Made by a program: the position numbers and the translations under genes
The notes under the pieces: model-generated
Databases searched by the model: none
What the model was told of the DNA's origin: nothing
The model's input: only the letters and a program-made list of their open reading frames with translations
Part shown: piece by piece, positions 1-43,550 of the stretch
Layout: each line of letters begins with the position of its first letter
Position numbering within the stretch: position 1 is the stretch's first letter
Assembly (NCBI GenBank): GCA_009705225.1
Contig: WLCQ01000004.1
Span: forward strand, 1 to 43,550
Source of the DNA: Actinomycetota bacterium
Lineage (GTDB): Bacteria > Actinomycetota > Acidimicrobiia > Acidimicrobiales > Acidimicrobilacustridaceae
DNA length: 43,550 nt
Direction of reading: 5' to 3'

Positions 1-519
1 GCGAAGGTATTCGTTGTTGCTACTGATGGACCGACTGCTTCTCGACTCCTACCCGCAGTCGTGGACCCCGGTTCACGGGCGGCGGCAGCGGTGTGGTTCT
101 CCATGCCCGAAGCACCGGTGAGGGGCCGACATATCCTCCTCGACGGGACGAACAGTGGTCCGGCACGCAACGTCGCAGTCATGACCGAGGTTTCGCCGCT
201 CTATGCAAGTCACGGGGGCGCTCTCCTCGTTGCCGCCATACCCGGACGCGATGCGCTCGATCCCGCACTCGAACCGACAGTGCGCAAACAACTTGCCGGT
301 TGGTTCGGAGCTGGTGTCGCTGACTGGGAAACACGTCGGGTCGACGTCATCTCACATGGCCAGCCCCTTCAAGCTCCACATTTCCATCCGAAGCAGTCAG
401 TACGCGTCGATGAATCCATTTGGGTCTGTGGCGACCATCGCGACACCGCGTCGATCCAAGGTGCTCTTTACTCCGGAAGGCGAACTGCGGAGTCCGTGCT
501 GGTGCAGCTCGGAGTTTGA
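1..519 (+). CDS. FAD-dependent oxidoreductase (amine oxidase/phytoene desaturase-like), 3' part
   Basis: The reading frame is open from the first base, so the gene is cut at its 5' end by the window edge; about 172 C-terminal residues remain. The visible part begins FVVATDGPTASRLLP, a typical strand-and-turn of FAD-dependent amine oxidase or phytoene desaturase-like proteins. It ends with WVCGDHRDTASIQGALYSGR, the C-terminal FAD-contacting motif (GD, then a glycine and SG before the last helix). The N-terminal dinucleotide-binding GxGxxG motif is outside the window, so neither substrate nor exact subfamily can be set. The gene converges on the DUF2252 gene with only 8 bp between the stops. 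I am confident of the fold and cofactor, not of the reaction. Confidence 0.82.
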   Translation, partial: AKVFVVATDGPTASRLLPAVVDPGSRAAAAVWFSMPEAPVRGRHILLDGTNSGPARNVAVMTEVSPLYASHGGALLVAAIPGRDALDPALEPTVRKQLAGWFGAGVADWETRRVDVISHGQPLQAPHFHPKQSVRVDESIWVCGDHRDTASIQGALYSGRRTAESVLVQLGV

Positions 520-527
520 CCGAATCG

Positions 528-1988
528 CTACCGGCCTTCGATCGCTTCAAGGGCTCCCGAATCAATTGCCGCCCGCAGACGGGAATGGTCCACTTCAGTC
601 TGATCGGCATAACGAGAGCTGAATGTGACGAGGGCGCGGTCGAACGAATCGCCAGCTCCGAGATAGGCACTGATCGCAACTGGATCTCCCGAGCGAGCAT
701 GCGCTCGTGCGAGTGTCCACCCACACAGCGCCGAGTAGGCACTGAGTCCGGGTGCGCGCACTCCGGTGAGATCGATCGAGCTCTTCATGTCTCGCAATTG
801 CCGAACGTAGAAATCTCGATTTCGATACTTCGTCCAACCAAGGAAGAGATCGCTCGCCGCCTGCATATATCGCTGGCCGACAACAACACGCTGACCCTGG
901 TTCGCGAACAGGGATTTGCCCACATAGGGCTCCAAAACTGAATGGTTGGCCTCCTTGATCTGGAGGAACAGCGGATCGTCATCCTCAGCATCGGCCGTGC
1001 ATAGCGCGATGTGACAGTGCGTACCGACACTGCCGACGCCCACGGCTTTCCGGGCGACATCAACCAGCTCGAAGCGCTCGAACAACAACCGACGTTCGTC
1101 GGCGAGTGTTTGACGGTACCGATCGACGATGACCTGCACCGTGTTCCCCGCGGTGGACGACTCAAGATGCTCAATGATCGGCGGGTCATCAACGATTCGA
1201 CGCCGACCATCGACGACCTCGGTCATCTTTGTCATCGCCTGCATGGTGTCGCGCCGACGGGCCTTTTCTGCGATCTTCAGTCCAAAGGGACGGACCTCCG
1301 GAGGAAGGAGTGGAATGATCGTGTCGATATCGACGCGCGAATACCAGACTTCCAACTGGGACATCTGTGCGTAACGCCCCATCATCATCCGATACACGCC
1401 GACGCTTTGCATGACGGCCTCGGAGCACGACGCTTCACTGAGTCCTGCGTCACGCCCCGCCAACACGATGCTCGCGGCCAGCCGCTTGATATCCCACTCC
1501 CACGGCCCGGGGATGGTCTCATCGAAATCGTTGACATCGAAAAGCAGGTTGCGCTCGGGTGAGGCGAACAGACCGAAGTTCTGAAGATGAGCGTCGCCAC
1601 AGGCCTGAACACTCAGACCTGTGATTGGAGTCGTTGAGAGATCGCTGGCCATGACGGCGGCTGCTCCCCGGAAGAACGCAAATGGCGAAGCGACCATTCG
1701 TCCCCAGCGAAGCGGAATGAGTTCCGGATACCGATTTCGATTTTGTGCCTTGAGGATCCGAAGGGGGTCGGGCCGATCAGTGGGGGGAACCCACGATCCA
1801 TGAGAGGACCGACGGGCTACCTGGCGCCGCTCGCGCCCCCTGATCCCACGCTCAGATCTGGACAGCAGGAGACCGGTGTGGTGAATCGCCGGTCGCAGTG
1901 GATTCCCGATCTCGGGATCGCTCCCGTCGATCGAGGAGTTGGTCGCCATCGTCACAGGAAGATCGGGCATGGCGCAGACCGTACTCAC
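528..1988 (-). CDS. DUF2252 family protein
   Basis: A 486-residue protein with the DUF2252 signatures GDAHLQNFG (residues 131-139) and FDVNDFDETIPGPWEWDIKR (150-169). These resemble the catalytic-loop and metal-binding motifs of aminoglycoside-phosphotransferase-like kinases, so a kinase-like fold is likely, but no substrate is known for the family. The first about 60 residues are basic and low in conserved features. The chosen start is a GTG with a GGGGA-like stretch just before it; in-frame ATGs at 1970 and 1949 are alternatives and neither has a clear ribosome binding site. It is divergent from the phosphoribosyltransferase gene (48 bp apart). Family assignment is firm, function unknown. 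Confidence 0.9.
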   Translation of the reverse strand: MSTVCAMPDLPVTMATNSSIDGSDPEIGNPLRPAIHHTGLLLSRSERGIRGRERRQVARRSSHGSWVPPTDRPDPLRILKAQNRNRYPELIPLRWGRMVASPFAFFRGAAAVMASDLSTTPITGLSVQACGDAHLQNFGLFASPERNLLFDVNDFDETIPGPWEWDIKRLAASIVLAGRDAGLSEASCSEAVMQSVGVYRMMMGRYAQMSQLEVWYSRVDIDTIIPLLPPEVRPFGLKIAEKARRRDTMQAMTKMTEVVDGRRRIVDDPPIIEHLESSTAGNTVQVIVDRYRQTLADERRLLFERFELVDVARKAVGVGSVGTHCHIALCTADAEDDDPLFLQIKEANHSVLEPYVGKSLFANQGQRVVVGQRYMQAASDLFLGWTKYRNRDFYVRQLRDMKSSIDLTGVRAPGLSAYSALCGWTLARAHARSGDPVAISAYLGAGDSFDRALVTFSSRYADQTEVDHSRLRAAIDSGALEAIEGR

Positions 1989-2022
1989 TCCCCGCCCGGT
2001 ACGGGGCCCTTCCGGAGTTGTG

Positions 2023-2028
2023 TAGTTT
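2023..2028 (+). promoter_or_regulatory. putative -10 element (TAGTTT) of the phosphoribosyltransferase gene
   Basis: TAGTTT matches the actinobacterial TANNNT -10 pattern and ends 8 nt before the ATG at 2037. No Shine-Dalgarno sequence lies between them, so transcription would start at or next to the start codon and give a leaderless mRNA. Inferred from sequence only. Confidence 0.45.
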
Positions 2029-2036
2029 CACTCCCC

Positions 2037-2534
2037 ATGGCAGAACTTGAGATTCTCACCTGGCCCCTCTACGGCGAAGCCTGCAAGAGCCTCGCTGATC
2101 AGGTGGCCGACGACGACTTCCGGCCAGACCTGATCCTGTCAATCGCTCGTGGTGGCCTTCTCATCGCCGGGTCTCTGGCGTACGCGCTCGGCGTCAAGAA
2201 CCTCCACGTGATGAACGTCGAGTATTACACCGGTCAGGGCGAGCGCCTCGAGTTCCCGGTGATCCTTCCTCCGCCCCTCACGCTTGTCGATCTTGAGCAC
2301 GCAAAGGTGCTCATCGCTGATGACGTGGCCGACACAGGTGCCACACTCGAGATGGTTCGCGATTACGTGAGCCCGCAGGTAGCCGAGATCCGCACCGCCG
2401 TGCTGTATCAGAAGACCATCTCGACAATGAACTGCGATTACGTCTGGCGTCACACCGATCTCTGGATCGATTTCCCGTGGTCATCCCAATCAGCTCTGGT
2501 GACTCCACATGATTCAGACCAACGGGATACCTGA
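2037..2534 (+). CDS. purine-type phosphoribosyltransferase
   Basis: A 165-residue type I phosphoribosyltransferase. The PRPP-binding loop is VLIADDVADTGATLEMV (two acidic residues followed by DTGATL), and the SIARGGLLIAGSLAYALG segment is the PPi-loop region seen in hypoxanthine/xanthine-guanine enzymes. It would transfer a ribose 5-phosphate from PRPP to a purine base in the cytoplasm. The frame stays open upstream to 1743, but that stretch overlaps the DUF2252 gene and is not PRT-like; the ATG at 2037 places the first helix correctly and follows a -10-like element. It converges (41 bp gap) on the nucleoside importer operon, supporting a salvage role. Which base is used (xanthine, guanine or hypoxanthine) cannot be told. 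Confidence 0.88.
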   Translation: MAELEILTWPLYGEACKSLADQVADDDFRPDLILSIARGGLLIAGSLAYALGVKNLHVMNVEYYTGQGERLEFPVILPPPLTLVDLEHAKVLIADDVADTGATLEMVRDYVSPQVAEIRTAVLYQKTISTMNCDYVWRHTDLWIDFPWSSQSALVTPHDSDQRDT

Positions 2535-2575
2535 GCCGTCGGTGCTCCTTCCAATGTGTCCTTGAAGCAGCCGCG

Positions 2576-3541
2576 TCAGCGCTCTTCCCGTTCGTAGGGG
2601 CGTCCCAATGCTGCTGGTGAGCCGAGTCGCTTGCTGATCCTCGAGTTCGACACGATCACCAGCACCACGATGGTCGCCACGTAGGGCAGTGCATCAAGCA
2701 ACGCCGTCGGGACATCGATACCTCTCGCTTGCAGCGTGAAACTGAGGCTCGAAAGGGCTCCGAACAGATAGGCGCCGACGAGGGTGAGATCGGGTCGCCA
2801 GAATCCGAAGATCACAAGCGCAAGAGCGATCCAGCCCTCCCCCGACGTGAGACCATTGGCCCACGTGGGGACGATGGTCAACGAGAAGCAAGCCCCTGCG
2901 ACACCCGCGAGCATCCCGCCAGCGATGACATGCCCGTAGCGGTAGCGGGTGACAGAGATGCCGACGGAATCTGCGGTCTGTGGAGACTCCCCCACGGAAC
3001 GCAGATGTAGGCCCATCCGCGTGCGGAAGAGGTACACCATCACGAGAACCACCAGCACCCAGGACAGATACGTAAGCAAAGTCTGATCGAACAGGATCGG
3101 TCCTAGCACCGGGAACTTCTTGAGCCCGAACAGATCCATGCGCCCGAACTGGTTCATAGCCGGCTGCTTTCCGAGACCCCACACATTCGCGAGATACGAC
3201 GAGAGACCGGCCGCTCCGCCGAAGATCGTGAGCGCCAACCCGGAAATGATCTGGTTCACGCGCAACGTGATCACGAGGAAGGCATGGATCGCCGCTCCGA
3301 GACCGGCTGCGACCATGGCGGCCAGGAGCGCGATCGGAAGCACCACTGCAGCGGGACCATCGAGATTTGCGGCGACCATTGCTGCGCTTACCGCTCCGAG
3401 CAGCATCATGCCCTCGACACCGAGGTTGATGACCCCGGAGCGTTCGGCAAGCAGTTCGCCGACAGCAGCGAACACCAGCGGAGTGCCATAGAAAATGGCT
3501 GAAGCAAAGATGATGACGAAGAGATTGCTGTTCACGCTCAT
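2576..3541 (-). CDS. BMP-type nucleoside ABC importer, permease 2
   Basis: A 321-residue, strongly hydrophobic inner-membrane permease of the branched-chain/BMP permease superfamily (YufQ/NupQ-like). Typical landmarks are LLAERSGVINLGVEGMMLLG near residue 30, the region around LRVNQIISGLAL, and a Gly-rich GGMLAGVAGACFS segment. The start is the ATG at 3541, which overlaps the stop of the upstream permease as ATGA; the frame is open further upstream but would run through the other permease. Last gene of the four-gene importer operon. Expected to form the transmembrane heterodimer with the 3538-4656 product. Confidence 0.9.
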   Translation of the reverse strand: MSVNSNLFVIIFASAIFYGTPLVFAAVGELLAERSGVINLGVEGMMLLGAVSAAMVAANLDGPAAVVLPIALLAAMVAAGLGAAIHAFLVITLRVNQIISGLALTIFGGAAGLSSYLANVWGLGKQPAMNQFGRMDLFGLKKFPVLGPILFDQTLLTYLSWVLVVLVMVYLFRTRMGLHLRSVGESPQTADSVGISVTRYRYGHVIAGGMLAGVAGACFSLTIVPTWANGLTSGEGWIALALVIFGFWRPDLTLVGAYLFGALSSLSFTLQARGIDVPTALLDALPYVATIVVLVIVSNSRISKRLGSPAALGRPYEREER

Positions 3542-4656
3542 GACGCAACCGCCTGCCGTCGGGTATTGACGATGCGGTATCGCACCAACACCTCGCCGCC
3601 GAGAGTGCAAAACAGGATGAGCCCTTCGAGGGTGCCGACGAGTCCGGCCGGAAAGTCGGGGCCCTGCAGGGCGTATCCGGCATTGGTGATACCGCCGAGA
3701 ATGATGGCGACGAACACCACGGCAATCGGATTGAGCCGAGCGAGCGCGGCAACCACGATGCCGGCGTAACCGAATCCAGACTGCTGGAGTCCCTTCGGGT
3801 CGAGGACATGGCGGAAGTTGCCGACATCGGCAGCACCGCCGAGCCCGGCCAACCCACCGGAGAGCATCGCGACGGCGACGATGACGCGTGCGGGACGCAT
3901 CCCGGCATAGCGAGCAGTACTGGGTGCACCTCCGACCACTCGCATCTCGTAGCCGAACCGCGTGCGTCGCTGCAGCACGTGGAGCCAGATCGCGACCACG
4001 GCGCCAAGAAGGAGGCCGAACGGAACGACAAGGTTTCCGAGGTCGAATGAGGGCCACTGCGCCGACAACGGGATGATCTTGCCTTTCGGGAACACTGCGC
4101 CGGTGCCGCCGAGCTCACGCCAGAAAGAGTCGCTCTCGAAGATGAGATACGTGGCCCCGATACCAGCCACGTAGTTGAGCATCAACGACGTGATGATCTC
4201 ATTCGTGCGGAAATAGGCCCGAAGAATTCCCGGGATGAATGCCCAGAGAGCACCTCCGACGGTTCCGGCAAGAACCATGGCGCCAACGGCGATCCAACTC
4301 TGTGCATCGGCTCCCAGAGAGAGCGCGATTCCCGAGGCGAAGATGGCACCGACGTAAAACTGTCCCTCACCGCCGATGTTGAAAAAACCCACCTTGAAGG
4401 CAACAGCTGCACACAGACCCGTGAAGAGCAGTGGTGTGGCGGAAATGAAGGTGCCGCTCAGAGACCCGGTATCGAGAAAGCCACGTTCAAGGATCCGCTG
4501 GTAGACCGAGATCGGATTTTGGCTCGTGATCAGCAGAACGATCGACCCCACCAGAAGCGCAGCGATGAATGAACAGACGGGAACCGCCCAGTTCATCCAA
4601 CGCGGATTGTCGACCCGAGGCTCGAGACGAAGACCGACGCGCGATGCGAGACTCAT
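3538..4656 (-). CDS. BMP-type nucleoside ABC importer, permease 1
   Basis: A 372-residue membrane permease (YufP/NupP-like). Recognisable segments are the conserved GFFNIGGEGQFYVGA region near residue 90, FRTNEIITSLMLNYV near 150, and the Gly-rich stretch LSGGLAGLGGAADV. These are hallmarks of permeases paired with BMP-family lipoproteins. It overlaps the ATPase gene upstream and the second permease downstream by 4 bp each (ATGA), which implies translational coupling. Substrate by family is purine or other nucleosides; simple sugars are the main alternative for this superfamily. Confidence 0.9.
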   Translation of the reverse strand: MSLASRVGLRLEPRVDNPRWMNWAVPVCSFIAALLVGSIVLLITSQNPISVYQRILERGFLDTGSLSGTFISATPLLFTGLCAAVAFKVGFFNIGGEGQFYVGAIFASGIALSLGADAQSWIAVGAMVLAGTVGGALWAFIPGILRAYFRTNEIITSLMLNYVAGIGATYLIFESDSFWRELGGTGAVFPKGKIIPLSAQWPSFDLGNLVVPFGLLLGAVVAIWLHVLQRRTRFGYEMRVVGGAPSTARYAGMRPARVIVAVAMLSGGLAGLGGAADVGNFRHVLDPKGLQQSGFGYAGIVVAALARLNPIAVVFVAIILGGITNAGYALQGPDFPAGLVGTLEGLILFCTLGGEVLVRYRIVNTRRQAVAS

Positions 4657-6212
4657 GCGACATCCTCGGCAGTGCCGCCGCCCATGAGAACTCCGATGGA
4701 GGCGACTGTGGCGTCAGCGGCATCGACAATCCCGGTCACTGATCCCTCGTACATGACGACCACCCTGTCAGCGAGCGCGAGCACCTCATCAAGATCCTCA
4801 CTGACCAGAAGCACACCAACGCCCTCGGCGGCAGCGTCGAGAAGAAGTTGATGCACCGTGGCCACTGCTCCGATATCGAGCCCCTGTGTGGGAGTTGAGA
4901 CCACCAGAACTTTCGGGCGACCGGACATTTCACGAGCGAGAAGGACCTTCTGAACGTTTCCGCCAGAGAGGCGTCGCGTAGGGGTCTGACTCGAGGGTGC
5001 ACGAACGTCGAACTGCTCCATCAACGAAGCTGCTTCAGCGTCGATAACTGACGACCGGAGGAACGGGGGCCTCGCCACCGGTGGCCGACGGTATCGCTTG
5101 AGCACGAGGTTCTCAGCGATCGAAAGATCCGGTGCTAGGCCGGTACCGAGGCGGTCCTGCGGAACATACGCGACGCCCATACGGATGGGATGGCGGGCAT
5201 CAGCGCGGTCCATGGTTTCGCCGTCAACCTCAATGCGTCCCGATGTGCGTGGACGGAGACCAGCAAGGACTTCAACGAGTTCACGCTGGCCGTTGCCGGC
5301 CACGCCAGCGACAGCCACGATCTCGCCGCCGCGAACGTCAATTGAGACAGAGCGAAGCGCCGGAAGACCACGATCGCCCTCGGCACCAAGATCGTTGACA
5401 GAGAGAACGATCGGTGCTCCGGGCAGAGCACCAACTCCGCGCCGCTGGACCCGCTCGACCTCGCGTCCGACCATCACAGCAGCGAGTGACTCGCGTGTGG
5501 CCCCAACGGCATCGATGGTCTCGATGGATCGACCCTGGCGAAGCACGGTGATCCTGTCGGCGATGGAGATGACCTCGCCGAGTTTGTGGGAGATGAAGAT
5601 GACTGATCGGCCCTGGCGAGTGAGGGAGGTGAGCGTTTGTGAGAGCGCATCGGCTTCGAGCGGCGTGAGAACCGCGGTGGGCTCATCCATGATGAGGATC
5701 CGCGCGTCTCGATAGAGCACCTTGAGTATCTCGACCCGTTGCTGCTCTCCAACCGAGAGTTGCCAGATTCGGGCCCGTGGATCAACGCTGAGTTCAAACT
5801 GTTCACCAAGTTCGACGATCCGGCTTTCGACCGATGCCATGTTGAGCAGCACTCGCTCACCGTCGCGAGCCGCGCCAAGAGCGATGTTTTCTGCGACGGT
5901 GAAGGTCGGAATGAGCCGGAAATGCTGGTGGACCATTCCGATCCCGGCGTCGATTGCATCTCGCGGAGATTCGAAGGACACACGCCGACCGGAGAGCTCG
6001 AGATGACCTGAGTCCGGACGGTAGAGCCCGGTGAGGATATTCGAGAGCGTGGTTTTCCCAGCCCCATTTTCTCCGAGAAGCGCGTGAACCTCGCCGACTC
6101 GCACATCGAAATGCACGTCGTCGTTCGCGATCACACCTGGGAATCTCTTGGAGACGCCGAAGGCGGCCACCGCCGGAGCGGTGACCGCCTTCGAGTCGAC
6201 AACAGTCGTCAT
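4653..6212 (-). CDS. BMP-type nucleoside ABC importer, double ATP-binding subunit
   Basis: A 519-residue protein with two fused nucleotide-binding domains. The first has Walker A GENGAGKT (47-54), signature LSVGEQQRVEIL and Walker B ILIMDEPTAVL. The second has a degenerate P-loop AGVAGNGQREL, signature LSGGNVQKVLLAREM and a Walker B region VLVVSTPTQGLD in which the usual D-E-P is S-T-P. This asymmetric layout (YufO/NupO, also RbsA/MglA) is usual for the family: one competent and one weaker site. It energises uptake through the two downstream permeases. The downstream start overlaps its stop as ATGA; the binding-protein gene lies 17 bp upstream. Confidence 0.93.
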   Translation of the reverse strand: MTTVVDSKAVTAPAVAAFGVSKRFPGVIANDDVHFDVRVGEVHALLGENGAGKTTLSNILTGLYRPDSGHLELSGRRVSFESPRDAIDAGIGMVHQHFRLIPTFTVAENIALGAARDGERVLLNMASVESRIVELGEQFELSVDPRARIWQLSVGEQQRVEILKVLYRDARILIMDEPTAVLTPLEADALSQTLTSLTRQGRSVIFISHKLGEVISIADRITVLRQGRSIETIDAVGATRESLAAVMVGREVERVQRRGVGALPGAPIVLSVNDLGAEGDRGLPALRSVSIDVRGGEIVAVAGVAGNGQRELVEVLAGLRPRTSGRIEVDGETMDRADARHPIRMGVAYVPQDRLGTGLAPDLSIAENLVLKRYRRPPVARPPFLRSSVIDAEAASLMEQFDVRAPSSQTPTRRLSGGNVQKVLLAREMSGRPKVLVVSTPTQGLDIGAVATVHQLLLDAAAEGVGVLLVSEDLDEVLALADRVVVMYEGSVTGIVDAADATVASIGVLMGGGTAEDVA

Positions 6213-6229
6213 TGAAGCGAGTGAAACGA

Positions 6230-7423
6230 TCAGCCCTTGGGGCTGCCGTCGATACCCTTCACGAAATAGCTCATGGTGTAGAGATCCTTCAGCGTGAGGG
6301 TCTGGCCCTTCTTGATCTGGACCTTTCCGTCCTGATCCTCACGGTCTGAGAGACCCCAGTACCAGCCGAAGCTCTTTGTGGAGGCAGCCTTGGCCTGCTC
6401 GGCCTGGATGGCGGACTTGCTCTCCGCGCTCACAATTGCGCCGAACGGTGCCATGGTGGTGAATTCATCGCCGATGGTTCCGTAGTAGTTCTCCTGTGAC
6501 CACTTACCGTCACGGATCGAGTTGAGCTTCTCGGTGTAGTACGGGCCCCAGTTGTAGACGGCCGTGGTGAGCCACACAGTCGGGTAGGCAGCGGACTGAT
6601 CGGAGTCGTAGCCGACCCACGGGATGTTGTTGGCTTTGGCCACTTCACCGGCGGTGGGGCTGTCCTGATGCGAGAAGATCACATCGACGCCACTCGCCAC
6701 AAGCGACTCAGCGGCCTGACGCTCGGCGGCAGGGTCGAACCAGCTCTTGGTCCAGACGACCTTCACCGTGGCTGCGGGGTTGACTGACTGTGCGCCGAGT
6801 GCGAAGCCATTGATCTGACGGATGATCTCGGGGATCGGGAACGGTGCCTCAACGCCAATGACGTTGTTCTTGGTGGCAGCACCAGCTGCCATGCCTGCGA
6901 GATACTGCGTGTCCTCGCCGGCGCCCCAGTACTCGTCGTAGTTCGACGAAACCGAGCTTGCACCGTTGATCGTGATGTCGTCACCGGTGGCCTGCACGAA
7001 CTTGACCTCGGGGTACTTCTTAGCGGCCGCCTGCATGGCATCCTTGAACCCGTAGGAGGTTGCGAAGATGACGGTATTGCCGTCCTTGACGAGATCGTCG
7101 ATGACCTGCGCAGTCGCCGGGCCCTCAGGCACGTTCTCCTTGTAGGTGGACTCGAGGTTGGCTCCAAGAGCCTTTGCCGCGTCCTCGCGACCGCGATTAT
7201 GAGCCTGAGTCCAGCCACCATCGTTGATGGGACCGACATAGATCCACGCGGCCTTGGTCGGGCCGCTGGGCTTCGCAGTGTCGTCAGACGACTTCGAACT
7301 GCTGCAGGCCGCTGTGAACAGACCGAGCACAGCAACAAGTGCGATGGTGGCGATGCCGGCCTTGCGGACCGTTCGCCGGCTGGAGGTGCTTCCTCGTGAA
7401 ACCATGATCTCCTCGTTGGACAT
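6230..7423 (-). CDS. BMP family substrate-binding lipoprotein
   Basis: A 397-residue extracytoplasmic binding protein of the BMP (basic membrane protein) family. The N-terminus has arginines and lysine (SRRTVRKAG), a hydrophobic core (IATIALVAVLGLF) and a lipobox-like TAAC with Cys40, then a Ser-rich linker, so it should be lipidated and anchored outside the membrane. WIYVGPINDGGWTQAHNRGR is the diagnostic BMP start, and a second conserved stretch ends near VIFSHQDSPTAGEVAK. The ATG at 7423 is preceded by GAGGGA at 5 nt; an ATG at 7405 preceded by GAGGAG is an alternative, and both retain the signal peptide. First gene of the importer operon. Characterised relatives mostly bind purine nucleosides. 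Confidence 0.92.
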   Translation of the reverse strand: MSNEEIMVSRGSTSSRRTVRKAGIATIALVAVLGLFTAACSSSKSSDDTAKPSGPTKAAWIYVGPINDGGWTQAHNRGREDAAKALGANLESTYKENVPEGPATAQVIDDLVKDGNTVIFATSYGFKDAMQAAAKKYPEVKFVQATGDDITINGASSVSSNYDEYWGAGEDTQYLAGMAAGAATKNNVIGVEAPFPIPEIIRQINGFALGAQSVNPAATVKVVWTKSWFDPAAERQAAESLVASGVDVIFSHQDSPTAGEVAKANNIPWVGYDSDQSAAYPTVWLTTAVYNWGPYYTEKLNSIRDGKWSQENYYGTIGDEFTTMAPFGAIVSAESKSAIQAEQAKAASTKSFGWYWGLSDREDQDGKVQIKKGQTLTLKDLYTMSYFVKGIDGSPKG

Positions 7424-7552
7424 GACCGTCCCTCGCGGACGACCTGTAGGCGGCGAAACTACCCCATCGGCGCCACCCAACTGGTGATTGGAGTGTGAAC
7501 GCTGTGTTGCGGCGCAGCTCGCTTCCAACAGATTGTGCGTTTGCGATCCAGC

Positions 7553-7558
7553 TAGGGT
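7553..7558 (+). promoter_or_regulatory. putative -10 element (TAGGGT) of the GT87 gene
   Basis: TAGGGT fits TANNNT and ends 6 nt before the GTG start at 7565. The AGGG within it could alternatively be a weak ribosome binding site. It lies in the 141-bp divergent region shared with the importer operon, in which no other clear operator was seen. Confidence 0.4.
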
Positions 7559-7564
7559 CGTCCT

Positions 7565-8905
7565 GTGCCCGATTGGCTCGTTCCGTACCTCGATCCATGG
7601 ACCACTCCGGCAGCACTTTGGTTCATCGTTGTTGGCGCAGCAGCCGCTCTTCAGCTGCGTGGACGCGGCCTCGCCGTCCTCGCGGCCTCCGTCGCTGTGG
7701 CCATCGCCATCTGGAAGGCGTGGGCGATCGGACCACCCAACGGTCTTCTGGATCTCACCATCTACGCAGGATCAGCCAGGGCTTGGCTGGACGGGAACTC
7801 ACTGTTCTCGTATCACTCACCAGTCTTCAACCTCTCTGCGACGTACCCGCCGATCGGAGTTCTCCCCTTCAGCCTGCTCTCGCCGCTGCCGCCGCAGATC
7901 CGCGAGGTGCTTTTCACCGTTATGAGTATCGGGGCCATTGCGTTCAGCGCTGGGTGCGCAGCTGTCCTCGCCGGCGTTGATCGTGCTCAGCGGTTCAACT
8001 GGATGCTCTGGGCGTCTGCTCTGGCGATTGTGACTGTCCCTGTATGGCTGACCCTGCGTCAGGGTCAGGTCAACGCGCTTCTCTGGGCGCTCGTCCTCGG
8101 TGACGTGCTCCTCATCCACCGCCGATCCAAATATGCCGGAATCGCGATCGGGATCGCCACCTCGATCAAGTTGGTCCCCGGGTTGTTCATCGTGTGGTTG
8201 ATCCTTGCTGGTTGGCGACGCCCAGCGATCCGTGCGGCGCTGACTGCACTGGCTCTCACCGGACTCGGATGGATCCTTGCCCCCGAGGATTCACGCCAGT
8301 ACTGGACCGAGCTCCTCTGGCATTCCGAGCGCGTGGGTCGACTTGATGACGCCCGTAACAATTCAGTACTTGCTGGTCTTTCCCGAGTACTCGAGCCCGG
8401 GGTGCCGAGGACCATTCTGTGGCTCGGCATCTGCTCGCTGCTTCTCATCTTCGGATTTCGCAGAGCGCTACGAGCGGGACGCCAGGATGATCTCCTCACC
8501 GCCGTGACGATCGTCGGTTGCCTTTCAGCGTTGCTGAGCCCGATCTCCTGGACCCATCACCTCGGGTATCTCGTGCTCGCACTCGCCTCGGTGCATCAAC
8601 TCACGCGAGGGAACTTGGTGCGTAGATCCGCCTTTGTTCTGCTTGTCATCGCAGTCATTGACCCGGGCCACCTCGGTGATGACGCGTTGATGTCAACTCT
8701 GAGAATGGTCCTGATGATGGTCGTGGCGCTTGCTCTGCCGATCCGACCGGGCCGAAGCGGCTCGATGCTGGAGAAACGTCGGTCGCGTGAGCCCCTACCT
8801 GCAGGTGACGCTCCGACAGACACGAACGCCGAAGAAATCTTCGAAGCAGTAGAAGGCCCAAGTCAGACGGCGAGCACTCCGAGCAGACGGTCCACGAACT
8901 CCTGA
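7565..8905 (+). CDS. GT87 family polyprenyl-phosphate-dependent glycosyltransferase
   Basis: A 446-residue polytopic protein of the GT-C fold, glycosyltransferase family 87 (PimE/DUF2029 type). Seen directly: about ten hydrophobic segments, an Asp in the first external loop (D63 in GLLDLTIYAGSARAW), YPPIGVLPFSLLS, the GQVNALLW motif, and GIAIGIATSIKLVPGLFIVW. Characterised relatives transfer mannose from polyprenyl-phosphate-mannose to phosphatidylinositol mannosides on the outer face of the membrane; the sugar here is unknown. The last about 60 residues are hydrophilic and acidic. The start is a GTG with a -10-like hexamer directly upstream. Its 3' end overlaps the convergent flavodoxin gene by 43 bp. 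Confidence 0.85.
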   Translation: MPDWLVPYLDPWTTPAALWFIVVGAAAALQLRGRGLAVLAASVAVAIAIWKAWAIGPPNGLLDLTIYAGSARAWLDGNSLFSYHSPVFNLSATYPPIGVLPFSLLSPLPPQIREVLFTVMSIGAIAFSAGCAAVLAGVDRAQRFNWMLWASALAIVTVPVWLTLRQGQVNALLWALVLGDVLLIHRRSKYAGIAIGIATSIKLVPGLFIVWLILAGWRRPAIRAALTALALTGLGWILAPEDSRQYWTELLWHSERVGRLDDARNNSVLAGLSRVLEPGVPRTILWLGICSLLLIFGFRRALRAGRQDDLLTAVTIVGCLSALLSPISWTHHLGYLVLALASVHQLTRGNLVRRSAFVLLVIAVIDPGHLGDDALMSTLRMVLMMVVALALPIRPGRSGSMLEKRRSREPLPAGDAPTDTNAEEIFEAVEGPSQTASTPSRRSTNS

Positions 8906-9285
8906 GCCCCAGCATCGATGGCCGAGCGCTTGATCGCGTATCCGCCGATCACGTCGGCACCGCGTGACTCCATGATCGTCGTGAGCTTCTCGAGGGTCTT
9001 TCCCGTTTCGATGGCATAGGTGCAGAACACCGCACACCGTTTGCCAGTCATGAACGGGAGCTTCGAGAGGCGATCGCCACGGGCCGGCTTCTGACCGAAG
9101 AGGAAGAGGCCATCGGTCCAGCTTCCAACAATGACGAGATCAGCGTCGGCGAGAGCCTGGAAATCGATCTTCGTGGTGGAGCAGGCCACCGCATCAACGC
9201 CGGCCTCCACCAGATGCTCAGCAATACGAATCGCAGCCTTCTCGGTATTTCCGGTGAGGCTCTCGTGAATCACCACAGCGTTCAT
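8863..9285 (-). CDS. flavodoxin family protein
   Basis: A 140-residue protein beginning MNAVVIHESLTGNTEKAA, where SLTGNT is the FMN phosphate-binding loop of flavodoxins. VIVGSWTDGLFLFGQKPA and FCTYAIETGKTLEKL match the two flavin-ring loops. The ATG at 9285 is preceded by AAGGAG at 8 nt; an upstream in-frame ATG would run across the divergent promoter region and is rejected. Probably a soluble low-potential electron carrier or an FMN-dependent accessory protein. It lacks the acidic surface run of classical long-chain flavodoxins, so a partner cannot be named. Its end overlaps the GT87 gene by 43 bp, tail to tail. Confidence 0.88.
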   Translation of the reverse strand: MNAVVIHESLTGNTEKAAIRIAEHLVEAGVDAVACSTTKIDFQALADADLVIVGSWTDGLFLFGQKPARGDRLSKLPFMTGKRCAVFCTYAIETGKTLEKLTTIMESRGADVIGGYAIKRSAIDAGAQEFVDRLLGVLAV

Positions 9286-9376
9286 AGGGGGATCTCCTTG
9301 CGATGTCGACTGCTCGATCGTACCTCGCAGGTCAACATTCCTGTGCTCGCACCCGAGTGATGGCACACTTCGACTC

Positions 9377-10180
9377 GTGAACGTCCTCAGCGCGCTGCCT
9401 TGGTGGGTCCTCGTCCCGGGGACACTCCTCGTGATCGCCACGATCGCATTCCTCCTCCGATCGATGTTCGAGATTCTTCTCGGATCCTCGAAATCTCAGG
9501 CAGCATCGTTTGCCGCTCCGTTGATGCCGGCACTCGGCGTCCTCTTCGCCTTCATGTCTGGTTTTGCGATCACCGCTATGTGGGGTGGCCATACCGCCGC
9601 CGAGCTCACCGTGAGCAAAGAGGCGACTGCGAGCGATCAGCTCGCCTGGGCAGCGACGGCACGAAACGTTGATACGCAATCGATCCAAACCGCACTCGTG
9701 CGCTACATCGACTCCGTGGTTGAGTCGGAGTGGCCACTTCAGAGCCAAATGTCGCAATCACTGAATCGCCAGAGCGCCGATATCAAGAATCTCCAGCAGG
9801 CGGTGAGGTCCTCGGCATCGGACCCGACCGTCGGGCAGGCGGATGCAGCCGCTCTCATCAACGGCGTCGATGACCTCTCGACGCAGCGGGCAGCCCGTCT
9901 TGGTGCATCGAAAAGCTCAATGCCACTCGCGCTCTTCATCGCTCTGGTCGTCTCCGGTTTGGCACTCTGCCTGAACGCCTTGTTCGTCTCGGTGGCAGGT
10001 GAGCGACGTTCACGTATGGTGACGTATTCGATCATCGTCGTCGTCGCTCTTGATCTCGCAGTTCTTCTGATCCTCGCCGGCCCGTTCACCGGCTCACAAC
10101 AAGTGTCAAACTCACCGCTCATCGAGGTCCGCGAGCAGATCATCACCGGCCAGATGAGTTCAGAGGTTCTCCCCAACTGA
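9377..10180 (+). CDS. DUF4239 (bestrophin-like domain) membrane protein
   Basis: A 267-residue membrane protein. Two N-terminal hydrophobic segments (residues 8-27 and about 47-67) are followed by a helical soluble region that contains the [12 protein letters not shown] stretch typical of DUF4239, then two or three C-terminal membrane segments ending in [12 protein letters not shown], also diagnostic. DUF4239 has no established biochemical role; structural resemblance to bestrophin channels has been proposed for the family. The start is a GTG with no ribosome binding site; a weak CACACT hexamer ends 7 nt before it. Divergent from the flavodoxin gene. Family assignment is good, function unknown. 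Confidence 0.8.
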
Positions 10181-10212
10181 TCCACCGTTCGTCGGGCTGC
10201 CCGCCTCGGCGA

Positions 10213-10218
10213 TACGGT
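10213..10218 (+). promoter_or_regulatory. putative -10 element (TACGGT) of the fumarase gene
   Basis: TACGGT fits TANNNT and ends 6 nt before the ATG at 10225. There is no Shine-Dalgarno sequence in the interval, so a leaderless transcript is likely. Confidence 0.45.
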
Positions 10219-10224
10219 TCGGGC

Positions 10225-11862
10225 ATGGCTGACTTCCAGTATCAGGACCTTCTTCCGCTCGGACCCGACGACACCGAGTATCGGCTCATCTCGACCGAGG
10301 GAGTCAGCACCGTCGAGACTCCCGTGGGTGAGTTCCTCAAGGTTGAACCCGAGGCGCTCCGGAGGCTCAGTGCGGAGGCGATGTTCGACATCAACCATTT
10401 TCTTCGTACCGGCCATCTGGCCCAACTCCGTTCGATCCTCGACGATCCAGAGGCGTCGGGTAATGACAGGTTCGTTGCGTACGACCTACTGCAGAACGCG
10501 AACATCGCCGCTGGTGGGGTGCTGCCGTCATGTCAGGACACCGGAACCGCAATCATCAAGGCAAAACGCGGTCAGTTCGTTCTCACCAAAGGCGGTGACG
10601 AGGCTCATCTCGCCCGCGGCGTCTACGACACCTATCTCCACGACAATCTGCGTTACTCGCAGATGGCGCCGCTCGACATGTACCGCGAGGTCAACACCGG
10701 GACCAATCTTCCGGCCGAGATCGACATCTCTGCCGTCGACGGCGCCGCCTACAAGTTCTTCTTCATGGCCAAGGGTGGCGGTTCGGCCAACAAGAGCTAT
10801 CTCTTCCAGGAAACCAAGGCGTTGCTGAACCCGGCCTCACTTCTCGAGTTCATCGCCCAGAAGATGGATCTTCTTGGAACTTCGGCGTGTCCCCCGTATC
10901 ACCTCGCTGTCGTGATCGGCGGCACCTCTGCGGAGTTCGCACTGAAGACAGCGAAGATGGCGTCGGCTCGTTATCTCGACTCCCTTCCCATCACCGGGAA
11001 CGATCTGGGACGCGGTTTCCGTGATCTCGAACTCGAGGCAGCGTTCCTGGATGTTTCCCGTCAATCTGGCATCGGCGCCCAGTTCGGCGGCAAGTACTTC
11101 TGCCATGACGTCCGCGTGATCAGGCTTCCCCGACACGGCGCTTCCTGTCCGGTCGCCATCGCGGTCTCCTGCTCTGCCGATCGACAGGCCCTGGGCAAGA
11201 TCACTTCGGAAGGCATTTTCCTCGAGAACCTCGAACGCGATCCTGCCCAGTTCCTCCCCGAGGTCACTGACTCGCATCTCGACGACGACGTGGTGAAGAT
11301 CGACCTCAACCAGCCGATGAGCGAGATCCGCGCCGCCCTTTCGCAACTTCCGATCAAGACTCGGCTATCGCTTTCGGGACCGGTTGTCGTCGCACGCGAT
11401 ATCGCCCACGCAAAACTGAAGGAACGCATCGACGCTGGTGAAGGACTTCCGCAATATCTGAAGGATCACTGCGTGTACTACGCCGGCCCGGCAAAAACTC
11501 CTGAGGGTTACGCGTCGGGCTCATTCGGACCGACAACCGCCGGTCGTATGGATTCCTACGTCGACCTCTTCCAGGAACACGGTGGCAGCTTCGTGATGCT
11601 CGCCAAGGGCAACCGCTCAAAGGCGGTCACCGATGCGTGTAAACGCCACGGCGGCTTTTACCTCGGATCCATCGGCGGACCCGCCGCAAGGCTGGCCCAG
11701 GACTGCATTCGTTCGGTCGAGGTTCTCGAGTATCCCGAACTCGGGATGGAAGCCGTTTGGAAGATCGAGGTCGAGAACTTCCCGGCCTTCGTGGTGGTCG
11801 ATGACAAGGGCAACGACTTCTTCCAGGAAGTCATCGCCAGCCGACCGGTGACCCTCAGCTGA
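10225..11862 (+). CDS. class I [4Fe-4S] fumarate hydratase
   Basis: A 545-residue enzyme matching the long, single-chain class I fumarases (E. coli FumA/FumB type). It interconverts fumarate and L-malate in the TCA cycle. The three cluster-binding cysteines are visible: C103 in [11 protein letters not shown]222 in [10 protein letters not shown] and C316 in [11 protein letters not shown]. The C-terminal beta-domain contains [17 protein letters not shown] and the [19 protein letters not shown] stretch that lines the active site. Length is normal and nothing is broken. Transcribed alone; it converges on the acyl-CoA ligase gene with a 24-bp gap. Such enzymes are sensitive to oxygen and superoxide. 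Confidence 0.96.
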
Positions 11863-11886
11863 GTTCGATCCAGCCCGGCCAGTTTC

Positions 11887-13464
11887 TCAGCTGCGGCGGG
11901 GCGGCGGGCTCCACGGCTTGTCGCGGAACATGTCGCGAATGTCCTGCTTGAGCACCTTACGAAGCGTTTGGTTGCGCGGAAGTTCGTCGAGGATCTCGAG
12001 CTGTTCGGGAACCTTCTGCATCATGAGATCGGCAGCCTTGAGATAGGAGACCATCTCTTCGAGTGTCAGGTCATCAGCACCCGGAACTCGTTCAACCACA
12101 GCACACACGCGCTCACCGCGTTCACGGTCAGGTAGTCCGACGACAGCAACGTCGTTGACGAGCGGGTGCTGGTAGAGGAGGTCCTCGATCTCCTTGGCCG
12201 AGATGTTTTCGCCCTTTCGGATGATGACGTCCTTCAGTCGGCCGGTAAGCACGACGTGTCCGCTCTCGTCGATATGACCGAGATCCCCGGTACGGAACCA
12301 ACCGTCACTGTCGAACGCATCGGCGTCGAGCGAGGAGTCGGTGTATCCCTTGAATACCATCGGGCCCTTCAGACGGACCTCGCCGTCCTCGCCCGGGCCG
12401 CACACACGGCCATCGGCATCGACCATACGAATGTGGATCCCGGTGACCGGGGCACCATCGGAGAACATCAACTGATCATGGGTGTCGGTGGGGCCACCCT
12501 GGGCGATCATCGGGCATTCGGTCATGCCATAGCCATGACAGACGGGGATCCCCATCTCTTCGAGAACCTCGACGAACATCTCAGGTGGCTTCGGAGCCCC
12601 TCCACCCGACAGCAGACGCAGTGACGGGATGATCGGAACACCCGGCTGTGTGCGTTGCTTGGCGAGGTACATCTGGTAGAAGGCGGGGCCTCCACCGGCC
12701 ATTGTTGCGCCCTTGCGACTGAAGAGATCGACGGCCGCCTCGAGCTGGAATGCTTCGACGATCACTGCGCCACAGCCACGGTAGAGCAGCATCATCAGGT
12801 AATCGGGACCAGCGATATGCGCGTACGGAAACGCGATTGAACCGACATCGTCGGTTGTGAGCTCAAGCGCATCGGCGAGACCGAGCCCGCCCGCCATCAG
12901 AGTGCTGTCGCTGTGCTTCACGCCCTTCGGAGCCGACGTGGTTCCCGAGGTGTAATAGATCCAGCGAACGCCCTCGCCATCGGTAGGGGCCGGGGGCAGG
13001 GTGCTGGGGTCCCCGCTTGGAAGCGAGTCGTAGGTGACGAGAACAGTCGGAGCAACCCCGTGATCGGCCGCAATGCGCTCCGCCATGGCTACGAAGTCGA
13101 ACCCGTTCCAATCACCGGGAACACAGAGGAACTCGGCACCGGTCTGCCCAACGACGAAGCCCACCTCACGGTCGCGGTAGATGGGAATGATCGGATTTTG
13201 GACTGCGCCGAGACGAGCGAGGGCGAGCGACAGGGCGACTGTCTCGATGCGGGTCGGCAATTGCCACGTAACTCGGGTACCGGCAGTAACGCCCATGCCG
13301 TGAAGACCGGCGGCGGTGCGCTCCGCCAGATCGCGGAGGGCACCAAAGGTGATCTCACGGTCGTCTTGGTCGATGAGCACAACGACATCGGGCGAGGCTG
13401 CAGCACGCGCCTCGAGCAGCTCCCACATCGTCGTCGCCTGAAGCATCGTTTCCTGTGAACTCAC
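11887..13464 (-). CDS. acyl-CoA synthetase (AMP-forming; cyclohexanecarboxylate-CoA ligase-like)
   Basis: A 525-residue ANL-superfamily ligase. It would activate a carboxylic acid to acyl-AMP and then acyl-CoA. Visible motifs are the P-loop YYTSGTTSAPKGVKHS (170-185), YGMTECPM (312-319), TGDLGHIDESGHVVLTGR, the hinge Lys region LKDVIIRKGENI, and a C-terminal catalytic-lysine region LRKVLKQDI. The overall pattern (IYRDREVGFVVGQTGAEFL near residue 95) resembles cyclohexanecarboxylate-CoA ligases, but ring acid specificity is inference; medium-chain acids are equally possible. The start is a GTG preceded by GAGGAGGA. Divergent from the alcohol dehydrogenase, with 97 bp between. Confidence 0.9.
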   Translation of the reverse strand: MSSQETMLQATTMWELLEARAAASPDVVVLIDQDDREITFGALRDLAERTAAGLHGMGVTAGTRVTWQLPTRIETVALSLALARLGAVQNPIIPIYRDREVGFVVGQTGAEFLCVPGDWNGFDFVAMAERIAADHGVAPTVLVTYDSLPSGDPSTLPPAPTDGEGVRWIYYTSGTTSAPKGVKHSDSTLMAGGLGLADALELTTDDVGSIAFPYAHIAGPDYLMMLLYRGCGAVIVEAFQLEAAVDLFSRKGATMAGGGPAFYQMYLAKQRTQPGVPIIPSLRLLSGGGAPKPPEMFVEVLEEMGIPVCHGYGMTECPMIAQGGPTDTHDQLMFSDGAPVTGIHIRMVDADGRVCGPGEDGEVRLKGPMVFKGYTDSSLDADAFDSDGWFRTGDLGHIDESGHVVLTGRLKDVIIRKGENISAKEIEDLLYQHPLVNDVAVVGLPDRERGERVCAVVERVPGADDLTLEEMVSYLKAADLMMQKVPEQLEILDELPRNQTLRKVLKQDIRDMFRDKPWSPPPRRS

Positions 13465-13549
13465 GGTTCCTCCTCTGATCGAACCTCTCCATCATTGCGC
13501 GTGGAACGCGGTCCGTCGCAGTTGGCCGATCGCCGTCGAATGGTCGTGG

Positions 13550-13555
13550 CAGGAT
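13550..13555 (+). promoter_or_regulatory. putative -10 element (CAGGAT) of the alcohol dehydrogenase gene
   Basis: CAGGAT ends 6 nt before the ATG at 13562. The surrounding GTGGCAGGAT is repeated exactly, at the same distance from an ATG, upstream of the LLM oxidoreductase at 27336. The AGGA could instead act as a short ribosome binding site. Confidence 0.35.
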
Positions 13556-13561
13556 GCTCGC

Positions 13562-14614
13562 ATGACCGAGATGATGAAGGCCTACCGAATCGTCGAATGG
13601 GAGCACGCTCCCGAACTCACTGAAGCTCCCGTGCCGGAGCCCGGACCTGGCGAAATCGTCGTGCGAGTGGCCGGTAACGGACTCTGCCATTCCGATGTGG
13701 GCATGGCTCAGATGCCAGGAGCCATCGCCGACATGATCGGTTGGAAATTGCCCTTCACCCTCGGCCACGAGGTGGGTGGCCATGTGGCGATGCTCGGAGC
13801 GGGAGTCACGGCCTTCGCCGAGGGCGACGCCGTGGCAGTCATTTCCCCACACTCCTGCGGAACCTGCCGCTGGTGCGTCAGTGGCCAAGACTGTTTGTGC
13901 GATGACTCGATCGTTGGGCGCGGGTACGGCATCGATGGTGGGCTGGCCCGATACGTGCTCGTCTCATCCACCCGCGAACTCATTCGCCTCGAGGGCCTCG
14001 ATCCTCTGCACGCCGGACCTCTTACCGACGCTGGGTCGACATCGATGCACGCAGTGAAGCGAGCGCTGCCCCGAATCCAACCGGGAGGCAACGTCGTCGT
14101 CATCGGTGCCGGAGGACTCGGGGCGTTCGCCATCCAGTTCCTGCGCGAACTCACCAGCGCCCACATCATCGCTGTCGACATGGCACCGAAGCGTCTTGCA
14201 TATGCAAGAGAACTCGGAGCCTCGACCACGATGGAGGGCGTCACCGATGACACCGCAGGCGACATTCTCCGGATCACCGGCGGGGGTGCCGATGCGGTGT
14301 TCGACTTCGTCGGAATCGACGACACCATCAAACAAGGCCTGAGGAGCACCGGACGCGGTGGTGCGTACGCACTCATCGGCGCGGCGAACGGAACGCTGCG
14401 GGGCGCCGACTGGTTCAGTTCGCTTCCCAAGGATGGAGAGGTCTTCTCCTTCCAAGCATCGAACATCGCTGATGCTCTTGACGTGTTCGCTCTCGCAAAT
14501 GCCGGACGCCTGCAGATCGACATCGATGTCTTCCCACTCGATCGAGTGGCCGAAGCCTATGAACTGATGGAAGCTGGCGAACTGCGGGGCCGGGCTGTCG
14601 TTGTTCCCGACTGA
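13562..14614 (+). CDS. zinc-dependent alcohol dehydrogenase (MDR family), NAD(P)-dependent
   Basis: A 350-residue medium-chain dehydrogenase. Catalytic zinc ligands are C42 (NGLCHSD) and H69-E70 (LGHEVGG). The structural zinc loop has four cysteines, C99, C102, C105 and C113. The Rossmann motif VVIGAGGLGAFAIQFL follows near residue 180, and VDMAP shows an acidic residue after beta-2, favouring NAD over NADP. It would oxidise a secondary or primary alcohol, or reduce the carbonyl. Placed head to head with an acyl-CoA ligase, it may act on a hydroxyacyl intermediate, but this is inference. It converges on the MarR gene, 20 bp apart. Confidence 0.93.
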   Translation: MTEMMKAYRIVEWEHAPELTEAPVPEPGPGEIVVRVAGNGLCHSDVGMAQMPGAIADMIGWKLPFTLGHEVGGHVAMLGAGVTAFAEGDAVAVISPHSCGTCRWCVSGQDCLCDDSIVGRGYGIDGGLARYVLVSSTRELIRLEGLDPLHAGPLTDAGSTSMHAVKRALPRIQPGGNVVVIGAGGLGAFAIQFLRELTSAHIIAVDMAPKRLAYARELGASTTMEGVTDDTAGDILRITGGGADAVFDFVGIDDTIKQGLRSTGRGGAYALIGAANGTLRGADWFSSLPKDGEVFSFQASNIADALDVFALANAGRLQIDIDVFPLDRVAEAYELMEAGELRGRAVVVPD

Positions 14615-14616
14615 GC

Positions 14617-14663
14617 CTCAGGCTTCTTCGTATCTCAGGCTTCTCTGTCCGACCTGAGATACG
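14617..14663. repeat. 11-bp direct repeat plus 11-bp perfect inverted repeat at the ADH/MarR junction
   Basis: CTCAGGCTTCT occurs at 14617-14627 and again at 14634-14644. Overlapping the second copy, CGTATCTCAGG (14629-14639) is perfectly complementary to CCTGAGATACG (14653-14663), leaving a 13-nt loop. The structure includes the last codons and the stop of the MarR gene. There is no T-tract on either strand, so it is not a textbook terminator; it may stall convergent transcription or bind a protein. Confidence 0.6.
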
Positions 14664-15120
14664 GAGTCGACTGCAGGTCGTCGACGAGGCGGACGAGCAG
14701 TATCCCGAGCTGCTCACGTTCCTCATCGGTCCAGGAGGCGAGCGCACGGCTGAGCTGGGCGTGTCGCACGCGTTCGAAGCGACGGGCCACGTCTTTGCCG
14801 CGTTCCGTGGCCTCGACCAGCACGATGCTTCGGTGTTGTGGACTCGGAGCGCGCACCACAAGGCCCTCGGATTCAAGCATCTTGATCTGACGACTCACCG
14901 CACCGGTATCCATGCGAGCGGAACGGGCGAGATCACCAACGGGTAACGGATCCCGATCAGCCAGCGCACGCAGAACGTTCATCGCCTGCTCGGAAAGTTC
15001 GACCCCTGCGGCTCCGGCCATCCCCACGTGTACCCCTCGACTCGAGAGCAATCGCCCGAGCCGGGTGATGCCGAGTCGCACGGCGACGAGCTGATCCTCG
15101 ATCTTTGGCTTCTTGGACAT
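14635..15120 (-). CDS. MarR family transcriptional regulator
   Basis: A 161-residue winged-helix regulator. The DNA-binding core is visible at about residues 42-110: LSEQAMNVLRALADR, the recognition helix MDTGAVSRQIKMLESEGLV, and the wing QHRSIVLVEATERGK. The C-terminal helix WTDEEREQLGILLVRLVDDL forms the dimer interface. MarR proteins usually repress neighbouring catabolic or efflux genes and are released by aromatic or acyl ligands. It lies 29 bp downstream of a same-strand amidohydrolase gene, so it is probably cotranscribed with it, and converges on the alcohol dehydrogenase. An inverted repeat spans its 3' end. Confidence 0.9.
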   Translation of the reverse strand: MSKKPKIEDQLVAVRLGITRLGRLLSSRGVHVGMAGAAGVELSEQAMNVLRALADRDPLPVGDLARSARMDTGAVSRQIKMLESEGLVVRAPSPQHRSIVLVEATERGKDVARRFERVRHAQLSRALASWTDEEREQLGILLVRLVDDLQSTPYLRSDREA

Positions 15121-15149
15121 GATCGGTGATCAGCTCGCGCCGTTGCGGA

Positions 15150-16346
15150 TCAGGCTCGTTGGAACGCCGGGCTCTGGTGGTCGGGGACCACTGTGAGCGG
15201 CTCGGCAAGATCGGCCACGGTGGGTCCAATCTTTGCCGCGATGGGCTTGAGGGCCTCGAGGTCGAATCCGTACACAGACGCTGCGTTCTCGGAGAGGATC
15301 TTGCGCATGTCCGCTTCGCTCCAGCCCTTGAAGCTATGTCGAAGCGACTCGCGGGAGAGCGGCGAGCAAGCCTCATTGTGCGGGTAATCGCTCCCCCACA
15401 TGATCTTGTCGATACCGATGTCGTGGAAGGTGGAAGCTTCACCAGGCGACGGGAAACTTGCTCCGAGGAAACAGTTGCGCCGGAAGTAGTCGCTCGGCCG
15501 ATGCGGGAGCGCCCCGGACTTCGGCATGCCGATCTCACCGATTCGACCATTCACCATCGAGTTATGGATGTCGTCCATGCGGGTGAGCGCAGGAGGAAGC
15601 CAAGAGGTTCCCTGCTCGGTCATGATGAACTTGAGGCCAGGGAATCGTTCGAACACGCCCGCCATGATCAGGTGCCAGATCGCCCTGTTGGCGAAGAACC
15701 CGGACTCGAGTACGAACATCGTGATCGCCGAGTCATGCTTGCCGTAGTTCGGGATGCCACTGCCACCGGCATGGTGGGTGATCGACATGTCGAGGTCTTG
15801 GCACACCGCCCACAGTGGGTCGTAGATGGCAGAGAACAACGGATCGATCCACGGCGTGTCGGGCGAGACTCCGGGCAGCAGGATGCCGCGCAGACCCTGC
15901 TCACGCGCCCACTTCACATCGGCGATGGCTTCGTCGACATCGTTGAGCGCGATCTGGGCGAGCCCGGCCCTGCGCTCCGGTGACTCAGCGACGAAGTCGA
16001 CCAGCCAGCGATTGTGTGCACGGAGCCCGGCGAGACGCCTCGGGAAGTCCGCCGTCGAGGGAGCGGGAGCAATGACCACGCCGGTTGGGAAGAACGGAGG
16101 AACGGTGTTGGGGAAAAGCACCTCGGCGGCAACACCTTCAGCGTCGAGATCGCCGTTTCGTCGTTCGGTATCCCAGTTCCGGGTTCGACCGTCGTCCTGG
16201 AGATCACGGAACGGGTTCTTGTACTCGCCGCGCCAGGCGTCGAACTCAACCTGCATCTCCGCCGTGAGGTACTCGCGGTACTGGGCGTGACTTCCACCGG
16301 CGTGGCCGTCAGCGGAGATGATCGTGTAGCGGTCGTCTGCTGCCAT
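15150..16346 (-). CDS. amidohydrolase 2 family metal-dependent hydrolase
   Basis: A 398-residue TIM-barrel hydrolase of the amidohydrolase-2 (ACMSD-like) group. The N-terminal metal site appears as ISADGHAG (D13, H15). A mid-barrel His pair is in SITHHAGGSG, and the C-terminal Asp is in MWGSDYPHNEA, the signature of this group. Family members hydrolyse or decarboxylate ring-cleavage products and related acids; the substrate cannot be deduced. The ATG at 16346 is preceded by GAGGAG at 5 nt, inside a short CTCCTNAGGAG palindrome. It is followed by the MarR gene and preceded, after a 169-bp gap, by the DUF35 gene. Confidence 0.88.
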   Translation of the reverse strand: MAADDRYTIISADGHAGGSHAQYREYLTAEMQVEFDAWRGEYKNPFRDLQDDGRTRNWDTERRNGDLDAEGVAAEVLFPNTVPPFFPTGVVIAPAPSTADFPRRLAGLRAHNRWLVDFVAESPERRAGLAQIALNDVDEAIADVKWAREQGLRGILLPGVSPDTPWIDPLFSAIYDPLWAVCQDLDMSITHHAGGSGIPNYGKHDSAITMFVLESGFFANRAIWHLIMAGVFERFPGLKFIMTEQGTSWLPPALTRMDDIHNSMVNGRIGEIGMPKSGALPHRPSDYFRRNCFLGASFPSPGEASTFHDIGIDKIMWGSDYPHNEACSPLSRESLRHSFKGWSEADMRKILSENAASVYGFDLEALKPIAAKIGPTVADLAEPLTVVPDHQSPAFQRA

Positions 16347-16515
16347 GAGGACTCCTCAGGAGAATGATCAGTGCGTGGTCCGGTCGAACCCGCAGACGAA
16401 CGGTACACCTATGAGTCTTGACTGAATCAACACTGGCGGTGTGAATTCTGTCTCTTCGTCTCCGGTGATGGCGAGGGCGAGGGATCGGGATAGCCAGGCC
16501 TCCCTGCGGCGCCGA

Positions 16516-16932
16516 TCACTTCAGCCGTGCGTACGGGAGCGTGACCCCGTCAGCTGTCGCATGAAAAGAGATCTCCACAGCAGCGCCAACGAAGAGGGCC
16601 TCGGTCTCACAGTCGATAACGCACGTGAGCAGGAACCAGCCCTCCGAAAGTTCGATGATCGCTGGCGCGTAGGGAACCTGAAAATCCTGAGTCACCGGAC
16701 GCCACACAATTGTGTAGCTGTGAATCACTCCCGTTCCCGAACTCGACTCCCAGACCAACGTGTCCGCCCCGCACGCGGAACAGACCGCCGCCGGTGTGTG
16801 CACGGGATGGGAACACGACATGCAGCGCTGGAAGCGGAGCTCACCGCGTGCACAGCCTTCCCAGTAGGGCTCGGAGAAAATCGACGTCGCAGGCGCAGTG
16901 ATCGGTCCGGGTTGGGCGTGCAATCGGGTCAT
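16516..16932 (-). CDS. DUF35 zinc-ribbon/OB-fold protein, partner of thiolase-like enzyme
   Basis: A 138-residue two-domain protein. A rubredoxin-like zinc ribbon is formed by C37, C40, C51 and C54 (RCMSC and VCSACGAD), followed by an OB-fold beginning about LVWESSSGTGVIHSYTIV. Such DUF35 proteins bind acyl-CoA and form obligate complexes with thiolase-like enzymes, for example ChsH2 domains with the aldolase Ltp2 in steroid side-chain degradation, or ketothiolase/HMG-CoA synthase complexes in archaea. The chosen ATG at 16932 overlaps the thiolase-like gene by ATGA; an upstream start would remove that coupling. Strong support from family and context for a heteromeric complex. Confidence 0.9.
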   Translation of the reverse strand: MTRLHAQPGPITAPATSIFSEPYWEGCARGELRFQRCMSCSHPVHTPAAVCSACGADTLVWESSSGTGVIHSYTIVWRPVTQDFQVPYAPAIIELSEGWFLLTCVIDCETEALFVGAAVEISFHATADGVTLPYARLK

Positions 16933-18095
16933 GGCTCCCCCGTTCCGAGCACGATCACGTCGGTGAACATTGCGCCCGAGCCACCACCGGTACACATCGC
17001 GATCTCGGCACCGGCAACTTGCATCGATGAACAGGTGCCACGCAACTGCTGCACGCCCCTGATGACTCGCTGGAGCAACTGCACCGCCGCTCCCCCGTGG
17101 CTGAACGACATGGTTCCGCCATCGGTGGTGATCGGAAAACGGCCGCCAGGTTCGATCGCTCCGGAGAGAACGAAATCGCCCCCCTCCCCCACTCCGCAGA
17201 AACCGAACGCCTCGAACTGACGAATGATCTCAAAGGAGAACGGATCGTAGAACTCGCAGACGTCGACGTCTTCAACGCTGATCCCCGCTGCTGAGAAAGC
17301 GAGCTCCGAGGCCCGACGACCAACTGTGCCCGCGATCAGATCCGGACGACGACGACCGCCTGTCTCCCAGACCGGCGGGTTCTGATAGGCGGGGCCGAAA
17401 TGATCGGTACCCCCGCCGAGGACGTGTACGGGTTTCGCCGAACCGCTCGCACGATCCGCCGAGGTGAGGACCATGGCGGTTCCACCCTCGGAGGTCATCG
17501 CGCAATCGAGGAGGTGGAACGGGTCGGCGACCATCCGACTCTCGAGCACGTCGGCCACGGTGAAGGGACCCCGGTCGCGGAAAACTGCGTCAGGGTGGAC
17601 GTGCCCGTTATTGCGGATCACGGCAGCGACATGGGCCATGGACTCTGGGGTTGTGCCATACAGATGCATATGTCGGCGAGCCATCAATGCGAACTCTGCA
17701 GCGGTGAACATTCCGAAGGGTGCAACGAACTCATTGGTGGGCCGGGTCCACGGAGCGGTCGAGGATCTCTGGCGATGCGACCCGGCCTCACCGGTCGCAA
17801 TGAGCACGGTGGTGGCCAGCCCGCATGCGATGGCCATTGCCGCCTCGAGCACTGCAGGGATACCAAGCGGTGAGAGCGACCGCCAGACCGGCCCTATCCG
17901 ATGCTGATAGATGAAGTCGTTCCCGAACGGGCCAACCACGCCATCGATATCGATCGGATTGAGCCCTGCATCGGCCACCGCCCCGTGGGCCGCTTCAAGC
18001 GAGATGCTCCGGGAATCGTGTCCTTCGAGCACCTTTGCCTGACGGGTGTTGTGCACCCCGGTGATCACGACGTCATGAAGCGGATGCTGCTGCAT
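16929..18095 (-). CDS. thiolase-like (SCP2/Ltp2 type) enzyme without visible N-terminal Cys nucleophile
   Basis: A 388-residue thiolase-fold protein. AAMAIACGLATTVLIATGEA (residues 85-104) is the conserved helix that normally follows the catalytic cysteine, but the 15 residues before it (VWRSLSPLGIPAVLE) contain no cysteine. The C-terminal part has FYDPFSFEIIRQFEAFGFCG, GGTMSFSHGGAA and MCTGGGSG. This pattern fits the thiolase-like aldolases that need a DUF35 partner better than true thiolases, although catalytic tyrosines cannot be fixed by eye. The ATG at 18095 is preceded by GAGAGGGGAA; a GTG at 18122 would add nine residues. Divergent from the hydrolase gene at 18154. Confidence 0.85.
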   Translation of the reverse strand: MQQHPLHDVVITGVHNTRQAKVLEGHDSRSISLEAAHGAVADAGLNPIDIDGVVGPFGNDFIYQHRIGPVWRSLSPLGIPAVLEAAMAIACGLATTVLIATGEAGSHRQRSSTAPWTRPTNEFVAPFGMFTAAEFALMARRHMHLYGTTPESMAHVAAVIRNNGHVHPDAVFRDRGPFTVADVLESRMVADPFHLLDCAMTSEGGTAMVLTSADRASGSAKPVHVLGGGTDHFGPAYQNPPVWETGGRRRPDLIAGTVGRRASELAFSAAGISVEDVDVCEFYDPFSFEIIRQFEAFGFCGVGEGGDFVLSGAIEPGGRFPITTDGGTMSFSHGGAAVQLLQRVIRGVQQLRGTCSSMQVAGAEIAMCTGGGSGAMFTDVIVLGTGEP

Positions 18096-18141
18096 GACTG
18101 GGTTCCCCTCTCCGATGACCACTCGCCGTACGAAACCTTCC

Positions 18142-18147
18142 TAGCAT
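18142..18147 (+). promoter_or_regulatory. putative -10 element (TAGCAT) of the alpha/beta hydrolase gene
   Basis: TAGCAT fits TANNNT and ends exactly 6 nt before the ATG at 18154, with no Shine-Dalgarno sequence between. It sits in the 58-bp divergent region shared with the thiolase-like gene. Confidence 0.45.
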
Positions 18148-18153
18148 CTGGCG

Positions 18154-19056
18154 ATGACCAGAACAGTCTCTTCCTTCACCGTCGACGTCGGCGGAATCAT
18201 CCTGCACGGAGATCTCCATCTCCCCGACCCGGAGGTCCATGGCTTCCCCGTTCCGGGGATCGTGATGAGTCATGGATTCTCGGCGACCCGACGTATGGGC
18301 CTTCCGGCATTCGCCGAGGCATTTGCTGACGCAGGGTTCGCTGTCGCTCTCTACGACCATCGCTGTCTGGGTGACTCGGAAGGCTCACCCCGGCAGGACA
18401 TCGACCCTTGGCTCCAGACACTCGATATGCGGCGGGTGCTCGATTGGGTTGCGAATCGGCCAGAGGTCGATGCCGACAGGCTGGCCCTGTGGGGGTCCAG
18501 TTTCAGTGGTGGCGAGTCCATCGTGCTCGCTTCCGTTGATGAGCGTGTCCGGGCAGTCATCGCCAATGCACCGTTCGCCGGAACCGGCGGGAACGCCGAT
18601 ACTTCCGCAGATCAGGAGCAGTACGAGCGAATCGCTGCCGTGATCCGCGGCGAGGCTCCGGTGCCGGATCGCATCATCATCGGACCGATGCCCGTGGTGC
18701 GCGAACCAGGAGCCAATGGTCCGGCGTTCCTCGACCAGCCGGAGTCCTCGGAATGGTTCCTCAGCGCCGGGCCCGGCACGGGATGGCAGAACACATTCAC
18801 TGCGTACTTCACAGCTGATCCCAGCTTCGACCCCATGGTCTGTGCAGCTCGCATCGCACCGCGTGCACTGATGATGAACGTGGCGACCGAGGACCGCGTT
18901 GCTCCGACAGCGACCGCGCTCGAAGCGTTCGAACGGGCGCAGGAGCCGAAATCACTTTCGATGTTCGAGGGCAACCACTTCAGCGACTACGACGGCGAGA
19001 TTCGCGATCACTCCATCGCAGTGATGACCGAGTTCCTCGAGAGTCATCTTCGCTGA
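18154..19056 (+). CDS. alpha/beta hydrolase (dienelactone hydrolase-like)
   Basis: A 300-residue alpha/beta hydrolase. The oxyanion region is MSHGFSATR (residues 38-46), the nucleophile elbow is WGSSFSGGES with Ser116, an acidic residue follows in VATEDRVAP, and the catalytic His is in EGNHFSDYDG. The elbow G-S-S-F-S lacks the second Gly of GxSxG, a known variant in the dienelactone/Xaa-Pro-like hydrolases. It is probably a soluble esterase, lactonase or acylase; the substrate is unknown. It stands alone on its strand, is divergent from the thiolase-like/DUF35 operon, and ends at a strong hairpin shared with the convergent cupin gene. Confidence 0.88.
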   Translation: MTRTVSSFTVDVGGIILHGDLHLPDPEVHGFPVPGIVMSHGFSATRRMGLPAFAEAFADAGFAVALYDHRCLGDSEGSPRQDIDPWLQTLDMRRVLDWVANRPEVDADRLALWGSSFSGGESIVLASVDERVRAVIANAPFAGTGGNADTSADQEQYERIAAVIRGEAPVPDRIIIGPMPVVREPGANGPAFLDQPESSEWFLSAGPGTGWQNTFTAYFTADPSFDPMVCAARIAPRALMMNVATEDRVAPTATALEAFERAQEPKSLSMFEGNHFSDYDGEIRDHSIAVMTEFLESHLR

Positions 19057-19081
19057 CACGCACCATCACTGAAACGCGAAT

Positions 19082-19109
19082 GCACCGCGAGCCGATCGGC
19101 TCGCGGTGC
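19082..19109. terminator. bidirectional hairpin terminator (28-bp perfect palindrome)
   Basis: GCACCGCGAGCC at 19082-19093 is perfectly complementary to 19098-19109, with a GATC tetraloop that is itself palindromic, so the whole 28 bp is a perfect inverted repeat. It lies midway between the converging hydrolase (stop 19056) and cupin (stop 19139) genes. The flanks are only mildly T-rich on each strand (TCGTCGTTCT rightwards, ATTCGCGTTTC leftwards). A bidirectional terminator is the simplest reading; a protein-binding site is the alternative. Confidence 0.8.
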
Positions 19110-19138
19110 TCGTCGTTCTGCGGCGCGGTGGCGCAGTG

Positions 19139-19600
19139 TCAGCCGATCAGCACCGGTGGCTGACCGAAGCCCTGAGCCTCGGCCATAGCGAGATAACCCA
19201 TGAGCGTGAGTGCACCGTCGGTGACCGACTCGACATTTCCATCAGCGTCGAGGTTGAGATTGCAGCCGGTCATGTGGAACCACACCCGGGTATCGTCCTC
19301 GACGCACTGCAGCGTGTGAACAGACCCTGCTGGCTCATACAGGAACGAGCCGGCGCGGTTCACGTACTCGTACTCCTTGTATTTCCAGGCACCGCTCGTG
19401 GTGTAACCCCACACCGGACCGGTATGACGATGGGCTTGGACCTCAAAGCCGGCTTGGAAGATGTTCTCGATGATCCAGAGACCTTCCTGCTCTTTGACCT
19501 GCAGCACACGCAACTTGTTGCCGCCGCCGAGTTCGACGAACGGGATCTGGTCAGCTGAGAGGTGGGTCGCTTCCTGCGTGCTCGGATCGATGATGGCCAT
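19139..19600 (-). CDS. cupin protein, 2,4'-dihydroxyacetophenone dioxygenase-like
   Basis: A 153-residue single-cupin protein. Metal ligands of motif 1 are H57 and H59 (QAHRHTGPVWGYTTSGAW) with a glutamate in KYKEYEY (E76 or E78); motif 2 contributes H95 in EPAGSVHTL. The HRHTGPVWGYT...GAW arrangement is that of 2,4'-dihydroxyacetophenone dioxygenases, non-heme iron enzymes that cleave a C-C bond next to a ketone. The ATG at 19600 follows GGAGG at 6 nt; the frame is open upstream but only through intergenic and antisense sequence. It lies 106 bp downstream of the amidohydrolase gene on the same strand. Actual substrate unknown. Confidence 0.87.
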   Translation of the reverse strand: MAIIDPSTQEATHLSADQIPFVELGGGNKLRVLQVKEQEGLWIIENIFQAGFEVQAHRHTGPVWGYTTSGAWKYKEYEYVNRAGSFLYEPAGSVHTLQCVEDDTRVWFHMTGCNLNLDADGNVESVTDGALTLMGYLAMAEAQGFGQPPVLIG

Positions 19601-19706
19601 TGGATTCCTCCGTGATGGTTGCTGGTGACTCGGGACAATTGTAAGGATTCTGGACGGTCGTAGCTCCCGGTAGCCGAAGAACATTTCCCCGGGCTCGGAT
19701 GTTGGG

Positions 19707-21452
19707 TCAGCGAGCACCCCGGATGAGACGTCCGGGTCGGGCGCCCGTGTCGGCGTCGTTCTCGCGGGTGACCGTACCGGCGACGACCGTGGCACGGTAT
19801 CCAACTGCTCGCTGCACGAGTCGACGGGACCCGGCTGGAAGGTCGTGGAGCACCTCTGGTGGCAGAAGATGAAGGCGCTCAAGATCGATGATGTTGATGT
19901 CGGCGCGCAGGCCGGTCTGGAGCCGACCACGGTCCCCGAGACCATAGAGATCGGCGGTATCTGAAGTCTGCATCCGCACTGCTGCCTCGAGAGAGATGCG
20001 GGGGCCGCGGGTGCGGTCACGTACCCAATGGGTGAGGAGCATTGTCGGCATCGACGCATCGACGAGCAGACCGCAGTGAGCACCAGCATCGGAAAGACCG
20101 ATCACCGATGCCGGGTGGGTGAGCATGTCATGGACCCGATCGAGCGAGCCCCCGTCATAGTTGTTGATCGCCGCCATGAGAAGTGCTCGGCCACCATTGG
20201 CGAGCATCAAGTCGTACATCACCTCGAGTGGTGTCATTCCCTGCGACACAGCCAGTTGTGCCACGCTGCGATCGGCCGTGGGCTCCTGATCGACTGAATC
20301 GTCGATGGGGAAGATGATCTGGCCGGCATTCTGGGCGAACACGGCGATCCCCTCGAAGAGCGCACCTGAAGGAGGAAGATCGACCTCGTCGATGATTGTG
20401 CGACGCGTCTGAGGATCCCCCAACTGCCTGACGAGTCCGTCCAAGTCTCCTTCGAACAGTTCGGCCAGCGAGACGAAGGTGGGCCGACGCATGAAGGCAT
20501 GCGAGGTCTGCAGACCAAGCAGCAGACCCTGGGACTTCGCCGAGACCTGCGGAATGACAGTGGCGCCATCAGCACGAGCGGCAAGGGCGGCGTCGAGGAC
20601 TTCGCGGGCCAGGCCGGGATTGGTCGGGATTTGCGCGAGAACGGGAGACACCGTGATTCCGAAGTCCAGCGAGAGTCGGCGCATCCAGTCGAGTTCCTTG
20701 AGAACCTCCTCGGGATCCTGACTCGTGGTCCCGAGTGGGGCGAGTTGGAACACAACCCGACCGGCTCCGGCAGCCGCAGCAGCAATGGGCCACAACTCAT
20801 CAGGCCCGGCGAACGTTCCCGGCACATAGTTGCCGTCGGGGGCTTTGTGACTGAATGTCCGTGAGGTGGAGAAGCCGAGAGCTCCGGCAGAGACAGCTTC
20901 GGCGACGAGCGTCGCCATCTGTTCAACCTCGGCTGATGTGGGTGTTGTGTCACCAATAGCTCGGTCGCCCATCACCCACACTCGAAGTGCACCGTGTGTG
21001 ATCTGCGTGCCGACATCCATCGACCACTGGCGAGTGTCGAGGGCGTCGAGGTACTCGGGGAACGTCACCCAATCCCAGGTCATGCCTTCGGTCATCGCCA
21101 CGCCGGGGATGTCCTCGACGCCTTCCATGAGAGCGACGAGTTGCTCCCGCCGTTCGGGAAGCACCGGGGCGAAACCGACCCCGCAGTTGCCGGCGACGAT
21201 CGTGGTCACCCCATGTGATGCCGAGGGTTCGAGCACATCGTCCCAGGTGACCTGACCGTCGAAATGGGTATGAGTATCGACAAAACCCGGAGTGACGATC
21301 AGCCCTGAAGCATCGATCTCGCGAAGCGCTTCGCCGGCAACGGTGCCACCCACCTGAGCAAGTAGTCCCGAGCGAACTGCGATGTCCCCGATGAATGCCG
21401 CGCGACCGGTTCCGTCGACGATCGTTCCGTTCCGGATGATGAGATCGAACAT
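19707..21452 (-). CDS. N-acyl-D-amino-acid deacylase-like amidohydrolase
   Basis: A 581-residue protein of the D-aminoacylase/dihydroorotase-like amidohydrolases. After a short beta-sandwich strand (MFDLIIRNGTIVDGTGR) come the metal ligands H61 and H63 (FVDTHTHFDGQ) and the family cysteine C90 in AGNCGVGFAPV. GLSDAGAHCGLLVDASMP near the C-terminus holds the catalytic Asp. Expected to hydrolyse an N-acyl-D-amino acid or another amide, although many annotated relatives have unknown substrates. The ATG at 21452 is preceded by GGGGGAG; longer in-frame extensions run into the divergent promoter region of the LLM gene. Upstream of, and probably cotranscribed with, the cupin gene. Confidence 0.9.
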   Translation of the reverse strand: MFDLIIRNGTIVDGTGRAAFIGDIAVRSGLLAQVGGTVAGEALREIDASGLIVTPGFVDTHTHFDGQVTWDDVLEPSASHGVTTIVAGNCGVGFAPVLPERREQLVALMEGVEDIPGVAMTEGMTWDWVTFPEYLDALDTRQWSMDVGTQITHGALRVWVMGDRAIGDTTPTSAEVEQMATLVAEAVSAGALGFSTSRTFSHKAPDGNYVPGTFAGPDELWPIAAAAAGAGRVVFQLAPLGTTSQDPEEVLKELDWMRRLSLDFGITVSPVLAQIPTNPGLAREVLDAALAARADGATVIPQVSAKSQGLLLGLQTSHAFMRRPTFVSLAELFEGDLDGLVRQLGDPQTRRTIIDEVDLPPSGALFEGIAVFAQNAGQIIFPIDDSVDQEPTADRSVAQLAVSQGMTPLEVMYDLMLANGGRALLMAAINNYDGGSLDRVHDMLTHPASVIGLSDAGAHCGLLVDASMPTMLLTHWVRDRTRGPRISLEAAVRMQTSDTADLYGLGDRGRLQTGLRADINIIDLERLHLLPPEVLHDLPAGSRRLVQRAVGYRATVVAGTVTRENDADTGARPGRLIRGAR

Positions 21453-21569
21453 TGCTCCCCCTGTGGTGATCGAGCCTGATGAAGCCTCCCACAACCGGCT
21501 GGGCTCGATCGATCCGAAGGAGTTGTCGCTGACTTCTCGACGAGGACCGGGTCGCAACCGGATCTGGGT

Positions 21570-21575
21570 CAAGAT
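21570..21575 (+). promoter_or_regulatory. putative -10 element (CAAGAT) of the LLM oxidoreductase gene
   Basis: CAAGAT keeps the A at position 2 and T at position 6 of the actinobacterial -10 hexamer and ends 6 nt before the ATG at 21582. No ribosome binding site is visible, suggesting a leaderless start for the LLM/aldo-keto reductase operon. Confidence 0.35.
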
Positions 21576-21581
21576 CTAGCG

Positions 21582-22463
21582 ATGGATATCTCGATGACCA
21601 TGCCAACGATGGTTCCCCACGGACGGAGCGACACCCTTGCGTGGTGTCGTGCTGTTGATGAAGGCCCGTGGGCTTCACTGGCGATCCCCGAGCGAGTCAC
21701 CTACCCGAGTCACGCATGGTGCGTCGAACTTTCGGCCGCTGCGGCTCTCACCGAGCGAGTTCGGCTCTGGACCACGATCATCGTGCTTCCAGCCCATGAC
21801 GCTGTCGACGTGGCCAAGCAACTGGCTTCAGTCGATCAACTGAGCGACGGTCGACTCACCGTGGGCATCGGAGTCGGTGGTCGCGAGCATGATTACCGGG
21901 CGATCAATGGCTCGTTCGAACGCCGATGGGCACGCATGGACGAGCAGGTCGCAACAATGAAGCGCATCTGGGGTGGAGAGCCACCCTTTGAGGGTGCCGA
22001 TCCGGTCGGACCGCCTCCGGTGCAGCACGGCGGGCCGCCGTTCGTTGCCGGGGTCATGGGACCGAAGGCACTCGCCCGAGCAGCACGCTGGGCGATCGGA
22101 GTCGACGATGGCTCAACCGTTTTCGGCATTGATCCAGCGGCCACCGAGGAGGCGTTCAACCGAATTCGCTCTGCCTGGGCTGAAGCCGGTCGTACCGACC
22201 CGCCGCATATTTCAGCGAGCCTCTGGTACGCGCTTGGCGACGGAGCAGAAACCCGCCTCCATGACTACGGGTACTCCTACATGAAGATCTTCGGCGAGGA
22301 TCTCGCTGGCGTCATGGCCGGGATGCTCGGCACCAACACTCCGGAGTCGCTCCGGAACTCCATCGCAACTCTTGAAGACCTCGGCTGCGATGAGGTGTTC
22401 CTCGTTCCGACGACTGCCGATGTGACCGAACTCGCCCGTACACGTGACGCACTGGGGATCTGA
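21582..22463 (+). CDS. LLM class flavin-dependent oxidoreductase
   Basis: A 293-residue luciferase-like monooxygenase fold protein. It shows SDTLAWCRAVDEGPWASLAI at the first helix, LTERVRLWTTIIVLPAHDAV, and the hallmark DQLSDGRLTVGIGVGGREHD with flavin-contacting glycines. Use of F420 or FMN cannot be decided by eye; actinobacterial members of this group frequently use F420. It would reduce or oxygenate a small hydrophobic substrate. The next gene, an aldo/keto reductase, starts 1 bp after its stop, so the two are almost certainly cotranscribed and translationally coupled. Confidence 0.92.
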   Translation: MDISMTMPTMVPHGRSDTLAWCRAVDEGPWASLAIPERVTYPSHAWCVELSAAAALTERVRLWTTIIVLPAHDAVDVAKQLASVDQLSDGRLTVGIGVGGREHDYRAINGSFERRWARMDEQVATMKRIWGGEPPFEGADPVGPPPVQHGGPPFVAGVMGPKALARAARWAIGVDDGSTVFGIDPAATEEAFNRIRSAWAEAGRTDPPHISASLWYALGDGAETRLHDYGYSYMKIFGEDLAGVMAGMLGTNTPESLRNSIATLEDLGCDEVFLVPTTADVTELARTRDALGI

Positions 22464-22464
22464 C

Positions 22465-23415
22465 ATGACAACGCAATCGGAAATGACCTACCGGACCCTC
22501 GGCCGCTCTGGCCTCATGGTTTCCACTGTGGGCATCGGCTGCAACAACTTCGGGATGCGTATCGATGCCGACGCAACTCAGCTCGTGGTCGACGCTGCCA
22601 TCGATGCGGGCATCACCCTGTTCGACACGAGCGACTCGTATGGCGATTCCGAAGTGTTCCTCGCAAAAGCTCTGGGTGCACGACGTGAGCAGGTCGTCAT
22701 CGCCACCAAGTTCGGGAGCGATCTGCGCGGTGCGAACGGTCCCGACTGGAACGCACGGGGTTCTCGTCGCTACATCCGGAAAGCCGTCGAGCGTTCACTG
22801 AAGCGTCTCGACACTGATTACATCGATCTCTATCAACTGCATAAGCCGGATCCGAACACACCACTCGAGGAAACTCTCGCCGCGCTCACCGAGCTCGTTC
22901 GCGACGGACTCGTGCGCTACATCGGATCGTCCAATCTCGCCGGATGGCAGATCTCTGATGCGGAATGGTTGGCCCGCACCAATGGCACCGAGCGTTTCAT
23001 CAGTGCCCAGAATCTCTACAGCTTCATCGAGCGAGGCGTGGAGGCCGAGGTCATCCCTGCATGCGAAACGTACGGCGTGGGAATGCTTCCCTACTTCCCG
23101 CTTGCCAGCGGCTTGCTCACCGGCAAGTACCAGCGAGGCCAGGAGCCCCCGACCGATGGACGAATCACGGCTTGGGGAATGACCGGCATGCTCAACGATC
23201 GCAATTTCGACATAGTTGAGGCACTCACTGCGTTCGCAACGGAACGCAGTGTGACACTGCTCGACGTCGCCATGGGAGGACTCGCCGCTCAGTCCACCGT
23301 TTCGTCTGTGATCGCCGGAGCAACTACTCCAGCGCAGGTGCGGGCGAATGCCGCCGCTGGGCTGTGGGTTCCCACATCTGAAGATCAGAAGGCGCTGCGC
23401 GCGCTGCTTCTCTGA
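22465..23415 (+). CDS. aldo/keto reductase
   Basis: A 316-residue (beta/alpha)8 reductase. The catalytic tetrad is visible: D54 and Y59 (FDTSDSYGDSE), K82 (VIATKFG) and H126 (DLYQLHKPD). The C-terminal SVIAGATTPAQVRANAAAG matches the NADPH phosphate-binding segment of the family. It reduces aldehydes or ketones with NADPH, or runs in reverse. The ATG at 22465 lies 1 bp after the LLM stop; a second ATG at 22483 is possible. The pairing with an LLM oxidoreductase suggests consecutive redox steps on one substrate. Confidence 0.93.
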   Translation: MTTQSEMTYRTLGRSGLMVSTVGIGCNNFGMRIDADATQLVVDAAIDAGITLFDTSDSYGDSEVFLAKALGARREQVVIATKFGSDLRGANGPDWNARGSRRYIRKAVERSLKRLDTDYIDLYQLHKPDPNTPLEETLAALTELVRDGLVRYIGSSNLAGWQISDAEWLARTNGTERFISAQNLYSFIERGVEAEVIPACETYGVGMLPYFPLASGLLTGKYQRGQEPPTDGRITAWGMTGMLNDRNFDIVEALTAFATERSVTLLDVAMGGLAAQSTVSSVIAGATTPAQVRANAAAGLWVPTSEDQKALRALLL

Positions 23416-23433
23416 TCGGTCGAACGACGACCT

Positions 23434-23832
23434 TCAGTCGGGCAGCGGCCCTACATCGGTGAGCTCAATCGTGTTCCCCGACGGGTCCATGACAAATGCG
23501 GCGCGCACTTGAACTCCGAAATCGAGACGGGTGGACGGTTCCCCGGGGAACACGACACCTCGCTCCCGGAGCGCTTCGATGGTGTCCTCCCAGCGCTCGG
23601 CCGGGATGTGCAGCGCGAGATGAGGGAAACCGGGACCGGGAACGGGCATGGTGTCACTCTCGATGAAGTGCAGCTGCAGTGAACCAACCCGAAGCCACAT
23701 ACCCGGGATGCCCAGATCCGGACGAGGTAATTCTGTGAGTCCTAGAGCGTCGCAATAGAAGGACCTGGCCTCGTCAAGGTCGGTGGCCACAATGGCCACA
23801 TGCGAGAACCCTTCGATGATTGGTTGATTCAC
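23434..23832 (-). CDS. VOC (glyoxalase/extradiol dioxygenase-like) family protein
   Basis: A 132-residue vicinal oxygen chelate protein of one beta-alpha-beta-beta-beta pair. FSHVAIVATDLDEARSFYCD gives the first metal His, LQLHFIES and FPHLALHIPAERW give further His candidates, and FVMDPSGNTIELTDV gives the terminal Glu. Such single-module proteins act as epimerases, glyoxalases or lyases. The GTG at 23832 overlaps the CoA-transferase stop as GTGA and has AAGGAG at 7 nt. Being coupled to a CaiB-type CoA-transferase, a methylmalonyl-CoA epimerase-like or other acyl-CoA isomerising role is possible but unproven. Last gene of a five-gene operon. Confidence 0.88.
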   Translation of the reverse strand: MNQPIIEGFSHVAIVATDLDEARSFYCDALGLTELPRPDLGIPGMWLRVGSLQLHFIESDTMPVPGPGFPHLALHIPAERWEDTIEALRERGVVFPGEPSTRLDFGVQVRAAFVMDPSGNTIELTDVGPLPD

Positions 23833-25016
23833 TGCACGACTCCTTCGGCTCGAAGCGCGGCGATGCGGTCGGCCAAACCGAGTTCCGAAAGGATCTCGTC
23901 GGTGTGCTGCCCAAGCGATGGCGACGGTCCGCCGAGTGCGGCGGGTGTTGCGCTGAACCGGGCTGGATGACGCGGCTGACGGAGGCGACCTCCCACCGGA
24001 TGAACCGATTCCTCGAACAACCCCATGGCGATCGCATGATCGTCCTCATGCATGACGGCGGGAGGCACAACGAGCGCGAACGGCACGTTCAACTGGTCCA
24101 TTCGCTGCAGGGCCTCGACGCAGGTCATTCCAAGCGTGGCCGCGTGGCACGCCCGCAGGATGTCTGCGGTGAGCTGCGGATGTTTGCGCCGCTCACCGAT
24201 GGTTGCCACCCGAGGATCGTCATGCCCTTCCACTCCAAGAGCAGTGCACATCCCATGGAAATCGGCATCGGAGGTTGGCGTGGCAATCCCCCACCCATCG
24301 GTGAACCGGAACGGTCGCGAGCCCTGGGTGAAGCTTGAGTTCATGGATCCATCGCTGTCGAGCATCACCTCATTGCCCGCGGAATCGGCCCAGAGAAATG
24401 AGACAACGGCGTCGGTCATGGAGAGTTCGACATGCTGACCGCCGTGGCCCCGTTCCCTCGCCAGCAAAGCCGCAGTGATGGCCTGCACCGCATACATCGC
24501 AGTGATCTTGTCGGCTGCGGTCTGCCGGATGAATACCGGATCGCCGACATCGGGATCGGCCTGGTTCGTGGCGAGACCGGCGTAGGCCTGAATCACGGTG
24601 TCATAGGCGCCCTTGTGGGCATAGGGGCCAACAGCGCCGAACCCGGAGAGCGACACATAGATCAGTTCCGGATGCTCTGCGGACAGCGCCTCGTAGCCAA
24701 GACCGGCTCGATCAAGGGCTCCCGGTTTGAAGTTCTGGATGAAGACGTCGGCCCCGGCAGCAAGTGCCCGAACGATGGACGCGCCTTCGGCAGTTGTGAG
24801 ATCGAGGGCGATGGAGCGCTTGCCCCGATTGCAGGCTTGGAACAGCGCCGAGACACCGTTGACCGCGACCCCAACCCATCGTGCGAGGTCGCCGAGGCCG
24901 AGTCGCTCGATCTTGATCACCTCCGCTCCCTGATCGCCAAGTAGCGCGGCCGGATACGGGCCGGTGAGTGCAGTGGAACAATCAATGATGCGGATGCCGT
25001 CGAGTGCACCAGGCAT
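23829..25016 (-). CDS. class III CoA-transferase (CaiB/BaiF family)
   Basis: A 395-residue family III CoA-transferase or racemase. It opens with LDGIRIIDCSTALTGPYPAA and LLGDQGAEVIKIER, both diagnostic. The catalytic aspartate is D169 in RQTAADKITAMYA, the position used to form the acyl-Asp intermediate in formyl-CoA transferase. ALLARERGHGGQHVELSM follows. It would move CoA between carboxylates, or epimerise a 2-methylacyl-CoA (AMACR-like); the two are hard to separate by sequence. The ATG is preceded by GAGGGGG. It lies 19 bp downstream of an ABC-2 permease and overlaps the VOC gene by 4 bp. Confidence 0.92.
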   Translation of the reverse strand: MPGALDGIRIIDCSTALTGPYPAALLGDQGAEVIKIERLGLGDLARWVGVAVNGVSALFQACNRGKRSIALDLTTAEGASIVRALAAGADVFIQNFKPGALDRAGLGYEALSAEHPELIYVSLSGFGAVGPYAHKGAYDTVIQAYAGLATNQADPDVGDPVFIRQTAADKITAMYAVQAITAALLARERGHGGQHVELSMTDAVVSFLWADSAGNEVMLDSDGSMNSSFTQGSRPFRFTDGWGIATPTSDADFHGMCTALGVEGHDDPRVATIGERRKHPQLTADILRACHAATLGMTCVEALQRMDQLNVPFALVVPPAVMHEDDHAIAMGLFEESVHPVGGRLRQPRHPARFSATPAALGGPSPSLGQHTDEILSELGLADRIAALRAEGVVQ

Positions 25017-25035
25017 TGGACCCCCTCGGTCGCGC

Positions 25036-25845
25036 TCAGGTGATGCGACGGTACCGCCATACGGCGAGCGGCACGAACACGATGAGCATCCCAGTGCACC
25101 AGATAAGAGCTGGAATAACCCAGCGCGCCGTGGGACCGCCCTGGGTAAGGGCCCTCACCGAGTTGATGACAAGGCTCACCGGCTGATGCTCGGCGAACGC
25201 TCGAAGCCAACCGGGCATCGTGGATGACGGAACGAACGCGGTCGAAGCAAACGTGAGCGGGAACAGGATCGGGAAAGCCATCAACTGGGCGACTTCGCTG
25301 TTCGGCGCCGCCAAACCGATGTACGCGAATCCCCACGAGATCACATAGGCGAAGAACAGCATCACGAGTACCGAGCCGAGAAACGCAAACGCATTCGTGT
25401 GAATCCGGAACCCGACAGCGAATCCGACAAGGGAGATGATCACGATCACCACGACATTGCGAAGAAGGTCCGATGTGGTCCGGCCGGCGAGTACTGCCGA
25501 GCGCGCCATCGGAAGCGAGCGAAAACGCTCGATGAGACCCTTCTGCAGATCCTCCGCGAGTCCGATGCTGGTGTTGATGGAGCCGAACATCACTGTCTGC
25601 ACGAAGATGCCGGCCATCAGGTAGTCGACATAGTTCATGCCTGGTGTCGCGATCGCCCCGCCGAACACGTAACGGAACAGCAGCACGAACATGATCGGCT
25701 GCACGCTCGAAAAGAACAACGACTCAGGGATGCGTAGGTTTGCGATGAGGTTGCGCTCGGTGACCACCATTGCATCACCAATTGTTCGCCGCAGACGCGA
25801 ACGCTTCATCTGAACAGCCGCTTCAGGAAGCACTGACGGTGTCAT
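25036..25845 (-). CDS. ABC-2 type transporter permease (DrrB-like)
   Basis: A 269-residue permease with about six membrane segments. The N-terminal connector (LRRTIGDAMVVTERNLIANL) precedes SLFFSSVQPIMFVLLFRYVF, the DrrB/ABC-2 signature, and MAFPILFPLTFASTAFVPSS forms the conserved late segment. It overlaps the ATPase gene upstream as ATGA, with GAGGAGGA as ribosome binding site. With the ATPase it forms an exporter of hydrophobic compounds; relatives move daunorubicin, glycolipids or polyketides. No substrate can be read here. Confidence 0.92.
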   Translation of the reverse strand: MTPSVLPEAAVQMKRSRLRRTIGDAMVVTERNLIANLRIPESLFFSSVQPIMFVLLFRYVFGGAIATPGMNYVDYLMAGIFVQTVMFGSINTSIGLAEDLQKGLIERFRSLPMARSAVLAGRTTSDLLRNVVVIVIISLVGFAVGFRIHTNAFAFLGSVLVMLFFAYVISWGFAYIGLAAPNSEVAQLMAFPILFPLTFASTAFVPSSTMPGWLRAFAEHQPVSLVINSVRALTQGGPTARWVIPALIWCTGMLIVFVPLAVWRYRRIT

Positions 25846-26804
25846 GACTCATCCTCCTCGGTGACCTCGGCGCGGCGACCTGTGAGACTCAGGAAGACGT
25901 CGTCGAGACTCGGTTCGCGCAGCGCCATGCGGCTGGGGTTCAGGCCAGCGCTGTCCAGCTCGCGCAGAGCGAGCATCACCTGCGAAGGGCCAGAATCCAC
26001 ACTCAGCTCGAGCAACGAGCCATCGACGACAACCCCGCCGTTCCATGAACCACGGAAAAGTGAGGCAGCTCGTTCGGCAGTGTCGGGATCGACGAATCCG
26101 AGATCGAGGACCGTTTCGCCGAGATCGGACTTGAGCTCTGCCGATGTTCCTTCCGCTATCACAGCACCACGATCGAGAACCACGATCCGGTCGGCAAGCC
26201 TGTCGGCCTCCTCGAGATATTGCGTGGTGAGCAGCACCGTTGTACCGGCGGCCACCAACTCCTCGACAACGGCCCACACCGCGTTGCGGCTCTTGGGGTC
26301 GAGTCCGGTGGTTGGTTCGTCGAGGAACAGCACCGGAGGGCGATGCACAAGCGCGGCGGCGATGTCGAGACGCCGGCGCATACCGCCTGAATACGTCTTC
26401 GACGGCCGGTTCGCCGCAGCAGTGAGATCGAAGTGCTCGAGCAGTTCATCGGCGATACGTGACGCGTCCCGTCGGGACAACTGCAACAGCTGCCCGACCA
26501 TCCGCAGATTCTCACGTCCAGTCAGATTCTCATCGACCGCGGCGTACTGACCAGCGAGGCCGATGCTCGACCGGACACTGTTGGGCTGCTTCACAACATC
26601 GAAACCGTTGACCGTGGCCCGTCCACTATCGGGCACGAGCGTGGTGGTGAGCACTCTCACTGTTGTGGTCTTGCCCGAACCGTTGGGTCCGAGAAGTCCC
26701 AGCACCGTGCCCTGCTCGACTCGCAGGTTGACACCATCAAGGGCGCGCACCTCGGAGCCGAACGTTTTCACGAGGCCTTCGGCCTCAATTGCGTAGTTCA
26801 TCAA
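25842..26804 (-). CDS. ABC exporter ATP-binding protein (DrrA-like)
   Basis: A 320-residue ATPase with one nucleotide-binding domain and a DrrA-type C-terminal extension. Walker A is GPNGSGKTTT, the signature is YSGGMRRRLDIAAAL, and Walker B is VLFLDEPTTGLDP followed by the H-loop substitute TTQYLEEAD, where Q replaces the usual H; Q is common in the Drr subfamily. The C-terminal 80 residues (AERAASLFRGSW onward) end with MALREPSLDDVFLSLTGR, typical of DrrA. Two ATGs are adjacent (26804 and 26801); GAGGA spacing favours the second. Second gene of the NTF2/Drr/CaiB/VOC operon. Confidence 0.93.
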   Translation of the reverse strand: MMNYAIEAEGLVKTFGSEVRALDGVNLRVEQGTVLGLLGPNGSGKTTTVRVLTTTLVPDSGRATVNGFDVVKQPNSVRSSIGLAGQYAAVDENLTGRENLRMVGQLLQLSRRDASRIADELLEHFDLTAAANRPSKTYSGGMRRRLDIAAALVHRPPVLFLDEPTTGLDPKSRNAVWAVVEELVAAGTTVLLTTQYLEEADRLADRIVVLDRGAVIAEGTSAELKSDLGETVLDLGFVDPDTAERAASLFRGSWNGGVVVDGSLLELSVDSGPSQVMLALRELDSAGLNPSRMALREPSLDDVFLSLTGRRAEVTEEDES

Positions 26805-26826
26805 TCCTCGTTCGGGGAAAACAACG

Positions 26827-27255
26827 TCATCCGAACGTTATCTCCCGGCGGGAAAGAAGCCATCCGGCGTCGGTGCGTACCGCCGTATCGCGGTAATGCC
26901 CGACCAGTTTCAATTCGGCCTGGGTGTCGGTGTTGACGAAGTACATCCAGTAGGAATCTGCGATGGCTTCATCCGGACTCGAAAATTCCATCGCTGTGCC
27001 CGCGATCATGTGCCGGGAGTTGCTTCCTGGCCCGACTCCACCTTCCGCCCGGCGCTGCGCACTGCCGTTCCTGATGTCCTCCCGACCGTGCCTCGGGGAG
27101 CCGGGCATGAGCCACTCGGCATCCTCGGTGAAGAGTTCGGCGTACTGATCAACTGTGCCCAGCCCGTCGGCGTACTGGGCAAGCCGAATGATGAGCGAGC
27201 GGACGGCCAGCTCGTCGGCAGCAGACTGTCCGGGATCGGAATGACGATTCGGCAC
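26827..27255 (-). CDS. NTF2-like (SnoaL/ring hydroxylating beta-type) small protein
   Basis: A 142-residue alpha+beta cone protein of the nuclear transport factor 2-like superfamily. DELAVRSLIIRLAQYADGLG, YAELFTEDAEWLMPG and HMIAGTAMEFSSPDEAIADS give the helix, core and strand pattern of the SnoaL-like/SDH-like subgroup that includes dehydratases and isomerases. The start is a GTG at 27255 with AAGGAG at 5 nt; an upstream ATG at 27348 would overlap the divergent LLM gene and lacks this site. First gene of the operon, 22 bp before DrrA. Function could be enzymatic (dehydratase, isomerase) or ligand binding. Confidence 0.85.
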   Translation of the reverse strand: MPNRHSDPGQSAADELAVRSLIIRLAQYADGLGTVDQYAELFTEDAEWLMPGSPRHGREDIRNGSAQRRAEGGVGPGSNSRHMIAGTAMEFSSPDEAIADSYWMYFVNTDTQAELKLVGHYRDTAVRTDAGWLLSRREITFG

Positions 27256-27323
27256 GTGGACTCCTTCGATCGGAAGACCCCATTCTCGCAGCAGAAGGCG
27301 ATGGCCCGTGGCATGAACCGTGG

Positions 27324-27329
27324 CAGGAT
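27324..27329 (+). promoter_or_regulatory. putative -10 element (CAGGAT) of the second LLM oxidoreductase gene
   Basis: CAGGAT ends 6 nt before the ATG at 27336 and lies in the same GTGGCAGGAT context as the alcohol dehydrogenase gene at 13562. Either a -10 element of a leaderless gene or, through its AGGA, a short ribosome binding site. Confidence 0.35.
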
Positions 27330-27335
27330 TCCCCC

Positions 27336-28328
27336 ATGGAGATCTCAATCGGTGTCGTTCCCGGTCCGGATGCTGTTCGACGAGCGCAACTCGCCGAGGA
27401 ACTCGGCTTCTCGCGGGTCTGGCTCTACGACTCGGCCGCCATCTATGAAGACATCTGGATGAACCTCACCGAGATCGTGGCGAACACCTCCATCGACGTC
27501 GGTACGGCTGTGCTGGTTCCCAACCTCCGTCACGTCATGACAACCGCATCTGCCATCGCCACACTTGAGCGGATGGCTCCGGGCCGCCTCACTGCGGCAT
27601 TCGGAACCGGCCTCACCGCACGCTGGGTGCTCGGAAAATCAGCGCTCTCCTGGGCGACCCTTCGCTCCTATGTCGAGCAATTACGTGGCCTTCTGCAGGG
27701 TGAGACCGTCACCGTTGCCGGGGCACGTGCCCAGATGATCCACCTGCCCCATCTTGCCGCTCAACGGCCGATCAACACACCACTGCTCATGTCTGCGCTC
27801 GGCCCGAAGGGGCTCGCCATCACCGCCGAGATGGTGGCGGCCGGAACCGTGGATGGACTCATCGACACCGAAGGTGCCGATGGGCCGTTCGGTCGGAGGG
27901 TCCAGATGGTTTCCGGAACGGTCCTCGACAGAGGAGAAGATGGTTCAAGCCCACGCGTACGCGATGCCGTCGGTCCATGGTTCGTGGTCGGGCACCACTA
28001 TGTCTGGCAGCAGTTCCCCGAGGTTCTATCGGCGATGCCCGCCGGTTCGGAGTGGCTCGCCGGCATTGAGGCTGACCGTCCAGAGGGCGAACGTCATCTG
28101 ATCGTGCATGAGGGTCATGTCACCGACGTCAGCGCTCGCGACCGTCAGATCATTGATGCAGCGACGGATGAGTCGATCCTCGGCGCAGGGTGGATCGGCG
28201 AGAAGGACGCGATCGCGGAGCGGGCTGGAGCCTCCGAGGCTCGAGGGGTGACCGAACTGCTCTACACGCCGGCTGGATCGGACGTGGAGCGCGAGATGCG
28301 GGCATTTGCCGCTGCAACAATCCGCTGA
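27336..28328 (+). CDS. LLM class flavin/F420-dependent oxidoreductase (MER-like)
   Basis: A 330-residue luciferase-like protein resembling F420-dependent methylenetetrahydromethanopterin reductase-type enzymes. MEISIGVVPGPDAVRRAQLA is followed by AEELGFSRVWLYDSAAIYED, NTSIDVGTAVLVPNLRHVMT and LERMAPGRLTAAFGTGLTAR, the standard series of strands, with SALGPKGLAITAEMVAAGTV near residue 150. The cofactor is probably F420, by family similarity only. It is divergent from the NTF2-like operon (80 bp) and is followed after 6 bp by the large flippase-like gene, with which it is probably cotranscribed. Confidence 0.88.
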   Translation: MEISIGVVPGPDAVRRAQLAEELGFSRVWLYDSAAIYEDIWMNLTEIVANTSIDVGTAVLVPNLRHVMTTASAIATLERMAPGRLTAAFGTGLTARWVLGKSALSWATLRSYVEQLRGLLQGETVTVAGARAQMIHLPHLAAQRPINTPLLMSALGPKGLAITAEMVAAGTVDGLIDTEGADGPFGRRVQMVSGTVLDRGEDGSSPRVRDAVGPWFVVGHHYVWQQFPEVLSAMPAGSEWLAGIEADRPEGERHLIVHEGHVTDVSARDRQIIDAATDESILGAGWIGEKDAIAERAGASEARGVTELLYTPAGSDVEREMRAFAAATIR

Positions 28329-28334
28329 CGATCG

Positions 28335-30731
28335 ATGACAATGACCGAGACACGGCGTGACCGAGTGCGTTCGTCCTGGCGGGCGATGTTCGGTGTCGTT
28401 CCTGACCGAGGACTCCACCGACGCCCGACCGAGATACTCCGGATCTTCGTTGGTCTTCTGTTACTGGGTCTCGGAGCACTACGTGCGAGCAGCATCAGTC
28501 CTGTGGAGGAATCGATCCACAACGTTGTCACCAGCCTTCCAGACGTCATCGTCACCGGGCTGCGCTGGATCAACACCACAGGCGCCTTGGTGGCGATCGC
28601 CGTAGTGGTCATTGCGGCGTTGATCTCACGACGCCCCCGGTTCATCGGGGTCATCGCCCTTTCGGCTGGAGCGACACTGCTGCTCGGTCGCATTCTCGAG
28701 ACCATGGTGAGTCGTCCCCATGACTCATCCGGACCGATTGCTGGCTATCCGGCGTTTCCAAGCCTGCGGCTCGCTGTCGTCGCCGCGGTCTTTTTCGCGG
28801 CTAGCCCGGAGCTCACACGCCCGGCCCGTCGGCTGATGTCGATCCTGTTGAGCATCATCGCGGTGAGCCTCGCCTCTGTCACGGGCGGGTACCCAACAGG
28901 AATCCTTGGCGCCCTCGGATTGGCATGGATGGTCGCGGCGGTCGTGCATCTCGTGCTCGGGTCTCCAGATGGAGCTCCAGGGCCTGAGACGGTCGTTGCA
29001 GATCTCGCTTCAATGTCGATCGCTGCGGAGAATCTCGTGCTCGCCCCCCAGCAGCATTGGGGCGAAACCGCCTTCATAGGTCGCGATAGCCACGGCCCAT
29101 TGCGCGTCGCCGTGATCGGCCGTGACGCAACAAATGCCCAATTCCTCACGAAACTGCTCCGGTTCGTCTGGATGAAGGATTCCGGCCCCGGCCTAGCCGC
29201 AACACGCGAGCAGCAGATCGAACACCGCGCGTATCTCCTGATGCTTGCGGAGCGCGCGTCAGTGCCCGCACCTCGGGTGGTCGACAGTGGTCCGGTGGGT
29301 GGCAACGGCGACGTGGTCTTGGTGTTACGCGATACCGACGGGCCCACTCTTGATTCATTCGACGAAAGCGACACCGCAAAGATCACCGACTCAGTTCTCG
29401 ATCGCGCCTGGCACTCACTCAACGAGCTTCACAGCATCGGGATCGCCCACGGGGCGATCTGCCCGTCAGCACTCCGCCTCAACGATCTCGGCGCTGTCTC
29501 CTTCGTTGATCTGGCCGATGCCGACGGGCGACCATCCGTCGACGCCCTCATCCTCGATCAGGTCGCGCTCCTCATCACCCTTGCCGCCCTCACCTCACCG
29601 GAACGCTCGCTCGCCGCAGCGCAGCGCTCCCTTGACCACGACGGTCTGCGCTCGATGCAGCCGCTCCTCGAGGCAACAGCTCTTCCGCGCGCCACCCGTC
29701 GTGAAATTGGTGATGCCAAGAAGATCACTGCTGTGATCTCGCCGCTGGTTGCCGAGGTCACAGGCTTCAGTCCTGAGAAGCTCACTGAACTCCGGCGTGT
29801 GACACCAGCAAACATCCTGCTGGCTGCGGCGACGGTCCTTGGTTTCTACCTGCTCCTCGGACAGCTCACGAAGATCGACTTCGCGACAACGTTCGACGGC
29901 GCCCGGTGGTCGTGGGTGGCGGTGGTCGTGATCGTGGCACAGCTGCCGCTGTTCGGAACCGCCATGGCGCTGCTCGGTGCCGTCAGCACATCGCTCCCGC
30001 TCAGACCCGTGTTCATCCTCCAGTTCGCGAACAAGTTCACCGGCCTCGTGGGTGGCGGAGTTGCCACGATGGCCATGACCGTTCGGTTCTTCCAGAAACA
30101 GGGCCTTTCACCAGCCGTTGCGGTGACCTCGAGCTTGATGACCTCGTTCTCATCAGGGATCGTGCAAGTTGTCTTGGTGGCTTTCGGCCTTCTGCTCGGC
30201 GACACCACTCTGCATCTCAGTCACTCGGGCGGAGGAGCGAGCAGCCTCGCTGAGAAGCTGGCAGTCGGCCTGGCGGTCGTGACGGTGATCGGGATAGTTC
30301 TCGCGCTCATCCCGCATTTCCGCCGGCGGCTGATGACCCTCATCAGTCCACATCTCCGTGCTGCGCGGACCAACTTCATCACGGTCGTCGCGGAGCCCCG
30401 CAAGGCCGTGCAACTCTTTGCCGGAAACTTCATCTCTCAGTTCTGTTATGCGCTTGTGCTCTGGGCGGCACTCCATGCCTACGGGTATTCCTTGGGTATC
30501 CCGCAGTTGATCGTCATCAACTCGATCGCCTCGATCATCGGCGGCATTGCGCCGGTTCCCGGAGGCATGGGGGTCATCGAAGCGGGACTCATCGCGGGAT
30601 TCACTGCTGCTGGCGTGCCCGACCAGACTGCGATCGCGGCAACATTTACCGCCCGCATGTTCACCGCCTACTTACCGCCAGCGTGGGGCTGGGTGGCGAT
30701 GCAATGGATGCGCCGTCACGACTACATCTGA
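28335..30731 (+). CDS. three-part membrane protein: PAP2-like, kinase-like and flippase-like (LPG synthase TM) domains
   Basis: A 798-residue polytopic protein. Residues about 20-215 form a six-helix PAP2-like unit, but its motifs are degenerate: AFPSLR where phosphatases have PSGH, and ASVTGGYPTGILGA where they have SRxxxGxH. Residues about 225-485 look like a cytoplasmic kinase-like domain with AHGAICPSALRL at the catalytic loop (no catalytic Asp or Asn) and FVDLAD at the DFG position. Residues about 490-790 are the YbhN/MprF-type flippase-like domain (lysylphosphatidylglycerol synthase TM region), ending in GGIAPVPGGMGVIEAGLI and the FTAYLPPAWGW segment. A lipid or undecaprenyl-linked translocation role is likely. 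No frameshift; ATGs at 28335 and 28341 are both possible. Confidence 0.82.
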   Translation: MTMTETRRDRVRSSWRAMFGVVPDRGLHRRPTEILRIFVGLLLLGLGALRASSISPVEESIHNVVTSLPDVIVTGLRWINTTGALVAIAVVVIAALISRRPRFIGVIALSAGATLLLGRILETMVSRPHDSSGPIAGYPAFPSLRLAVVAAVFFAASPELTRPARRLMSILLSIIAVSLASVTGGYPTGILGALGLAWMVAAVVHLVLGSPDGAPGPETVVADLASMSIAAENLVLAPQQHWGETAFIGRDSHGPLRVAVIGRDATNAQFLTKLLRFVWMKDSGPGLAATREQQIEHRAYLLMLAERASVPAPRVVDSGPVGGNGDVVLVLRDTDGPTLDSFDESDTAKITDSVLDRAWHSLNELHSIGIAHGAICPSALRLNDLGAVSFVDLADADGRPSVDALILDQVALLITLAALTSPERSLAAAQRSLDHDGLRSMQPLLEATALPRATRREIGDAKKITAVISPLVAEVTGFSPEKLTELRRVTPANILLAAATVLGFYLLLGQLTKIDFATTFDGARWSWVAVVVIVAQLPLFGTAMALLGAVSTSLPLRPVFILQFANKFTGLVGGGVATMAMTVRFFQKQGLSPAVAVTSSLMTSFSSGIVQVVLVAFGLLLGDTTLHLSHSGGGASSLAEKLAVGLAVVTVIGIVLALIPHFRRRLMTLISPHLRAARTNFITVVAEPRKAVQLFAGNFISQFCYALVLWAALHAYGYSLGIPQLIVINSIASIIGGIAPVPGGMGVIEAGLIAGFTAAGVPDQTAIAATFTARMFTAYLPPAWGWVAMQWMRRHDYI

Positions 30732-30742
30732 TCTACTGCCGC

Positions 30743-31570
30743 TCAGATTCGATCCTCGGACCGGAGCAGATCCTCGATGGCCTGGAGTCGATCAATGACC
30801 CGAAGGTGACGGGTGTGCTCGTCCTCGGACGTATCGCCAGCAGGAGATGCTTCAGGGATTGATGGTGCAATCTCGACCTCTTCACCAGTGCCCTCGGCAC
30901 GGTCGGCGATCTCGCGACGGGCTGCAGCCTGATCCATGAAACTCGACGCGATCTGGGCCGTGATGACCGCAACCGTGGTGAGCCCGACGCCCATGATCAG
31001 GACCGCCACGATGCGACCCCCAAGCGTGACGGGCGTGTAATCGCCGTAGCCAACAGTTGAGACGGTGCATGCCGTCCACCACAGAGCTACCGGAACGGAC
31101 GTGATGCTCGCTCCGTCAGCTCCGTGCTCGAAGACGACCACGAGGAGAGCGAAATTGAGCACGACCAGAACGGCGACAGCAAGAAACTCGAGCAGGTTCC
31201 CCTTGCGGAACATCGTGCGCAGGAGTCGGATGCTGAACACGAGGCGCAGCGGTGGAAGCAGCACCACGAGAGCGCTGAGGGGATGGGCCATCACATACCG
31301 CAAGGGCCGCTTGGAGAGCACCGCCCTGACTCCGATATCGATCGCGTAGACCACGGAAAGCCCGAGACGGGCAGTGATCCACCACACCCGGTAGCTCGAG
31401 AAGGTGAGCATCGTGGAGATGGGAGTGCAGCTCAACCAGATGGTGAAGAGGGCGAGAATGTCGAGTGGCGCTCGCGTGCGGCCAGTCCAGCGATCGACCC
31501 GTGGATTCCAGTCCGACTCTCCGCTCGATCCGTCGGCCCTGACCTTCTTGGGTACGGCTTCGGCTGTCAT
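30743..31570 (-). CDS. potassium channel, six-helix, TVGYGD selectivity filter
   Basis: A 275-residue ion channel. Four hydrophobic segments between residues 36 and 148 are followed by the pore helix WWTACTVSTVGYGDYTP with selectivity filter T172-D177 and a last inner helix (GGRIVAVLIMGVGLTTVAVI). An S4-like helix with spaced arginines (R109, R115, R118, R122) precedes the fourth segment, so some voltage sensing is possible. The C-terminus (about residues 215-275) is acidic and ends in a helix, IDRLQAIEDLLRSE, that may form a tetramerising coiled coil. There is no RCK domain. The ATG follows GAGGAA at 5 nt. It lies 47 bp downstream of an acyl-CoA ligase gene and converges on the flippase-like gene (11 bp). 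Confidence 0.92.
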   Translation of the reverse strand: MTAEAVPKKVRADGSSGESDWNPRVDRWTGRTRAPLDILALFTIWLSCTPISTMLTFSSYRVWWITARLGLSVVYAIDIGVRAVLSKRPLRYVMAHPLSALVVLLPPLRLVFSIRLLRTMFRKGNLLEFLAVAVLVVLNFALLVVVFEHGADGASITSVPVALWWTACTVSTVGYGDYTPVTLGGRIVAVLIMGVGLTTVAVITAQIASSFMDQAAARREIADRAEGTGEEVEIAPSIPEASPAGDTSEDEHTRHLRVIDRLQAIEDLLRSEDRI

Positions 31571-31617
31571 TGAATTCCTCGCCCCTCAGTCATCTGCGCC
31601 GTTACCGATGTGCTGCT

Positions 31618-33231
31618 TCACAATGCTCGGACGCGCTCAGCGGCCTCGGAGCGCCAGCGACGCTGATCGATCTTGCCATTCGGACCGCGTCCAAGAGTGG
31701 AAACGACAAAGATGTGGCGAGGCACCTTGTAGGCGGCAAGGCTCGCCCGCAGCGAAGTGAGAAGTTCGTCCTCAGAGGCGACCGCGCCAGCGGCCGGCTC
31801 GATGACGGCAACGACCATCTCGCCGAAACGCTCATGGGGAACTCCTACGACAACCGCATCGAACACCATGGCGTCGAGTTTGAGGGCCTCCTCAACCTCT
31901 TCGGGAAAGACCTTCTCGCCGCCGGTGTTGATACAGCTCGACCCACGACCAAGGAGGTGGATCGTGCCGTCAATGTCGACAGTTGCATTGTCGCCAGGGG
32001 TGATCCACCGCCGCCCACCGATCTGACGGAACGTGCGAGCGGTCTTCTCCGGATCGCCGTGGTAGCCGATCGGTCCGCGACCACCAATAGCAACGAGTCC
32101 GATCTCCCCGCTTCCGGGTTCAACGGATGTGCCGTCATCGCGAATGACCTGGGCGTCGGGTCCGAGCTTGAATCCAGCCGTAGTGGCTGTGCGTTTGGCC
32201 GACGAGATCGATCGAGCCAATCCCACTGCCTCTGAGGAGCCGAGCGTGTCAACGCAAAGCACCTCGGGCATGTGAACGATGAGACCCTGCTTGATCGGCG
32301 CCGACCACATCACGCCGGAGGACAGGATCACACGAACCGTTGAGACATCCCATCGCTTTGGTGCCGAATCGAGTGCCTCGAGCATGGGACGGGCGAATGC
32401 GTCGCCGACGATCGAGAGGTCGGTGACCCGATGATGGGCGACGGTGTCGAGGAGTTCGACCACGTCGAACTTCGTGCCCGGACAAAGCACTACCGCTCCC
32501 CCAGCGCCCAACATCCCGAACGCCGAGAATGCCGCCGTCCCGTGCATCAAGGGAGCCGCCGGGAGCACACGACCACGGGGATCCCCGCTGGCGGGAAGCA
32601 CTGACGCCACATCGTCGATCCCCCCCTCCTCCGGATAACGCACCTGCGAGGTTCGGTTGAGCACGGCGAAAAGATCGTCCTGACGCCACATCACGCCCTT
32701 GGGATTCCCCGTGGTGCCGCCGGTGTAGAGCATGAAGAGATCATCGCCAGACCGTTGGACACGACCAAGAGGTGGCGCTGTGCTGAGTGCCGCCTCATAC
32801 GCGGAGGCCCAAGCGGGGCACGGACCGGATCCATCGTCGACCCAGAGCCAGCTGACGATCGTGGGGAGCTCACTTCGGATCGCCTCAATGCGCTCTACGA
32901 AGGCGCCGTGGAACACAACCGCGGCAACCCCGGCATCAGACCAGAGATACTTCAGCTCGTCGGCGACGTAGCGGTAGTTCGTGTTGACCGGAACCAACGA
33001 CGCCTTGAAGCAGGCGAAGAGGGTCTCCATGTATTCGATGCTGTTATGGAGATAGCAGGCCACCGCCGCCTGACGCTCGAGTCCGGCTCCGTGAAGAGTC
33101 GACGCAAGGCGAGAACTGCGGTCCTCGAACTCCCGCCAGGTGTGCACGGTCTCGCCTCGAACCATGGCGGGAAGGTCGGGCTGCAGATCGGCAATCGTCT
33201 CCCAGACATCTGCGAAGTTCCAGTCGGACAC
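31618..33231 (-). CDS. acyl-CoA synthetase (AMP-forming, FadD-like)
   Basis: A 537-residue ANL ligase of the actinobacterial fatty acid/steroid acid FadD type. The P-loop is FMLYTGGTTGNPKGVMW (166-182), a GSSEAVG stretch stands at the aromatic motif, and GRGSSCINTGGEKVFPEEVE gives the hinge and CoA-binding region. The C-terminal catalytic lysine is K520 in GRGPNGKIDQRRW. It converts a carboxylic acid to its CoA thioester with ATP; chain length or ring type is undetermined. The start is a GTG with a weak AAAGG upstream. Preceded by an amidohydrolase gene 30 bp away, probably the same transcript. Confidence 0.92.
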   Translation of the reverse strand: MSDWNFADVWETIADLQPDLPAMVRGETVHTWREFEDRSSRLASTLHGAGLERQAAVACYLHNSIEYMETLFACFKASLVPVNTNYRYVADELKYLWSDAGVAAVVFHGAFVERIEAIRSELPTIVSWLWVDDGSGPCPAWASAYEAALSTAPPLGRVQRSGDDLFMLYTGGTTGNPKGVMWRQDDLFAVLNRTSQVRYPEEGGIDDVASVLPASGDPRGRVLPAAPLMHGTAAFSAFGMLGAGGAVVLCPGTKFDVVELLDTVAHHRVTDLSIVGDAFARPMLEALDSAPKRWDVSTVRVILSSGVMWSAPIKQGLIVHMPEVLCVDTLGSSEAVGLARSISSAKRTATTAGFKLGPDAQVIRDDGTSVEPGSGEIGLVAIGGRGPIGYHGDPEKTARTFRQIGGRRWITPGDNATVDIDGTIHLLGRGSSCINTGGEKVFPEEVEEALKLDAMVFDAVVVGVPHERFGEMVVAVIEPAAGAVASEDELLTSLRASLAAYKVPRHIFVVSTLGRGPNGKIDQRRWRSEAAERVRAL

Positions 33232-33261
33232 AGAAGCAGCCTTTCAGAGCGGAATTGAGGA

Positions 33262-34413
33262 TCAGAGTGCGGGGAGGACAGTCGACGGCAGCGGATGACG
33301 GAACAGCGCTGCGGCATTCTCACAGAGGATGGAGCGCAGCTCATGCGTCGGAAGGTCACCGTAGACGTCGGCCACGAGTTGCTGGGTGTGTGGCCATGTG
33401 CCGTCGCCGTGGGGGTAGTCGGTCTCGAACATGATGTTCTCCACCCCGATGCGATGGCGCGTAGAAATCGTGGAAGGGTCGTCGAGCGTGCAGAACCAGA
33501 AGTTTCGCTGAAGCACCTCAGCCGGCCTGAGATCCCAACCGAGCCCGTATCCCGAGCGGTCGACGACGTTGTCAAGGCGATCGAGAAGCATTGCGACCCA
33601 GCCGATACCTCCCTCGGACATGGCGATCTTCAGATTCGGATAACGCAGGGCGTACCCCGACCACAGCCACTCAGCACAGGCCGAAAGCGACAGTTGCCCG
33701 AACATCGTGGCGCCCAACTGCAGCGCAGGAGCCATCTCAGGAATCTCATAACCCCCGGAAGAGCCGACATGCAATGCAATGACGGTGTCGGTCTCCGCAC
33801 AGGCCTTGATGATCGGGTCCCAGTATCCGGTGAACAGTGACGGCAGGCCGATGCGATGCGGACGTTCGGGGAGAGTGACCGCAACGAATCCTCGCTCGGC
33901 GTTTCGAACTATTTCCGCGGCTCCAAGTTCGGGGTCGGAAAGGTAGGTGATGCCGAGCGGGATGATCCGTTCGGGATACGGGGACCACCAGTCGTCATGC
34001 AGCCAGTCATTCCAGGCACGTGTGGTGTGCAGACCGAGTTCTCGGTCATCGACGTCTGCGAACACACGCCCGCAGAATCCAGTGATCATCGATGGAAAGT
34101 TGAGCGAGGCCCAAACTCCGTTGAGATCCATGTCGTGCACCCGGGCGTCGATATCCCAGCACCCGCGTCGCATATCGGCGAACCGAGTCGGTTCAAGATT
34201 GCGCATTGACTGCTCACGACCGGCAACTGCATTCATTCCGACCTGGGTGAACCGACGACCCTCGAACTCCCAGACCTCGTGACCACGCTCATCGACAACG
34301 ACACGAGGAGCGCGTGCTTGGAAGGCTGATGGGAGCCGACCCTCGAACATGTCGGGGGGCTCAACCAGGTGATCGTCCACAGAAATAATCGTGTACTTCA
34401 ACTCGGCTGGCAT
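33262..34413 (-). CDS. amidohydrolase 2 family protein
   Basis: A 383-residue TIM-barrel hydrolase. TIISVDDHLVEPPDMFEGRL (D13, H15) is the N-terminal metal-site signature of a common actinobacterial amidohydrolase-2 subgroup, VIALHVGSSGGYE carries the mid-barrel His, and FETDYPHGDGTWPHT carries the catalytic Asp. Substrate unknown; many members stand next to acyl-CoA ligases and CoA-dependent degradation genes, as here. The ATG at 34413 has no strong ribosome binding site; a GTG at 34473 would add 20 low-complexity acidic residues. First gene of a likely operon with the ligase and channel genes, divergent from the acyltransferase. Confidence 0.86.
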   Translation of the reverse strand: MPAELKYTIISVDDHLVEPPDMFEGRLPSAFQARAPRVVVDERGHEVWEFEGRRFTQVGMNAVAGREQSMRNLEPTRFADMRRGCWDIDARVHDMDLNGVWASLNFPSMITGFCGRVFADVDDRELGLHTTRAWNDWLHDDWWSPYPERIIPLGITYLSDPELGAAEIVRNAERGFVAVTLPERPHRIGLPSLFTGYWDPIIKACAETDTVIALHVGSSGGYEIPEMAPALQLGATMFGQLSLSACAEWLWSGYALRYPNLKIAMSEGGIGWVAMLLDRLDNVVDRSGYGLGWDLRPAEVLQRNFWFCTLDDPSTISTRHRIGVENIMFETDYPHGDGTWPHTQQLVADVYGDLPTHELRSILCENAAALFRHPLPSTVLPAL

Positions 34414-34560
34414 GGGATCAGGAAGCAGACCGCTTCGCCCGGACCCAACCTCCTCCACCTCGTCGTTTGCCACGTGCGGATCGTAGCTTCGACTCCGCGG
34501 AGCCTCCCCCGAATGAGCCGACCAGCATTGTCGTGACCGGGGTGGTGAACCGCACACTGG

Positions 34561-34600
34561 TACCTTGACCGAGGTGAACGGTTCTCGGAGAGCCCGATGA
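34561..34600 (+). promoter_or_regulatory. putative promoter and 8-codon leader ORF before the acyltransferase gene
   Basis: TACCTT (34561-34566) fits TANNNT. Seven bases later GTG at 34574 opens an eight-codon frame (MNGSRRAR) whose TGA stop at 34598-34600 overlaps the acyltransferase ATG as ATGA. If transcription starts at about 34574, the short frame would be translated leaderless and could deliver ribosomes to the main start, which also has GGAGAG nearby. Read from sequence; translation is hypothetical. Confidence 0.3.
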
Positions 34601-36585
34601 CGGCGTCCGTCGTTTCCAACGATCAAGGCTCGTCGTCCTCGGCCGCCACCGATCGTCACCGAATGCCCCATCTCCGCGCTCTCGATGGCCTTCGTGGTCT
34701 TGCTGTCATCGGTGTCCTGTTGTTCCACTCCGGGTTCGACTGGGCGACGGGCGGCTATCTCGGGGTGTCAACCTTCTTCACCCTTTCCGGGTTCCTGATC
34801 ACGAATCTGCTCGTGCGTGAGTGGGACGCACACGGCTCCATCCGACTGGGGGGATTCTGGACCCGCCGGTTCCGCCGCCTCTTGCCCGCAGCAATCGTCA
34901 CGATCCTGATCACCGGATTGGTGTTCTGGCGTCTGGGCACACCTGAACAGCTCCAGAACCTGCGCCTCGACATGCTGGGTGCGCTCGGGTATGCGGCGAA
35001 CTGGCGTTTCTATTTCGCCGGAACCAGCTACGGAACGTTGTTCGCGGCGCCCAGTCCACTGCAGCATTTCTGGAGCCTCGCGATCGAGGAGCAGTTCTAC
35101 CTGTTCTTCCCACCGATCGTGATCGTCCTCACGCGCATGGGTGGCCGGCGTCTTCTCAGCGTTGCAGTGGCTGCCGCGACCGTCGCCTCAATCGGAATTT
35201 CGATGCTCCTGCGAGCGAACGTCGATCGCGTGTACTACGGCACGGACACTCGAGTCGCTGAACTACTGCTCGGCGTGCTGCTTGCTTTGTGGTGGTCTGC
35301 GCCGACTCGACGACCGAAGCATCAAGGCGAAATCAACTCTGATGACACGTCACGATCGACGATCCTCGACGTCGCCGGCTTCGCAGCGCTCATCGCGATG
35401 TTCGGCGCGTGGTGGCGACTGAGTGAAACTTCCGCGCTGCTGCCGCGCGGCGGTTTCCCGATCTACGCGCTATGCACCACCGTGATCATCCTCGCCGGAA
35501 CCCGACGTGGCCTTGTCACAAAGGTCCTCTCTTTCCCGGTGCTGCGCTGGGCCGGGCTCATCTCCTACGGCCTCTACCTCTACCACTGGCCAGTCTTCCT
35601 AGTCCTCAGCGAATCCCGGGTCGGATGGCAGCAATGGCCGCTGTTCGGGCTCCGGATGCTGGTGACAGTCGCTATCGCGTGCGTTTCGTATTTCATTCTC
35701 GAAATGCCCGTACGACGCGGTCATCTCTTCATCACCGGACGCTCCGCTCTCACCGCCGGAGTCAGCGCCGCGCTCCTCGTGGCGATGGTCGCAGTAGCCG
35801 TCACGCTTCATCCGCCAACCAGCACGGCAGCGTTCGTCGATGTGAACATCGGCGACACTGCGACGTACGGGCAGAACCATGTCGAGGATCAGGTCCCGGC
35901 GCCCGGAGCACCAAAGGCTGTGCTCATAATCGGCGACTCAGGAATGGTGGACGAACAGACTGCTCTCGAGGCGGCGTTCCATGCAGCCGGCACCGGCCAC
36001 GTACAACTCGCCGCCGGACCCGGAATCGGCCTCAGTCAGCCGGTGGACTGGCGTGGCGAATGGACCAGACTGGTCGAGCAGGTGAATCCCGATCTCGTGA
36101 TCGTCATGATGGGTGGTTGGGACATGAAGTTCGTCAATGCGAACGGCCCGAAGGCCTATGAGGAGTTGCTCGCCGAAGCGGTCAGGATCTTCACGAAACG
36201 CGGAGCTCGCATCCTCTGGCTGCCAATGCTGCCCGGCGGAAAACTCACCGCCGGAAGCGTGAATGACGCAGCCATCAATTCGATCATCGCGACTCTTCCC
36301 GCCTCGTTCCCGGGAGTTGTGTTCCACCCACAGGTAGGGGCCTCATTGCTGCGACCAGACGGCACGAACGGGATTTCCTATACCGACGATGGAGGGCAGA
36401 CCGTACTCCTGCGCAAGCCGGACGGATGGCACCTCTGCCAAGAAGGAGCGGCACGTCTCGCCCAGGAGGTTCTCGATGCAGCGGTCGCGCTTGAACTCAG
36501 CCCGCCAGCCTCAGAACCTTGGCGAAATGGCCCATGGGTTGATGCCGCCAATTTCAATGACCCCTCCGGCGCCTGCCCTCACTGA
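34597..36585 (+). CDS. OafA/YrhL-like membrane acyltransferase with C-terminal SGNH domain
   Basis: A 662-residue protein. The N-terminal half is an acyltransferase-3 membrane domain with about ten helices: LRALDGLRGLAVIGVLLFHS holds the catalytic H44, and FWTRRFRRLLPA is the conserved basic loop. After a linker near residue 400, an extracytoplasmic SGNH-like domain starts at VLIIGDSGMVDE (GDS nucleophile) and ends with DGWHL, giving the Asp-His pair; GGWD stands at the block III position. Such fusions O-acylate or deacylate surface polysaccharides. It is followed 38 bp later by the AftD-like gene, suggesting modification of the same envelope polymer. Confidence 0.92.
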   Translation: MTASVVSNDQGSSSSAATDRHRMPHLRALDGLRGLAVIGVLLFHSGFDWATGGYLGVSTFFTLSGFLITNLLVREWDAHGSIRLGGFWTRRFRRLLPAAIVTILITGLVFWRLGTPEQLQNLRLDMLGALGYAANWRFYFAGTSYGTLFAAPSPLQHFWSLAIEEQFYLFFPPIVIVLTRMGGRRLLSVAVAAATVASIGISMLLRANVDRVYYGTDTRVAELLLGVLLALWWSAPTRRPKHQGEINSDDTSRSTILDVAGFAALIAMFGAWWRLSETSALLPRGGFPIYALCTTVIILAGTRRGLVTKVLSFPVLRWAGLISYGLYLYHWPVFLVLSESRVGWQQWPLFGLRMLVTVAIACVSYFILEMPVRRGHLFITGRSALTAGVSAALLVAMVAVAVTLHPPTSTAAFVDVNIGDTATYGQNHVEDQVPAPGAPKAVLIIGDSGMVDEQTALEAAFHAAGTGHVQLAAGPGIGLSQPVDWRGEWTRLVEQVNPDLVIVMMGGWDMKFVNANGPKAYEELLAEAVRIFTKRGARILWLPMLPGGKLTAGSVNDAAINSIIATLPASFPGVVFHPQVGASLLRPDGTNGISYTDDGGQTVLLRKPDGWHLCQEGAARLAQEVLDAAVALELSPPASEPWRNGPWVDAANFNDPSGACPH

Positions 36586-36604
36586 TCCGCCGTTCCGACA
36601 CCGG

Positions 36605-36610
36605 TAGGGT
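36605..36610 (+). promoter_or_regulatory. putative -10 element (TAGGGT) of the AftD-like gene
   Basis: TAGGGT, identical to the hexamer before the GT87 gene, ends 13 nt before the ATG at 36624. It would give the AftD-like gene its own promoter with a leader of only a few bases, although read-through from the acyltransferase gene is also possible. Confidence 0.35.
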
Positions 36611-36623
36611 CTCTTCGCCCATC

Positions 36624-39600
36624 ATGACCATGCAGCCAGAACCCGGATACAGCACCACCACCTACGCCGACCGACCGGAGAACTCCGGCGTGAAGTCACG
36701 CGTTCTCGCCCGGGTCCGACGCTCGTGGCTCGGACTTACCCTTGCGTTCCTCGCATATGTGCCACTCCTGCTGTCATCGCCGGGGAAGATCTCCGCTGAT
36801 ACCAAGGCGTACCTCTATCTCGACCCGGGTCGTCTGCTCGATCGGGCTTGGTTGATGTGGAATACCAACGTCAATGCAGGAACAGTCGTTCATCAGAACA
36901 TCGGATACATGTTCCCCCTCGGGCCGTACTACTGGTTCATGCGGTTCATCGGAGTACCGACTTGGATCGCTGAGCGACTCATGTTCGGAACCATTCTCTT
37001 TGCTGCCGGCTACGGCGCGGTCTGGATGCTTCGCCGACTCGGCCTCCGAGGCCCGGGCGTCGCAGTCGGTGGATTCGTTTACATGCTGAGTCCGTACGTC
37101 CTCGCCTACTTCGGACGAACCTCGGTCATCCTCCAGCCATGGTCGGCGCTGCCATGGCTCATCGGCCTTCTCTTTGTTGCGCTGCGTCAACGCACCTGGC
37201 GAGCACCAGTACTCATCGCCATCATCATCACCATCATGTCAGGCACGAACGCCAGCTCTGTGGTGTTCGTGCTCGTCGCACCGGCGCTCCTCGTGCCGTA
37301 CATGGTGTGGGTCACCCACGAGGTTCGACTTCGCGACGCGGCGCGCACCGTTGTCCGTGTTGGCGTCGCCACTATCCCCGCCCAGCTGTGGTGGGTGGCG
37401 GGACTCGGCGTGCAGGGGACCTACGGACTCCCGATCCTGCAACTCACCGAGACGGTGAAGACCGTCGCCGAAACCTCAACGGGATCTGAACTCCTCCGGG
37501 GACTCGGATACTGGTACTTCTATGGACGCGACGGCCTATCGCAGTGGACCGGCTCGAGCACGCTCTACACGCAGAACGTACTGATGTTCCTCATCGGGTT
37601 CGTCCTTCCGACCCTCGGCCTGCTCGGGGCAATGCTTGTGCGCTGGCGCTATCGCGGGTACTTCCTACTGCTCGTCATCGTCGGTCTGATCGCCGGACTT
37701 GGTACCTATCCATACGAGGATCCGACCCCGTTCGGGTCGATCGTCAAAGAAACGACGAAAAGCGCAGCGGGCTTGGCCCTTCGCAACTCTTCGCGGGCGC
37801 TGCCCCTTCTTGTCCTCGGCCTCGCCGCACTCCTCGCAGCGGCAGTGCAACCGGCGGCCGCAGCCATCAGTTCCCGGGTAGCACAGCGTCGTCGTCACCG
37901 GGTCGAACCGCTGCTCGCCGGTTCACTCATCCTCGTGGCGCTCCTCGCGCTTCCACCGCTTTGGAGCGGAGGACTCGTGCAGGCCGATCTCCAATTCCCC
38001 GAGGAACTTCCCGAGTACTGGACCGAGGCGGCGAGCGCTCTTGACTCGACCACCGACGGCTCGCGCGTACTCGAACTGCCAGGGACCGACTTCTACGCCT
38101 ATCGGTGGGGACTCACCCAGGATCCCATCACCCCGGGCATCATGGACCGTCCGTGGGTGGGGCGGGAACTCACTGCCTATGGGACCCCTCCCGGAGTTGA
38201 CCTTCTCCGGGCTCTCGATACTCCCATCCAGGAGAGTGTGTTCCAGGCCGGTTCCGTCGCTCCCATCGCAAGACTCTTCGGAGCCTCTGATGTTCTGCTG
38301 CGTATGGACACGCAATACGAGCGCTACCACGCTCCCCGTCCGGCCGACCTCTGGGCGCAGTTCGGAGCGGAGAAGGGACTCCCGGCGCTCGGACTCGCGG
38401 CGCCACGCACCTTCGGACACCCGACGCCATTCATGCCAGACCCGAGACAACCAACCGTTGACGAATACGAGCTCGCCCGGTCCACCACCACAGCGCTCAA
38501 TCCTCCGCTCGCGGTGTATCCGATCTCCGACGCCCGGTCGATGGTGCGAGCGGAGCCGACAGCTGGATCGCTCATCGTCTGGGGCGATGGTGCAGGACTC
38601 GTCAATGCTGCTGGGGCGGGATTGCTCGACACTCGCGGCGCCATCATCTACTCGTCAACGCTCGACACGCACCCAACACTCCTGCCGTTCCTTCGCACCG
38701 GGCGACCATCACTGCTGATCACCGACACAAATCGACGTCAGGGCTCGCGTTGGGGAACGACACGAGAGAACACTGGTGCTACAGAAGCGGCAGGATCGGT
38801 TCCGCTCATCGTCGATCCGCGTGATGCCCGTCTGGACACATTCCCCGGAACTGATGAGTCCTTCAAGACGGTTGCGGAATACGGCCCCGACGTCGCGAAC
38901 ATCCGAGCCACCCGCTATGGCGTTGATGGGGCGTATTCGATCGGTGCGAGACCAGCCAACGCGATCGACGGAGATCCTCGAACCTCGTGGATCGTCGGAG
39001 ACTCAAAGGAGGTTGTCGGCGATTTTCTCCGCGTCGACTACCGCCATCCGATTTCCGCTGATCACATCGACGTCACACAACTCCAAGGAAACCGATTCAT
39101 CACGAAACTGAGTGTGCTTCTCGATGGGGTCGTCGATACCACGGTCGCCCTTGACGATTCCTCCTTCGTCGCACCGGGACAACGAATTCAACTCGACACT
39201 CTCCGAACATTCAGCACCCTGGAACTTCGTATCGACGATGCAAATGTCACCAACCTTGTCTCGTTCTCCGGGGTCTCTGACGTCGGGTTCAGGGAAGTCA
39301 CGGTGCCCGGCGTGGAGGCCACCGAATGGATTCGAGTGCCGTCGGCGGGGCTCGAATCCTTCGGCACATCGTCAAGTCCAATCAGTTTCCTTTTCACCCG
39401 ACTTCGGGCCAATCCTCTCGAGGGATACCGTCAGGACCCTGAGCTTCACATCGCTCGTATCTTCACCTCACCGAGAGCGTCCGGCTATCTCCTGCAGACC
39501 ACGGCTCGCGTTTCAGGAACCGCTCCCTCTCAACGGATCGATGCGTTCATCGGACGCCCCGGCACCGAACAGGGCTACGCCTCGGTGAACGGCGACCTCT

Positions 39601-41048
39601 ACCTCTTCGGGTACCTGGGTGCGCGACCGTCGAGCGCACTTGACGGAGATCCGTCCACGGCATGGGTCACCCCTTTCGGACCGCAGATCGGTAGCGGATT
39701 CAGCATCGTGAATCCCTCACCCACGTTCATCGATCATCTCCGCCTCAGTGTCATCGCCGACGGCAAGCATTCGGTGCCCACCTCCCTGCGTCTCACCGCC
39801 GAAGACGGTTCCAAACATGACGTCGCCGTGCCCGCCATCGAAGACTCCACCGAGCCCGGTGCCACCGTGACTGTCGAAATTCCCATCGAAGGGTTCACTG
39901 CGACGAAACTCGATGTAACAATCACAGGCCAGCGGTACGTCGACACGAAGGATCCCTTCACGGCACGCCCGCATGCCCTTCCGATCGCGATAGCCGAACT
40001 CGGACTCCCCCACACCGTCGGGCCCGTTCCCGCGGAACTCCCCATGACCTGCCGCTCAGGAATCATGGCGATCGACGGTGTCGATGTGCCCGTGCAGATC
40101 ACGGGCAGTACGAGCGACGCGTTGGCCCGCCAGCCGCTCAGGGCTGTGCCTTGCGAGAGTTCAATCTTCGATCTCGGGGCTGGTGATCACACGGTGCGCG
40201 CTTCGAACGGCCTCGATACCGGCATCGACATCGACCAGAGTTCGCTGCAGTCGGTTCTCCCCGGAACCACGGCGCCGACGGCTGCCGGCCCGACGCCGGC
40301 CGACACCTCAGCTCTACCTCTTATCGAGAATGAATCAACCGGTCGACTCTCCTACCGAGTCACAAGCACCAACGGGGACTCCCCGTACTTCCTTGTGCTC
40401 GGCCAATCCCTCTCCGACGGCTGGACTGCGAGAATCCGGGGCGGTGCTTCACTCGGCGCACCAATACTCATCGACGGTCTCGCCAACGGCTGGTTGATCG
40501 ATCCCACCGTTGTCGGAAGTACGGTCGTCATTGATCTTGAGTGGACCCCACAGAAGGCCGTGAACTTCGCACTGCTGGTCTCCGCGTTCTGGCTGGTGCT
40601 GCTCACATCGGCCGCGGTCTGGATGGCCTTCAAACGACGCCGTTCCGCCCTGATTGAGGAAGACTCGTCAGCTCCACAACCCATGCCTGACTCTCGAGCG
40701 TGGCCCGAGGGTCGCCGCTTCGGAGCGATCATCGCAGCGGTCCTGACCAGCGGACTGCTGGCCGCGCTGTTCGGTGGATTCGCGGTCGGAGCGATCGTCA
40801 TGGTCCTCTCCGCGGCTTCTGCTCTCAGAGCGCGTGGGCGGCTGCTCCTGGTGGCGGCAACCCTGATCTCGATGATCGGCGTGGTCGGCCTCTATGTGGC
40901 TCTGCAACTTCGTCGCCAGATCCCTTCCGGAGTGGAGTGGGTTTCCGGGTTCATGTTCGCCCCTCAGCTCACACTGATCGCCGTGTTCTGTGTCGTGGCT
41001 GAGTCGCTCCTGCGTCTCGCCTCTCGGATCCGACCGAACGCCCAGTAG
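36624..41048 (+). CDS. AftD-like alpha-(1->3)-arabinofuranosyltransferase (DUF3367) with two F5/8 type C-like modules
   Basis: A 1474-residue membrane enzyme. The N-terminal GT-C domain matches mycobacterial AftD: ISADTKAYLYLDPGRLLDRA carries the first-loop Asp (D59), followed by VVHQNIGYMFPLGPYYWFM and GVPTWIAERLMFG. Mycobacterial AftD adds arabinofuranose from decaprenyl-phospho-arabinose to arabinogalactan/lipoarabinomannan on the outer face. Two discoidin-like modules lie at about residues 770-890 and 990-1140, opening RPANAIDGDPRTSWI and RPSSALDGDPSTAWV. At least three C-terminal membrane segments start near residue 1312. Length is normal for the family. Donor sugar and acceptor are inferred from homology. 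Its 3' end overlaps the GT39 gene by 85 bp. Confidence 0.9.
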   Translation: MTMQPEPGYSTTTYADRPENSGVKSRVLARVRRSWLGLTLAFLAYVPLLLSSPGKISADTKAYLYLDPGRLLDRAWLMWNTNVNAGTVVHQNIGYMFPLGPYYWFMRFIGVPTWIAERLMFGTILFAAGYGAVWMLRRLGLRGPGVAVGGFVYMLSPYVLAYFGRTSVILQPWSALPWLIGLLFVALRQRTWRAPVLIAIIITIMSGTNASSVVFVLVAPALLVPYMVWVTHEVRLRDAARTVVRVGVATIPAQLWWVAGLGVQGTYGLPILQLTETVKTVAETSTGSELLRGLGYWYFYGRDGLSQWTGSSTLYTQNVLMFLIGFVLPTLGLLGAMLVRWRYRGYFLLLVIVGLIAGLGTYPYEDPTPFGSIVKETTKSAAGLALRNSSRALPLLVLGLAALLAAAVQPAAAAISSRVAQRRRHRVEPLLAGSLILVALLALPPLWSGGLVQADLQFPEELPEYWTEAASALDSTTDGSRVLELPGTDFYAYRWGLTQDPITPGIMDRPWVGRELTAYGTPPGVDLLRALDTPIQESVFQAGSVAPIARLFGASDVLLRMDTQYERYHAPRPADLWAQFGAEKGLPALGLAAPRTFGHPTPFMPDPRQPTVDEYELARSTTTALNPPLAVYPISDARSMVRAEPTAGSLIVWGDGAGLVNAAGAGLLDTRGAIIYSSTLDTHPTLLPFLRTGRPSLLITDTNRRQGSRWGTTRENTGATEAAGSVPLIVDPRDARLDTFPGTDESFKTVAEYGPDVANIRATRYGVDGAYSIGARPANAIDGDPRTSWIVGDSKEVVGDFLRVDYRHPISADHIDVTQLQGNRFITKLSVLLDGVVDTTVALDDSSFVAPGQRIQLDTLRTFSTLELRIDDANVTNLVSFSGVSDVGFREVTVPGVEATEWIRVPSAGLESFGTSSSPISFLFTRLRANPLEGYRQDPELHIARIFTSPRASGYLLQTTARVSGTAPSQRIDAFIGRPGTEQGYASVNGDLYLFGYLGARPSSALDGDPSTAWVTPFGPQIGSGFSIVNPSPTFIDHLRLSVIADGKHSVPTSLRLTAEDGSKHDVAVPAIEDSTEPGATVTVEIPIEGFTATKLDVTITGQRYVDTKDPFTARPHALPIAIAELGLPHTVGPVPAELPMTCRSGIMAIDGVDVPVQITGSTSDALARQPLRAVPCESSIFDLGAGDHTVRASNGLDTGIDIDQSSLQSVLPGTTAPTAAGPTPADTSALPLIENESTGRLSYRVTSTNGDSPYFLVLGQSLSDGWTARIRGGASLGAPILIDGLANGWLIDPTVVGSTVVIDLEWTPQKAVNFALLVSAFWLVLLTSAAVWMAFKRRRSALIEEDSSAPQPMPDSRAWPEGRRFGAIIAAVLTSGLLAALFGGFAVGAIVMVLSAASALRARGRLLLVAATLISMIGVVGLYVALQLRRQIPSGVEWVSGFMFAPQLTLIAVFCVVAESLLRLASRIRPNAQ

Positions 41049-42382
41049 ACCGCCAATCCCGCGAGCCAGAAGAACGTCGGCTCACAGGTCACCCGATAAC
41101 GGTTGTTCCCGAAGCCGAGCACGGCGACCATCACGACCAAGGCGGGCCACAGGAGTATGACGTAGAGCGCGAGACGTCGCCTGAGGGCAATGACGACCCC
41201 CCCAACCGCTAGCGCCGCAACCACGTAGTACTCGGCGAGCGAAACCAGCGAGGCCTGAAGATTGCGCCCTTCGACGACGACGTCGTACTTCGCCGTTTGA
41301 ACCGGGCCGAAGAGATTGAACATCCGCAGCACCCGCACGGGCACCGCCACAGTGATGAACCGAACCCGGTGTGCAGCGATGTAGTCGAATGCCTGGGAGC
41401 GACGCAACACATCGCGCTGGGACTCGTCCGGGATCGCGTCGGGGGAGGTCGCGGGCACGATGCCTCCGCAGTAGAGCTCCCAGTACCCCAGTTTGTCTCC
41501 GTAATAGGTCGCATCGCAGTTGGTCTGGGCAAGTGTTGTGCCGGTCTGGCTCAGCACCATCGGCTCAGCGAAGGAGGTGAGGTTGCGAACGATCCATGGT
41601 GCGAGCAGCAGCGCCATGACCAGCGCAGCGAGTGCCCCGTGACCCAAGGTTCGTCGCCATGGGAACCGACGGACCACGAGAGCCCCGATCAACACGAGCG
41701 GCGTGTACACGATCAGTTCTGCCCGGAGGAGACCTCCGACTGCGGCTAGTACGCCCAGCGATGTCGCCAGACGCAAGGTCGGACTCCGCCACCAACGAAC
41801 GGCGACGACCGTAGCGACCGGAACAAACATGACGACAAGGCTCTCACTCATCAGCGAGGCGTCGTTGAGAATGAGAAAGCCGTAGATCGATGCGAACCCG
41901 GCGGCGATGAGACCCACGCCAGGCCCGAAGAGTTCTCGGCCAGCCAGTCCGATGAGGCCGACACCCAGAGTGCCCAAAAACACACCGAGGAGTCGCTGCT
42001 GATTCGGAGTATCGACGCCAAGGAGTCGCGCTCCGGCCAGCGCCATGCTCCACGCAGGAGGGTGTGACATCGTCGGCTGCTCGAGACCCGGCGGAAGCTC
42101 GACGATGATCGGCTGTCCGAAGTGGTCGAGTTCTCTGCGCTCCGTGAGATCCGGGTACCCCTCGAGGTACCGGAACGGATCGATGTAGCCGCGTCCTTCG
42201 ACGAGAAGCTTGGCGGTCTCCGAATAGAATCGTGCATCACCAGTGGGCGCCTCATCCCACTGTGTGACCGCGAGGTTCGCAACGCGAGCACCAAACGCCA
42301 CGAGCATGATGAGACCGAGGATCAGTAGGAAACGACGAGAGGCGTTCCTGGTCGATTCGGGACCTGCTTCGGTGACCACCAC
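40964..42382 (-). CDS. GT39-like polyprenyl-linked glycosyltransferase (ArnT/PMT type)
   Basis: A membrane protein of about 472 residues with the GT-C fold. The first loop has GDARFYSETAKLLVEGRGY with the usual acidic residue, and SHPPAWSMALAGARLLG plus LLGVFLGTLGVGLIGLAGRE are typical of the glycosyltransferase 39 group. About ten further hydrophobic segments follow. It would use a polyprenyl-phosphate sugar on the outer face. The frame extends to an ATG at 42514, but that overlaps the GNAT gene and encodes Ser-rich sequence, so a GTG at 42382 (or 42379) is preferred; neither has a strong ribosome binding site. The end overlaps the convergent AftD-like gene by 85 bp. Confidence 0.82.
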   Translation of the reverse strand: MVVTEAGPESTRNASRRFLLILGLIMLVAFGARVANLAVTQWDEAPTGDARFYSETAKLLVEGRGYIDPFRYLEGYPDLTERRELDHFGQPIIVELPPGLEQPTMSHPPAWSMALAGARLLGVDTPNQQRLLGVFLGTLGVGLIGLAGRELFGPGVGLIAAGFASIYGFLILNDASLMSESLVVMFVPVATVVAVRWWRSPTLRLATSLGVLAAVGGLLRAELIVYTPLVLIGALVVRRFPWRRTLGHGALAALVMALLLAPWIVRNLTSFAEPMVLSQTGTTLAQTNCDATYYGDKLGYWELYCGGIVPATSPDAIPDESQRDVLRRSQAFDYIAAHRVRFITVAVPVRVLRMFNLFGPVQTAKYDVVVEGRNLQASLVSLAEYYVVAALAVGGVVIALRRRLALYVILLWPALVVMVAVLGFGNNRYRVTCEPTFFWLAGLAVYWAFGRIREARRRSDSATTQNTAISVS

Positions 42383-42449
42383 AGAGTCGCAGACTAGGAC
42401 GCCAGAAGCATGGGTGTCCCTTCCCTGAGCGATGCCGGTGTGGCGGAAC

Positions 42450-43382
42450 TCAATAGGCGTCGAAATCGAGGAATTCGAACGCGCTGAGCTCGAAGCCTTG
42501 CTCGTCGAATTCATCGTGGTGGCGATGCAGGACGAGGGACAGAGGCGACGGCATCCGGGACTGCGGGAGAGGAAGGCCCCGGAAATGCACCATCGGTGCG
42601 CGTCCCCAATGGATCACGAAGGGGGTTCGATGCGTTCTGGCCACAGTGGCCGCAACCTGTCCACCAGGGAGCACCGCTGCCAGCGGATGTCGGACGAGAG
42701 TTTTGAGAACGACTCCGAACGGAACCCCGGCAACGCGTGTTCGCGTGGAGACGACGACCAAGTGCTCCGAGATGTGTACCCAGTAACGGAAACCGGGACG
42801 GGTGAGCCGCCAATGCAGTAGTTCCGGGCTCCAGTGAGGAGCGAAACCAACGGTGCTGGGATGCACGAAGCCGCTACTGGCGATCTCAGCGAAGACCTCA
42901 CTGTCGAAGAACGCAGGCGTCGCCTTCGCCACCGTGAAGCCACCGCCGGTGCCGACTGGCACGCACAGCGTGACAGGGAGCGGATCGAGTGCTCGCCATC
43001 CGAGGGTCGCAACCATCCGAGGCGCCGAGTTCGCATTCGCCACGCCAAGAATTCCATCGTGACCCAGATCGATCGCCCGCAGGTAGGAGTCCTCGACCGT
43101 TCGCCGGAACACACCACCTCCACGTGCATCAGGAGAGACGGCGAGGTCGACCCCAACGCCGAGAACCAGATCGCCGCCATCGGCAGAAACGAATTTCTGC
43201 GGGATGAGTGCGTAGTTTCCGAGTCGGCGGTCGGCTTCCTCAACGTTTCCCACGGCCGCGGGTCCCACCGGATTTCGCTCGTAATACCAGCGGAGCGACT
43301 CCAGCGTCAGGGGTTGCTCATGCTCGAACACCGTGTTGAGCAGCGCTGCGGTTCGCACCAATTCATCGTCGGAGAAGGTCAA
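42450..43382 (-). CDS. GNAT family acetyltransferase-like protein
   Basis: A 310-residue protein with an N-terminal GNAT fold. The acetyl-CoA loop is VSPDARGGGVFRRTVEDSY (82-100), followed by GILGVANANSAPRMVATLGW, the usual C-terminal helix of the motif. The remaining about 170 residues form a second GNAT-like or unknown half, as in other long surface-polysaccharide-associated GNATs. The start is a TTG that overlaps the preceding stop as TTGA, which points to translational coupling. It lies 67 bp upstream of the GT39 gene. Acceptor unknown; an amino-sugar or peptide amine is possible. Confidence 0.8.
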   Translation of the reverse strand: MTFSDDELVRTAALLNTVFEHEQPLTLESLRWYYERNPVGPAAVGNVEEADRRLGNYALIPQKFVSADGGDLVLGVGVDLAVSPDARGGGVFRRTVEDSYLRAIDLGHDGILGVANANSAPRMVATLGWRALDPLPVTLCVPVGTGGGFTVAKATPAFFDSEVFAEIASSGFVHPSTVGFAPHWSPELLHWRLTRPGFRYWVHISEHLVVVSTRTRVAGVPFGVVLKTLVRHPLAAVLPGGQVAATVARTHRTPFVIHWGRAPMVHFRGLPLPQSRMPSPLSLVLHRHHDEFDEQGFELSAFEFLDFDAY

Positions 43383-43550
43383 TCGCGGACCTCGTCGAGA
43401 ACCCCAGTCGGAAGATCCGGAACCGAGTCGCTCCGGCCACTCGCGTCGACCCGGCCTGCGTCGGAGGTGTCCCCCCGACGACGTTCCAGCATCGACCAGA
43501 TCGCATCGAAGCTGATCGCAGCAAACATGACAATCGAGATCTCGGCGGCC
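43379..43550 (-). CDS. C-terminal end of an unidentified, probably membrane, protein
   Basis: A frame open to the window edge encodes 56 residues, AAEISIVMFAAISFDAIWSM, then a basic LERRRGD and an acidic tail ending LDEVRD. The pattern is one membrane helix followed by a charged cytoplasmic tail. Its TGA stop overlaps the TTG start of the GNAT gene, which supports it as real and cotranscribed. Too little is visible to name a family. Confidence 0.6.
   Translation of the reverse strand, partial: AAEISIVMFAAISFDAIWSMLERRRGDTSDAGRVDASGRSDSVPDLPTGVLDEVRD

Follow-up and report, generated by a model that had tools for sequence, protein, structure and literature searches.

Introduction

There is only a partial understanding of how bacteria return carrier lipids across their membranes, and for many flippases of family PF03706 we know of no assigned lipid. 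The described systems closest to the locus reported here are MprF, the bifunctional lysylphosphatidylglycerol flippase/synthetase (structures 9j8s, 9goe and 7f47), the PAP2 phosphatases (5jki, 6ebu and PgpB 8bm3, with SepP among the NCBIfam models), and the Bud32/PRPK and RIO kinases. Mycobacterial MviN, of the ActPs3 pseudokinase family, is an actinobacterial envelope transporter with a fused pseudokinase, as sections of a 2025 review of bacterial pseudokinases describe it; the main text of that review contains no mention of PAP2, flippase or lysylphosphatidylglycerol (PMC12599244). Excerpts of another report describe Rv0585c of M. tuberculosis as a conserved integral membrane protein whose role is unclear (PMC9324642).

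Here we analyze a gene in a window of 43,550 nucleotides, the whole stretch of DNA under study, whose product combines a PAP2-like, a kinase-like and a flippase part in one chain. The parts belong to known families; in the open PMC literature we found neither a description of their three-part combination nor a text naming PF03706 and PF01569 together. Judged from sequence comparison and predicted structures, the protein is most likely a lipid flippase whose pseudo-phosphatase and pseudokinase would serve as lipid-binding or control modules. Rare relatives that keep both catalytic sets suggest that a single protein able to recycle a membrane lipid stood at the origin of the family.

Results

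Gene and domain organization

The window is a single contig of a draft genome of 2.6 Mb that is an estimated 94% complete. The nearest named contigs come from Microthrixaceae MAGs, at 82% and 69% identity, which makes the organism an acidimicrobial actinobacterium. The window holds an intact ORF of 798 residues with an ATG start, lying, as a first-pass annotation had described, 6 nt downstream of an LLM oxidoreductase gene; the coordinates and the motifs quoted in that annotation are all present in the sequence (Table 1). The fusion protein is the sole full match in its own genome, which carries three further PF03706 genes. Each of these shares a contig (C173, C146 and C2 of G000) with a lipid-phosphatase gene, either BacA or PAP2, at roughly 5, 2 and 13 kb, a proximity that may be due to chance.

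Table 1. Coordinates of the fusion gene, its parts and motif positions, and the upstream gene, in the window.
Feature	Position	Strand	Basis
Whole gene, three-part membrane protein, 798 aa	28335..30731	+	ORF reading; homologues with the same layout
PAP2-fold part (residues 25-210) with degenerate catalytic motifs and six predicted TM helices	28407..28964	+	Model; 5jki match; profile link to intact PAP2
PAP2 motif C1 remnant, I120-P128, with I120 in place of the Lys	28692..28718	+	Alignment columns
PAP2 motif C2 remnant, PSLR (142-145) replacing PSGH	28758..28769	+	Sequence and alignment
PAP2 motif C3 remnant, L179 to G189; Arg, His and Asp all replaced	28869..28901	+	Alignment columns
Bud32/RIO-fold pseudokinase part, residues 217-480	28983..29774	+	7szb match; weak Bud32 profile match
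A259 at the beta3 Lys position	29109..29111	+	Alignment columns
HGAICPSA (372-379) replacing HRDxxxxN	29448..29471	+	Sequence and alignment
DLA (392-394) replacing DFG, Asp kept	29508..29516	+	Alignment columns
D408, sole position invariant (frequency 1.00) across the kinase states	29556..29558	+	Column frequencies
MprF/YbhN-type flippase part, residues 490-798	29802..30728	+	PF03706 over cut-off; 9j8s match
LLM-class oxidoreductase gene, 6 nt upstream of the fusion	27336..28328	+	PF00296

Predicted folds and topology

Pfam assigns PF03706 to residues 499-785 (78.7 bits against a cut-off of 33.4) and no other family to the window protein: the PAP2-like and kinase-like parts drew none, and PF01569 gave no match at E up to 1. 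Among the NCBIfam models, full-length MprF, whose cut-off is 600 bits, reached 53.9 with only the flippase part matched, and Bud32 matched weakly at residues 291-411 (E 0.0016). The MviN family is absent from the Pfam and NCBIfam matches, the transporter part being PF03706, and a sequence search of the PDB with the window protein returned no relative.

An AlphaFold2 model of the whole protein was built from 42 related rows (mean pLDDT 82.7, pTM 0.63). Residues 490-796 of this model share the fold of the MprF flippase (9j8s; Z 23.7, rmsd 2.6 over 249 residues), and residues 218-447 match PRPK/Bud32 7szb (Z 15.9, rmsd 3.4 over 196 residues), with RIO kinases ranking just below. Because the list of structure matches for the whole protein barely tests the PAP2 part, this part was modelled alone, using 71 rows, none of them with the catalytic set (pLDDT 94.2). 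The resulting model matches the B. subtilis PAP2 phosphatase 5jki (Z 15.4, rmsd 3.1 over 173 residues) and LpxE (Z 14.0). Its best 20 structure matches are PAP2-type enzymes or their relatives, including IPC synthase, G6PC1 and haloperoxidases, which we take to be PAP2 superfamily members, and the row that follows has a Z of only 6.5. Foldseek by itself gave a weak match to 5jki (E 0.003). A profile of the 71 degenerate PAP2 parts found the six fusions with an intact PAP2 part at E values of 2e-33 to 3e-49 and matched none of 4,348 shuffled proteins. The two cryptic parts, PAP2-like and kinase-like, are real on the strength of this profile continuity and of the predicted-structure matches. The folds proposed for them in the first-pass annotation are thus both predicted by modelling, and its third claim, an intact MprF/YbhN-type flippase region, agrees with the PF03706 score, the 9j8s fold and the retention of family-conserved residues.

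Charges were counted on the model helices of the PAP2 part. The loops expected to lie outside (51-69, 125-143 and 183-187) contain one Lys or Arg in total and the inside stretches ten, eight of them at the N-terminus. There is moderate evidence, on this predicted topology, that the old PAP2 site faces outward and that the kinase-like part lies in the cytosol, a location that would also suit an ATP-using ancestor.

Catalytic residues

In the column alignment, the positions of the PAP2 Lys, SGH, Arg, His and Asp hold I120, S143-L144-R145, L179, G185 and G189, and the motifs KxxxxxxRP, PSGH and RxxxxxHxxxD are absent from the window protein. In the kinase-like part, alanines occupy the positions of the HRD Asp (A374), the Asn (A379) and the beta3 Lys (A259); the DFG Asp is retained as D392, in a DLA context. 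The first-pass annotation was accurate both in reading PSLR for PSGH, at residues 142-145, and in finding HGAICPSAL to be without the catalytic Asp and Asn, which correspond to A374 and A379. Intact catalytic residues displaced to other places were looked for in the alignment of relatives, and none were seen.

The beta3 Lys, the HRD Asp and the Asn are all lost in 14/14 rows from the genus, and the PAP2 catalytic set is lost in all 13 genus rows that have the PAP2 part in frame. Given that catalytic residues are missing from all 14 genus members read, their absence from the window protein is not a sequencing error. Alone among the genus members, L065 (8168-10264, genome G019) has no PAP2 part in frame; a short matching N-terminal piece lies just upstream in another frame, making a frameshift or an assembly error likely. 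The pseudo-enzyme state thus holds for the genus but not for the whole family, as 26 of the 163 fusions have the kinase set complete, and 6 of these have the PAP2 set as well.

We sorted the relatives by our own definition of kinase states, with all four residues present (KIN+), two or three (kin~), or none or one (kin-). The residue replacing the HRD Asp varies within the genus (A, S or G). H372, W359, R276, E296 and above all D408, probably the alpha-F Asp of the kinase fold, are conserved across all kinase states. We read these five as residues of the fold or of binding and not as a new catalytic set.

Relatives and history

A whole-genome search found matches to any part of the protein in 51 of 61 relatives (E up to 0.001). 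Matches were also found in 67/198 genomes of the class (E up to 1e-20), in 100/395 genomes (E up to 1e-120) and, across the phylum, in 41/296 genomes (E up to 1e-30). From these relatives we gathered three-part fusions in two batches, 83 in the first and 80 held out, for a total of 163; 18 of the 101 kinase-bearing rows of the first set had no flippase part and were dropped before counting.

Just over half of the fusions (83/163) combine a dead PAP2 part with none or one of the four kinase residues, 54 combine it with two or three, and 20 with the full kinase set. Both catalytic sets are full in the remaining six (L147, L149, L152, L173, L217 and L237), counts for which the motif pattern of the fused PAP2 C2 was slightly wider in the held-out batch than in the first. 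No fusion among the 163 has the PAP2 set without the full kinase set; where the PAP2 set is present, the full kinase set always accompanies it (6/6). PF01569 exceeds its cut-off in each of the five intact fusions scanned (L147, L149, L152, L173 and L217).

Parsimony on a quick tree gave ten changes for the full kinase set and two for the PAP2 set. In a smaller, unrooted tree of the first batch, its three intact fusions group in a single clade (SH-aLRT 98), and the genus of the window lies deep within the other half. The simplest history would be that of an ancestor active in both parts, in which PAP2 catalysis was lost early and kinase catalysis later and repeatedly. As the tree is unrooted, this ancestral state is favoured by simplicity but not proved, and replacement of the PAP2 part is a possible alternative.

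Several relatives have no flippase part. Two PAP2-kinase proteins from the dropped rows, in L143 (4538-5962) and L144 (4746-6296), have a full PAP2 set and a partly degenerate kinase; as the reverse of the pattern in the flippase fusions, they count against a strict order of loss. A second PAP2-kinase group shows HRDxKPxN or similar intact kinase motifs and a partly degenerate PAP2 part (L082 4539-6197, L083 3958-5700, L084 4134-6182, L085 2861-4606, L086 529-2268, L087 4150-5607 and L151 3792-5585), and standalone PAP2 genes lie near those in L082, L084 and L085. On contig C29 of genome G041 (L050 and L051), three family members occur within about 26 kb, two of them full fusions and one a PAP2-kinase protein without a flippase. 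Another relative, in L136, is convergent with a GH92 gene. We take Rv0584/Rv0585c to have the same convergent GH92 arrangement and Rv0585c to be a possible M. tuberculosis member of the three-part family.

Selection

Values of dN/dS were obtained by the Nei-Gojobori method for the six genus pairs with dS estimable for all parts; a seventh pair was saturated in two parts. With some dS values near saturation, dN/dS was 0.068-0.212 for the PAP2-like part, 0.057-0.199 for the kinase-like part and 0.025-0.081 for the flippase part, the most constrained of the three. The flippase part also keeps residues that are conserved across the family. Both dead enzyme parts are under strong purifying selection, and the gene is not decaying. 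This selection fits a retained non-catalytic role for the two parts that had earlier been called pseudo-enzymes.

Gene neighbourhood

The LLM oxidoreductase gene adjoins the fusion in 14/14 loci of the genus and was not found near the sister-genus loci L058 and L074. Because this neighbour is confined to the genus, it is uninformative on the function of the family, and we set it aside as a functional partner. On the other side, a predicted ion-channel gene (PF07885; window 30743-31570, minus strand) is convergent with the fusion gene at a distance of about 12 nt and is conserved in the genus and in the sister genus (L058). Outside the genus, the neighbours are members of common families and PAP2 genes, with no conserved neighbour that points to a pathway. 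In two distant genomes, the gene directly upstream of the fusion belongs to the chromate-transporter family (PF02417; L134 5328-6272 and L152 2255-3526), and an ABC1-type atypical kinase gene lies near the fusion in L211 (1913-3877), where the same cluster of neighbours recurs at five loci in four genera.

We also counted intact standalone PAP2 genes within 3 kb of the fusions, using all rows, including those with short flanks in which an adjacent gene could be missed. Among the first 83 fusions, such a gene accompanies 7/10 whose kinase is intact and whose PAP2 part is dead, 0/70 with a degenerate kinase and 0/3 with both parts intact. The corresponding counts for the 80 held-out fusions are 3/10, 5/67 and 0/3 (Fisher p 0.063 for intact against degenerate kinase). 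When held-out rows were limited to those with a 3 kb flank or a PAP2 gene found, a filter that favours hits, the first two counts became 3/9 and 5/38. A relatedness-corrected test of independent pairs on the tree, PAP2 neighbour against kinase, was not significant (6 pairs, median p 0.625). Weakened on the held-out loci and non-significant after correction for kinship, an adjacent PAP2 gene was rejected as a functional rule and is kept as a hint only.

Discussion

Our preferred reading, to which we give a probability of about 0.55, is that the protein is an MprF/YbhN-type lipid flippase carrying two retained, non-catalytic former enzymes, an outward-facing pseudo-PAP2 and a cytosolic Bud32/RIO pseudokinase. 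The flippase part would move a lipid, and the dead parts, one on each side of the membrane, could bind that lipid or its head group or else act as a gate for the flippase.

The six relatives with full catalytic sets carry all the residues that a more ambitious proposal calls for. In them, and in an ancestor like them, the phosphatase outside might dephosphorylate a carrier lipid, the flippase flip it and the kinase inside rephosphorylate it. We advance only tentatively, and think it rather doubtful as it stands, that the family originated as such a one-protein machine, acting on a polyprenyl-type lipid and returning it to the inner leaflet. The window protein would then have arisen later, once transport had been uncoupled from the chemistry, with its dead enzymes now serving as receptors for lipid on both faces of the membrane. 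The best NCBIfam phosphatase model for the PAP2 part of L147, L149 and L217 is the undecaprenyl-diphosphatase SepP, far under its cut-off, as it also is for the neighbouring standalone PAP2 proteins of L039, L047, L100 and L224; this ranking may be a hint of polyprenyl lipids. A role for the fusion as the only route of undecaprenyl phosphate recycling was rejected. Genomes of the genus have DedA-type proteins (21/21, of which 17 exceed the cut-off), BacA (20/21) and other PAP2 genes (20/21), and 2/21 have PF04018, which we take to be PopT-type. Since DedA, BacA and other PAP2 genes are present in the genus, nothing shows a need for the fusion in carrier-lipid recycling.

In a rival account of the window protein, the pseudokinase would serve the envelope transporter much as in MviN, a documented actinobacterial case (PMC12599244), and the PAP2-like part would merely aid assembly in the membrane. 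We hold this to be possible, if clearly the weaker account: the window pseudokinase does keep surface-independent residues of the fold and not the ATP Lys, but it is of the Bud32/RIO type and sits in the middle of the protein, not as a C-terminal tail domain. Selection on the PAP2-like part, about as strong as that on the kinase-like part, would also go unexplained, as would the intact relatives. It is improbable that either or both of the seemingly dead parts have some unconventional activity left, such as the transfer of phosphate or nucleotides through the DFG Asp. Some pseudokinases with lost motifs are active, D392 is retained and purifying selection is strong; set against this, three of the four kinase residues and all PAP2 catalytic residues are gone in the readable genus rows, and the variable residue at the HRD Asp position makes no new catalytic residue evident there.

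The possibility that the flippase part no longer transports, the whole protein being a membrane scaffold, takes up the fact that two of the three parts are already non-catalytic. We consider it very unlikely, however, as no other part is as constrained as the flippase (dN/dS 0.025-0.081), which also keeps the family-conserved residues. Least credible of all is an error in the PAP2 and kinase assignments, with a chance likeness of helices and strands behind the matches. Although the window protein draws neither family from Pfam and Foldseek alone gave only E 0.003 for the PAP2 part, the profile is continuous with fusions whose PAP2 exceeds the Pfam cut-off, relatives carry kinase motifs at the same columns, and both parts have fold matches.

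A widespread actinobacterial protein with phosphatase, kinase and flippase in a single chain allows carrier-lipid return to be tested directly. The chemistry of the intact relatives should reveal the lipid, which would then be the candidate cargo of the forms with dead enzymes. In addition, a single architecture spans a clean series that starts with a pair of active enzymes and ends with conserved pseudoenzymes.

The comparison with known systems brings out what is shared and what is particular to this family. With MprF, the window flippase shares its fold (Z 20-24 over about 250 residues) and PF03706; MprF has a synthetase part, whereas the window protein has none and carries PAP2-like and kinase-like parts instead. 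The six-helix fold and the positions of the active-site motifs are those of PAP2 phosphatases, but the catalytic residues are all replaced and the part falls under the PF01569 threshold. Similarly, the bilobal fold is held in common with Bud32/PRPK and RIO kinases (Z about 14-16, with a weak Bud32 profile match), from which the window part differs in being without the beta3 Lys, the HRD Asp and the Asn and in sitting between two membrane parts. MviN belongs to another transporter family, has another type of kinase and has no PAP2 part; its likeness to the window protein is one of arrangement and not of descent.
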